Shown here: in pieces, positions 1-64,000 of the stretch
How the letters are laid out: each line of letters begins with the position of its first letter
How positions within the stretch are numbered: the first letter of the stretch is position 1
Assembly (NCBI RefSeq): GCF_000002985.6
Contig: NC_003284.9
Span: forward strand, 5,952,001 to 6,016,000
Reading direction: 5' to 3'
DNA length: 64,000 nt
Source of the DNA: Caenorhabditis elegans
Taxonomy: Eukaryota > Nematoda > Chromadorea > Rhabditida > Rhabditidae
Notes under the pieces: generated by a model
What the model was told of the DNA's origin: nothing
Seen by the model: the letters and a program-made list of their open reading frames with translations, nothing else
Databases searched by the model: none
Position numbers and translations under genes: made by a program

Positions 1-12
1 TACAGTAGTTAC

Positions 13-1172
13 CTTTTTTGTCATAGCACTTGTCAATTGGAAGAAGGAAACTTCTCGTCAAAACTGAAATCGTTTCCAGTGGCTGATATGTTGATGTGCC
101 AACAATGTCAATTTTGGTAAGTTCGTAGGGCACATTTTTTCTCACAGTACAAGGTGCAAGTTCTACTCCAAAAGAAGTCCCGAAATTGACCGTTGTGACG
201 TAGTTCTCGGTAATCTTCTTGTGAATTGTCGCAGCTAGTTTTTTTGAAGTTCCGTGTTCAACCAGATGAACATCGCTTTTGAGTCGTTCAGAAATATTTA
301 GTTTGATTCCAGAAAAATCGAGAAACGTCATCTTTTTGTGGTATTTGTGGAACATTTTGAGAATCTGAATTTATGATTGTTTTTTTTTTATTTCTTATTT
401 AAAGGTAAAGTTTTATGGTGTTACAATGACTGAATATAATTTTGAAACTTTTCAAAACATTTTGGAAATTAATATTTTTGGCCAAAAAGCGGTGACAACC
501 GAGCTTGTGCCACTCTTCGAGAAATGAAACACAAATCCCTACAATGTTGGAATATAAATATTTTCAACATGAATAACATAAAAAAGGAAATTATTATTTT
601 TCATCGATAACTTCCAAAACAGACTGGTGAAAGCTTACTTTTCATCGCTTTTTTGAAGTTTTCCGAACACTGCCGAAATTTTTTTTAAATGATATTTAGT
701 TATTTCAACACCAAAAGAGTGATTTTTCACAATTTCCTCTCTGGCGTTACTCCACCTTTAATGTGGTGACAACTTACTTTTTCATTAACAATAGTGGATA
801 CAATGAAAAATAACGCATTTTCATCCTCATCGGCGTCCAACGCAGTTTTCCAAAGCGAAAGAAAATCATTCTGATCTGATGGCTCAAAAATCATACTTTT
901 CGAATCCTCAAACATCTTCAGTGCTTTTCCTTCTTCCAGTTCAATGTAATTATCACCAATGTGCTGAAAAAAGTGTAAACTTTATAAACTATTGCTTCAA
1001 AAACTCACAATATGAACTCTATCGATATAGGTCGGCTGATGATCTCCTTTTTTGCAAATTTCACGCAGAAAAATGTACGCATTCTCCATTGGTGTCGCAT
1101 CACAATCGATAATTGCATGCATTTTTATACTCGCGTCGACTAAAAAGTGAATTTGGTTGGGAAACGGCATTC
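13..1172 (-). CDS. Unrecognised multi-exon gene, 3' part missing beyond the left edge
   Basis: Three exons join in phase on the minus strand: 1172-1009, 963-778 and 364-13, with donors GTGAGT, GTAAGT and GTAACT and good TTCAG acceptors. About 233 residues are visible and the gene continues off the left edge after the GTAACT donor. The acceptor at 1173-1175 lies two bases before an ATG (1170-1168), so this may be an SL1 trans-splice site with translation starting MPFPNQIHFLVDASIK. Alternatively the first exon lies further upstream. I do not recognise the family. No signal peptide, membrane segment or low-complexity tract is seen, and the codon-like sequence stays open across all three exons. 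It is divergent from the UQCRQ gene with under 300 bp between them, so the two may share a promoter. Confidence 0.6.
400..720 (-). repeat. Dispersed MITE-like repeat copy inside an intron of the left-edge gene
   Basis: Begins with a GGTGTTACAATGACTGAATATAA terminus and matches the copy at 30240-30560 in order. It fills the intron between exons 778-963 and 13-364 of the partial gene. Confidence 0.45.
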
Positions 1173-1457
1173 CTGAAAGAACAATATTCAATTTCTAAAA
1201 TAGCATTTAAAAAGTAAAGAAATAAAAACCACACTTTGCAAAAAAATCTAAAAATTGGATAATAAATGAGGAAACTTAACGTATAACGACAGAGGCACCC
1301 TCCAAGGTGCACACATTTATACGGCCGGGTCTCGCAGCGTGTTCTCAATGGAGCGTCCTTGCACACCAACCAACTGAGGCGCTCGTCGCAACTGCTGTAT
1401 ACTTTTTCCATTGAAATTTACTTTAACTTCTTAATTTGTTTATTATTTCAGATAAAA
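1173..1457. promoter_or_regulatory. Short divergent intergenic region with trans-splice-like acceptor
   Basis: This spacer lies between the partial minus-strand gene and the UQCRQ gene. A TTTCAG acceptor ends at 1451, only six bases before the UQCRQ start codon, as expected for a spliced-leader or 5'UTR acceptor. A GC-richer block at about 1290-1390 is the likely shared promoter. This is inferred from position only. Confidence 0.4.
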
Positions 1458-1730
1458 ATGAGGCCTTCAGCCGTTGCAATGGGAAAACATTTTGGAAATT
1501 TGGGAAAAATGTATGGAGAGCATAGATTTGCATTGGCTCCAAACGAACAAAAAGCTTATAAAGGATTCTTCGATCAGGCATTTGTGAGAACCTTCAAAAC
1601 CTACGTTTGGGATCAATGGTACTACTACATTCCACAAACTATTGGTGCATATCTTCTCTACGATTGGGCCAAGAAGACAAATGTTGCTGCAAACCGCAAA
1701 AATCCAGCTGATTTTGCCAACGACGAATAA
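1458..1730 (+). CDS. Ubiquinol-cytochrome c reductase subunit 8 (QCR8/UQCRQ) homologue
   Basis: This is a single-exon gene of 90 residues, the usual size for the family. The product is the small subunit of respiratory complex III in the inner mitochondrial membrane, which helps assemble cytochrome b. The sequence shows the family layout. There is a short N-terminal part with HFGNLGKMYGEHRFALAPNE, then a conserved stretch around residues 35-55 (KGFFDQAFVRTF, then WDQWYYYIPQTIGAYLLYDW). That stretch holds the single membrane helix (about residues 50-68), followed by a polar C-terminus. The start is the ATG just after a TTTCAG acceptor at 1451. An in-frame upstream ATG at 1359 would add a tail absent from the family and would cross that acceptor, so it was not used. 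Wobble positions are enriched in C as in highly expressed worm genes. An AATAAA lies 68 bp after the stop codon. Confidence 0.9.
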   Translation: MRPSAVAMGKHFGNLGKMYGEHRFALAPNEQKAYKGFFDQAFVRTFKTYVWDQWYYYIPQTIGAYLLYDWAKKTNVAANRKNPADFANDE

Positions 1731-1797
1731 CTTGTGGAAGAAGTTGGATTAGTTATTTCAATGTATTAATTGAAATCAACGTTGGAATTTTTTCTCA

Positions 1798-1803
1798 AAT
1801 AAA
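1798..1803 (+). terminator. Polyadenylation signal AATAAA of the UQCRQ gene
   Basis: A canonical AATAAA hexamer lies 68-73 bp downstream of the UQCRQ stop codon, at normal spacing for a short worm 3'UTR. Confidence 0.75.
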
Positions 1804-1810
1804 ATGTATT

Positions 1811-4800
1811 ACTAGAATCACAATGTGTTTTTGTACACAAGCATATCAAAATATGATTTACTTTAAAACTGCAGTACAAGAAAAAAAGCTAATTATTTTG
1901 TCAGCTGATAATGTTTTCATACGTAAAAAATCAGGCGGGAGAACTGCCAAAGTTAAGCAAGGAAATACCAGACTAAAGGATCAAATGCGGTATTCTAATG
2001 TTTGATATAGTCAAATCAAACATTGCAAACATGCAAGATAGACTATTATTAGTATGTGTACGCATTAAAACAGTATAATCGGCAAGAACCTCTAATAATT
2101 CTTTCAAAAACGTTTGTAGTAGAATAATTAAACACTTGAATACATTTTAGATTTTTCAAAAACTTCAGTCAAAATTGTGGCAAGTTGCCAAATTTTCCGA
2201 AACAAAATTAGTAAACCGTAGGACGACTTCAAAAACAATTATATAAAAGAGCAAACTGAATTTTCACTACTTCGTGACTGCACATAAAACAATCGCAAAC
2301 TTAAAAAATTTTTTGCTATTGTTTTTAGTCATTTCAGGAACGTGGGGAAAAATTAAAAAATATTCTCCAGAAAAAAGCAATTAGAAAAAGTCAAAGTTAA
2401 TATTTTCTAAACAAAACTGTCATCCTAAAAAGATTTCAAACCACAAGTGGCAAACCACAGGTTTTGAAGCTGATCTATGCTGTCAGAAGATTTATACTTT
2501 TTTACATTGGTAACTAAAGAGATATGTAGAGCATGTATTTGCGTCTAGCAACCGTTTTGCTTGTTTTGTTGTTTCTATTCAAAAAAAAGTCTACTTCCAG
2601 ACAGCTGAAAAATTAGTTACAAAATATTATCGCTGGCTGGTCAATTTTTCTTTCATTTATCTAAATTTAACTCGATTTGATCTTTCAACCTTTTATACCG
2701 CTCAAAAAATACTGTTAGTCTTTGTTTTATGGATACTTTTGACAGCAGCTTTGCCAAATATTTGATTTGTTATCTTCTGATTCGAACAAAACAAATTAAA
2801 CGGAAAGCGTGAAAACCTTTGAAAGCAGATAATTGATTCATAATTCCGTAATATTCTCGAGCTTTCTTCTGTAAGGTTTTTCGATTTATTTACAGTTTCT
2901 GTCTCAGGAAATTGGCTGCTGAATTCAATTTTAAATGTTCACAATGTGGGACTTTTCATTTTCCTCTGAAAAAATGTTTCACCAACTTACACTGCAAGGA
3001 TGGTGTTCTTTTTAAATATGTCCTAATCTATTCCAATCGTATTCCAATGGGTTAATATGATGTAGCACTCACTTATCGGAAATTTATTTTTTGGGTTTCT
3101 CTGAAAATTTGAACAGAAAATATGAACAATTTGTAAGAGTTTAATAGCTACCAAATTTTCAAAATTCGCGTTTTTGGCAATAGCGAGCACATTTTTGGCA
3201 ATTCGAAAATTTGTCAATTATCAAGTAAACATTTTTTGAAAAGTATAAAGCACAACTCTTCTTTGGTCTGTTTAGTTGCAATTTTTAACATATTCGGCAG
3301 ACTGCACTTTCTGCGATGATCAAATCTCGAAATCATTAAAAAGTGTCAATATATTTTTAAAAAATCTACAGTTATCATTTGAAAGTTTAGCAATAAAATT
3401 CCGCACAGAAAAGAACCACTCAACTTTTTCTTTGCCCATATACTCCAATTCACTAGTATTTTCTATTTCTCTACACTTTCTGCTCAATTAAAATTATTCT
3501 TATAATGTAGGAAACATATTGAAAAGAATTGGTAAATTATAAAAGAGAGGTACATTTCATCTCAGAAAATGATTCTGACTATAGAAAAAACCAAAGTAGT
3601 CATGAGAAATGACAAAAATGAATAATGAGCGCCTTAAAAGCGTATGATTTCACAATTTTCATTTGCCGTAGTTGACTTGTGCTTTTTGAGAGGTTTTGTA
3701 TTTGAAATACTGGAACTTTTGTTAAGTAGCAAAATTTTTGGAGTTTCTATAAAGACTTAAAAACAAATATTCTAATAGGGTTTCTTAGCAATGTTCAAAA
3801 GTTGCTCTCATGGTAAAAAAAATAAACCTCCAAAATTTTTAGATTTTTCTAAAAGTTAAGCCAAAGTTTTGGTAAATTGCCACATTATTCAAAAATGATT
3901 TCCACATATTCTGGTTTTTGTATGTTTTATAGACAGTTACGCCTTAAAGAACTTTAAAAAAATCAAAACTTTTCGCTGCGATTCAAATTTCCAGGAGTTT
4001 TCAAGATAACGTTTTTTTTATCCTTCACGGAAAATTTATGGTGATATAGATGACCGTGTGAGTATTGAAACAAGTGTTATATATTTATTAAATCAATATA
4101 GTCATATTGTTACCCTTTAAACTTTTATACGAAAAAACGAATGCTGTTTGATTCCTTGATTATGATTAATTCCCGTCTCAAAAAGCATCAGTTTTCATGT
4201 TATTCAGTTCGTGGGGGTGCCGGTGAACCTTGCATCGCAAGCTCATGTATTCTGTGGTCCCTCAGCAAAACGTATCACATTTTTCATTTTAGAAGGACAC
4301 CGCGTCGTCTCAAGATGAGAAAGCTCTCTCGCGGTCGCGATGACACACGCACAAAAACCTTTCTACACATCTTGCTTTCTTGACATGCCCAATTGTGATT
4401 GCATTAATTATCGGTCATATCTCTATCGAGACCCTCTCAATCCGTTTTTCTGTCCGCAGGCCCCCTAAAGAGCAGTCTATCGGTTTCTTGCTCCCTTTCT
4501 TCTTCTTTCTTACTACACCCTTATCCCATTTTAGATGAGCCGCCACAAACCAGCTGGAACGGAAATGCAGTAGCATTGTCCATGATTTCTTGATTCGAAA
4601 ACACTTTTCTCTAGAAAAATACTAGTGCAAGTTGTTACCCGTGCATGTGAAAAAACCAAAAAAGGAAATGTTGGTTAGGAATGGGTAAACATATACTTTT
4701 GAATATCAAAATACATTGTCTTATGGCTCTCACTTTCTCTCTTTCTTTTTTTATTTTGCATGCCTAAGATTTCAAGTTTTTCAGTTTGAATACATCTAGA

Positions 4801-7114
4801 GGCATTTAATTAAGATTTTTGATCGGACTATGTGTCTCTCGAAATGTAAATATTTCATCTTTTGAAGTGCACGTTACCCTGGATTTAAGAAAACTCCAAT
4901 GTTTTTGCAATGGAGTTTATACTCTTTTTCCAGCAAAAAAACTTTTCAGCAGGCACTTTCTGTGCAAGTTTGTTAATTATATACCTGTGTATAATTTTGA
5001 TGCACGAAAATATTTTAATAAGCCTCAGCGTGTTTTTTTTCAATTTTTATTTTTTTTCAATTTTTTTCACTGGTTCACAAAGTCCAAGTCTACCTTTCTT
5101 ATTAATAATGAAGTCTGAATTATGTTCAAAGTATTTTTTTCGCAATTAAGACAAAAACCTCACAATTGTGACTATATATTGCCCTTTTAGGAAATTTAAA
5201 TCGTTACAGTCGCGTTTTCAAAATGACTATTCTTAGTTTGAGCTCCAAAAACTGCACCAAATATTAACACAGTTCTTTGTGAACAGTTGAATTATTGAAA
5301 TTTGAAATTTTTTTAAATATACTTGACCTAGACCTTGTGTCTAAGGAACCAAACGTCACGTTCTAGTTTGAATTGTAGCTGGGTTTCTGACGAAACAGAA
5401 GATTAACCTTGTTGACTTCCCTTGTCAGTTTTTCCTTTTTTAAATGTCGAATCAGAGTTTTTTTTTCTTAGATTTTTTGTCAGTACATCGTGATGAAAAT
5501 AATAAATGGGTTCACAATCCAAGCTTCATATTACTTTTAGTGGGTGGGCATCTCTTGAGACACGGTCTAATGAGATGCAATGTGGATCAATAAATGTCAA
5601 CACAAGTTTTAAATCTGGGAAGCGTCTCGACTCTTTTGTTTTATTTTTTTCGTCGCCGTTCTATTTTTCGCGCGCATTCCCATCACCCCATCCTCAATTT
5701 CACGTGTCATCTTCCAAAATTGGGTGTCATGCTTGCAAAAAACAGCCTTTCATGGCAATTTTCTTCCCGATTTCTGGCAAGAAAACCTGAAACCGAAAAC
5801 ACATACACATTTTTGATCTCAACAACGTATATTATCGGTGGAAAATTTTACGCATGTGGTTTTTATTCTTTGGAAATATTGTATGCTATTGTTTTTGACA
5901 CATTCTTCAACATATTGTTGATAGTAATCAAATTTTTTCAGCTCGTGGGTCTGTCGTTTATTTTTGTTTTTCATCAAGTTTTTGGAATGCTTTTTTTTAT
6001 GTATTCTGAAAGTATAAATTCATGGAGTTCTTTCAAAAGTGGTTTAAAACATGTTTGATTATTTTATATGTAACTAGGATACTAGAAAAGATGTTGCAAA
6101 GTGCTTTTGGGGCAAGTATTCCAGCAGATATCAAACAAATTCCACGCACTGGCGGAAATTTTAACACTATATTTTTCATAGAATTCGGACTCTCTTGGAT
6201 TTGAAACTTTAAAAAAATAATTTTGCAGTCATCAAAATTCAAAAAAAAAGTGATATCTCAAATTTGTGTGGATTTTTTGAAACTTTTCCGATTAACTACT
6301 AGCCAATAACCCAGCCTACTCATTGTGAACTATCGTATACAAATATATACAGTTTTACCTGTGGAAAAGTTTATTTTCATTAAGTTTGGTTTCCACTGGC
6401 ACTTCTTCACACTTCTTAGACTTCTCACTTTTTCTATGTAAGATTTGACAATTATATTCACAAGAACAATTCTACATAGGACTTTGGGATTTCTACATAA
6501 TTTTAAAATCAAATGATCTACTTTTTCGTCAAGTATGATGTGACATAAATTTGAAAATATTAAACTATTACCCACGCTACAAATTTCGAATCATTTTGTT
6601 CTTACATGACGAACATGAACTAGATCTTCCATTTTATGACGTGCTTCTTTGGTACTTGTTATATTTGAATCAACAATTATCAAAATACAATCTGTTACAC
6701 ACTTACTCAGATTTATTTAACATTGGAATTTGAAATTCAAAATTTCAAAGCTCGCACTATCCTCTTTCCTTCCCGTCTTATTCATTTCTTTTTTTGGCCT
6801 TTTTCATTCACTCTCAAATGATTGGCTTCATTTGTACGCACTTCATCCGCATCTTTATTGTGATCAACCTCATCATCTCGCCATACAAATTCCATGTTGG
6901 AGTGAGGAACCTCAAATAACTCTCATCATCACGTGTACACCTCCTTTCACTTTTCCTTTTTCAGCAGATTTTTCTCGCACATTCCTAGATATATTAGACA
7001 ACTATAGCCTTATAAATATATTGGTAATTTGATCCAAAACAAAGCTATTTTAGGAAAAATACAACACTCTCCAAGTAGAGGAGAGAAAGGCAACTGAACT
7101 TCTCCAAAGAAAAA
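1811..7114. other. Gene-poor intergenic region upstream of the ANKFN1-like gene
   Basis: About 5.3 kb with no exon chain I could support on either strand. Most of it is AT-rich. A more GC-rich, less simple block at about 4200-4550 and another at about 5560-5790 stand out from the background and are candidate regulatory elements. Short open frames here lack flanking splice sites and codon bias. Confidence 0.45.
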
Positions 7115-10100
7115 ATGAAGTCAAAGCGATCATTTATTCGTGCAATCCTTTTTGTCCTCCGTCTGCAAAAAAACGTCAACGTTCGTCGAAATCAGTCTCG
7201 CAGGAATACCATCTTTACCACCAGAAATATCACACGGTGAGCCTGTTTTTCCAACTTTTGGTAGAAGTTTTAGACACTATTTTTGGTGGGATTTGTTAAG
7301 AGCCACCACATGTTGCCGGATATCTCATGAGCGATTCTACCCGCTTCCTGATGTTTTTCGATTTTCTGTGGTTTACCAGTTTTCCATTATTTTCCGATAC
7401 GCCTTTTCCGTTTTCAAGAATTTTCGGATTTTCGGTCGGTTTCTGGATTTCTTTTCTGCCGTTTCCCCTCCCACTCAAACAGAGCTAAACATCTGTTTTG
7501 TTCTGACTGAAGATTTGTTACTACGCAAATTCTGCATCTTGAAATTTTTCAAAAACGCTACATAGCAAAAAATGATATTCTTCAAGTTTCCGCCAACTTC
7601 TATATTTTTCCAAAGAAAGAAAAAACGATTACAAAGGTAAGTTATTAGAAAACTGGATTGTTTGAAAAATAATTGTGCGATTTTGATAAACTTTCATAGT
7701 ATAGCGTCTAAAATAAAATTTAAAGAGCTCAAAACTTCTCAAAATGCGAATTTCTATGATTTAATCTTTTATGGCGCACTTCACAGACTAATCAAATAAA
7801 ACCTAACTTAGCTTAAAAATCCATCCGTTCTCTAATTTTTCAATGCCGTAGTGATCGGAACATAGTTTTTTTTTCAATTAGCGAGATACATTTTCGGTCG
7901 GTAGGTGCACAAAAAGTGACACATTTAAGCATTCATCGACCAAAAATGTACCGGAAACCACATAAAAAATCGTCATAAATCACCAAAATTGGAATGAATT
8001 TACCAAATATATCACAAAAGTTATAGCAAAACAAACGGATATAATAATTAAAAAACTACGAATTTCCGGAACTGAGAAATATAGCTAAAATTATAGGCAA
8101 CTGCATTCTAATTGTCTTTAATAAATCAATAATAGTTTTTGACAGATGTTTCCTATTGTCTAATTTTTATGTAAAAACTACTGTTCCTTTTTGTATAAAT
8201 GTTCAATGAATGTGGACAATACCCGACAATAATTTTCAAATTCAGTTTAGAACCGACTGAAACTTTAAATTATGTTTGCGGTAGCTATCACTTATTCTAA
8301 ACGCAAGGTGTAATTTATGAAATATTTGCCGAGCGTCTTCATTTATAAAAAGTCAAACTCTGTAGATTTTTAAAATACTGAATCAGAATTTGAAAAAGAG
8401 ACAGTAGTTCAATATTTCAAAAATGTCGGTGATATGAATCCACTCTCTTTTTTTTTTAAATAAAAACCTCACAGAAAAATTATTTTTCATGGTGTAACGT
8501 CACATGAATTTTCATTAGGCATCATCCAAAATTTAAGATTTCTGCCATTTTGTAGGTCAACCGGCAAAAGTTTTTTGTTCTTTAGATTGATAAAGACCAA
8601 ACTTATTCAAATTATGATTGGTTCCGACTGTATTTTCGTAGTTCCAACTAAGCGTTTTATTCTAAAAATTTCCGATTCTTAAACTTTAAAAAACTTTTTT
8701 CCGGATTGTTTACTATTGCGTGATGTCATTGTACACCCACAAAAAGTTGAATATTTGAAGAATGCATCTTTTCATTATACTAAACATATTTTCTCACCAT
8801 ATGCTAAAATTACACATCCGGTCTGCATTCAGAGAAGCGTCAAGTCTAGTGATTTTTGAGTTCTGATTTATGTGAATTCACAAAACGTTACACCCGGAGC
8901 ACCTGTACTCCACTCATAAAGCACATCGTGCCCTAATTGATAAGAACAGCGAAAAGTGTGGCAAAAAGAACAACAAATAGTTTCTGAAAATGAGACTTCA
9001 AAATTTTTCGGTGCTTCCTGCTGAGCACAAAAACAACAAAAATGTTCGGTCATGGTCTCACAACGGGCACCCATAAATCATTGATTCAAAAAGCAATCAC
9101 ACTACGTATGACATGTGTTTGTTGATGAGAAACGGCGGGAAACTTGGCGGTGACTTGGGGGTGGTGTCACCACAAATAAACAACTAGTGTTCGGAATTGT
9201 CCAGTTTTTCAATTATTTCAGATGCGAGTCCACCAAGCATCGTCGTCGCTCATCTCACAAAAGTACCCAACGCCATCGGAACAGTGCACCGAGCAGCTCC
9301 TACCCACTCCGGTTTGTTTATCAGCTTTGTTATTAGTTGTTCCGGGTGCTTTAAATCATTGGCATTCCTAACGTTAGATTGATCTTGATCTTTAAATTCC
9401 TAGGTTTTGAAAAAAATCTTCCAGCTCTCCAAGTGTTATCCGTGCCTCGTTTCTCGACAATCATCACAATCAGCAGGACAATCTTTGTGATTTTGGTCAG
9501 TGAATCGTTTAAAAGTCACCTAAATGCAAAAGATCACCTAGATGCAAATTCTGTTTGCTCAAAAAATATGAAACCAGGTCACGAAACGACAAGATTCTGT
9601 TGAATGTAAAAAAAGCGCCTTCAATAGTATACTATTGCCGATTTTTCTCTGTGCTTTTTGAGATAATTTGAGCAATGTTGTTTGAGAGAACACCTACTGT
9701 GGTTTCACACTATCATAGAATTTGAAAAATGACTTTACAAAAATTTTGCTCAAAATATTTATGTTTTTGGTCCACCTCCAAAACTATTGGCGAAAAGAAA
9801 TTGAACACTGTTTTTTGACTGGAGCCAAAAGACTTACAATACTTTTTCAAAAGTTTTTTTTACAATGATGTGTGATAATTTTAAAACCAAAGAAGTTAAA
9901 AAAGTTTTTAAAAAAATTTCCCACTGGCGCTACCCTTCAAAGAATACTAAACTTTCTAGTGATTTTTCTCTCTCGTTTCCTCAAAAAGGATATTTTTATA
10001 ATTTATCTCCGAAAAGTCTTGAAAACTCAATAAAAACTCCGTTGCAAAGTATTCCTGCATTCTACAAAGAATCATTGTGAAGACCGGCTACCGTATTTTT

Positions 10101-13100
10101 AGAACAAATAATTTATTACTCTCAATTCTATTTTTGCATTTTGAACTTCACTATAACCTATTCTCGTCCCAAAAATTAGTGGTCAGAGCAGTTGGTCTTA
10201 TCGGTGAAGTTTGACGCAACTAAAGCGTCCGGCGTGAAGATGAAGCAGAAAAAAATATGGGAAAATTGAACTGACACCTATGGTTTTCTTCACATTTCCT
10301 TAGTCGTTCCGTTTTCCCAGTCTTGATTTGCATCCAAATTGCCAGCAATTTTGTTTTTTCTTTATTTATTCCACCCACTTTTCCAAGATGAATGGAAATT
10401 TTTTGATTTTTGTTCCAAAAACTTTACTTATATTTTACTCACGGAACTTTGCGTCATGGATGCGTTTTGCTTTCAAAGTAGCTTCCCATATTTGCTTTAA
10501 ACATTCCAATTCACCTGTATTTTATTGATAATGTTTGTCCGGTATCGGGTGACTCTGAAATCAAAAGATGGAATTTTTCAAAAATGTCCTTCGTCAGTCA
10601 AGTACTCATTTTGTTATCATTCTCCAAAAAGTCGAGTCCACATTTTCAGCAATTCGTTACCCTCACCGGTTTTATTCCAAATTTAGCAATCTTTGGTTCT
10701 CCTATTATCAATTTCACAGAATCTTGTGACCGCTAATTTCCATTTCATACCATTAGACTTGATAATCAGGAGGACTCAATTTCAACGACCTCGTTCTTCG
10801 CAACGTGATAAACCTGACAAAAAAGATATTTTGTTCAAAAAATGGAAATTCTTATCTTTAATTTAGAATTAGTTTTGTGCACATGTGTGTACTTGCGTTT
10901 TTAGATAATTTTTTTAAGCATTCTTTCAAGTTTATAAAGACCATCCAGGCAGAACATTTCCTTTTTTGAACAGTTCAATGTTTATTCAAATTGTTTTCTT
11001 TGTGCGTATTGCCGTGAATCCAATTTTCCAATTATTCTGATGAATGATTTGGGGAGCGTACATTTGATTTCAATTTTTAATTTCAAAAAACCTCCGATTC
11101 TTTTACTGGCAATTTTACACCTCAAAATTTTGTTGTTGACCATGGAAATTATTACTGGAATTGATAACTTAGTAGACAATGTTCACCTGTTTTGGTACAA
11201 CAATTTTTTTTTGTTGATAAATTCCCAGAACTGACCATAATAAATTATTTTAGAATAAAACAAAAAATTTGAGACTTTAAGCAACACATTTTGCACCGTT
11301 CTTTTGCAAATGTGAATTAGTTTGAAGTAGTTGTCAATTATCTATACATCAACTCAATTTAATAAGCATATATATATATTTTTCAGGAGCCTTTTCCGCG
11401 ATGTCACAACCATATTTGGTTGGGCTCGATGATTCAAGAGGCCGTCCTCTGATCAGTGTCTGTGCCGGAGCAGCTCATACATTGGCATCCACAGCTTTAC
11501 TTTGCAGGCAACAATCATTAGATGAACCAGCGACAAGGTAAGTTTTTTTTGTTTCAAATAGTCTCTTTTCGATTATAAAAAGTTTATTAGATGTTCCTTC
11601 TTTTCAAAAAAAAATTCTGAGATCAGTTTAAAAGGACTCAAGTAATGTTAGTCGTACGTCATTTTTCATATACTCAAAATAACTAGTCAAAAAAAAATTG
11701 TATATATTTTGAAACATTTTTGAATTCTATGTCATTAAAGTTATCAAAAAAAATTTTGCTGCTGCAATACAACTCAAAACTCTTTTTTTAATGAAAAGGC
11801 ATTTTTCTATTAGGCTTGTATTTTTAATAGTTTTGCACTCGAAATCGGCAATCAAGAAATTGTTTTGCATGCTATAATAATACGATAAATCGAGTAATCT
11901 AAATTTCTGTCCAACTTATTTTGCTGTTTCAGAGCGTTGGAAAAAGTTGCTTCAGGACCTATACTCAGAGGTATGTTTTTTTATTATTAATTTTCAACTG
12001 TTATCACAGTTTATCCGAATTTCTTGTTACACTTTATACTGAAATTTAAAAAATTCCACGATCTTCTTTCAAAACGCCACAACATTGTTGATTGCGTCAT
12101 CTCCACTTTTTTATTGTATAGGAAAAAATGAAAGGAATACAGTTTCCGTTGTTAATCATTTTTCTGTCAACATAGAAAATGGCTAAGACGTCCTTGTCCA
12201 GAAGTAGAAACGTGGAAAGACGAACCACTAGAAGAGGAAGCCATTCACTTTCTTTTCGGTCGTTATCACGTCTTATCAGAGGTAATGTATCTTCTGAAAA
12301 ATTGGATTTATATTTAGGGGTTGAAGGGAATTTTTTGAAATATAATGTAAATCGAATGACCAATTTTCCAATTTCAACGAAATTTTGAAGTTTTACAAAA
12401 CAAGTTGAAATTTTTTATAATATTATTTAACAAAATTTTTAAAAAAAAATTAACAATTAAAATGTAACTGCGATATCTCTTAAATTGTCGTCACTCTTTA
12501 CTTTTCTAAAATTCCACCATTTAAAATGTAGTAACTTAACATGCTGTGGTCATCAAATTGATGGATGCTTTGTTGACCTGATTTGTCTGTTTCATCCGTT
12601 TAACGGCGTTATAATTCACGCCGAGATGCGACCCGTGCGCATCTCAGGTTATCCTTTTTATCCTCCAATCATCATTTGCATAGTCATTTAAATTAAAAAG
12701 CAGCCATTTTAAACAAAAGAACCGCGTTTACATCTTGCAAAATTATTTTTTTCTGTTTTTTGCAGGAATCTCCGTCCAACGTCAATCCAGTGTAGAGTTC
12801 AGCGAACGTCGGAGAGCCGAAGATGCACAAAAATTGCAGAAAAAAGCAATTAAAACAAATATGATCTCAATGTTTGGTAAGTAAAAAATACTATTGAAGG
12901 TGAAATTATGGAGTTTTTTAAAACCGCTCATATCATAGTAGAAAATTTCCAATTGTTTTACAGATTTTGAATTTACAGTCAAAAAGTGATCAGGGCTCAC
13001 ATCAGTTTTCATCAATGATAAAATATAAGTAGGCAAAAAACCGCCTTGCAATACTTCATGCATAAAACCAGAATTATTTTCAGTTTTGCTTCAAATCTAG

Positions 13101-16100
13101 CAACTTCAAACTTCTATAAACTTAAATCGCACATGATATCACAATATAATGTATCCATCATTGAAAACATAAACATTTGTTTCATCTCCAACAGAAAATC
13201 CGTTTTCATGTTGCACTTTGAAAATAAATTTCAACCTTGCACTCTTGAAAGTGCACACGTTCGATTATTAAAGCTTTTAAAAATGCAAGTTTTTAAATTC
13301 TAGCATTCCCTATAGTTTCTATTTTTCCTACCATGTTCAAAAAACTGAGCGAGATATTTTTCGGTAAGTTCAGAAATCTGAAGCTTTCTGCATGTTCGAA
13401 CCCCGAAAATTATTGTTTTTATCGGCGACTTCCAAAAAATAAGTGGAAGTTTTCACCATTTAAAAAATTTTCCAAAATTTTTTGAAACGTTTTATTATGA
13501 TATTTGATCATTTTAAAATATCATGAGAATGTTTTCAATCATTTCCCCCACATGCCACGTTAAGATAGTGCTGAAAGATCACTTCCATTTCATTTCAAAA
13601 TTTGTAGGAGCTATCATTGCTTGTGAGCAGAACGACGCAGAAGCACTTCGAGTCGTTATTGACAAAAATCAATTTGATGTCACTAGTGCAGTCAACGGAA
13701 ATTATGAGCTATATCCCACGAAATGGTCCCTTCTTGACATTGCCATCAATTTGAACAATGTGAAATGTGCATTGCTTCTTCAGGAAAGGGGAGCCATTGA
13801 ATCATTTCAATGTAAGTCTAAAAATAGTTGTGTTTTTGAAAAGTGAAAACAATCCCGGTTTATTTCAGTTAACACGCTCGAAAAACGGAAGAAGGCCGTC
13901 ACGGAAGCATTGGAAATATCAAGATCCAAGTTGTCAGAGCTTAAAAAGGCTCCGCATTCCAGAGTGGGTAGAAAAAAAGCAAACGAGATTTGAAATATTA
14001 CATTGAAAACTATTTAAATGCGCATTGAAATTTGTTTTCAAATTCCTTAGATTACAAACGGTACTACAATACAATTGTATTCAAAACGGTTTTTTTTTGT
14101 AATTTTGTTCTTTTCCACAATTATGAAAAAAGATATAGCGCCGGATTCCTTGCAAATTAATTTTTGATAATTTTTCTTATGGTGCAAAATAATGAAAGGT
14201 GGTCAGTGGGGAAATGATGAAACCCGGTTCCTATGATGCTTAAAACATTTAAATATCATCATAAACACCATATAAACAATTTAAGTTTTTTATCCATTAG
14301 CCTTACTCCTCCCTCCTTCGACAAAAACTGCAAACTTAATGTGATTACCTAAATTCGACTTTACAATATTAACCACTTTTTCAGGACCACGACAAGCGAA
14401 TAAGTTCCCTCCAGATCCATTTGAGTTTGCTGAAACAAATGGAAGATTTCCTTGAGAAAACTGTTCGCCCCAGAATGTTGCAGAGCGTTTCTGTAGAAGC
14501 AATTTCTCATTCCCGAGCCCTCATTCAATTCAACTACAAAGAGCCTCAACAGAGCATTATTTTGAAATTCAGAAGTAATTTTTTAAACCATTTTTCTAAT
14601 TTTTGATCGAAATAATTTTTTTTAATTTTCAACTTTTCAGTTCAATGGTCGGACACCGAAGATTTCAAAACCATTCTTGGCGAAATAATTGAACCGCGGC
14701 CACTGGAGAACAAGATTATTTTGCACAACTTAGAGCATGGGAAACATTACTATTTTACAATTACTTGTATTGGAGTCAATGGGGAATCAAAGCCAATGGT
14801 TTGCTGGCCGGGCAGAATTGAAATAACTAGTAAGGTTGATATTTCAAAAGTTAATTGAAAAATGAAATTGCTAGGTTTTGACGACGGTGAAAAACGGGAA
14901 AGCTGGTCAGATAGAATAGAAACAATGAACAAATTAATGGAAGATGTTGATAAGCACCGGCAAAGTCTCGTTTGGCAAAGAGGTAACATTTGAAAGTTTC
15001 AAAATTTTTTGTATTGCTCAGCCGTTTTTTATTGTAGTATTTCCAATGGAGATTAATGGTAAAAAACGCAAAAATGGATTTCGGGAGCTATTTTCGGCAA
15101 GTACTAAACTATCAAAACACGTTCATCAGTAAGTTCATTAGGAATAATTTTTGCTAAAAATAACTTTTTAGCGGAGTTTATCTTGCGGCGTTGATTTATA
15201 CGGAGGGAAAGGTGTTAGTAACAGTTGACGATTGTGTTCCAATTGTTCCGGTAGACGAAAATGTGACAACTGTATCAAAAGATGATCATCACTGGTTGAT
15301 CAAGATGTCAATGTGCTGGGATCAAATTAATGGACTGATGGATGTGAACCCAAGTGCATACTCGAATAATGTCTCGTTAAGGTAAGCAGTTATAAAATAT
15401 ATGACAACAAAACTGGGGAAATGGATGAAAATGTCAGACGTGGTTAGTGCAGTATCTACTTTTTAAAAATGTGATAGTACCTATATATTAAATGCTTAAA
15501 TCGATAGGACAGATGAAAAAACCAGAAACTATAATTATAATTGTGAAAATTAAATATAATGAAAAATTTGAAATCTTTCCAGTTTTCGCAACAAATTAAT
15601 CAATGCTGCTTTTTCAATGCAAGAGGCACTGGGAATTCGAAACATTGGCCACGTGCACTACATGCCACTGATCTACGACAACTGCTTCTTCCTTCTCACT
15701 GTGCGATTTATCGAACCTAGTGTGAACTTCCAGACGATTACGCTGAGATGGTTGCCGTTTAACAAACTTCTACGTAAGAAGATGCCAACAACTGCCATCG
15801 ATAATATGACCAAGCAACTCCTGAATATTCTGAATTTTTATGAAGCGAGTCAAATTCAATTGCAACGGTGAGCATATATTTTTTAAAAATTACTAACAAA
15901 ATTATTCAGTGGATTGTATGTCGGTTACTTGAAACTTCATTCTTCATTGAATTCAATTCGTGTTGTTGTACCCGATGTTCTTCCGTCAATGCTTCCCTTC
16001 ACACGTGTCAGGGACAATCCTCATCTGACAAGAGAGGAGTGGGAATGGATAAAGGTACTTTTATTTATTTTTAGGGGCCTGCTCTGTAAAATTGTGCTCC

Positions 16101-17938
16101 CAATTTTATTTCCAAATTTCAGTCAATTGACATGAATGAGCCATTTTTTGCAACCAAAGCACAAGAAAGAATCCACTCCGACATTGCTCACGCGATTCAT
16201 CGCCTTCTTAATGAGCTCGACATTGACCCAGATTTGGTTCCTGGAACAAGGCTGTATCATGCAGAAATCGTACAACCCGATGATAACACCACAGTCATTT
16301 TGGTAATTCAAATATTAATCAAGTTCAAAGTAAACTTCGATTTTCAGATTCTACCAAGATCGGACGATGTTTGCTCAGTGCCGACGGGGTCTAGTAAAAC
16401 AACAGAGTACATGGAGTCAAAACGTCAGTGCAACAGTGTTCCGATACCCGTGTTTGATATGAGTAAGTACTTAAAATTTTGCAATCCTAAAAAAGTCTTA
16501 AATTTCAGTTCATTTTCTGACGTATCAGACCAGTTTTCTAACATCATATTGCAAGTTGAGCATATTCTTGGAGCATTTCATGATGATTTCACAATTTGAA
16601 CAGCGGAAATGTCTATTAGAAAATGACAGCAAAGTGTATAAGAATCAAACGGAGATTTTGAATGAATTCCAGGTAACATTTCAAACGTTTCGTCAACTGT
16701 TCTCAATTTCAAAAAATTTTCAGAAAAGATTGGAAGAAATTTGGCAAAATGCACGTTGGATCAGTAGAGTTGCATCGGAGGCCCGTGACAAGCATGTCAA
16801 GTAAGACGAAGAAAAAAGTTGACTGAATTTTCAAAAAGTTTTTGAAATTGCAGGGTTTCAAAACATGCTATTCCACTTACCCGCTTTATGACAGCCTTGC
16901 CGAGGAATCCGGAAGAAGTCAGGAAGGAAGAAAATGAACGAGAAAGCTTCAGGAGAATACAGCAGAGGCGAAGAATGCGATTAGAGTTACTAGGCGATAG
17001 ACTAGCGTCTCGAGATGGATCGGATACGGAAGATGAATATGAATTTGTGATGAGTAACGATCCAAACCCAAGAAACAATGGATTTTTGAAATCAGATCAA
17101 CCAAGGTCTGCACTTAACTCTCCACAACAGAGTTATCGGGACATTGACAGGTGAGCTGATAGGAATGTGATTTTGTTAGTCTATCAGCAACTGCTTTCGT
17201 GGTTGAATTTATAAATTTGTTTTTGTAAAATATTCGAAATTGCATAATAGACCACTATAAAAAAAATTGCCTAGAATATTCGAAATTTTCAGTTAAACTT
17301 TTGGTAAGAATAAAAGTTCGACATAACCATATCATAAAAAATATCATTAAAAATACTCAAAAAATGTTTGTGTTAATATAATTTCAAAAAAAAAACATTC
17401 TAGTACGTTATCATCTACTTTTACAGTGTATATCGACGAAGACGTAAAGTTTCCACTGATTTGGCTCTGGCACTCAGCAACACCAGTCTCAATAATTTGA
17501 ACGGGATTGAAGAAAAAAACCTGACTCCTGACCGACCACAAATCAAAGAGGACAAAATATTCTTAGAATCCATAAATGTTATGGTTGGGTACGACTGTCA
17601 GATTCCGAAAGGAACAAAAATTGCACTTTCGGTAACACAGAGTACAGAAGCTGGAGAGGTAATTTACATTTTATACTAAATAAATTCTTTGATTCCAGGT
17701 TGTAAACTTTGTGATTGAACAAATTGCTAAATCGGCTGCTGGCATTGATAATGAAATAACACTCAACGACAGTTCAGAGTTATGCTTGGTAGCAGCATTT
17801 GGGCAACGAGAACGACGTTTAAAAAATGAGACAGTAATCCAACGATTAGATAGAACATGGTTAAGGGGCAACTTTTTGATTCGAAGGAAAGATGGATTCA
17901 TGAATGGAGAAGATATTGCAAATGAATCACTTGTCTGA
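7115..17938 (+). CDS. Ankyrin-repeat and fibronectin III protein of the ANKFN1/wide awake family
   Basis: Twenty-three exons join in phase to 1154 residues: 7115-7236, 9222-9311, 9425-9495, 11387-11537, 11933-11970, 12766-12876, 13304-13363, 13608-13811, 13869-13963, 14385-14574, 14641-14829, 14875-14982, 15038-15128, 15172-15381, 15583-15867, 15910-16054, 16123-16302, 16348-16462, 16509-16672, 16724-16800, 16854-17150, 17427-17658 and 17699-17938. The N-terminus is basic and Ser/Arg-rich. Ankyrin-like sequence lies near residues 215-282 (LLDIAINLNNVKCALLLQERGA). An FN3 domain lies near 350-440 (ALIQFNYKEPQ, then WSDTEDFKTILGE and LEHGKHYYFTITCIG). A long conserved C-terminal part follows, with NIGHVHYMPLIYDN, TREEWEWIK and an acidic DGSDTEDEYEF stretch. 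Drosophila wide awake and vertebrate ANKFN1 act in neuronal excitability and sleep; a role in this organism is inference. The start is the first in-frame ATG (AAAAATGA context) with no acceptor just upstream. The GTGGGT donor at 13964 is weak; reading through it gives an early stop. Confidence 0.82.
12179..12281 (+). CDS. Alternative first coding exon of the ANKFN1-like gene
   Basis: An ATG at 12179 opens 34 codons beginning MAKTSLSRSRNVERR, rich in Arg and Ser, and ends at AGAG|GTAATG in phase 1. That is exactly the phase needed to join the next shared exon at 12766. It cannot be an internal exon from the upstream donor: the ACATAG before it would put an in-frame TAA after the junction. The best reading is an internal promoter giving an isoform without the first five exons. 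Its last residues (RLIRG) resemble those of the exon it replaces (PILRG). Confidence 0.6.
13304..13363 (+). CDS. 60-bp optional exon of the ANKFN1-like gene
   Basis: This exon is flanked by TTCTAG and GTAAGT. It is 60 bp long and in phase 1 at both ends, so it can be included or skipped without shifting the frame. It codes AFPIVSIFPTMFKKLSEIFF, unusually hydrophobic beside its charged neighbours. The internal ATG (MFKKLSEIFFG) could also start a short isoform lacking the basic N-terminus. Whether it is cassette, constitutive or first exon cannot be told from sequence. Confidence 0.5.
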
Positions 17939-18250
17939 TTATCCGGCAATTTAAGTTATGTATTTACTGTATAGTGTGTAGAATATTGTGGTGGTATGTA
18001 ACGTTCTTGACCAAAACACCCCCACATTGAACTCATCGCACCTTCGTTGTGCCAAAAATTTTAATTTATTATTTTTGTCATTCCGTTGTTTTATCTTTTA
18101 AAAACTTTGATATACATACTTAGATCCCTAAATGTCATGTTTATTTCCACGTATCATTTGGTGAATAGTAAAATAATATTTATTATCTTTTCCTGCTTTT
18201 TCAATGTTTTCCTACACATCAAACTTTTTTGCCATTAGGAAATTACTTTC

Positions 18251-18256
18251 AATAAA
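18251..18256 (+). terminator. Candidate polyadenylation signal of the ANKFN1-like gene
   Basis: AATAAA lies 313 bp after the stop codon on the plus strand. It is the first perfect plus-strand hexamer I found downstream of the stop. Confidence 0.4.
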
Positions 18257-18660
18257 TCATAGGATAATGGGAACTGACAGGACAATATATAAATTTGCAA
18301 TGCACAAAAATCACTGCAGATTATTTTATTTTGACGTGTTAAAAATGAATCCACTTGCCTAAAATGACCCGGTATCACAATGAAGCACTTCAATTTTTTA
18401 AAATTTCCAGTCGAAATTGTGGTATGCCACCAACATTTTCAAACATGTAACCTCTTGAGTAATGTTTCCTTTAATTTCTGAAAAATATATGTAAACTAAT
18501 TTTGAATAAAATCCTTGGTCACACCTTTTTAGTAGAAAGTTGGGATTTTCAAGTTTCACGTTACTGCAAAAATGTTGCTCTATTCCAATTTATTTTTGTT
18601 CAACATATTATATCAGCCAACTATATATTTTCATAATTCAAATAACACCAACTTCCAAAT

Positions 18661-18666
18661 TTTATT
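18661..18666 (-). terminator. kin-2: Candidate polyadenylation signal of kin-2
   Basis: TTTATT on the plus strand is AATAAA on the minus strand, about 1.03 kb after the kin-2 stop. No closer perfect hexamer was found between 18667 and 19694, which implies a long 3'UTR that contains two poly-G/poly-C tracts. Confidence 0.4.
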
Positions 18667-19000
18667 AGTCCAATAAACCTCTAAGATTACATTATAGATA
18701 GTTTATAACATACTGTTTTTTGTGTGTGTGTGCGCGGGGGAAACCGACAAAAAGTTTGGATAACAGAAATCTAGTGGAAAATGTGGTGGAGAAATGAAAA
18801 AAAAGAGACAAGAAAACATTGAGATGGCGACATGACAGCGGATTTCCAATGAATGTGAAAAATATATAAAAATGAAAAAAAAAAGAAGTTGGATGTTGAG
18901 GGAAGGGGGTGTAGATAAGAGACTTCGCAATGCTGGATAAGGGTGACGGAGTTCAGAATTCAGAAGTGGAACGAAATAAGAAAAAAATGTGTGCTGGGTA

Positions 19001-19013
19001 GGGGGGGGGGGGG
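19001..19013 (+). repeat. Poly-G tract, 13 G
   Basis: Uninterrupted run of 13 G in the putative kin-2 3'UTR. In the kin-2 transcript it reads as poly-C. Such tracts can form G-quadruplexes and in C. elegans depend on DOG-1/FANCJ for stable replication. Confidence 0.9.
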
Positions 19014-19460
19014 ACGATTGTTGTGGATGCGCATTTCTTATTTCTCATAAAATTATATGTTACATATTATTAAAGACAAGATTTGGCATTCACTGCTTAA
19101 TGTTAATTAATGAAGAATGGTGTTCGTTTCTTCTTTGAGTTAACCTATAGGAATTGAAGGAAATGGTTGGTAAAGATTGAGCTGTAAAGCTACTGAAAAT
19201 GTTGAAATTTTAGGGTGGAATAGAAAACATGCAAAACTGTTTTTTTTGTTACACAGGGAATAAAAACTAAAACTATTCTAGTTGAACATTTTTTTAGCTT
19301 TTTCACGAGGAGTTTCAAATAGTTTTCTGCAAACTTCTGACTAGGATTTTGGGCTGGTTAAAACAATGAATGTTGTTTTGGCTATGAGTTAGAAATTTAG
19401 ACATTTAGAATTTAATTTGACATCGACTGACTAGAAATGAAGATAGGGAACGAATTGATT

Positions 19461-19470
19461 GGGGGGGGGG
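19461..19470 (+). repeat. Poly-G tract, 10 G
   Basis: Ten G in a row, 460 bp from the 13-G run and also within the putative kin-2 3'UTR. It reads as poly-C in the kin-2 transcript. Confidence 0.85.
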
Positions 19471-19694
19471 AGCTTGAAGATGTCACGGTTGGTGAGAGAA
19501 GAAGGTTACAGGTCTAGACAGTATGCAGAATAATAGAAAATCCAAAAAAATACAGGAAAAAATACAATACTAAAAAAAAACTAAGGAAGAATTTTTGGGA
19601 TACTTTCAAAAAATAGTTACGAGTACTTTGGCGAAAAGGTGGAAAAGAAGATACGGTGATGAGGAAGATGCGGGGCAAACGGATTGTAATCCGA

Positions 19695-22600
19695 TTAGGT
19701 CATCAGTTTGACGTATGAGTTGTAGTTTGAAACGTCTCTCTTCAGGATCTCACGAACTGGTCCCATGACACGTTCGAAGCGGTTACGATCCAGCTTGATG
19801 CACTTGAGATGGGTTTTGGCAACAACGGTGGCGGCACGTGGGCGGTCGAGAAGAAGAGCGATTTCTCCTGAAATTGTGACATTGAAATAAAGCTTTCATT
19901 CAGGCGTCGACAAGGGTCGCGACCCACGCCTACTGATTAGTGCGGTTCAAAAATCAAAACGTGTCGGGCTCTGGTGCAAACACCAGGGTTTTGATTTAAC
20001 ACCAAAATGCAAAGCGACGTCATTCCCTGAAACCGCGCCTGCATTTCATGAAAAGCCTACATTGATATATGAAGTGTCACAAAAATCTTGTCTAGAGTTA
20101 TATTTCAATAAAAAAAATGTTTGCATTTATTGAATCACCCGCATATTGCCAAATACAATTAGTTTTTTGATCTTTCCATGTTTGTTCATTTTTTTTCCAA
20201 TTTTTCTCTTTTTTTCTGATTATTGCTCACCGAAATAGTCCGACATTCCAAGATGTCCGACAACGTCGAATGGTGCGTCGTCGCTTCTCTTCTGCAACAC
20301 ATTGGCTTCTCCCTCGAGAATGATGAAGAATTCGTCTCCGGGTTGTCCTTGCTCGACGACATGAGTTCCTGGCTCGAAGTCGCATCTCTCAAGAGCATCA
20401 GCCACGTTAGCGCGCTCCCACTGGTCGAGATCGGCTGAAAGATGATTGATGAGTCTCGGCTTAAGTTCATTTTTCTTCTCTGGTTCTTCAATTTACTTAC
20501 CCAAGATTTGAACCTTGGAGAGGAACTCGTCATACATCTTTCTCTTCTTTGTTACTGATCCCATCAAGATACGACGGTAGGTGAGACGGTCGATGGCCCA
20601 CAATTTCACGTCGGTCTGGAAGAAAATATATAAAATGAATTTGAGTGGCATTTTGCCACCTTGGCAATGACGGTTGCAGCACGTGGAGTTCCATAGATCA
20701 AAGCAAGTTCTCCAAATGATCCACCCTCGTTGATGGTGAGAACGTACTCGTGATTGACGTAGACATCAACGGTCTTAAATATGAAAGTACGGATAAGCTC
20801 TTAGAGAGAAGCAACTCACTCCCTTATCAATAACATAGAAGTTATCTCCTTCTTCTCCCTGTTCGATGATGGTCTCTCCAGCAGACTTCTCAACTGGGAA
20901 CATGGCATCGTACATGGTTTTTTGCTCATCCTCCTAAAAACCAAAAAATTGAATAAAAATTTAATGTTATTAGAAATTTTTTTGGGAATTTATTCACCTC
21001 CAAATGAGCAAAGAGCAAGTTCTTCCTCATGGCTGACTCAAGCGACCTTCTTGTAGCATCATCCTTTGGAATCACAACCTTCTTGTACTCGGTATCGTCC
21101 TCCTTGATTGGTTCGGCAGAGATTCCGGTTCTGCGTCCACCTGATCTCTTTGGTGGCTCCACAATGATGTCGTCATCATCAGCAGCGTCCGGATTTCCTC
21201 CTTCCTGAAATGTTAAGATTTGATAAGGAAAGTTTGAAAATAAAAGATGTGCAAAATAACAAACCATTTTGGAATTTTCCTGTTTCAGTTAGTTCAGCGA
21301 CGGAAAAAATGAATGAAAAATCAAAATATAAAATGACCAGAACCAGTTCAGTCAATTACTGACCCTCTGCTATTTTTTTTTTGTTTCGACAAAACGTTAA
21401 CCTTGAGGTTGGAAATTGTAAATCGGGAATCGTATTAAGTGGGCCACCAGGTAATGTAAATTATGTTACGCCGCAAACTTACTTGTTTCTGTTTAGCAAC
21501 AGGGCAACCGTCTCCGCCTGTCTATTTGCGCAATAAAAACAACACAGCAGAAAGTAAATACACCCACTCGCTCACTCACCCGGTACATGTTCAACTCCAT
21601 TTTTAAGGTGTGAACCACTGAATTGAAAATGGATTGGAAGAATTTTTCAATGGAAAGAAGCAAGAAGAAAAACGCAAGGAAATATGAAGTGCGGTGCACA
21701 CTGAGCCAATCTATCGCCGAGCGAGCTGCCGCGCCGTCTAATGTGCTTCAAATGCGTACTCGTAGCTCTCGCAAGTCTCTTCGTCCTACAATTTTGCTAG
21801 TGCTCCATCAAGGTTCCAGCGCTTCCCCTTTTTTCATTTCATTCCACGCCGCTCATCATTCATCCGTCGTGACTGAGATTCGATCATACTAGCAGACACC
21901 TGGTTACTTTTGTTTCTGTTGTGCAAAACAATTTCTTATTTTTGAGGTCTCCCTTTATTTTTGTTTTTTTTTATTTCTAGAAGTTTGCAGAATCCGTTTA
22001 AAATTGCCTAAAAAGATCAGGTTTTGAACAGTTCAAATTTCTAACTTGATTTTTTCAAGAAATTTTATTAAATGTGATGTTTGAAAACATAGAAGCCATT
22101 CTAATCAGAGAATTAATTCGAACTACGCATGAAATCCAAAAATCCATAAGAAAAAAGTGATTATCCTCTCAAAAAACTATCACCTTAGGCTTTGGAGTCT
22201 TTGCGTTTTTTGTGGCGCCCACAGATTGCGAGTTTCGTCGGTTGCTCAATTGCTGCCCCATCACATTCCTTGGTGGTGATACTCTGACAATATTGATTAA
22301 TAACTTGGTTAAAAGAATAAGAAAAAGTCTATGTAGGTGAAAAAAGAGGAATGTAACGGCAATTTTCTAAGAAGCAGATGTTTTGGAATAAAACATATCC
22401 ATGGAAACCAGAGTTGTGGTGAGCAGTCAAATAAATATTTGAAAAAACAAACACTATGACTATTGTAAATGAAGGAACACGTCAGGAGGCAAATAAGGCA
22501 ATTGTGTGTGCGTCGAACTTTCAACTACAACAACTATGACAAAACATTGAGTAGTATGTTGTAGTTGGAGGTAGAATGAGAAGGCTAAAAACAAGACGAA

Positions 22601-25600
22601 AATCAAAATCGGACCGGGTTTCCACATGAGACCTAATTGAAGGCGTGTGAATGTTTTTCTTGCTGTGGTAGCGCAAAATGAACGAAACAGAAAGAGGGAG
22701 AGGAAAGGACGGAAGAGGAAAAAGTAAGAATGTCAATATCTGAAAGAGCTTTGCCAGTTGTATTTAGTAGGTGGAGGGCACAACGACTTCATGCATTTTT
22801 GTCTCAAGCAACCGGCAATTTACTATAGCAGCCGCAACATTTAGACAGAAAATAAATAGTCTCGAATTGTTCCTCTATTCTTACTCATGTTGTTTTATGA
22901 AACAACAAAAAAAAATTCAATTTCAGTATTTCTAAGAGTAACTATTTAATTTCTGATTTGTCGCATCGAAGTTAATTTACGATGAGTGTATTGTGCTCAC
23001 AGAGAGTATTATGCACACATTGAGAAATATCCAATAAATGACAAATTCCCTATCTTAAAAATCTGCCACGTTATTCTTAGAATTCATAAAAGTTTCTGTG
23101 GTACAGAAAATAAAAATCAGCTGATTTTATAGAAAATGACACAATGATAACGTTCGAGGCATTTTTTACGTGGAGAAAAACAAAGAGAATGGTATGACTA
23201 ATATTTCAATTCGTTTGAAAAAAAAACCCATTTTACTAGTTTTCGAACATATTCAATAAAACCTCGTAAAAAACGAGCTATTTATTCGAATAGTTTTTCT
23301 CTCAAAAATCAATAAAGTCATTTAGCATCAGAAAAGCGTGACTCTTTTCATTCTCTCCATTTAACTTGGCATCGTTCTCTATCTCTGAGGCGGTCATAAA
23401 AACACTCGGCCGGATAGAAGCTGCCTTCGGGGCAAATTTTATTCGATTATTGAATTTGACAGACAAATATAACGAAAACGAGGCGGAGAGAAGATAGAAA
23501 ATATCGGAGTATGCACTTCCTAGTTTTTCGAAAATAAAAGTTGTAAAACTTTAAAAATGAAAAAAAAATTGTGTATCAGCATTTGCCAAAAAATTTTCAT
23601 AAACGAGTGTTTAAAATAAACTATTTTTCTGGGGAAGCGGTTGGAAAGAAGAGAGAACATAAAAGATCGATAAACGTCCGAACAGTATGCAAAAGAAATA
23701 TGTTGAGAGACGCAGGAAATGGAAGGTACGCACACTTTATGGTCCTTTAGTGAATGGCATTGGCAAATTTAGTATGTTAAATTTCAAAACTTAGTTTTCC
23801 ATTTCAAAATTAATATTTCTATTTACAATTTCAAAAAAAAATACAAACGTTCAAATTTTTCAATAGAAATTTAAACACACTTTTTTAATGACCACATTCC
23901 AAAAAACCGCCCCAATTCGATTTTGATAAGCTGTGTCTAAAACTGAAACACATGTGTACAAAAAAAGACATAAAAATTGGAGTGTGAAAAGTGGACTCGA
24001 GTGTTTTAGTTTTATTGTGTTTTTTTGAATGTTCCCAAATTGAAATTCTAGAGCTCCGAACTTTTTGTGTTGTTTTTCATCATATATATATATATATATA
24101 TATAATCGTTTCGAGAACCTTTTCAGAATGTTGCAAGTAACGATGACGTCATAAAAAGTTTGTAATACCTTATATTTCCTGGATTATGACTAATGTTGTT
24201 TTTTGTTTGAAGCGTTTAAAATTTGTGACAGAAAAAAAAGCAAAATGTTTTGGAATTTTAAAAATTAGGTGTCAGAGAAAAAAAAAGGTTAAATCTAGAA
24301 TTTCACATCTTCAAAGAACGTGACAATGATGTTTGGTTCGTCGTCACTGTTACTGTTTCCTCTTCCCTTTCTTTCACCTGACCTCCTAAAGATTTATGAC
24401 TAGTCTTTTGACTTTTGTTATTTTTGTGAAAATACTACCTACTTCAATTATTTTCGAAACAAAAATTCCAGACACAAAATGCGAGGGTGTTGAAAAAACA
24501 ACGGAGAACAAAAAGCATGGAGCATTAAGGAGCGGCAGAAGGAGAAGAAAAATGCGATCGTCCGAAGAGCAACGAAGAGCAAGAGAAATCTGCCCCGAGG
24601 CCTTCTTCATTCTTCGTCACTTTCTCTCCGCTTCACAAACCGGACCCGAAAAAAAGGGAAAAGAGCTCGGCAGCTGAGCCAATGGCTGCGGGCGCTCGAT
24701 GCTCGATGGACAGCTCTGGAGGGCTCATTGGGACTCGTCTCAAAGGGCCCATTCTCTCAATTCTCTTCGTTTTCGTTACGCCTTATCCGCTCTCTTTCAT
24801 CCTTTCGTTTTCCCAGCTAACTAGTGCCTCTTTTTCTTCTTCCTCTTCTTCTTTTTCTTCTCTTTCTCCAGAGGACCCCGACGGAAAAACGACATACACA
24901 AGGCTTGCTTTCTATGAAAAAAAGAAGCAACACAAGACGAAAAAAAAAACGAAGTGAAGCTTCATTTTCATTGATTCGAGCCATAAACGCGGAGGAATGA
25001 CGAAAAAGACACAGGAAGATGTTTGACCTAATTTGCATTTTCCAGTTTTTTCTCAAGCTTTTTTTTGCAGTGCATCTCATTAAAAACAAGATCGAAACAA
25101 AAAATCATGACGCTTGGCTCCCACAAAACCGGATAAAATATTCAAATATTTGAAGCGAGTCAAACGAGATTTTCGATGCCTCAAAAACTTGGTACTATGA
25201 ATGAGAATAAAATAACAAATTTCACTGATCTAGAACAATGATATAATTATAAAGCTATGTGAATTTCAAATTTGAAAGTCTGAAACCGAGTTTCATGGTT
25301 CAGAAAACACGAACAATTAAATAAAAATCCTGAAGAATTGTAAAACCCCCATCACAAATTGTACTCAAAACGTTATAATACGCTTATGCAACACTACGTT
25401 TTCCGATAAGAAGAACCGTTTCAAAACGCAACAATTAACTTTTTTGGCGTACCACGTCAATACTCTTTCAGTGTCAGCAAATTTGAATACTTTTTCTGGT
25501 CATAATTTCGAACTGGTTCTGTCATTCTTCTCACTTTTATGTTGAAAATATTTTTTTTTTCAATTTCTAAATTCTCTGCAACTCAACTAACCTGTGCTCG

Positions 25601-25824
25601 TTGTTCGTTGAGTTTTTCAAAATGATCCTTCAAGAAGAGAACCGGGTTGTCGGGTTTGTGTATGCACAGAACAACTGGAAAAATCGTATTCTTACTTTCG
25701 TGTTATTATTTTGCTAGATTTTCAAAAACTCACCAATTGCTTCTTTGACAAGCTGCTGAATGTTGTGTCGTTGCACATAGGCCTGGCATTGTGCCAACTG
25801 ATCCTCTTCGTTTCCACCCGACAT
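19695..25824 (-). CDS. kin-2: cAMP-dependent protein kinase type I regulatory subunit KIN-2
   Basis: Eight exons join to 366 residues: 25824-25734, 25674-25592, 21204-20998, 20933-20820, 20773-20660, 20615-20501, 20434-20231 and 19867-19695. Exons 1-2 encode the dimerisation/docking domain ([20 protein letters not shown], then [16 protein letters not shown]), which pairs subunits and binds anchoring proteins. Exon 3 carries the inhibitor site RRTGIS (about residues 82-87). Gly in place of a phosphorylatable Ser makes it a pseudosubstrate, so this is a type I subunit. Two cyclic-nucleotide domains follow, each with a phosphate-binding cassette: [16 protein letters not shown] and [17 protein letters not shown]. 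The protein holds the PKA catalytic subunit inactive until cAMP binds. The frame stays open upstream of the ATG to an acceptor at 25839-25841, so an upstream exon could add residues (GDIVF before MSGG); otherwise this is a trans-splice site. One donor is GTGGCA (20659-20654), which is unusual. Confidence 0.95.
21580..21600 (-). CDS. kin-2: Candidate kin-2 micro first exon (MELNMYR)
   Basis: A 21-bp exon, ATG to CGG, is followed by a perfect GTGAGT donor and ends in phase 0, as needed to join kin-2 exon 3 at 21204. It would give a regulatory subunit without the dimerisation/docking domain but with the pseudosubstrate site and both cAMP domains. The region just upstream is less AT-rich and could be an internal promoter. 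It is short enough to arise by chance. Confidence 0.45.
22184..22261 (-). CDS. kin-2: Candidate kin-2 alternative first exon with N-myristoylation signal
   Basis: An ATG at 22261 opens 26 codons starting [13 protein letters not shown] and ending in KTPKPK, then the donor GTGATA in phase 0, matching kin-2 exon 3 at 21204. The start fits the N-myristoyltransferase consensus (Gly2, small residue Ser6, basic residues at 8 and 9). The exon has a polybasic character throughout, a common membrane-holding partner of myristate. The product would keep the RRTGIS inhibitor site and both cAMP domains but replace the dimerisation/docking domain. The sequence shows frame, donor and phase; membrane targeting is inference. 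Confidence 0.65.
24082..24104. repeat. (TA)n dinucleotide repeat
   Basis: About 11 uninterrupted TA units in the large kin-2 intron. Confidence 0.85.
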
Positions 25825-26094
25825 AAAAACAATGTCACCTGAATAATTGTTCATAATTTTCAGTCATTTCTTGTTTTAAACAAACAAAAGAGACAAAAAT
25901 GCGAGAAAAATAGCAGAAAACACACGTTTGAAATGAGATGAAAACTTGGTGGGGAAGGTAACAGACTTTTGACGGGGGATGCCGCGGAAAAGAGCGAGAT
26001 GAGCGGTTACCGAATGAATGCTGATACACCCGCCAGTGTACAACATTTTGGAAAATCTTGGCACACAGCCTTCCCAGTAGATCAAAGCAGAATT

Positions 26095-26232
26095 GAGCAG
26101 CAAAAAAAGGAAGAAAAAGTGGAGAAGAAGGAAAAAACAGAGAGGAGGAGCAAGAAAAGAAAATTGATACCCAAACTTGGTTGAGCGAGAGAACGAGAAA
26201 AGAGAGAAAAGAAAAAGAGAAAAAGAGAAAAA
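26095..26232 (+). repeat. Purine-rich (GA/AAG) tract upstream of kin-2
   Basis: Nearly pure A/G over about 135 bp, made of irregular GAGAA and AAGG units, about 270-410 bp upstream of the kin-2 start codon. Confidence 0.7.
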
Positions 26233-29200
26233 TCAGATAATTGATTTGTTGAAATTTGAAGACAAGTTCAGTTCATCACTTTGATCACACAGATGGTCGG
26301 AAAGTAAATATGATGATTGATGGTGATAATTAGCAGAATGAAAAACGTCGTCGCGCAAGTACTGAGACCGGAAACTATAATTTAAAGATAAAGGGAATTT
26401 CCTCTTTTGATAGGAGATCAACGGTTACAATATGTCGCGGAAACGGACGAATTTGATTTGAGATTTTTTTGTTTAATTCATATAGAGTTACAAGCAGCTA
26501 CAAATGTATAGAAATAATTTTGATGTATACGGTTTTGAATTGTTTGCATGTATAGACTCGAAATGTACTCAAATGAACTTCTCAAAAAATAAATAAGCTA
26601 TTCCGTTCGAGGGGGCGTTTAAAATTTGGGAAACACTTTTCTGCGTTGCAAATTAACTGCATTAAAGTATCATTTGTATTGCATATTTTTATAATTTATC
26701 TCACGTTTTTTTGTTAATAAGGGTGCATTTAAAGTTGATAGGTTACCAAACATAATTGAAATTCAGTACTTATCGGCTTTTAACACACTTGAATCAACTA
26801 AATAATGTGAACCAAACAATCAATAAAAATGATAATTCCATTAAAAAATATATATATAATTTTCATTCTCTGCAACTTGGAAACTTTAGCAAAACTGGTG
26901 AATCTATCAATTGTTGGTCTTTTTTGAATTTCGAATGCTAATTCGAGCCCATTTTAAGTACAAGCAAAAAACAGCAATTATTTGTTGTTCAAACCCTATT
27001 TTTTAGAAAATGCATTTAATACCTACGAATGCTAACTTTTCTCTCGCCTCTTCCCCCTCCCTATGCGGTTTCTAGGCGGGTTTGTAAACCTTTTTGCATG
27101 CGAGAGAAACAAGTGATGATAATAAACTAAACTAAACGTTCAGAAATCAATATCACAATGTGAAAATGTGAAAATGACCTATCGATGAAATCGAGGGTGT
27201 CTTCATGTTATCGCCCAATTACAACGGGGCATTTCCCCTCGGACTCTTGCTCTACACCACCCGTGGCCTTTGGTCTTTGGCATATGACGTAAATTGAAAT
27301 AGGAACAGGGAGAACTGAACAATATTTTTTATCCTATTGCATGCTGGTAATCAAGTTAGCATACCAGCCGACTCTCAGCTTATCTTTAATCCATATAGGC
27401 TAATCTGTCGGATTTTTGGTACAAAAATGTAAAAGTTTTGTTGGATAAAAAGCAACGTTTCTATATTATACGGAACGCATCAAACGGGACAAAAAACTGA
27501 GAAATCGCGAAAAAGCAAAGCAAAAAGGAGAAGGAGCCCTATGAATCATGGAAGAAGCGTGAGGAGACAGAGGCAGGGACAACGACAACGACGACGCCCG
27601 GGGAAATTGTTTTTTTTTTTCGGCGTCTTCTTCGTGGAGCGCCCACCCGTTTTTTAGGTCTCAGGAGACCCTCTGCCTGTGACAGAAAAGAGGAATGTTT
27701 GAATTAGGTAGTTTTATAAGAAACCGCCCAGCGCCCATAAATTCTTTCTTTTAATCACTTCTCAATCAAAAACTCTCAATGTCAAAATCGTTATAAAAAT
27801 TATTTTTCTAATCAATCTTCTAATTTCCAAATTACTATAATAAATTTTGTTTGATTTTATGATGGATACGTCTTGGAAAAAAGTATTGTGAAGATAAATA
27901 CAACCCGCATGACATTATTACAGAAAAAAAACGTATAGTGTGTTGTGAATGTGAGTCATGTTGTTGTATTGATACAACTTTACAACAAAAACTGTTATTC
28001 AGAAATATAATTTTTTTCGGGCTTTTATTTTTGGAAAAATCAAGAAGTCTTGCAAAAATACATTTTTTAAATGATATATCTCACAAAAACATTTTTAGGT
28101 GGAGTACAGACAGTGGGGAGATAAAAAATGAAACAATTTAAAATCAATAACGCTAAAATGACTAAATATCATAATAAAATATATTTAAAAATAAACCTTT
28201 GCAAGTTTTTTTCGAGTCAAAAAGCAGTGGAATCTTTTGCCCCACTTTTAATTATTATAATAATATCTTTTAAAAATCTCAGTGATTTCTTCGTAATATA
28301 TAGTTTTAATGTTTTTGCCATAATTAAAACGGTACTTGTGTATTATTTCCCCTCATTGTTTTGAACCACTTTGTATCAAAATGAATGAATAAACAGAAGT
28401 GTAATTAATTTTAAAAATGAGAGGAAATAATTTCAAAATTTTTAGAAAGGTTGTATTTTACATTTGAATACAAAAACAAACAGTCTAATATAGAATATTA
28501 CGTGAGCACAGAGAACATGGATCATAATTAGCAACGATTTCACTTGACAACTTGTACCCCGAGACTGCTACATATTTAAAAATGATCGTATTATCTATGT
28601 AGACCGAACAAAAACAACGCAGAAAAAAAAACGGAAATCGATTCGAATTCACACTGCAGACTTTGCGACAGACTTTATGCGTGCGGGGTCTCGAGTAACC
28701 CTCTTCATCTCTCTGCGGGTTTCTGACGTTGCCCAAAAAATTTTGCATATTTTATGAACTGCTGCTGGCTTGCATTGCCACTGGCTACACCTACATGTTA
28801 GATTGAACAAAAAATGTGACGGTTTGCAGAACTATATGGTATGTATTGCGGGAAGAAAATGAGTGCCAGAGTGTCAGAATAAAGCAAGAATAAGGAAATG
28901 GAAGGAAATGGATTGTTGAGAAAATAGGGCTCCACGTTCCCACAGTGCGTGCGTCACAACTTTTATATTTTTTATTCGGTTTCTTCGTTTCATGACACAG
29001 TTAAGTATTTGGAATACCTAGAAAACTTTGACTAAACTGACTGAACCCGGAAAACCGACCTGTTTGCTTGCTGCTCACATTTTGAAGCGTACAAAGTACG
29101 CAATAATAAAACAAATAGATCGATCGAGGAAATTTAAAACTGAATGATTGTCTTGAAAATGGAGAAACGGAAAAATAAGGAGGATTGATATACACATCGA

Positions 29201-29865
29201 AATTGCTGCTATTTTGTGTCCTTTAGAAGAAATGGGAGCCTGTCAGGCGTTATTGCTCCTAGTTAGAGAAATATTGGCAGCGATTTTCGCCGAGGCACAC
29301 TACCAACAACAACATGAAATGTAGCCCTCTCCCCGCATACGGTTTCTCCTTTTTTTTTCGTTCGAACACAGCTCAAATTACGATACCAATAAATCGTTAT
29401 GAGATAATGCGAATTTTTGTGTTGATAGGGTGGATAGAGTAGAAGATCAGGTTTGGAAATGAAATTGCAAGACCATTAAACAACTTTCATCTCATTCTCT
29501 ATTTTTTATGATTATGTGGTCTTGGAAAATGAACGAATTTAACCAGATGACCCGTCGACGCCTAAACTTTATTGCGCTGCAAAGTAATTGGTGAATTTTC
29601 TAATGCGATATGACGACGTCATGAGTTAAATTATTACATGACATAAACTAACATTATAATGGTAACCGGAAACTACAATCGATCAAATGTGAGCTCTGTT
29701 AAAAACAAACAGTGAGAGCCTAGTATGTCCAGAAGGCAAAAAGCGAAGAAGAATAAAAAACCGAAGACGACGAAATTGAAGGAAAAGAAGAGAAAAAAAA
29801 TACTACTGCTAGCAGCTCATCGTTTAGGGAGCGACTAGTTTTGGGCTGGAAAAGGAATTGAAAAC

Positions 29866-29930
29866 GAAGCTCTCTTTTCTCTTTTCCTTCTTTTCCTCCT
29901 TCTTCTTTTTTCTTCTCCGTCTTCTTCCGC
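29866..29930 (+). repeat. Pyrimidine-rich (CTT) tract
   Basis: C/T-rich stretch of irregular TTCTTCC units with few purines, in the kin-2/klp-13 intergenic region. Confidence 0.6.
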
Positions 29931-30239
29931 TTTGCCTATTCTGCTGCTCCTCGCCTGCTCATTTTGCATGATGTAAGCAAATCGAAGATGTGAGCGCCTC
30001 CTAGCAGTTTTGCTACTATTTCTTTCCCCGGAGCACGTCAAAGACACTCTTTTTCAGTCACTTTGAGAAAATTGTAAAATGCGCAAGAATGAAAGCTTTA
30101 CTTAAAGTTTTTCACAGTCTGGAATTAAACTGAAAATTTTTAAAAATGCACTATTTTGAAAAAATTGAATTTTCGAAATAAAATTTATCTACTTGTCAGC
30201 AAACTTGTTTCAAAATATCTATCGCTACGAAATTTTATT

Positions 30240-30560
30240 TTTATATTAAAAGTGCAGTACAACAAGTGGGGGAATTAAAAACCATTTATATTGTGTTAAA
30301 ATGAGCCAATATCATCTTTAACTGTTGAAAAATTTTTAGAAATTGTTTTTCTTTCGAGTCAATAAGCGGTGATAACTTTTTGCGTCTCAAGATTGCGTCT
30401 CTTTTCGAGAAATCAGAAACACCATCGCATATCCGAACCTCTACAATGTTGAAAATATAATAATTCCGACAAACAGATTATAGTTAAGCGTTTTTTTTTT
30501 TCGGGAGTTCTACGGTAATATTTTGGCAATTTGGCACTGTCTATTAACACTTCTGGAATT
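30240..30560 (-). repeat. Dispersed MITE-like repeat copy
   Basis: Shares an ordered series of words with 400-720: AATAAGCGGTGATAAC versus AAAAGCGGTGACAAC, CTTTTCGAGAAAT versus CTCTTCGAGAAAT, and CTACAATGTTG. The family is shared with the copies near 31640, 37240 and 62690. No coding capacity is seen. Confidence 0.5.
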
Positions 30561-31639
30561 TTATAGATTTTGAAACTATAGTAAAACTAAAAAATTTGAT
30601 TGAAAAAAAACGTGTTCAAAAAAACTTCACCGAGAAAAAAGACTAAAAAGTCGTATTTCTCTCTCTTCAGATTTCTCTTCAGATGTTTTTTTATGGGCCA
30701 TTTGTTCAACTTGAGAATTGGAGAGTTGAAAACTCAAGAAAAAAATATATATATACAACAAGTGACGTTTCCCACTCTGTGTCTCCATCTGCAGCCCATA
30801 AAAAAAGAAAGAAATATTTTTTTTTTTTCGAAAAAAAGCAGTGAAGAAAAAAGGTTTTGTTAAGATGGAAGAGAAATGACGTAACGCCGGGTTCCACAAC
30901 CATAGATTTGCGTGTCTACGGGGATTTTGAGAAAGGGACGAGCAAACCGAAGAACCGAAAAACTGACGGAAGTAACCAAAAAGCAAAAGAAAAGAAAAAA
31001 GAAAAAGAAGAAGCTGAGGACCCAGCTGGTCGGACTCATGTGACACTGTTTGTCGTTCATAAGAAGCGGGTATTCTATTGAGTTACGGATGTTCTGCGTC
31101 ATAGCTCTGAGAGCTCTCAAGACAAATTTGATTATGTGACCGTTTGCAAAAATTATGTGAATGCTAAGGATTTTTTTGGTCTAATGAAAATTTCTGGAAG
31201 AGAGAAATTCATAATATTACTGTACTTATGAATTTTGAATTACTAATGACTTTTTTGGTGAACATTTTTTTCAACTAATCATTTTGCATATTGTTTCAAT
31301 TTTTGTTGTTCGGTGTTTGATAACTATATATCTGCGTACTGAAAAGGGCAGAAAATGGAGCAGAAGGCAGAAAAAGATGATGTTCGTCTCAAAAGAAAAT
31401 TCTCTTACACTACTAAACTCGATTACCGAACAGCCATTTGGGACACCGAACGTCAAATTCAATTATACATTCTATAAAAAAAGAAACACAGCTCAAGGAG
31501 CCGCAGAAGGCGACATGCGCGCATTTTCTATAAATTGGATTCAACCTTCGGTTAGATAGTAAATCTTGGAAAAAAATCTTCGAGCTACCTCGGAATTGGG
31601 GAAAGGGATTGGGGAATAGTATAAAGTAAAAAAAGTTTA

Positions 31640-31960
31640 AGGTGAAGTAAGGTCAGTGGGGATATTCTTAAAAATCATTTCTATAGTGGTAAAATGAGCA
31701 AATGTCAAAATAGACCTTTTCAAAAAGTTTTGGAACTTTTTTATTTCGATTCAAAAATTTTTGAATATTCAGTTTTCACAAATTTTTTTGGAAGTCGTCG
31801 ATCGGAAATATTTGTTTTCATGTTTAATCACGTTTAATATATTCATACATCAACTTCGCAGCAGTTAATACATGCGACATTGTTTCAGATTTCTTGAAAA
31901 GTTAAAAAATATTTTTTAGCATTTTCCCACCTAGCTTTAAATGAAAACTTTCATAAACTA
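31640..31960 (-). repeat. Dispersed MITE-like repeat copy
   Basis: Begins GTCAGTGGGGATATTC, then a GGTAAAATGAGCAAAT terminus like the other copies, and an AT-rich body ending near 31960. Diverged and non-coding. Confidence 0.4.
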
Positions 31961-32905
31961 TGTGGCTACTCATTTGCTATCTTTAGAATTTAAAACTTTT
32001 TGTTATAAAACGACAATAATTTGTATTTTTCTTCAAATATCCAAAAGAAAACAAAAACAAATTTTCCAGTCTTCAAAAAGTCGCTGTCGATCTACCTAAC
32101 TTCCGACACAAGAATCTGAAGCTGGAACATTTTTTGTATAAGAACAACAATTTATTTGAACACTTAAAATATTTCTGGTAAAAAAACCTGGTAACTATGA
32201 AAATGTATTAGTATCTTTCAATAATTTAAATAATTTTTTTCTGAGTTATTCCTCACTTTTTTTGTCCAACCAGTTGTTATGACCCCTTTTAGGCATAAAA
32301 ACTCTAATCCTTTATACTCAAAACCGGATGAGTAGCGAAAATGAGATAAATAACAAAACATGGTTTTGCATTACTTTTTTTCAATTTCCGAATTGTCAAT
32401 GCACGTGATAATTGCAACAGATATACTGATTTTTATTTTGCATTCCGCAATTTTTTAAAAAAGTAAATTTCAATTTTCAATTAATAAAGCAAACGACATA
32501 CCGTTATTTTCAGAAAAAATAAAATATGGGAGGCAAGAGAATGATACTACTGTACTTTTATTTCTCAAAACATGACCATTGATGGTGAAAGGCAAGAGAG
32601 CCGAACCTTCATTGAGTATTCTAATATTGCAAAACGAGATATCACACAAAATGAAGAGAGTTAGAGACACTCCCAACCCGTGTGTCTACTTCATCTTTCC
32701 CCTCGCAATCTCTCTTGTTTGTCTCTTTTTCTCTTCTCTTCACCACCCTTATACTCCCGCCGGCGGCGGAACACGCGGCGCGGCTTCGCAGTGCCTGCTT
32801 GCCTGCGAATCAAACGATAAACCGCGGCAATTCAAATGCGGCCGAAAAATTCGGGACAAACTATAGGAAGGCGAATTTGAGTGGAAGAGAAGCCGTCGGC
32901 GGCGC

Positions 32906-32918
32906 GTTGCCAGGTGAC
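32906..32918 (+). promoter_or_regulatory. klp-13: X-box-like (RFX/DAF-19) site upstream of klp-13
   Basis: GTTGCC and GGTGAC half-sites are separated by one base. Both match the X-box half-site consensus (RYYNYY and RRNRAC). The site lies 274-286 bp upstream of the klp-13 start codon, in a GC-rich stretch. The usual C. elegans spacer is two bases, so this is an imperfect site. Confidence 0.4.
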
Positions 32919-33191
32919 CGGCCGAGTTATTAAGGGCGAGCGCGAGACTGCGCCGAATTTATATGGAGAGCAGATATAGAAAAAGAATGAAAAACTAAGA
33001 GTGTAGCGATTTTGGAGACGAGCCGTCGAATGCATTTTGTGGTTTTACCAAAAAGAAAGTGCGATTGAAGGTTTCGCCTTCTGAGTGTCGCCCGCCTTCA
33101 CCTCAAATTGCAGTCAAGGTAGAAGCCATCGGGGCTCTGTCCGAGACATGTACAACTGCTCACTATTATTGTACTCTTGTTAATATATATT

Positions 33192-36100
33192 ATGGCAATG
33201 CAAAAACAGCAGCTCACGGTACGTGGTTTTGATTTTGAAAAGTAGAAAGGCAATTTGTAATGCTGGTCAGAAATAAATACAAAAAATTTGAAAACTGAAG
33301 CAGTTTTGTGAGACCGTGAATATATGAAAATTTGGAAAGTTCATTCCATAGAGAAGTATTTTTAATGTTAGTTTGTTTTTGCAATAATGCATATTTAATG
33401 ACGAAAATTTTTTAAAAATAAATTCAAAACCTCTAGACTTAGAATTCTCATATAATGAAACAAATAAAATTTAATTATAAATTCTTCTAAAAAATTTACA
33501 AAAATTTGGAAAATCACGTTTGGTTTTTAAGCTTTCATATAAAAACTTTAAATGGTGGAGTGCGACCATTGAAAAATTTTATAAAAAATCGTTCCTACTG
33601 AAATCACAAAATAGCATAATAAAACGCTCCAAAAAAAACCGCATATGTTTTATTTCGAGATGAAAAGTGATGAAAACAAATAAAACAATTTAACATTTTC
33701 AATAACTTTTTGGATAAATATTATTATGATGTTGTTCATATAAGCACGCTAGTAACTTTTTAAAATAATTTACTATTTGACCGCGCCATAAAATAACCAA
33801 ACTTTGTAGAGTTTTTCTACTTTGTCCTTCAAAGTCACTTTGTTTGCAAAGTTGGCAAAAATCAAAAGCGGTAAAAAATTTCAGCAATTCTTATCTTCTT
33901 ATCTTATCACTATCAAACTTTATCAATTCGTGTGTCGTATCCGGCTCAAATTTGCAACAAACTTTACCCACTTTGATTCCTAGCATAATTTTTTTTTCCT
34001 GGGGAATGTGTGCTAGTCGGGTTGTCATTAGCAATGTAACATGTGTCTAGAATATCTGAACGCAACAATATCAAACGACGAAAATACGAACATTGTGACT
34101 AGAGCCGTGATTTGTTTCGCAATTCTTAAAAGTCAGACAAAGAGATGTTTTTGTTGAAAAAGAAAACAACAACGTCATTGAAAACAAAGCCAGAGATCTT
34201 TAGATGTCAAGGATTCCAAAAGTTGACGCTTTGAGATTATAAACCGTAAATGTTTTTTTTTGTAAAAAGCCCAGAGAAATTGAAAATCAGGAATTCGATT
34301 TCAATGAGACTGATGTAATTCGAAACTATCTAGTTTTTGTTTACTCTCCAACACAGAAATTTGGAAATTGGAATCTGTTTTTGACGAGTCATTGTATTTT
34401 TTTTCTTTTTGACTTCATTTCAGAGAACCTAAAATTTCTTCCCGCAATCACCAGGAAATGCCTTAGACATCTAATCACGTTAACCACTATTTTTGTTTTC
34501 GAGATTACAAGCCTTTTTTTTACTGCGCCACTATTTTCTTTTCCTATTTTCCAATCAACTTTTTTTTTTATAACTATGTGTACACATTATGTAAAGCTAC
34601 GAAAAACCAGAGCAATTTGTGGTCATCTATTGAAAAAGAAAACGTTTTTTTCTTGCTTCAGCCAAATTTTTTTCATGTTCGTAGGCAAAAGCATATATAC
34701 TTAAAGGTCGGAGTTGTACTAGTAGAGGACATAACGTTGTCAAAAAGAAAATGAGTGAAATTATTTATTGAACAGAAGTACTATGCATTGTTAAAGAGGA
34801 ATGTACGGTGCAATTTTAGAAAGAAAAATCTAGACAGATTCGAAACAGGAAATGATTCAACTAATTACTGTTTGAGGCAAAGGTTTAAAAAAATTATACA
34901 CCGTATAAATTTATAGTTTAGCAAATTACAGGTTGTGGTACGAGTACGGCCACTGAACTCTGGAGAAAAGTCTCGTAAAGCTTTTCAATGTGTGTTTCCA
35001 TTGGATAAAAAGGTACCTCGAACATCACTTTCAAAAAAATTGAATTTATTTTCTTTCAAGCGAGTACTACTTGTGGATCCCGAAAAGTTTGAAAACAACA
35101 TTCTCCGACAAAACCGACAACATGAACGAAAGTTCGAGTTTGATGCATCATTTGGAGCAACATCTAATCAGGTTTTGGGATAAGAATTCTTGAAATTGTG
35201 TACTTTGTTTTCTAGGAGGACGTGCACGAAACAACAACTGGTCCTATTATCGACTCAGTTGTTGAAGGGTTCAATGCCACTGTTTTTGCATATGGTGCTA
35301 CTGGGTCCGGCAAGACGTTTACTATGATTGGAACAAAAGACAGGCCAGGATTGATGACGTTGATGACAAAAACCTTGTATGAGAAATTGGATAATCAATA
35401 TCAAGTGTTGTTATCCTATATGGTGAGGATAGGGAATATTCAAAAAAAGTCATAAGCATTGGCTTTTATTTATAAATTCTATATATTCAAACAAACCATT
35501 TTTAAATTTCTAGACATGCCACATTTGAAAACATATGTTTCCATTAGGTTACGAAAAAAGAATTTCAAAACTCAACTCCATCTTCACACAATTCAACTTA
35601 AACTTAGTTAAAACCGTTAGGCCCTTTTGGTCATTCTTATTTAAAATTGTTTGTGAAGAACTATTAGATCGCAACTTTGATTGCTCATCTGTGAAAAAAC
35701 AAAGAGAAATAAGAAAAAGAAGAAAAACTACAGTAATTTAAATGTTCACAAAAAATCATAAAAATGAGTGATACTCGTGACGGGACCATTTCGCATACAC
35801 GTCCCTTAACAATACTCTACCGTTGTACACTTATTATTCAGGAAATCTACAACGAAATAATCAGAGATCTTCTAAATCCTAGTGGAGGCGACTTGGAACT
35901 ATTAGAAGATGAGCGTGGAAACATCCGAGTACCCGGTTTGTCCTCAGTAAAAGCACCAAATCTAACCCGAGTACGTGGTCAATTTTTCCGTGATTGAAAA
36001 ACGCAGAGAGCCGCTTTCAAGTGGCAATCTTGCGTTTCACAGCTTCACATTAATTCTCTTACAAATTTCCCGCATTTTGTAGATCATGCAAATATTGCAA

Positions 36101-39100
36101 GAAGGCAATCTACGACGCACTCAGGAAGCGACGATGGCGAATAAAACAAGCTCAAGGAGTCACGCGTTGCTTCAGGCAAGATTCAATCTTGGGGATACAC
36201 TCCCTGCTCTTTGAGTACACGTAGTTGATCTTTGTGTTTTTTCGAGACATTTTGAGACATAAGATAGCTTTAAAAACATTTTCAGTAGAAGAGATTGAAC
36301 GTATGCCTGATTTTTTTGACAATAAAAGAAAATAAATAATTTTTAGGTGATGATCGTCAAAAATCAATCTCTTCACAGTAAACTTTTCATGATAGATCTA
36401 GCAGGCTCCGAGCGAGCTTCCAACACCCAAGTAGGTCCCAATTCCATTTTCTCCATTTTCATAAAAATCACTTAGAATCGTGGAATCCGGTTGAAAGAGG
36501 GAGCTGCAATAAATCGCTCACTGTTGGCACTTGGGAATGTCATTAACTCGTTGGCTTCGAGTGAGTTAAGAGGCTTTCTGGAAAAGTGATTTCAAGAAGT
36601 GTAGTCATCAATTAATTCTTGGAAAAAATAAAGCTGTTTGATGTGACTTGCTTTTCAGAGACTACCAAATTTGTGAACTATCGGGATAGCAAATTGACAA
36701 GACTTTTGAAGGATTCGCTTGGTTGGTTTTTGACTACATGAACACATAACGAAACGAGCAAATAATTTATATTTTAGGAGGGACGGCGAAAACATGCATG
36801 ATAGCTCACGTCACCCCATCAAGTTCTAATTTTGAAGAGACATATAACACACTGATGTATGCATCAAGAGCAATGAACATTACCAATAAAGTAACGTTAA
36901 CGTGTTAAATAGGAACACAGTTTTTATTTTTAGCCAATGCGGAATCGGCCAGCTTCCGCCGATCAAGTTTATGCAGAGGCGATGAATGCGATCAGGAAGG
37001 AAGTTGGATCGCAGATTAAGAATTCGTCATCAATTACCGGATGTGAGAAAATTTTTTTGAATCCAAATAGTGATCCATAATGAAAAAAACAAATACTTTA
37101 TTTGCTTCAAACACAAAACACTACTAAACCTCAGGCTACAAACATAGATTCCAAGCGGTTTTAAAAGTTGGCAAAATATTTTGTCCACTACACTTATCAT
37201 AATCCAAAACGACGGAATACCATATTGAAACACTCAAAAAAATTTTTAGATTTTTCAAAATTTTCAGTCAACGTTTTGGTGAATAGCCAACATTTAAAAA
37301 AAGAAGAGATTTTAAGGAAATCCAGAGAAATTTTGCATGGTCTGAACCTTACACATAATGTTAAAAAAAAATATTGAAACAAAATTATAGTAAAAAACCG
37401 TGAAAAAAACATTCTTTCTGGTCGACTTTCAAAATTTGGAGTGGAAAAACTGAGTAATTGCCACTTTTTGAGCGTAAATAACAATTTTCGAATTTTTTTT
37501 AGAAAAGTTTTACTATGATATCTGGTCACTTTGGAACCATTGAAGTACTTTAAGCACTTGTCTCACGGGGTCTACTCCATTTTTAAATTTCCAATTCAAG
37601 TTGAAAGTGTTCTTTTGAATTTGAATAGAACGCGATTACATTTTTTGTTGCTTTTCAAAGTTAAAACTACATTTTAAAGAAAATTATAAAATAGACAATT
37701 TGTTTGAAATGTGTAAACGGTTTGAATCATTGCTGCTGCTTTTTCAGTAAATAAAAAACAAAAAAAAACTGAACTAAGAAACCGCGAGACAAAATCGGTC
37801 TGGCCGTAGAGACTCAAGCCTCAAAGACAAAAAAAATAAGTAAATTTAGTAGGAATGCGTAGAAGTACTTCTAAAACTTTCTAACACTTTTATACAATTG
37901 AATTTCAGTGGCAGCAAGAAGCAGTGTGCAAGAAAGGAGCAGCAGCCGTAACCGTCCAAAATCTATCTCACGGAATAGCAGCCTAACGAGAGCGGCTCAA
38001 CCGATGCCGGTCAGTTGAAAAAAAAAACACAGAGACATACATCATAAATTAGTTTCATTTTTCAGATAGACCGTGGGCGTGGAGGATCACTTTTCACACA
38101 GCTCAAGGAGCAATACATGACATTGTCGGATAAACAAAAGCGATTGAGGTAATTTGAGGTAAAAATTAATAATGGAATAATTGAAAAGTTACAGGGAGAA
38201 ATTGATGGCTACAAATCAAGAAGCCTACTCATTAGAAATGTCTTTAATTTCTAAAAATGCAATAATTAATGCTTGGGAGAAGCATCATCACGACAAGACA
38301 GCTGAAAGTATTGAAAGGTTGAAAAAGGATGGAGAACTTCAAGTAAGTGTGTTTATCAGTTGTATCTTGGGACACAATGGGTGCAACAAGAACTTATCAC
38401 TTTGGAAAATTTGATGGGAATTCTTTTTGACTGACTTTCAGTTTTTGATGTTTTTAATGCAAAATCAAAACGAGAAACATAGAAGACAGGTAGTCAACAA
38501 TGCATACCTTTCATTGACACCTTGCATACCTTTCATTGACACCTTGTCATGATCTGAAATAATGTTTCAAGAGAAAACCGGTCGGTGTATATCTTGTTTT
38601 TTCAGCGAGTGCGCCTTGTGGAACTATCTGATCAACGAACTAAAGTGGAGAAGGCACTCCGGAAAGGGGAGGAGAATGCGAGTGGGCTGGAATCTCGAAT
38701 GAGAAGCCTGGCATCCACTAATGAGCAGCGAGAAGTTGTTAAATTGATGGTGAAGATGGCTGAGATAGAAGCACAAAGTGGGCGTTTAGAGTTATTTTTA
38801 GAAACTTATTAAGGTTTTCCGTTTCAGAAATTTCCGCATTGTCGGATCTTGCCATCCGGGGATTGATCATGGATAGAACTGATACATCTATTGCAAAGCT
38901 TCAAAAATATGAAATGGTGGCTGATAAGCTGATCGATGGAAAGCTAGACGGTAAGATTGCGATAATGCAATTTAAAATTTTTGAGAATTTTTTTTTCACA
39001 AATCGAATAATGTTTAAGACAATGATCGTAAGAAACTTGAAGAAGAATACCGAGTGATCAAAAATCAGTTCCATTATCATCTGCTCCCACTGAAAAACAT

Positions 39101-39949
39101 TCAAACGACGGTCTCGTGGAATTCAATGCTGCTTCCGAAAATTATTAACAACAACAACACAATCATAATAGAGGATCGGTGCGTATGAGTGTTTCCGGTT
39201 TAGGTGTACATCAAATTTTCTTATGATCAGACCTGATCAGCACTGTAAAAATCACGCGTGCAAAATTTTGTTTTGATCTTAAATTGTGTGTAACTATAAG
39301 TTTTCCCGTATTGTTAAATTGAAAGTCGAAAAATAAATCAAAATTTGTTTTAGAAGTGTTTTATTAAAACTATCCAAAAAGGCTGGGGGTCCTAAAGGCC
39401 ATCTTAATGTTGGTTGTGCTACAATTTTGTCTGGCTCCGCACTTCTAAAAATAGCTTGTTGCGGAATTTTTATAAACTTTTTGTCAAAGTATAAAGAAAT
39501 ATTTAATTATCTTTAATGTTATTCTAGTTGTCAACGACCAAAAAACATGTTCGAAAATTTGTCGGACTTTTGTCAGCAAGTGACAATTTTAATACAATAT
39601 TATTATGTTTCACATTTTCAAATGGAAGCAAATGATATTTTCCAATCAATAATATGTTTATTTGTTATTTTCGGCTCTCCCGGCAACTGCTAAAACTGTA
39701 GAAAACTCTATTGCCGCCTACCCCTCCTGAAATGTTTTAATTTAAGTTTTTTTTTTAGCCTTATGTCTGCCTCAAAGAAAAAGTCTGAAATTTCCCTACC
39801 CCTCATTGCTAATGGAAGAGAAAAATATCCGACTTCTTCTGCGGAATCAACTACTGACGGTAAAATCTTTATTCTTTACTTCAAGATGTATTATTGTTAC
39901 AGACGATCGAGTCAATTCTCCGGTTACTGAAAGATTGCCAACAATTTAA
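33192..39949 (+). CDS. klp-13: Kinesin-8/KIF19-type motor protein KLP-13
   Basis: Nineteen exons join in phase to 678 residues: 33192-33218, 34932-35012, 35061-35171, 35216-35422, 35842-35970, 36083-36175, 36347-36430, 36476-36560, 36659-36721, 36778-36890, 36934-37042, 37909-38009, 38066-38148, 38195-38342, 38606-38777, 38828-38950, 39019-39178, 39759-39859 and 39903-39949. The motor domain is N-terminal: [15 protein letters not shown] at the start, P-loop GATGSGKT (100-107), [14 protein letters not shown], switch I SSRSH (208-212), switch II DLAGSER (233-239), then [14 protein letters not shown] neck and coiled-coil stalk follow, with a short Ser/Arg-rich linker. This is a plus-end microtubule motor; KIF18/KIF19 relatives control microtubule and cilium length. 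The first exon is only 27 bp and 1.7 kb from the second, but supplies exactly the residues before VVVRVRPLN. The intron after 36175 uses a GC donor. The protein is recognised from memory, not by search. Confidence 0.92.
36176..36346 (+). other. klp-13: GC-AG intron in klp-13
   Basis: Exon 6 must end at HALLQ (CTTCAG) and the next exon begins VMIVKNQ, the continuous kinesin sequence after switch I. The intron begins GCAAGA and ends TTTTAG. No in-frame GT donor fits. GC-AG introns are a known minor class in C. elegans. Confidence 0.8.
37240..37570 (+). repeat. Dispersed MITE-like repeat copy in a klp-13 intron
   Basis: Matches 62690-63010 in the same orientation over its whole length. Shared words in order include TTTTAAGGAAATCCAGA, AAAACTGAGTAATT and a GATATCTGGTCACTTTGG-type terminus. 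Non-coding, inside the 0.87-kb intron after 37042. Confidence 0.65.
38502..38545 (+). repeat. Perfect 2 x 22-bp tandem duplication in a klp-13 intron
   Basis: The unit GCATACCTTTCATTGACACC plus TT occurs twice with no mismatch and no spacer, between exons 14 and 15 of klp-13. Perfect identity suggests a recent slippage event. Confidence 0.9.
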
Positions 39950-40109
39950 TTTTTTCAACACATTTTTACTTTTCCTTATTATTTTTCCCACAAACCCTTC
40001 ACTCTGTTCTTTCAAACTCTCTACTATGTAGTTTCTTTCTTTTGCCATTTCGAGTACTTCATCGATTTGTGATACTTTTATCTTGAACAAATTGAACTAA
40101 TAATACAAT

Positions 40110-40138
40110 TTTATTTTAAACATTAGAAATGTAATAAA
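40110..40138. terminator. Overlapping convergent polyadenylation signals
   Basis: A minus-strand AATAAA at 40110-40115 serves the gene at 40155-40835. A plus-strand AATAAA at 40133-40138 serves klp-13. Each hexamer lies upstream of the other's expected cleavage site, so the two 3'UTRs should overlap by some tens of bases. Confidence 0.6.
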
Positions 40139-40154
40139 ATAGTTTTCAAAAAGT

Positions 40155-40835
40155 TCAGACAACAATCTCTCTCCAGACAAAACCGTTTACAAATCCAACC
40201 TGAGTCATGTTCTCATCGAAAAGTTCCAACGTTCTCTTCCCATTTTCTCTGCACTTGACCATCAACATGAAGCTTCCGGCTAGCTCAATTGGAATGCGGA
40301 ATTGTTCGATTTCCTTCAACTCTCGCAACTTCAGATTAGTAGTTAATTGAATCATTGAAGCCATGACTTTTGTAATCTCAGGAGCATGTAAGACCTGAAA
40401 ATTCAACCCAGTTTTCAGTGAATTTTAGAAATTCTCACTTTGTCAGGATTTCTATCAGCCAATAAAAAGAAAACATTTCCTTCTTTGTTTTTCCCAAGTG
40501 TGAATACAGTATCTTCACCTAAAAATTCAGCTAGGTGGGCGGAATCCATTGATACTTTCTCACAGTCGTGAAGTACCAAGTCGCATTTCTTTTGTGTCGT
40601 AATCGGCACCTCAAACGGTAAGTGGTAAATTGCGTCAGTAACTAATCGGATGTACCTGAATAGCTGTAGCACAGTAGTCAATACCATCAACCATTGTTCG
40701 AATTGGATGAGGACCGACAGCAGCTGGTAGAGTACCTTTTCGAACATGCTCAATTTGTTGAAACAGAGAGTTATCCATGAAGTAATCTTTCGAATAGCGG
40801 ATCAGGTCAGGAACAACCACGGTAAGGATTTCCAT
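40155..40835 (-). CDS. Conserved-looking 196-residue protein of unknown function
   Basis: Three exons join in phase 0: 40835-40656, 40609-40439 and 40394-40155, with donors GTACAT and GTGAGA. The protein starts MEILTVVVPDLIRYSKD and ends FVNGFVWREIVV. It is a soluble, mixed alpha/beta-looking protein with no signal peptide or membrane segment, and I do not recognise the family. Visible features are GTLPAAVGPHPIRTMVDGID near the N-terminus and FLGEDTVFTLGKNKEG in the middle. An in-frame ATG at 40877 was not chosen. A TATA box at 40881-40888 predicts transcription starting near 40855, downstream of that ATG and about 20 bases before the ATG at 40835. The acceptor TTTGAG before exon 2 is weak, but phase and continuity support it. 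The gene is convergent with klp-13. Confidence 0.75.
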
Positions 40836-40880
40836 TGTTGGCAGTGTACTAGGCTGGCAGATTATACATTGAGACACGTC

Positions 40881-40888
40881 TATTTATA
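40881..40888 (-). promoter_or_regulatory. TATA box (TATAAATA) of the 40155-40835 gene
   Basis: A perfect TATAAATA sits about 46-53 bases upstream of the chosen ATG on the minus strand. This is compatible with a start site about 30 bases downstream and a very short leader. It decides between two in-frame ATGs. Confidence 0.55.
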
Positions 40889-42892
40889 CCATGACAATTA
40901 CATTTTTTACAGGTACCATATGAAACGGCAAAGTGCATGTTTGGTTTGATGAAACTAATTTTCAGAAAAAGGAGAAACTATTGCATGCAAAATGTGAGCA
41001 AATAATATGGAGAATAAAAATTAGGCAAAAACATCAATGGCCGAACAGCTCGGACTTATACCTCTAAAAAATTTTAAAGTGCGATTCAAAATTTGGTTCT
41101 AACTACGTTTAGAGATTTAGAGAGTGTATTTTTGTAGGCAAAATATTCTGGAAATATATTTTGAGTAGTTTTTTTAAAATCCAATTCAAAAGCTTTCAAC
41201 TGAGTCATATTTAAATGGGAAACTTTGCCATTTGACAACAGAATAACAATTCGAACTAGTCAACAATTCATATCTGATTTTTGTCAATCCATTCCTTCCC
41301 TACTTCAGAAAACCGTAAATATGCTTAAAAAGTGGAAAATTTGAAATATTGAATCCAGCTAAAATTTAAAATTGTTTCTTCAAGAAATAAGGCGATGTTT
41401 TTCAACCTATGTATAAGCTTTAAAGTTTGTTGGAAATAAAATACGTGTTTCACAACTAGTGAGACATAACTTTTAAATAATTTCAGAACTTTAGCTACCG
41501 ACTTCAGGTTTTGCAAACGTCTCTTCAGGACAAAAGCTTTTAACTAAAACATATTACCACCAATGTACATTCTCTTATGTTTTTTCATGTTGATACCCGA
41601 TATATAAAACGTCATATACCATGTTTCTTCATCAAATTCTCAGTATCCAAAATCCACTTCACAAAATGTCTTACATACTCACGTACAACCGTCACACGCA
41701 AAAAACCTTCTACAAAACTGTTGAGAAATCAACTTGAATCGAGCCCGAAATTAACAATTATCAAGATAAGAATGCAATTGAATGTTTGCGTGGTGCTTTC
41801 ATTTGAGTCGCGATCTATTTGATCATCAACTCTTGATGTGGGGGGTGCTGCACTAACCCGCCAAATTATTTTGATCGAATCGTAGAATCTGTCGCCGCTT
41901 AACAGCTCATTGCGACCTGCTATACCTCCTAACCTCCCGCTCAGTTTCACACTTTTAGTAGAGAGTGATTAATTATAAGTAAGACGTTGCTGAACTTTTG
42001 AAATACAAAAAAATTCATTTCAAAAAACAGTGAAGCAAAAAAGCCAAACTTTGGTGTCTCTTAGTTTGCAATGAAAATGTAAAGAACATTTAATTTTGCT
42101 TTTGACTTTAGTCAGCCATATGTCTTTTTGTTCAGGATCAATCTACCGCTGTTGTTCCGTTCCTTTTACCCTTTTGTCCTTTTGTTCCAACGCGACAACT
42201 TATAACCCGCTAACCCTTTCTTCAACCACTCAGTTCTATTGTTCTTCCGTTACCCGAATCTTGAGCCCGAACATGCTCATCTCATTATGGTACTACTAGC
42301 ATCTAAAGAAAGAGCTTTCTGAAGTGTGTATGTCAACATGATTCCAAATGGCACAGTATCAATGTCGTCTTTCGTTTATCTACTGCGACATTTTTCTTAG
42401 ATACGTAGATATTATTGTATTTGCTCGATTAATCCAAACAGAACAAAATCTCATATCAAAAAATCCTCCCACTCCCTTCCTCTCTTTTTCGGCGGTTTTT
42501 TCGTATCTTTGCAATTTTCCGTTAACCAGTATCTCACTAGTGTATCCATAGCGCAACGATTCTAACGACAGGTGATTTTTACTCTCTGTTTCATACCGCC
42601 TAAGAGCCTGTGAAGTCGGCACTTTTGAGCAGCATATGCGCATCTGTCTTGTAATATATATGCTGCTCCTTTTCACTTTTATTCGTTCGGTTGAACTTGC
42701 AAGTGTCCTCTGACAAAATTACAACGTGTCAAGGACCATAGTTTCTAGGGACGGTAGGCATGTCTTAGATTTGCATCATCTACGGTATTTTTTTCCAGCT
42801 GGCAGGTTGGGATGGGACTCCCTCATTCCATCAATCACGAAAACAATATATGTCTCTCAAAAAGTGTGATATTGTAATTTAGTGGAGAAGGT

Positions 42893-42911
42893 GGGGGGGG
42901 GGGGGGGGGGG
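42893..42911 (+). repeat. Poly-G tract, 19 G
   Basis: Nineteen consecutive G, the longest homopolymer G run in the window, about 85 bp upstream of the TATA box before inx-3. It fits the class of C. elegans monoG tracts that need DOG-1 for stable replication. Confidence 0.92.
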
Positions 42912-42994
42912 TACTCTTGCAAACCAATATGCACATTTACACACCTATGTTCTACCCCTTATCCCAAGTGGTACTAAAGCGCATATTCGCGCTC

Positions 42995-43002
42995 TATAAA
43001 AG
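42995..43002 (+). promoter_or_regulatory. inx-3: TATA box (TATAAAAG), candidate inx-3 promoter
   Basis: A strong TATAAAAG lies in a GC-richer context 1.17 kb upstream of the inx-3 ATG. A start near 43025 followed by the donor GTTAGC at 43088 and the acceptor at 44155 would make a non-coding first exon. The link to inx-3 is inference. Confidence 0.35.
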
Positions 43003-44168
43003 TGACCAATTCTTCGCACGTTCCCTTGACCATACAGTTCAAACAAGGAATTAAAGCGGCGGGAATGCGTGAGCCATGTTTGTCCAGGTTAGCACATCAT
43101 ATTGGTGGTTTACAACCTCTGATAAAACCTTGAGAATGTGTATAGGTATAATGGCTCATTCTTTTTATTTCACAGAATGTGTGTGGTACGTGACTCAATA
43201 GGGGATACATGTTCCGTAGATCTTTTCACGCTATTTTTCATAATTATCTTGATAGAAATCTAGACTACTAGACGACCTTGTCGACACAGATATGATAATT
43301 GGCCCAGTGTCCTGAGTCCTAAGTTATCATAGTTCTCCTAACTTCCTTTTAGTATTCCACCACCATACCACCTGTGGCAAGTGCAAATAGATTCATCAAA
43401 ATATTAATTTATTCAATTCAAATCTCACACGCCATGCTTCTGACACCAGGTTCATTTTTCCTTCCCTATCCACTTTCCCAGGCTCACCACTGTGCCCTCA
43501 TTAGTGTTTCTTACCAGAACGACATTCAATCTTTCTCATGCACAAACACAAGAAATTTCCTCTCCAAAACAGTCCACTCACACCCAAATAAGGCGAGAGG
43601 GCGATGGTGGTGGTGTGGATGGTGGATCAATAAGAAACGTGCAGTTCTCTAAAACACAGAGCTGCCCCACTGACCTGACCCTTTCGGTGGGAAGCGTTTA
43701 GACGTCTACGTCTCCTGTGTCTAACCATGCGCGGACCATCTCCTATCTTACCATTCCCTTTTCCCCCCGGTCCTCTCCCCTCGAATGCACACAGTGCGGC
43801 GGGCCCGCTACGTCGGATCATTTGAGCGTTGTGCGTTGGCAAGGGCCGAGTGCGCGTCCGTGTCTCCATTGCCTCTTTTTCTCCTGATGGTGGTTCTGCG
43901 CGGGCTACCAGATGGACGACTCATTTTGCTACGTTCAGTCATTCAGTCACCATCTGTTTTAATCGGGCTCCGGTCCACACGATGTGCTTTTTCTATGACA
44001 CTATTTTCCGATCTACGTCACTTTCTATTAATATTTATTTTTCAATTTCCTAACAGTTTCGTCACTTCTTTTTTTATTGTCTCATCCACTCATCTTTTGA
44101 TTATAAATCCCTGTCATTCTCATATTGCATCATTATTTCAAATTTCAAATTACAGAAGCTCAGAAGCT

Positions 44169-45886
44169 ATGTTGGGTGTACCGTTCATTGATCGGTGGCT
44201 CTCCGAAACATTTAAACCCAAAACCTTTGATGATGCTGTGGACCGTCTGAGTTACGTCACCACTGCAACTCTCCTTGCATTCTTCTCCATTATGGTCTCA
44301 TGCAAACAGTAAGTAGAGATTTTATATAATTATAACAGTTAAAAAATACCGTACCCGCTTCTACAAATTCAATTTCCGTTCGGCACGAGCAAAGCATTTC
44401 ACGGTCCAATTGAGCACCCTATAGGAAACGAAGTGCGCGAGATAGAATAAGCCTGTGTTTGTATTTGCACATCTTCGATTCCGAGGGTGGTATGTGCTTG
44501 CTCGTTGCAATCGGTGTTATGAATAATTTATCTTGACGCGCTAACGTGCCAATCTGATTTATGGGAGCGAGTAACAGAAACCATTCAAAATTATGGTCAG
44601 ATACTAGAAACAATGTGTCATACGGAATTATGTCATTTGAGCTTAGTAGAGCAGGCACGAAATCGGAATAAATAAACAATAAACTTTTAATAACATTTTC
44701 CTTGCAGATACGTCGGATCAGCAATTCAATGTTGGATGCCAATGGAGTTCAAAGGCGGCTGGGAGCAATATGCTGAAGATTATTGCTTCATTCAAAATAC
44801 GTTCTTCATTCCGGAACGTTCTGAAATTCCTGGCGACGTGGAAGACCGACAAAAAGCAGAAATCGGATATTATCAGTGGGTGCCTATTGTGCTCGCCATT
44901 CAGGCGTTCATGTTCTATCTTCCCTCCTGGATTTGGTCGTCTTTGTACAAGCAATGCGGTCTTGACTTCCCATCTGTAATCAGTGAAGCCGAAGCTCTTC
45001 GGTCTCAAGACTCAGAGACGCGTACGAAGGGAGTCAATAAACTGGTGGATTTTATCGGGGATATTCTGGACACCCGTTCCAAGAACGAATACGGTCGATT
45101 CTACTGCTACAGATTTGGAAAAGGGCTCGGATCAATGACATCTATGCTTTACATCTGTATCAAACTTATGTACCTCGCCAACGTCTTTGTTCAGTTCATC
45201 ATTCTCAACAAGTTCCTCGGAAACGAGACTTTTCTCTGGGGATTCCACACGTTTGCCGATCTGTATGCAGGACGTGAATGGCAAGATTCTGGAGTGTTTC
45301 CACGTGTCACACTTTGCGACTTCTCTGTCAGAAAGCTGGCTAACGTGCATCGTTACACAGTCCAATGTGTGCTCATGATCAATATGTTCAACGAAAAGAT
45401 CTACTTGTTTATCTGGTTCTGGTTTGTCTTCGTACTCATCACCACCTTTATCAACACCCTGTGCACCATCTACCGCTTGAGTTTTGATAGCTCCCGCCAC
45501 AACTATATCAGATCTCTTTTGAGTGGACCAGTAAACAATTTCAAGGACGAGAAGGCAATGATTGCAAGCTTTGCCAACAACGGACTCAAGCAAGATGGTG
45601 TGCTCCTTATGAGATTTATTGACGATCATGCAGGAGCAATGGTGACCAAAGAAATTTGCGAGGAGCTCTTCAAGAAGCACGGTGAAAACGTAAGTTCTCG
45701 TTTTAAACAAGTTAAATTGAATTCCAACATTTAAACAGCTTTTAGCTTCAACACAACCGCGACTTCCACCATGGCCATTCCACAAAATCAACGTCTCCAG
45801 GACTTGAAGAAGGGCACCACGAGCATCTCTATACTCCAGAGAAAATGAAACTAATGGCTCCAGACTATCCAATCAAGCATGCTTGA
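44169..45886 (+). CDS. inx-3: Innexin INX-3 (invertebrate gap-junction channel subunit)
   Basis: Three exons join to 420 residues: 44169-44308, 44708-45689 and 45746-45886. The protein has the four-pass innexin layout. The first helix follows RLSYVTTATLLAFFSIMVSC. The first extracellular loop has two cysteines (AIQCWMP and EDYCFIQ), and then the family signature IGYYQWVPIVLAIQAFMFYLP marks helix 2. Helix 3 includes SMLYICIKLMYLANVFVQFI. The second loop has paired cysteines (RVTLCDF and YTVQCVLMIN), followed by helix 4 (FIWFWFVFVLITTFINTL). The C-terminal tail is short and His-rich (HHGHS, HHEH). Innexins assemble cell-cell channels in the plasma membrane; inx-3 is known for roles in embryonic and pharyngeal coupling. 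The start is the first ATG after a TTACAG acceptor. AATAAA lies 339 bp after the stop. Confidence 0.96.
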
Positions 45887-46224
45887 ACTATTTAACCACA
45901 AACCTCTCTCAAGGACCTAATTCTCAAAATTCAACGCCGAATCTCACTTTCTAAAAGTCTAATTGTTTTTCTTCAATCGAATGTAGAGCTAGTTGGCTAC
46001 TTTGCTACGACCTTCATTTTCCTGTTAAGTTCTTCTTGTCATTCACATCTTCCACTTTGTTTCAATAATTCATGTCACGCTCTGTTCACCAACCATTTTC
46101 CTTTTTATTCGAAATGATTATATTTTATATATCAAAAATGCTCCGGAATTCGAATACTTTTTTCTTCTATCACTTCGACACACTTTCAAAATTTGTTATC
46201 AAACATTACGAGTTTGCGTATACC

Positions 46225-46264
46225 AATAAAACACATTTTGGACATTTTTCATTACATCTTTATT
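46225..46264. terminator. Abutting convergent polyadenylation signals
   Basis: Plus-strand AATAAA at 46225-46230 serves inx-3. Minus-strand AATAAA at 46259-46264 serves the small secreted-protein gene. Expected cleavage sites for both fall in the same roughly 20 bp, so the two transcripts end against each other. Confidence 0.6.
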
Positions 46265-46348
46265 CAGAGCGAATTATTGAGTAAAAGAAAAATGAATGAA
46301 GACGCGGTTTCTATTGTTCTCTTAATTAGTCGAATCCAATAATTAGGA

Positions 46349-47413
46349 TTATGGAATACGGAAAGTGCGGCAGATCCCTGTGTTTGTGTCGCACATAGTT
46401 CCGGAGGGACAAGCAGAAGAACATCCTATGGTGACAGGGCCATTGAAACCAGTGCGGAATGTGCGGCAGATTCCTGGAAAAGTACAATAGTTAAAATAAA
46501 ACAAACCAGTGGCCGGCAACTGCTTAAATTGCCAATTAACAAACTTTTACTGCAGGATTTTACTATAATTGCCGATTGCCAAATAGTTGTTTTTCGAGCT
46601 CAAAATTTCTTTAAGACTCGAATGTTTAAACGTTCTCTTCAAAAACTATCTACGAAATTGTTACAAGCAAGGTATTGTTTTTTCATGATCAAATTAGGAA
46701 ATTTCAAAATTGCCAACATATATTCGGCAATTAGGGAAACCCGTGGTACAAACGTACGGTTTTCCTTCCTCACTTTGCTTTATTTTGACAGCTTTAATCT
46801 TAGTTGGTTTTAAATGTATTGAAACAACTTCAGCATTAAACACGTGCCAAATTGTTTCCTATTATTTTAAAGTTGAAAGATGTTCGATATAGTTTAAAAC
46901 ATCCGATACATTGCTGGGCAATTAGTTGCATTTTTTCAACCAACTTTAGCAACATATTAATCAGCTTTAACGTTTCACCATTTCCTTACCAACTTTAGCA
47001 GCTTTTTAACCAACGTTAGCGAACTTTCTTAGCCAATTGTAACAATTTTCTAATCAAATCTGATCAAATTTCGATAGATTTTCTGTGCGCATTTTTGTTC
47101 AGCAGAGGATTTACTGAACTTTTGCAACTTTCGTGATTCACGGTTGGAATTTTAAAAAAAGTAAGCATGGCTGAGTAACTCCAGTGAATTGTCAAAAATT
47201 TGTCAAAGAAGAGCAATGGGAGAGCTAGTTAATTGAAGGAAGGTAACTTTTTGGAAACCAGAGAATGTTTTTTATATCACCAAATTTCTTACCTGTGTTA
47301 AAATCGCACATTGCTGGTGAAACGCATGACGGGTTACATGTAAAAGACTGTGATTCCACAGAGCTCACAAAAAATGAAACCGAAAGCAAAAAAGTGAGAA
47401 ACATCTTGTACAT
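46349..47413 (-). CDS. Small secreted protein with two copies of a cysteine motif
   Basis: Two exons, 47413-47293 and 46473-46349, join in phase 1 to 81 residues. A signal peptide is clear: MYKMFLTFLLSVSFFVSSVE, with cleavage predicted near residues 20-22. The mature part holds two direct repeats. The first is CNPSCVSPAMCDFNTGICRTF and the second CSSACPSGTMCDTNTGICRTF, sharing the pattern C-x3-C-x4/5-MCD-x-NTGICRTF, with four Cys each. The intron falls inside the first repeat, right after NTG. The protein ends RIP. I do not recognise a named family. The cysteine spacing suggests a disulphide-stabilised extracellular peptide, possibly cuticular, digestive or defensive, but nothing here decides which. 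A second in-frame ATG three codons later is also possible. Confidence 0.8.
46937..47043 (+). repeat. Degenerate tandem repeat in an intron (CAACTTTAGC units)
   Basis: Units such as ACCAACTTTAGCAAC, ACCAACTTTAGCAGC and ACCAACGTTAGCGAAC recur with related degenerate copies over about 105 bp, inside the intron of the small secreted-protein gene. Confidence 0.7.
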
Positions 47414-50400
47414 AGTTAGCCAAAACGTGCAATAGTGACAAAAATGTGTTGTTAGTGTCTAAGTTTTGTACTGAACGTTTGGATTGTTTGCGCGAAAGAG
47501 ATGTGTTTGCGGCTGCAAATATTGAATCTTCCAGTTGTGATACTAGTTGCGCATCGCATTCAATAAAAACTCTTCTCGCGCTCACCGACTCAAATAGAAA
47601 ATGACAATTCTGATTCAAACCACTTTATTTGCAAAACAGTCAACAATTGTCATCAAATGTAGAATGAAAGCGGCAAAAATATCTCCAACAAAGATCAAAA
47701 AGTGCCTGTGAAATACATTAAATCTTCAAAGTGTCCTCTAGCTATGCCCTGATGTATCGAAATATTATCGAGAAAAATTAAAAATAATATAAAAACTGAG
47801 GTACTTGGTACCATATGAAAGTTACAACAGAAAATACAAAAAGTAATATCCGAGCCAGTCGAGAGTTTCTTCCTATTTTTGTCATTAATTACGCAAAAAA
47901 TATATGATAGTTCCAAAATCAGAACTGTAGAAAATAAACAACACAAAAGTTGTTCAATGAGAGGTGATCAGTAAGAGAGGTACTAAACATGCTAAATTTA
48001 TGAACTACACAAGATCTTTGTGAACTGACAAGTTTGAGGTACTGAAGTAGTGCAAAATGCACGTCTAACTATTTGTTCTAAATTTTTTTCCAAGTTAATA
48101 ATTTTTTCCTATCCGACTTCTATCAAAGAAAAAATAAATAGGTTAGCCATGGACCGGTTGGAAATATCCCGTATTTATTGCAATTTTCACCAGAAAGGTG
48201 GGTATTCCTTATGCGACCGGCGCTTGTTGGTATATTGAAGTCTTGTGAAGGTACTGTGAAGATTTAATGTCATTGAACTTTTTCTGTAGATGTTGTGATA
48301 AACATTTTGACAAATTGTTGAATATTTTTGAAAGTGGTGATTTCTGAAATTTTATTGTTTTTGTTTTTAGGGTAGTTTTAAAAATAATTTTTTACTTACA
48401 ATGATTAATCTAAAAACCGACATTTTGCGACGCATGCAAGTCGGGTGCCCAAGGAGAGTCTGAAAATATTTAATTAACAATTTTCATAGTTTTTTCAAAT
48501 GTGGGCTAGCTCCTATGGGCTTGTACAATGTAAATGACAAAATATAGACTCAACTCGCTTCAAATTAACTTAAAATTCATAGAATTTTTTTTTGAGAGTT
48601 TGGCAAAAGCAAATTAGATAAGTAAAATTATTATTATGATTTTTCCATTATGCAACATTGAAAAAAAAATTTGTTTTCAAATATCCCCATAAACGAAGGC
48701 TCTTGCTTTTGAGCTATGGTAATTAGTTTTTTTGAATATGTTTCTTATTTTATCTCTTGCTAAAATGTAATCAGTCAAATTTTCTGTCAGTTTTTTTTAA
48801 ATAGCTAAAACCAATGTAAATAAAATTATTTTTTATTTTTAGGTTTAGTTCGTAATTGTAGAAATTTCTTTTAGGTTATCAAACTTTTTTTTTGCAAGAC
48901 TGTGTCTGAAACTATGAAAAATTATGTAATCAATGAATAGAAAAACCTGATCAGTTTAGCTGAAAAACACAATATTTTAAAAACAAGGCTATTAATTTCC
49001 GCGTAAATTTAAAAACAAATAAACACTTATTAATCTTTCGTAGCAAAATTTAAAAAAAACCATTAAAATTTAGAAAACTTAAATACATATTCTTCCAGTC
49101 GTATTGGGGTGAATGTAAAACTGAAAAAACCCAGAAAATTTTGCAAAATCAACATTTTTATTTTCTATTTTCAACAATGAAAGCTGAATAATTTGTTGGG
49201 CAAAAGTCAAACTATGCTCAAAATTACCGTTTTCAAATCCAAACTGGTGAGTGTTTTAGATCACACGAGCAAATAGAAACAGAGAGCCCACAAGTTTTAC
49301 AATTTTTAATGAAATTGAAAAAGCAATTGCATACCCATTTACGTTTGTTCTATTTTGAGAAAAATTTGAATTTTAATTTAATAATAATTCCACATTGATA
49401 TGCAGATGCACCTACCTTTCACAACTCAAAAACTATGTCGTTAGTGCACAAAATTGTCATCTTGTACCAAGTAGTCAAATAAATGCAGAGTGTGATTGAA
49501 GTTTGAATGATTGATTTAGCTAATGCATTCCTCTGAAATGAAAGACCCATTAGAATATTAGATGAAAAAAGAACACAAAAGCGACTAGTAAGAACATAAA
49601 GCTGGAATCCAAAACGAGGAGGCTCATGTGCGAGTTCGCATTTCAGAAATTGAGCCATGTGCCCTTTTGTCTTGGTGATTGAGCTATAAAAAAAGAAAAA
49701 GACATCCGTAGTTTATATTCTCTAACATTTTGCAGAAGAATACGATGGCTAGTTAGTTGAATTGAGGCAAAGATGTGAACGACACACTTTGAAATGGAAA
49801 AAATGCAGAGCTGCCCAGTCAATGTGCATTTCTAATAATTTCATACTTTGAGAAACGTCTCGTTCCTATCCCGCATTCTAAAAATATGTACGCGACTAGA
49901 AAAAATAAAAAATTGGAAAAGTCGAACGAGAGTCCATAATTTTCTAATAGATGTTTCGAAGACGGAAAATGGGAAGTGACAGAGAATATGAACCCACGTC
50001 GTTCTTTTATGGGGGCCAGACGCCTTGTAGGAGCTCCGCCCATCGCTTCTACAATTAACATATTCGCCAACCTATGTGCCAACGCATTAATCGATTTATA
50101 CTGAACGAGGTGAAAAAGGTATTTCGTTCCGAAAATCGTACAGCTACAGTAACCCAAACATTCAGGATAGGAGGTGGGCGGGAAGAGGGAAGCAAGGAAG
50201 CAAAAATGATTGAATGGTTTTTCTGGGAAATGGGGTGATTCAAGAGGTACTGTAGATTTCATTGCAATTCATGGAAGATAAAACTGGTTCATTTTGAAAA
50301 TAGACTTTGCAAAATGATAGAAGGATGTATGCATGACTTGGTTCGTAAAAAAGTCAACAAAAATGATTACAGCCAGAAACTCAGATTTGGCTGGGAGTTG

Positions 50401-52307
50401 TCATTTTTGTTGCTGTTTTTCACAATTTTTTTATCTGAAAGTTTATCCATACTTATACTAACCAATTTACACTGTGTTATTCAGTTATTAATTTTTTGAC
50501 CCCTTTTAAGTATACTGAAAAACATTTTCGAATGACAAAGTCGCACGCACTAACATGTATGATTAATTATGGGACTTAATATTAATATGTTAATTTCCCT
50601 GAAATGAGTTATTCCAGTAAGAGAAAATTTACCCATGATTTGAAACTTAATTTAAAGAATTTTTCAGTACCTCTTAAGTAAAAAAGTTAAATTGTTCAAT
50701 TTCTACTGAAAAAACACGGAGCAACACAAGTCTTCACAAATAGCACTGTAGACTCGGTTTAAATTGTTTCCTAAATAAGTATAATAATTTTTTGAATGTT
50801 CGTTTTTCGGTTTATGCGATCTTTGATTCTTATCCCAGATCACCTGTGGTGCGCCACGACCCCCCATACCACGAAGACTGTCATTTGCCTTCAAGAGATT
50901 TATACCCCATTCGCACATTGCGCCATCAACTCGTTCGTCTCTTCACAAGTTGACAAGGCTAATGTTCTTTGTCCACAGACGAACACCCAATGTCTAGGCC
51001 CAAGGCAGATTTTTACAGTGTGGTTCCATCGATAAAAGTGACACGAAGTAGTAATTTAGACCTACCGCTATGTTTAATTATTTTTCAAGGTGACACAGAC
51101 TTTTATCTAAACACATAGATAATTCTGCATGTACTCAAAAAATGAAGTTGAATTTATTTTGTACAAAGTATTATCCATATGACATAAAATTAGTTGCACG
51201 ACTGTCTATGTTTTGCTGAAAAATAATTCTTAACGAACCCAACGGAAATGTTTGCTGTATTTTCAGATTTAAAAATAACTTTTGTATTTGAAATCCCAAC
51301 GACAATAAGTCTGTATTTTCAGTATTAGTAATAAAATACATTTATAGTTCTATTTTGGAAAACATTTGTAAAATATGCATGTACTTTTATAAATTTCTAA
51401 AAATAGAAATTATATTGTTTGTATTTCAAACACGCTGCATTTTTTTCCGTTGTGATAAATCTTTTCTGACCATATCTCAAATTCATGGTTTGTATTTTAA
51501 GGATCCTAGAAGCCAGTTCAAGGTTTATGGAAGTTTTGCAGTGTGGTTCATAAATATAAAACATTAAAATACGTATCCCTACCAACATGTATAATCAATA
51601 AAAAACAAGAAAACAGATCTTAATTATGATTTAAACATGGTGACCTAGATTTTTTGAGAAAAAGCTGCACTTTGTGTTACATTATGGGTACTTGTAAATT
51701 GCATCCCAACAAGCCTAATGTAATTGATTGACCTAAAAAATGGAATCTTGTGGAATATTTTTGTATTTTAGGCTCCGGAACTAATTATTACCATAAATAA
51801 CCATGTAATGAATAAAAATCCATATCATGTTTAATTTTAAAAAAAGAGAAATTAAGAAAAAAAATTTGATTTCAAAATAAGGGGATGTAATACACAAGTA
51901 CCACATTCTGGCTTTTGTAATGCATTTTAAAATTTGAAATTTCAGAAATTTTTTTCAACCTCAAATGAACCATTGCGCCAAATTTGTCTTCAGCAATCGC
52001 ACGTTTACCAAAATACTAAGCGGACATTAGTTGCATCTTTCTGATTTGAAAGAACATAGTTGTTTTAATATTAGGTCTTAAACAAAATTTCACTTTCCGT
52101 ATTAGTACTTTTTATAATAAGCTACATTTATGGCTATGTTTTTGGAAATAATTTTTATGTGCACTTTTATAAAATTTCTAAAAATACATTTTTTGTTCTG
52201 ATTCAAGGATTATTTTTTTCTGGTTATAAACTATTTCGAGAACAATATTTCTCTGAGCGAAGACATTATATGTATCTTAAGGGCGCTATGTACAAGCCAT
52301 TCAGGAG

Positions 52308-52314
52308 TGATAAG
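52308..52314 (+). promoter_or_regulatory. GATA-factor site TGATAAG
   Basis: TGATAAG, the core of the intestinal ELT-2/ELT-7 motif, about 320 bp upstream of the secreted lipocalin-like gene. Confidence 0.35.
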
Positions 52315-52564
52315 CTGCGCCATCTGTCTATGCCCTTTTAAATGATTAACCTCTCGGAAAACAATGAACAATCACGGAGAATCAGAAAATACTTGATGAC
52401 ATCGAGAAATAGGGAGGAATTAACGCAAAGGCAGGCAGGACTGAATCTCAACATGATATGAAAATATTCGGAGAGATCTTTCACAATTCTCGCTTTCATT
52501 CAATCCTGAACGAGAAAGCAACTTTCGTTTTGCCTCTCCCGGTTTTCACATTCATTTAGGTCAC

Positions 52565-52570
52565 CTTATC
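52565..52570 (-). promoter_or_regulatory. GATA-factor site (CTTATC, reverse of GATAAG)
   Basis: A second GATAAG core, on the minus strand, 60 bp upstream of the start codon of the secreted lipocalin-like gene. Two such sites close to a secreted-protein gene suggest intestinal expression. Confidence 0.35.
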
Positions 52571-52629
52571 TCGCTATTTCGTCTTCTATTTCATTAGCCG
52601 ATAGGTGATTATTCGGTTTCTCTTCCAAC

Positions 52630-54957
52630 ATGTTGTTGAGGAACTCTTTTTTGTTGACATTAGCAATAATTGGCGGCTCGTTTGCCAAGGAGGAGGAGGA
52701 AAAAACACCTGCCGAAGAAAGTAAGTTTGTGAATTTGTTACTAAATTCTTTATACAAATAGTTTCAGTGTTGGATAGAATGACTGTTAATATGGCTGGAG
52801 CTCTAGTTAAGAGTATTTTCCCAGAAATGGATAGGAAACCAACAGAAGCCCCAACGCCAGCTCCTACACCACCACCACAGTCATCCGAAATTCGGAGGGC
52901 ACCTATCAATCCATTAATCTCTTCAATGGACGGCTATTCTCGTAAGTATTCACATGAAGAACATTTATCGAAAAAAAACACGAATAAGATTGATGGGAGG
53001 AAGACCACCAAGTCGGAGAAAAGTGATTTTGAAAATAGATAGAAGTAATTAATTGGGGAAGAAGAATGACTATGAAAGAATCTAAATTCAGATTCTGACA
53101 CTAGGTATTACTACATTTACAGCTCAGTTTGCCGCTTCGGAGTACAATGCAATGCCACAGCTTTCACAAGCCTCCGACACACCAAGGAACCCGTTTAGTT
53201 ATCAAGCTAATCAGCCATCAACCTACTCTTTGATGCCACAAGTAACACAAACGTTCGAAATAATTAAATAAGTTTTCCATTTTAGACATCTAACAACAGA
53301 ATTAGTCAATCATCGGCTTCTGGAATGGACAGTTTAGGAGCCCTTGCCTTTAGCGGAATGAACGGAATGAAAAATCCTGATATTGCTGGAATGTTGTCTG
53401 GTGGTGGTGGAACGCCAGAAGCCATCAACGCAGTTCGTAATCAAGCATACCTCGCCGAGCTTTCGAAGCATCAGTCTGAACTGAATGCGTACAGCGCTAA
53501 ACAGATGGAATACCTTGATCAACAAAGAAGATATCAACAAGCTATGATTGATCATCAAGCCGGAGCTGCGGTAATCTGCACCTTAAGTGTGAAACTGATA
53601 AAATTCAACTCAAAATTTCAGCTATTAATGCAAAAGCAACAACAAGAAATTATCGCCAAACAAATGCAAAATATGAAGCAATCATATGGAGGGGGAGAGG
53701 CTCCGGCAGAATCAAAGGATTTTGATGAGAACGACAATACCGTTGGAGGACGGGTAAACACTGATCCTTTTTGAACATTTTAAATTTACGATTATTACAG
53801 TACCTCACCGCGCGTGCAAGAGGTGTGAAGACGATGAAAGTTCCGACAAACAGAAGTTTGTTCCCAGTTTACGGTGTTTATGACACACCAATAATCGTTG
53901 TCTTTCAGAATTGGAGGACGACGACGTTGTGGCCAATGATGAATATTTGAAAGAGTATTTTAAACAGAAATATAACATTGATATCCCAGACGATGTGAGC
54001 CAATTGACAGCCGATGAAAAAGCAACTCTCAGAGCATTAAAGCGTGAATTGACTCGCCAGAAAGATAAGGTTAAGGAAAAGGGAGTTTTCAAAACTATGG
54101 ATAGCTTGAAAGGGTATGAGAATTTAAAAAAAAGAGGCACCAATCATCTGAAATTATACTTTTAGAAAAATGACAGAAGAAAGAGCTGCTCCATCGAAAA
54201 ACCTCCAAACGGAAGCATGCGATCAGTGTATCCCAATGAATCTGAAAATGGTCAGAGGAGCATGGACTCAAATCTATGGAAATCCAAAAGTTGTCAACAA
54301 GATTTTCGGGACAGTTATGAGCTTGGAGAACATGAAGTCAGCCACCGGAAGTATTAAAATGACAAGCAAGAAGACATCCTGCGTTGGAATGGAAGTTGGA
54401 GCAGCTAGTAGTCATAGAAAATCTTCAAAAATGAACCTTTTCTTCCGTGATTCGGATGAAGGAAATGAACTCCACGAGGTATCGAGTTCCGAAAAAACTT
54501 CACTTTTCAATTAGAAAATTTTCAGATGAGAGGAACCGTAACCGTCAAAGATAACATTATGAGTCTTGAAACCAACCTTTACCGTACCCATAGTAAGTCA
54601 TAAATATAAAATTATAAATGTTCATATTTTTAGTGTGTCTGGTCAAGGCTGGTCCATCTGAATCTGACAGATTCGAGTATGTGATTTTGTCAGAAACAAC
54701 TGGAAAATACGCTTGCAAGTGAGTATTCATTTTTCAATTCGAAAGAAAAAAGTTCTTTCTCAGATCGTATCATGTGTTCGTGAGAAATACGGATGACTTT
54801 AATAGGCGGCACTTTGATGATGTCTCTGAATATATGAAATCGGTAAGAAGACAGAAAAAAGACAGACATCACAACTTTTAATGCATTTCAGCAAGCTGAT
54901 GCAATGCCACTCGGAGCCCTTCCGAAATCCTCTCTTTGTGAACTTGGAAGTCCATAA
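52630..54957 (+). CDS. Secreted protein with Q/M-rich middle and lipocalin-like C-terminal domain
   Basis: Twelve exons join to 556 residues: 52630-52720, 52768-52941, 53123-53241, 53286-53570, 53622-53753, 53801-53855, 53909-54113, 54166-54478, 54526-54592, 54634-54718, 54764-54842 and 54892-54957. Residues 1-19 are a signal peptide (MLLRNSFLLTLAIIGGSFA). A Thr/Pro-rich linker (PTEAPTPAPTPPPQ) and a Gly/Met/Gln-rich stretch follow, then a charged helical part (DEYLKEYFKQKYNIDIP). The last roughly 190 residues look like a calycin/lipocalin barrel: GAWTQIYGNP near its start (a GxW-type motif), alternating strands, FEYVILSETTGKYACKSYHVF, and six cysteines. The fold call is inference from pattern. 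Lipocalins bind small hydrophobic ligands outside cells. The donor at 53856 (GTTTGT) was preferred because it gives a typical 53-bp intron; GTGTGA at 53823 also fits the phase. Confidence 0.72.
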
Positions 54958-56028
54958 AAATTGGATTTATGTTGGAAAATAATTTATATGTATCAATTAA
55001 TAATTTTTTCTGCATTTCTAATAAGCAATACACATTGAATCAATGAATAGCATGACAGTAGAAAAAAAAGAAAGTTCAAAACATGAAGTTGGTATTTATG
55101 ATACACACGTCGCAATATACACGTCAAAATGTGACCTACACAGAAGTCAGTTTCAGGAATTCAGAAGTCTTACAGGGTACATAGGGTTATTTCAAACATC
55201 CATCACAGTGATGAAAATTGATCGTCAATATTTGGAGGTGCAAGTCTCATGTCACTGTTACGTCTAGCGATTACTCTGTCTGTAGATAACTGGCCATCAT
55301 CTATGGTAACCTGGAAAAATCAAAACTTTTTTATAGCTAGAGTAGCGTTAGTGTGAAAGTTATTAAAAACTATTTCCGTGGAGCCAAAATGACCAAATAT
55401 TACAGTAACACAAGTTCAACTATGATATTTGGTCATTTTGGCACGATAAACGATTACTTTCATAAATTCCCCACTGGGATTACTTTACCTTTGATGCCTT
55501 AAATTATTTGAAAAATACCCAAAAATACAAAATTTTAGCTCAAGGTTTCTTGATCAGTAGATAAATAACAGATATCAAAACTTGTGTTACCTCTGTAATT
55601 TGTGTAAATTTGTGTATCGGCAAAAATGTAACTATCGTGAAAATGCGGAAAACCGAAAGAAAATTGCACTCATAATTGAATGAAGCTAAACGTCTCTCAG
55701 CAAAACTTGCAATGCAAAACTTGAGTTTAAACCTTATTTTTTAAAATTCCCGAAGAAATTTTAAAATAAAATTACCTTTGCTGTGTTATTAGTTGACTGC
55801 TCTTTTGAATAGTTTTCAAAACCGTGTCTCTTGGTCTCATTCTCCCCACTTGCTATAGAACTGAAATTGAACCAATTAGCACATTTGGCGACTCTTTTCT
55901 GTTACCTTGCATCTGCGGTGCATTCACTATGCTCGCTCATTGGTTGATGACTATTTTCAGAGTCGATACTTGGTCTTCTGTTCATGCAGATTCCTCTTTC
56001 CAGTTGATAATTTTCATCTCCATTGTTT
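54958..56028. other. Convergent intergenic region with a hairpin repeat
   Basis: About 1.1 kb between two genes converging tail to tail. It contains the 18-bp inverted repeat at 55383-55442 and nothing else recognised. Confidence 0.5.
55383..55442. repeat. Perfect 18-bp inverted repeat made of dispersed-repeat ends
   Basis: Left arm GCCAAAATGACCAAATAT (55383-55400) is the exact reverse complement of the right arm at 55425-55442, with a 24-bp loop. The arm equals the terminus of the dispersed repeat family seen elsewhere in the window, so this looks like a collapsed element holding only its two ends. Confidence 0.85.
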
Positions 56029-58633
56029 TCATGCTTTTGAATTACGTTGAAGCTGAAACAAGTATGAGTTAATTTTTAGACGACTTGAGTTATCAATGTA
56101 CATTGGGCCGCCAGATTTTTGATTTGATTCGATTGGATAGATTTGAGCAGATTTTGAATGGTTTTTGATATATTTGATGATGAAGAACACGAAGAAAACT
56201 AGCACAAAAACAGTAACCACGACACATATCACTATTACAACGTACATCCATCTGCAAACTTCAATAATGACAGAGACGTTTTACAAAAATTCTTACGTTG
56301 GAATAACCGTTTCAGTCAAATTTGATGGGCTCGATGAGTCCAACGTAGTTCCGGAACCGTCTTCGGTAGTTTCTTCCGGAGCCAGAGTTGTGGAATGCTC
56401 CTTGAATGGATCCATGATAAGAGAACTTACTTCGTCAACAATCCTATTGAGCTCTTCCATATAGTTTCTCTCGTTGAAAAGGTTTTTGTACTGCAAATTG
56501 TCAAGAGTTTCTTTTGGAATGGGAAGATCTGCACCAGTCTGTGGAAAACATAAATTAATTGAAATGTTAAGTTAGTAGCAATGACTCACCCAAACATATA
56601 CTTCTTTGGCTAATTCTACACCAGATATCAAAACATGATTTTGGCATGGCATCTCATTTAATCCGAAAGCTTCCCGTATACCATCACCAAACTTAGTCTG
56701 AACTAAGATTATAATGATTAGAATTTATGAGTACGGCATACCAAATCACTTCTGACATAACTTTGATTGCTAGCAGCATGAATTCTTTTCGCTAATATTA
56801 GAAAAATCTGTGGAGGACCCGTACTATTCAGAAAACATTCAGGATTTGCTTTGTCGGTGTAATGAATTTTAGCAGTTTCGAGTTCTGAAATAATGTTATT
56901 TAAGAGTTTCTCTTATTTTATATCGTTTTAAAATCTGAAATTTTTTTTTAGCAAATCTTAATGACTCAAAATATTTCAAAAACTGTCGAATTTCATAATG
57001 AAGGATGCCTGAAATTTAATCTGTACATCTTTGAAAACTTTAAACTATACGTATAATAAACAATTTTGTTAAATTTGAAGTGGTCGAATCGCGGCAATAG
57101 CGTGTACTTTCAGAAACAAAGCGAAAACTTGAAAACTTACTAGCCATTTGTTTCTCAATATTATCCAATATTGTTTGCCGCCATGTATCAGTCAAAATGT
57201 GATCAGGATCACATAAAGTTCCATCGTGCGGAACATTGCACTCTGTGGAATTTGTACGTGGATCTGGATACGTGAGTGGCTCCCATAGCTGCAAAGATCA
57301 TTAAAGTTAAATCATTTGTGGCAGAAATATCGTGCAAGTTGTGGCTTGAAATTATTTGAAAACTTTGAAGTTTATTACCACTTTGTACGTGTATACGACA
57401 TTGAAAGTTACTTTTAGAATGGAAAATGTTCAAAAAAACTTTCATAATTTTCAAAAGAGTTGAAATAATGTTGTCACTCCCAGGTTTCAATATCCTTTTC
57501 TCCTGTGCTTATATTTTATCGTGACTATCTTACTATGTAAAATTTCTCGTAATTATTGAAATGAATGAAAACTTATAAGATCATAAGGACAAACCCACAA
57601 TAAACTTTTGTACTTTAATTTTTCTGGTGCAAGTCCAATTTTTAATTATTCTCATTTTAAAAACTCCCATAAATACAATAGGATTAGCGTTAGAATTTGA
57701 GAATTGCTATATTATCATACAAAATGCTATATTATCAACTTTGTTCAATCTTTTCCTATTGAATTCGTTTTGAGTTTCTGAAAAGTTCTCAAGTCATACA
57801 TATTGTGACACATCATGAAACTCTGCGCATATAATCTCTAAGTAATGGGTCGAGAAGTAGCCACTTCATAAATGACCCCCCCACTCTCCGTTTGTTTTCA
57901 AACAATCTTCAGAGAGAGCCTTTCTGTGAACTTGGTGTAACCTCTCGTGATGGGGAAAGTCTAATGAGAGTTTCGAAATTATAGTAAATTTACAATGTTT
58001 GTACAAGTTAGATGTCTGACAAGTTTTAATAATCCGATTGGCAAATAAAATTTTCAATTTTTTAAATGTAATCACTCTCTTGAGCTCTCAAGAGACTCAT
58101 GTTTCGCTGATCGGGAAAAAACAGGTAAAGTGGACAGAAGGAAGTGACGTGGGATGGAAAGGAATGTGATAAATCAAGTGCACACTAATTTTTCCTTGTT
58201 ATCAACACTATTTTTTTACAAGCCAGATTGAAGGTGCTATCGTGCCAGTGGAGAAATTGTTAAAAGCTACTCCTATGGGGCCAAAATGACATAATACCAT
58301 AGTAAAACTTTTCAAATATTCGTTTGAGCCTCTCATAGTTTGTTTCAAAAAGTGATATCTACTCAGTTTTTGCTACTTTTTTAGAAGTTTTTGGTCAAAA
58401 TATTTATTTTGAATTTTATGGCCTGCTTAGGTTTCAAATACTGACTTTCAAGCATTGTATGGATGGCAGCAAATATTTTTGACTTATTTTTTGAATATTT
58501 TCACTAGTATTGGTCATTTTTGCACCATTTCAGTGAATTGTAACAATTTCCAACACAGTTTCGAAAGTTTTACCTCTGTATCCGCTCGTAGAACGGTCCC
58601 TGACGCAATGATCAGGGAAAGTAATGACAGCAT
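56029..58633 (-). CDS. MOLO-1-like membrane protein with extracellular TPM domain
   Basis: Six exons join to 307 residues: 58633-58574, 57288-57141, 56884-56742, 56697-56590, 56538-56297 and 56251-56029. The first exon is a signal peptide (MLSLLSLIIASGTVLRADTE) in phase 0, 1.3 kb from the rest. The ectodomain starts LWEPLTYPDPRTN, with cysteines in TECNV, TLCDPD, ECFLN and MPCQN. It includes DPDHILTD, IFLILAKRI and LAKEVYVW, as expected for the TPM (TLP18.3/Psb32/MOLO-1) domain. A Thr/Ser/Glu-rich juxtamembrane stretch follows, then one membrane helix (MYVVIVICVVVTVFVLVFFV) and a short polar tail. MOLO-1 is an auxiliary subunit that raises levamisole-receptor activity at worm muscle; a similar receptor-modulating role is plausible but not shown by sequence. 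It converges on the lipocalin-like gene. Confidence 0.78.
58270..58400 (-). repeat. Dispersed MITE-like repeat copy, inverted
   Basis: GGGGCCAAAATGACATAAT, then ACCATAGTAAAACTTTTC and TACTCAGTTTTTGCTACTTTT, read as the reverse complement of the right end of the 37240 and 62690 copies. It lies inside the long first intron of the MOLO-1-like gene. Confidence 0.6.
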
Positions 58634-60318
58634 ATTTAAATTGGTTGAGCAACGGATATTAAATTATCTGAAAATACGGTTAACTACAATATTTTTGAAA
58701 GAATAATTGAAACTGATAAAAACAGAGTCAAATATAAAACAAAACTTGAAAAATGTTGAAACACGTTGAGATCAACTGGAGAGATCAAATATCTATTACA
58801 CAAGACAACTTGAAAATTAAAAGATATCGATACAGAGGGAGGAGCTGAGGTTTGTTATCAATGGAAAATAAGGCTTGGATAGCCAAGCACGAGCCAGGCG
58901 AAACTGTAGAGTGGTCAGTGCTGTTGACCGTTTCGACCCACTTGATATTTGACTCACTTATTCTAACTCCCTCCCATCATTCTCTCAATCTTCTTGCACC
59001 AGCCTTTCTCCGTGCCCTCCTCCTATCTTTAGACTGTTCTCCTCAATCTGAGACCCCGCCTTTTTTGCACAATCCTTAAACGCGTTCGTTGGGGTTTTTC
59101 ATTGCGTTGCTTACAAAATGTCTCTCCTCCCACCCAAATTCTTGCACAATTTGTAACTGTGTCCAATGAAGAAAAAAAAGACACATGAAAAAGATGGAGA
59201 AAGAGGAAGCCGGTATATGTGTATTCGCCATTTGCCGCACACGGAGTCCAAACCCTTTAACAACAAGAAAAAAAAACAGTCGCTTTTGTGCCATCCGCGG
59301 ATATGTTCATGTTGCGGTGTGCGGCGCCGCAATGTAACTTGAGATGCTCCATTCAAGATAGTTCTGACTGAAACACACATGTGCTAGCCCCGACCAGACT
59401 TTTGCGCTAATGTCGAGAATGTGTTTGGCATAAGAAGAGTGGAGCCGGCCTATTCAAATTTTCGAGCAAAGTTCAGAAAGTTGCATGTTGACGCGACAAG
59501 GGATTGGCGAGACGAGAGATACAAGTGTTATTGTTGGGACAATTAGCGGATAAGATGTGAAGTGATTTATTTGTTATTAAACATGGTAATGTCAAAAAAC
59601 TTCAATAAAGTGCTTGTTTATTAGGATCACCGCCCAGGAAATGCTCAATCGTACAATTCACAATGCACATTTTAAAAACATTAAAAACAGAGTATAGCGA
59701 GTGGTAGAATTCTTATAAACTAAATGATTGAAAACATTCATATAATGATAAAATGGCCAAATACCATAATAAAACTTTTCAAACAAATTGGAAAAAATTG
59801 TATTCATATGTATTCATTTATACGTCATTCATACGTGTTCAAGCCAAATAAGGGAATAATATTTTTTCGAGCACTTGTGCTAGATGCTGGTTTTAATTTC
59901 AGACACAATAAAACTGTCAATTTTGAATCTGCAGAAGTTCGAAGCTTGAACCTCAATTTAGAATGAACCCTTTTTGCGAAACATCTGGTCAAGTCATAGT
60001 CGGAAGAAGACGATTCGGAAAGCTCACTCTGAATGTTCCATGGTTGTACAGCCAACGCACGTAGAGACTGTAAAGAATTAAAAACACTTGTAAAAAATGC
60101 CTTGCAACTTGAACCAACTAGACATCAAACTATCAAAGTAAGTTGAAAAATCGTATAAAAAACATATCATCTTCAAACTTTATGTTTCGACTCGAAGAAA
60201 ATTCAATTAAAGCACACCATTGAAAAAAAACACGTACATAATTATATTATGAAGGAAAATTAGAAGATACAAATGAATAGTGAATGAGAATAATATGAAT
60301 TTTAGAAATTCTTTTTTG
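58634..60318. other. Intergenic region upstream of the MOLO-1-like gene
   Basis: About 1.7 kb. It holds GC-richer sequence at 58840-59540 (likely promoter) and a short dispersed-repeat end near 59745-59790. An open frame at about 60066-59825 (minus) has a TTTACAG acceptor in front but no exon I could link it to with confidence. Confidence 0.4.
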
Positions 60319-60600
60319 TTATTTGTTAATAATAGAAATTAGAGTAAGCAAGTTAGTGGAAAGGTTTTCAGTGTGGAGGCGGAGTCTGTCATACACCTCG
60401 TTCTCTTTGTCACTTCGCCAATTGACCTGTTGTCCTGAAATTAGGCTCTCCACTTGAATCTTTGCTGCGTTAATAATCGTTTCCAAGCTCCAATTTTCGA
60501 GCAGTCTTCTGATGTTGGACAGTCGCTCCTCTCTTGGCACTATTTGGATCTGGTTGAACTGTGACTCAGAGAAACATAGCAACGAGTGATTGTTGAGCAT
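60319..60600 (-). CDS. Possible small single-exon gene, 93 residues, unknown function
   Basis: This open frame runs from ATG at 60600 to TAA. Its codon pattern looks coding, and the predicted product is a plausible helical protein: SNIRRLLENWSLETIINAAK, then IQVESLISGQQVNW and ENEVYDRLRLHTENLSTNLL. No signal peptide or membrane segment is seen. No splice acceptor lies just upstream of the ATG. Internal CAG|GTCAAT could act as a donor, so a spliced form is possible. I do not recognise it. It could be a small gene, a retained exon of an unannotated gene, or a chance frame. Confidence 0.4.
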   Translation of the reverse strand: MLNNHSLLCFSESQFNQIQIVPREERLSNIRRLLENWSLETIINAAKIQVESLISGQQVNWRSDKENEVYDRLRLHTENLSTNLLTLISIINK

Positions 60601-60722
60601 ATCTTCAATAATTTGGCGCCGGAGTTATACGGAGATATTTATTATTTATTTTTTATATCCTCTTCGGAACAAAAGTTTTAATCAAATATATATAAATAAA
60701 TAAATACCGTATTTCCTTTATT

Positions 60723-60799
60723 AGTCTTGCATGCAAGACTAATTTTCGATTGACCCGTAGAGGTGCAAGACTATTAGAGGCTGCAAGACTAATTTTCGA
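60723..60799. repeat. 18-bp perfect palindrome with repeated TGCAAGACTAATTTTCGA
   Basis: AGTCTTGCATGCAAGACT (60723-60740) is a perfect palindrome. TGCAAGACTAATTTTCGA occurs at 60732-60749 and again at 60782-60799, with a related GTGCAAGACTATTAGAGG between them. It is preceded by ACCGTATTTCCTTTATTAG. Confidence 0.85.
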
Positions 60800-60800
60800 A

Positions 60801-63518
60801 GATCGCTATTACAAAATTTTTTGCTATACAAAATTTGTCTATCGACATGGCTTTCATATACAAACAATCAATTGGATGGTTGGAGTTATATTGATTTTTT
60901 GCAACATTAAATGATGAAACCTTTGGTTTTCTAGAGGAATATTACAATTAAAGTTACAATAAAAAATGTTTTTCAAAATCAACTACAAGAAATACAAAAA
61001 ACAGAAAATTATTTTTCCTGTAGATAGTTATTATCAACTAAGCCTCAAAATATTTAAGTCGTTTTTTTTCGCAAAAAAGGAGCACTTAAGGAAAAAAAAA
61101 GCATTAAAAGAAGCATCAAAAAATATTTGGATATAGTATGTATTGGATGGGATATCATAAACAATGGTGACTAAAAAGAGGGAAGTGTAATCGTTTCGTC
61201 GGCGACGAACCAGTTGACTTTGTGTCGCTGTTTTGATTGAGGCTACCGGTGTCAAATGCTTCTTTTTTTTGTAAAAAAAAACTACGCAAATGTGTTGATA
61301 AAAACTGTCTACAGTAAAAATACATGTCAGTCTTTTTGTATGCTCTTGTAGTTGATTTTGTTCAATTTGTGTATCTGGCATTACTATTCAGAGTAAAACT
61401 CCCCATTTTTCACGTTTCACGCCTTCCCTTGTATGTTCCTACTAATATGGCTAATTAATATACCAACTTGTAGAACATAGTAAAGCATATATCCATAATT
61501 AGTGGCAATTGCAAACACATTTTTTATCGGTACCTTAATTTTGCTTCCAGCCTTGTATTTTCAATTCGTTTTTTTTCGCTTCGGAAAAATGAAAAAACAA
61601 TGTTCTAAATATTAGAGTTTTCATGGTTTCTGTGGTGTTTTATGATGTGTGAAGGTTCAGAAATCGATAAAATAAATTTATGGCATGGAACACCTTATGT
61701 TCACATTCCCTCTAAAATCATTGCTTCCTTTTCCTCCGTTTTTTTTTGCTTTTCAATATATAACCCAAATTGAAGTGGAAAAAATATTGAAGAGGGGAAT
61801 CCATGGGCAATTATAATCCGGAACTTTTTTTTTCTTTTGTATTTTTCTCACATGCCTACGCAACACAACTATGAAAGAATTGAACAACGTTGTTGTTGCT
61901 TTATTATGAACATTTTGAAAGTTTTCAAATTACATAAATTGAACAATTCTAATTAAATTTGATTAATTGTGTGAGAAAGCCGCGTTTAAAGTCAAATTTT
62001 GTGTAGCATGAAAGTTTCGAATTTTTAGAATATTCGGTTAAAAGTGCCGAGCCCTGCAAACATTTCCATTAAAATTTTTTGAAAGTTTTAAAAACATTTT
62101 TGGTCTCATACATAATTTTCATCAAATTCACTCCTCCTGTAAAAAGTCGAGAACTATATTTGTCTACATAATCTGTCAAAAAGCTTCTTGTTGTAGCCCT
62201 TTCCATCTTTCCTTTCTTCTTTTCTTTTTTTTTTCTACTTTAGTTTACACTTTCTTGCCATTGATTCAGTCCATCGTTATCTGGAAATACAATCGTCCTC
62301 TCGATTTCTTTTCTCTTTTATTCCACTTTGGCATGAATTAGTTACCGTAAATTCAGTAAATTTCATAACCTTTCTTATATTTCACAAACAAGTTTAGAGT
62401 ACATTTTTAAACTAACCGGTTGAAAATGCAAATTACATGCACTCATGTTTACCGCTGATGCGTTTTCATCATTGATAGGTTAAATTAGTCTTTTTTTTTC
62501 ATTTTTTGTTTTTTCACTGACTCTTCAAATATATATTCAACTTTCAATGATTGTTCTGAAATTTAAACTACAGTTTTTGAAGTTAGTGTAGCGCCAGTCA
62601 ATTTTGTCTAAATATATTTATAATGATCCAAAACAGCCGAATATTAAAATTTACACTCCAAAACGTTTTTGAATTGTTGTATTTATTTTGAATTTCCAGT
62701 CAAAGTTTTGGTAATTTGCCAAAATTTTGAAAAATATGAGCTTTTAAGGAAATCCAGAATAATGTCGCATGTTCCGACTGCATGGTTGTTTTAAAACAAA
62801 TAACTAAAACAAAAAGTATAAAAATAATAGACAAAACGTTTTTTGGCCGACAAATTATGAGTAGCAAAAACTGAGTAATTTTTACTACTTGACAGTAAAT
62901 TTAAAAAAAAGAAATTAAAAACATAGTATTTTGGAAAGTTTTTCAATGATATTTGATCATTTGGGCACTATAGAAGTAGGTTTAAACGATTTTAAAATGA
63001 GGCTACACCACTTTTAACTTGACTGAGGTATTTCAGAATTGAAGATAAAAGCAGTATAAGGGAGGACCTTTTGTTCCTTTTTTTTCTATGTAATATTCAA
63101 TTGAAGCAGTGCCCCTAAATAAATAAGCAACATTTTCAAAATATATATAAAAGTGAATGGACACCTTCTCAACACAAGAAGCAATTCTTCCTTTCGAAGG
63201 TCTTTCAACCTCTAATTCTCTTCCTTTTCAATGGAATGTTTTTAAAAGAAAAGTCACTTGGTAAAGAAAATCTCGCGACCAGACCAGAGGTAACCATCAT
63301 CAACAAAAAAGTGTCTTGTTTATTTTTTCCTCTCTTCTTTCTTTCTTTAAGTTTTCTCTTTACTATTGTTCCATTTGTCCATCGTCTCACAATTTCGATC
63401 GGCAAAAAACGGTTTGTCCACTTCAATTTGCTAGACTTGTTTCCATTGTTGCACACTCCTTGTTTCAAGAACATTCAAAATATCATGAATGATGTATATG
63501 CTTGAATTTACAGATAAA
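60801..63518. other. Intergenic region before the right-edge gene
   Basis: About 2.7 kb, AT-rich, with a dispersed repeat copy (62690-63010) and no supported gene. The last few hundred bases should include the promoter or 5'UTR of the gene starting at 63519. Confidence 0.45.
62690..63010 (+). repeat. Dispersed MITE-like repeat copy
   Basis: Same orientation as 37240-37570 and alignable along its length: CCAGTCAAAGTTTTGGTAA, CTTTTAAGGAAATCCAGA, AAAAACTGAGTAATTTT, and a GATATTTGATCATTTGGGCA terminus. Confidence 0.65.
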
Positions 63519-63617
63519 ATGAACGACTATTACTGGCAAGACGAGAGATTATGGAGACAAAGAGACGCAGTTGAAAAACCGAAACCTTTGAGTGTTACAC
63601 TCAAAAAATATTCATTG
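63519..63617 (+). CDS. First coding exon of a gene running off the right edge
   Basis: An acceptor (TTTACAG ending at 63513) is followed five bases later by ATG, then 33 codons (MNDYYWQDERLWRQRDAVEK, ending KKYSL) and a GTGAGT donor in phase 0. The acceptor so close to the ATG suggests SL1 trans-splicing or a 5'UTR intron. No following exon could be fixed in the last 380 bp, so the next intron probably extends beyond the window. No signal peptide is seen; the exon is highly charged and not recognised. Confidence 0.6.
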
Positions 63618-64000
63618 GTGAGTCTTCGTATGTTAATTCAGCGAAGAAAACAATATATATAGTATTTAAAAATGTGTATTTATCTTTATCTTTATTTTTG
63701 TAACCATTAATATTCAAATGTGTTTATTATTTAGGACTATTGGGTTAAGTGTTCCTAACAGAAAGTCAGCAATTTTTCAACAACCCAAAATTGATCAACA
63801 TCAAAATTTGGTTAGCCAGAATAAAGGCAGAACTGGGAATGTTCTTCTGAAATTTTTCAAATTTATTTTGTATACAGCCAAGGGGCAGTGTTACTTTGAA
63901 GCCCGTGCGATTAACTCAATTAACTTTCAAATACATAACTACTTTTAAAGTCTGTACACTACAAAATGCCTTCATCAAAGTAATGATTTTGAAAGACCAA

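Follow-up and report, generated by a model that had tools for sequence, protein, structure and literature searches.

A candidate alternative first exon of C. elegans kin-2 predicted to encode a myristoylated PKA regulatory subunit without the dimerization/docking domain

We favor, at slightly better than an even chance, the reading that the large intron of the Caenorhabditis elegans gene kin-2 contains a genuine alternative first coding exon, starting MGQQ, and that this exon would give rise to a 334-residue PKA regulatory subunit that lacks the dimerization/docking (D/D) domain, is N-myristoylated and is held at membranes. Judging from the frame, domains, motif and charge read in the DNA, the exon would be transcribed, and its product lipidated, located at membranes and of consequence for PKA. 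The supporting observations are an open frame with a phase-0 donor leading into the common exons, the rarity of comparable frames in simulated introns when donor strength is required (1 in 1000), an upstream TTGTCAGAG site from which the exon can serve only as a first coding exon, and D/D-less kin-2 isoforms that published passages already mention. Below, we describe the locus, the domains that the MGQQ form would keep and lose, its N-terminus, and the alternatives to this reading.

The kin-2 locus and its candidate first exons

In C. elegans, kin-2 (R07E4.6) is the single gene for a PKA regulatory subunit. It lies on the minus strand of the window (the whole stretch of 64,000 nucleotides that was analyzed, positions 5,952,001-6,016,000 of contig C6), whose contig we take to be chromosome X. 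Its exons were mapped by reading the sequence, and none of the kin-2 isoforms contained an internal stop on translation. The features are:

25734..25854, minus strand: start of the long form and first D/D exon; ATG 25854 gives 376 aa, ATG 25824 gives 366 aa
25592..25674, minus strand: second D/D exon; the RIIa domain covers residues 30-67 of the 376-aa form
22262..22283, minus strand: likely 5' UTR after the candidate splice acceptor ATTGTCAG/AG, the use of which is presumed
22184..22261, minus strand: candidate alternative first coding exon (MGQQ), read and translated, ending in phase 0
22182..22183, minus strand: its 5' splice donor, AAG/GTGATA, weak, with T at +5 and A at +6
21580..21600, minus strand: second short alternative first coding exon, MELNMYR/gtgagtg, phase 0, strong donor of 7.17 bits
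21483..21521, minus strand: candidate in-frame internal exon of 39 nt (13 residues), phase 0 at both ends
20998..21204, minus strand: first common exon, with an acidic linker and the RRTGIS inhibitor site
19695..20933, minus strand: common exons E4-E8 with two cAMP-binding domains, from mapping and domain searches (limits 20933-20820, 20773-20660, 20615-20501, 20434-20231 and 19867-19695)

Four features go beyond the original prediction, which concerned the MGQQ exon: the short MELNMYR first exon, the candidate cassette at 21521-21483, a start-stop AUG that overlaps the MGQQ start codon, and an RRNS site.

The published kin-2a cloning primers match the window letter for letter, both at the start (25824) and at the end of the gene, and the 1101-bp kin-2a cDNA that others cloned with a primer beginning at the ATG at 25824, according to the passage that describes it, is the size of the 366-aa form. 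An in-frame ATG lies upstream (25854-25825, minus strand; MNNYSGDIVF) and yields the 376-aa long form, in which RRTGI starts at residue 92, so that the 376-aa start would explain the residue numbering of ce179, given in a published passage as R92C in the inhibitory domain of kin-2. The exon at 21204 opens GAAGGAGG and carries GGRRTGIS. Immediately before it, an open frame of 21 residues (21267-21205, minus strand) continues across the 3' splice site to reach EGGNPD in the common exon, and a retained intron would keep the frame. Elsewhere in the window, frames lying in pieces at 35324-36430 on the plus strand contain MIGTKDRPG and a stretch of 12 residues, and resemble parts of a kinesin motor.

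The MGQQ exon comprises 78 nt, or 26 codons, from ATG-GGG to AAG/GTGATA. On direct translation, the exon frame, the ATG-Gly start and the join to 21204 that had been proposed for it were all borne out: phase 0 is the exact phase for entering the RRTGIS exon, and the in-frame product is 334 aa long. The donor had been called proper, and a phase-0 GT is indeed present, but it is weak, scoring 2.56 bits on a donor matrix that gives 0.41 to 7.17 bits for the nine other kin-2 donors, two of which fall below it (E4, 2.48; E5, 0.41). When the window's own assembly (100.3 Mb, 7 contigs) was searched with these 26 residues and an E limit of 10, the sole match among the best candidates scored was this place, with no second copy of the exon found among them, and a 95-aa query gave two matches among the best candidates scored, namely the MGQQ exon and the next kin-2 exon. 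The PDB contained no match to the 26-residue peptide within an E limit of 10, although so short a query makes for a search of low power, and a comparison of the 334-aa form with bacterial and archaeal genomes, uninformative on Caenorhabditis, gave 71 pattern matches, 0 of them confirmed.

At its 5' end, the candidate acceptor ATTGTCAG ends at 22284 and carries a G at -5, which is rare at acceptors. We considered five AG acceptors upstream of the MGQQ ATG, in each case carrying on the frame of the D/D exons in phase 0. A stop follows from 22328, 22283, 22281 and 22268, while from 22303 (TAACCAAG) the frame stays open and adds 14 residues before MGQQ. Because the stop follows both TTGTCAGAG acceptors (22283 and 22281), the MGQQ exon would work from that site only as a first coding exon. 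MGQQ may instead be an internal exon entered via 22303, or an untranslated exon may lie farther upstream; as the acceptor at 22303 looks poor, the internal-exon reading is less preferred than that of a first coding exon. A minimal AUG-UGA at 22266-22261 (minus strand) shares its final base with the A of the main MGQQ AUG, the segment 22269-22256 (minus strand) reading GGAATGTGATGGGG and thus carrying the AUG-UGA over the MGQQ start codon. A scanning ribosome would reach the AUG-UGA first, and translation of the MGQQ form may therefore drop or be regulated.

Domains kept and lost, and published precedents

The original prediction that the dimerization/docking domain would be lost was upheld by the Pfam searches: of the forms compared, RIIa (PF02197, the D/D domain) was present in the 376-aa form only (E 1.5e-15), and neither the MGQQ nor the MELN form gave a match to it at E up to 0.01. 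By contrast, cNMP_binding (PF00027) was present in the 376-aa, MGQQ and MELN forms, in two stretches in the MGQQ form (E 3.3e-39), where the RRTGI inhibitor site (RRxG) stands at residue 50. Among PDB entries, the long form was most similar to 6no7, a type I-alpha regulatory subunit (E 4.3e-138, residues 14-374). Hence the MGQQ form has two features of a type I PKA regulatory subunit, the inhibitor site and the cAMP domains, but not the third, the D/D domain; kin-2 is, by its predicted products, a type I regulatory subunit gene, and the MGQQ isoform is a predicted variant without the D/D domain. Since RRTGIS and both cAMP domains are kept, the MGQQ form is predicted to bind the catalytic subunit (C) and, by analogy, should make R-C heterodimers, whereas its predicted sequence could not dock on AKAPs, or dimerize, through a D/D domain.

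In the mechanism that we propose, the MGQQ exon would have its own start inside the large kin-2 intron, and its product (334 aa, or 347 aa with the 39-nt cassette) would bind one catalytic subunit via RRTGIS, to be released from the heterodimer by cAMP as expected from established knowledge of D/D-less regulatory subunits. Met1 would be removed and Gly2 N-myristoylated, and the myristate, together with six basic residues and no acidic ones, would hold the protein weakly at membranes.

D/D-less kin-2 isoforms are already known. A review passage mentions three isoforms, some without the D/D domain, which implies no tetramer and no AKAP binding (PMC9692727), and the passages on kin-2 in PMC9692727, PMC3771449 and PMC5282578 credit such isoforms to Pastok et al. 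2013 (Cell Signal 25:168). These isoforms share with the MGQQ form both the gene and the loss of the D/D domain. The passage in PMC3771449 speaks of isoforms containing or lacking domains needed to dock to AKAPs and to the C-subunit, a wording under which certain kin-2 isoforms might deviate from the usual binding of the catalytic subunit. The review passages on kin-2 isoforms do not give the N-terminus of any D/D-less form, so that the MGQQ exon may or may not belong to one of the published isoforms. A myristoylated kin-2 isoform was not found among the literature matches listed (for example, the best 20 of 928), and Pastok et al. 2013 may describe one, so that the lipid part is perhaps also in print. 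A possible novelty is that an animal would have a regulatory-subunit isoform carrying myristate, here predicted from its gene; the literature matches listed describe none. We assume that the current gene annotation holds several kin-2 isoforms, perhaps including the MGQQ form.

Other systems offer partial parallels. PKAr1 of Toxoplasma gondii resembles the MGQQ form in combining an apparent lack of the D/D domain with a Gly2 signal: in the passages of PMC6152992 on its placement, it appears to have no N-terminal docking domain and owes its membrane position to an acylation signal at the N-terminus, the first 15 residues suffice to place GFP at the periphery, a G2A change severely reduces placement, and loss of Cys5 and Cys7 (palmitoylation) also spoils its position. 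While PKAr1 has cysteines 5 and 7, the worm exon has none and would rely on basic residues, which keeps the MGQQ form out of the dual-acylation type, so that it would at most work alike; also unlike PKAr1, it would be one isoform among several. Plasmodium PKAr, as a passage of PMC5746546 describes it, is a regulatory subunit without a D/D domain that is thought to form an R-C heterodimer; there, the D/D-less form is the only one described for the gene, and that passage does not mention a basic N-terminus like that of the worm form. Within C. elegans itself, the N'1 isoform of KIN-1 is stated in passages of PMC9692727 and PMC3771449 to be myristoylated through an alternative first exon, a parallel from a PKA subunit of the same animal that is, however, catalytic, whereas KIN-2 is regulatory. 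With D/D-less kin-2, Toxoplasma PKAr1 and KIN-1 N'1, each part of the original idea thus has a precedent.

The N-terminus of the MGQQ form

The start MGQQLSN, with Gly2, Gln3 and Ser6, fits the PROSITE myristoylation pattern G-{EDRKHPFYW}-x-x-[STAGCN]-{P}. On a profile built from 30 known substrate N-termini, the MGQQ peptide scored 2.32, compared to a leave-one-out median of 7.01 for the substrates, 4 of the 30 standing at or below it; the window has 44 other MG frames, none of which reached 2.32. The signal had been called near-ideal, which is too strong in view of its low rank among known substrates, and acceptable is a fair word for it. Overall, the original interpretation fits in the D/D loss, the kept inhibitor site and cAMP domains, and the N-myristoylation pattern, but it overstated the quality of the signal and of the donor. 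The 26 residues of the exon include six basic, zero acidic and zero cysteine residues, and a second membrane signal would consequently be charge and not palmitate. Myristate alone gives weak membrane binding. The peptide is expected to be disordered.

These properties also bear on the strongest competing reading, a real isoform that is not usefully lipid-anchored, namely a cytosolic monomeric regulatory subunit that would serve as a buffer for cAMP or for free catalytic subunit and carry MGQQ as a disordered tail. We consider this unlikely, albeit worth serious attention. The loss of the D/D domain is clear from the predicted protein, and the MELNMYR exon also removes that domain and has no Gly2, so that losing the D/D domain may itself be the point; moreover, the profile score of the MGQQ peptide is low and Gly2 has no cysteine nearby. 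Yet an arbitrary tail would need neither Gly2 and Ser6 nor a run of basic residues, here six, free of acidic ones. We continue to favor a lipid anchor, as the pattern fits, the score of 2.32 lies above those of the 44 other MG frames, and Gly2 has a precedent in Toxoplasma, as far as the published passages go.

A variant compatible with the lipid-anchor reading, which we put forward tentatively and regard as rather unlikely, splices the MGQQ exon to the cassette candidate at 21521-21483. The cassette has an AAATAG acceptor and a GTAAGT donor of 4.88 bits, and fits between either MELNMYR or MGQQ and the common exons, making the MGQQ product 347 aa and the MELN product 328 aa and placing a cysteine at residue 32 of the MGQQ form. 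The donor score and the phase, which is 0 on either side, argue for its use with MGQQ, while the acceptor is not strong by eye and the cassette may serve MELNMYR transcripts only.

Chance, a phosphorylation switch, and what the isoform would mean

We judge it improbable that the MGQQ frame is open merely by chance, or that its start is seldom used, poorly translated and without a function of its own. As a strict control, we counted ATG frames of 15-60 codons that end in a phase-0 donor scoring at least as high as the MGQQ donor. The 4,386-nt intron contained no such frame in sense orientation besides MGQQ, and among 39 such frames on both strands of the window, MGQQ alone carried the myristoylation pattern. 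Second-order Markov copies of the intron contained any strict frame in 319 of 1000 cases and a patterned frame in 1 of 1000, figures that flatter the MGQQ exon, since the pattern was picked after the exon had been pointed out. Upon accepting any GT as donor, a much weaker control, a patterned frame appeared in 68, 74 and 84 of 1000 Markov introns (orders 1, 2 and 3, respectively), while the real intron held 11 frames (1 patterned) and the window 514 (4 patterned). Whereas the any-GT counts speak for chance, the count obtained once donor strength is required speaks against it.

Composition likewise cuts both ways. The GC content of the exon is high for the intron (51% vs 35%), with 5.6% of intron windows as high, which argues against chance. 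The codon usage, scored with only the kin-2 common exons as reference, is not coding-like: the log-odds is -12.1 (-15.2 and -16.1 in the other two frames), a score equalled by 12% of intron 75-mers, compared to +2.0 for the first D/D exon. Along with the weak donor and the AUG-UGA preceding the MGQQ start, this usage is what chance would predict. On the other hand, the passage in PMC9692727 counts three isoforms, some without D/D, which would agree with the three types of first exon that we find in the gene. Weighing the chance tests and GC content against the weak donor and the codon usage, the sequence alone favors a real exon but falls short of proof. Against our favored reading of a genuine, lipid-anchored isoform, we count the weak donor, the G at -5 of the acceptor, the codon log-odds, the 68-84 per 1000 of the any-GT control, the low profile score, the AUG-UGA over the start, the lack of cysteine and the wording on the C-subunit in the passage of PMC3771449.

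The exon also encodes RRNS (Ser11; 22240-22229, minus strand), a PKA consensus that adjoins the possible lipid site. Among the three N-termini compared, each scanned together with the first common exon, RRNS occurs in the MGQQ form only, and in the long and MELN forms the RRTGI inhibitor site is the sole such site in the stretch scanned. A similar layout, in an unrelated protein, is found at the N-terminus of Src, where an RRxS site of the PKA type lies close to the myristate and to basic residues. It is conceivable, though quite improbable, that the exon acts as a myristoyl-electrostatic switch, in which myristate and the basic residues would keep R-C at the membrane, cAMP-freed catalytic subunit would phosphorylate Ser11, the charge would fall and the regulatory subunit would leave the membrane; if true, this would make for an AKAP-independent, self-limiting anchor.

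Because the worm has just one kin-2 gene and its genome is readily edited, the idea of membrane placement is directly testable there. If the MGQQ form is made and myristoylated, C. elegans could place PKA at membranes by the choice of promoter and not by an anchoring protein, an arrangement that, if true, would resemble the acylated regulatory subunit reported, in the passages cited above, for Toxoplasma.
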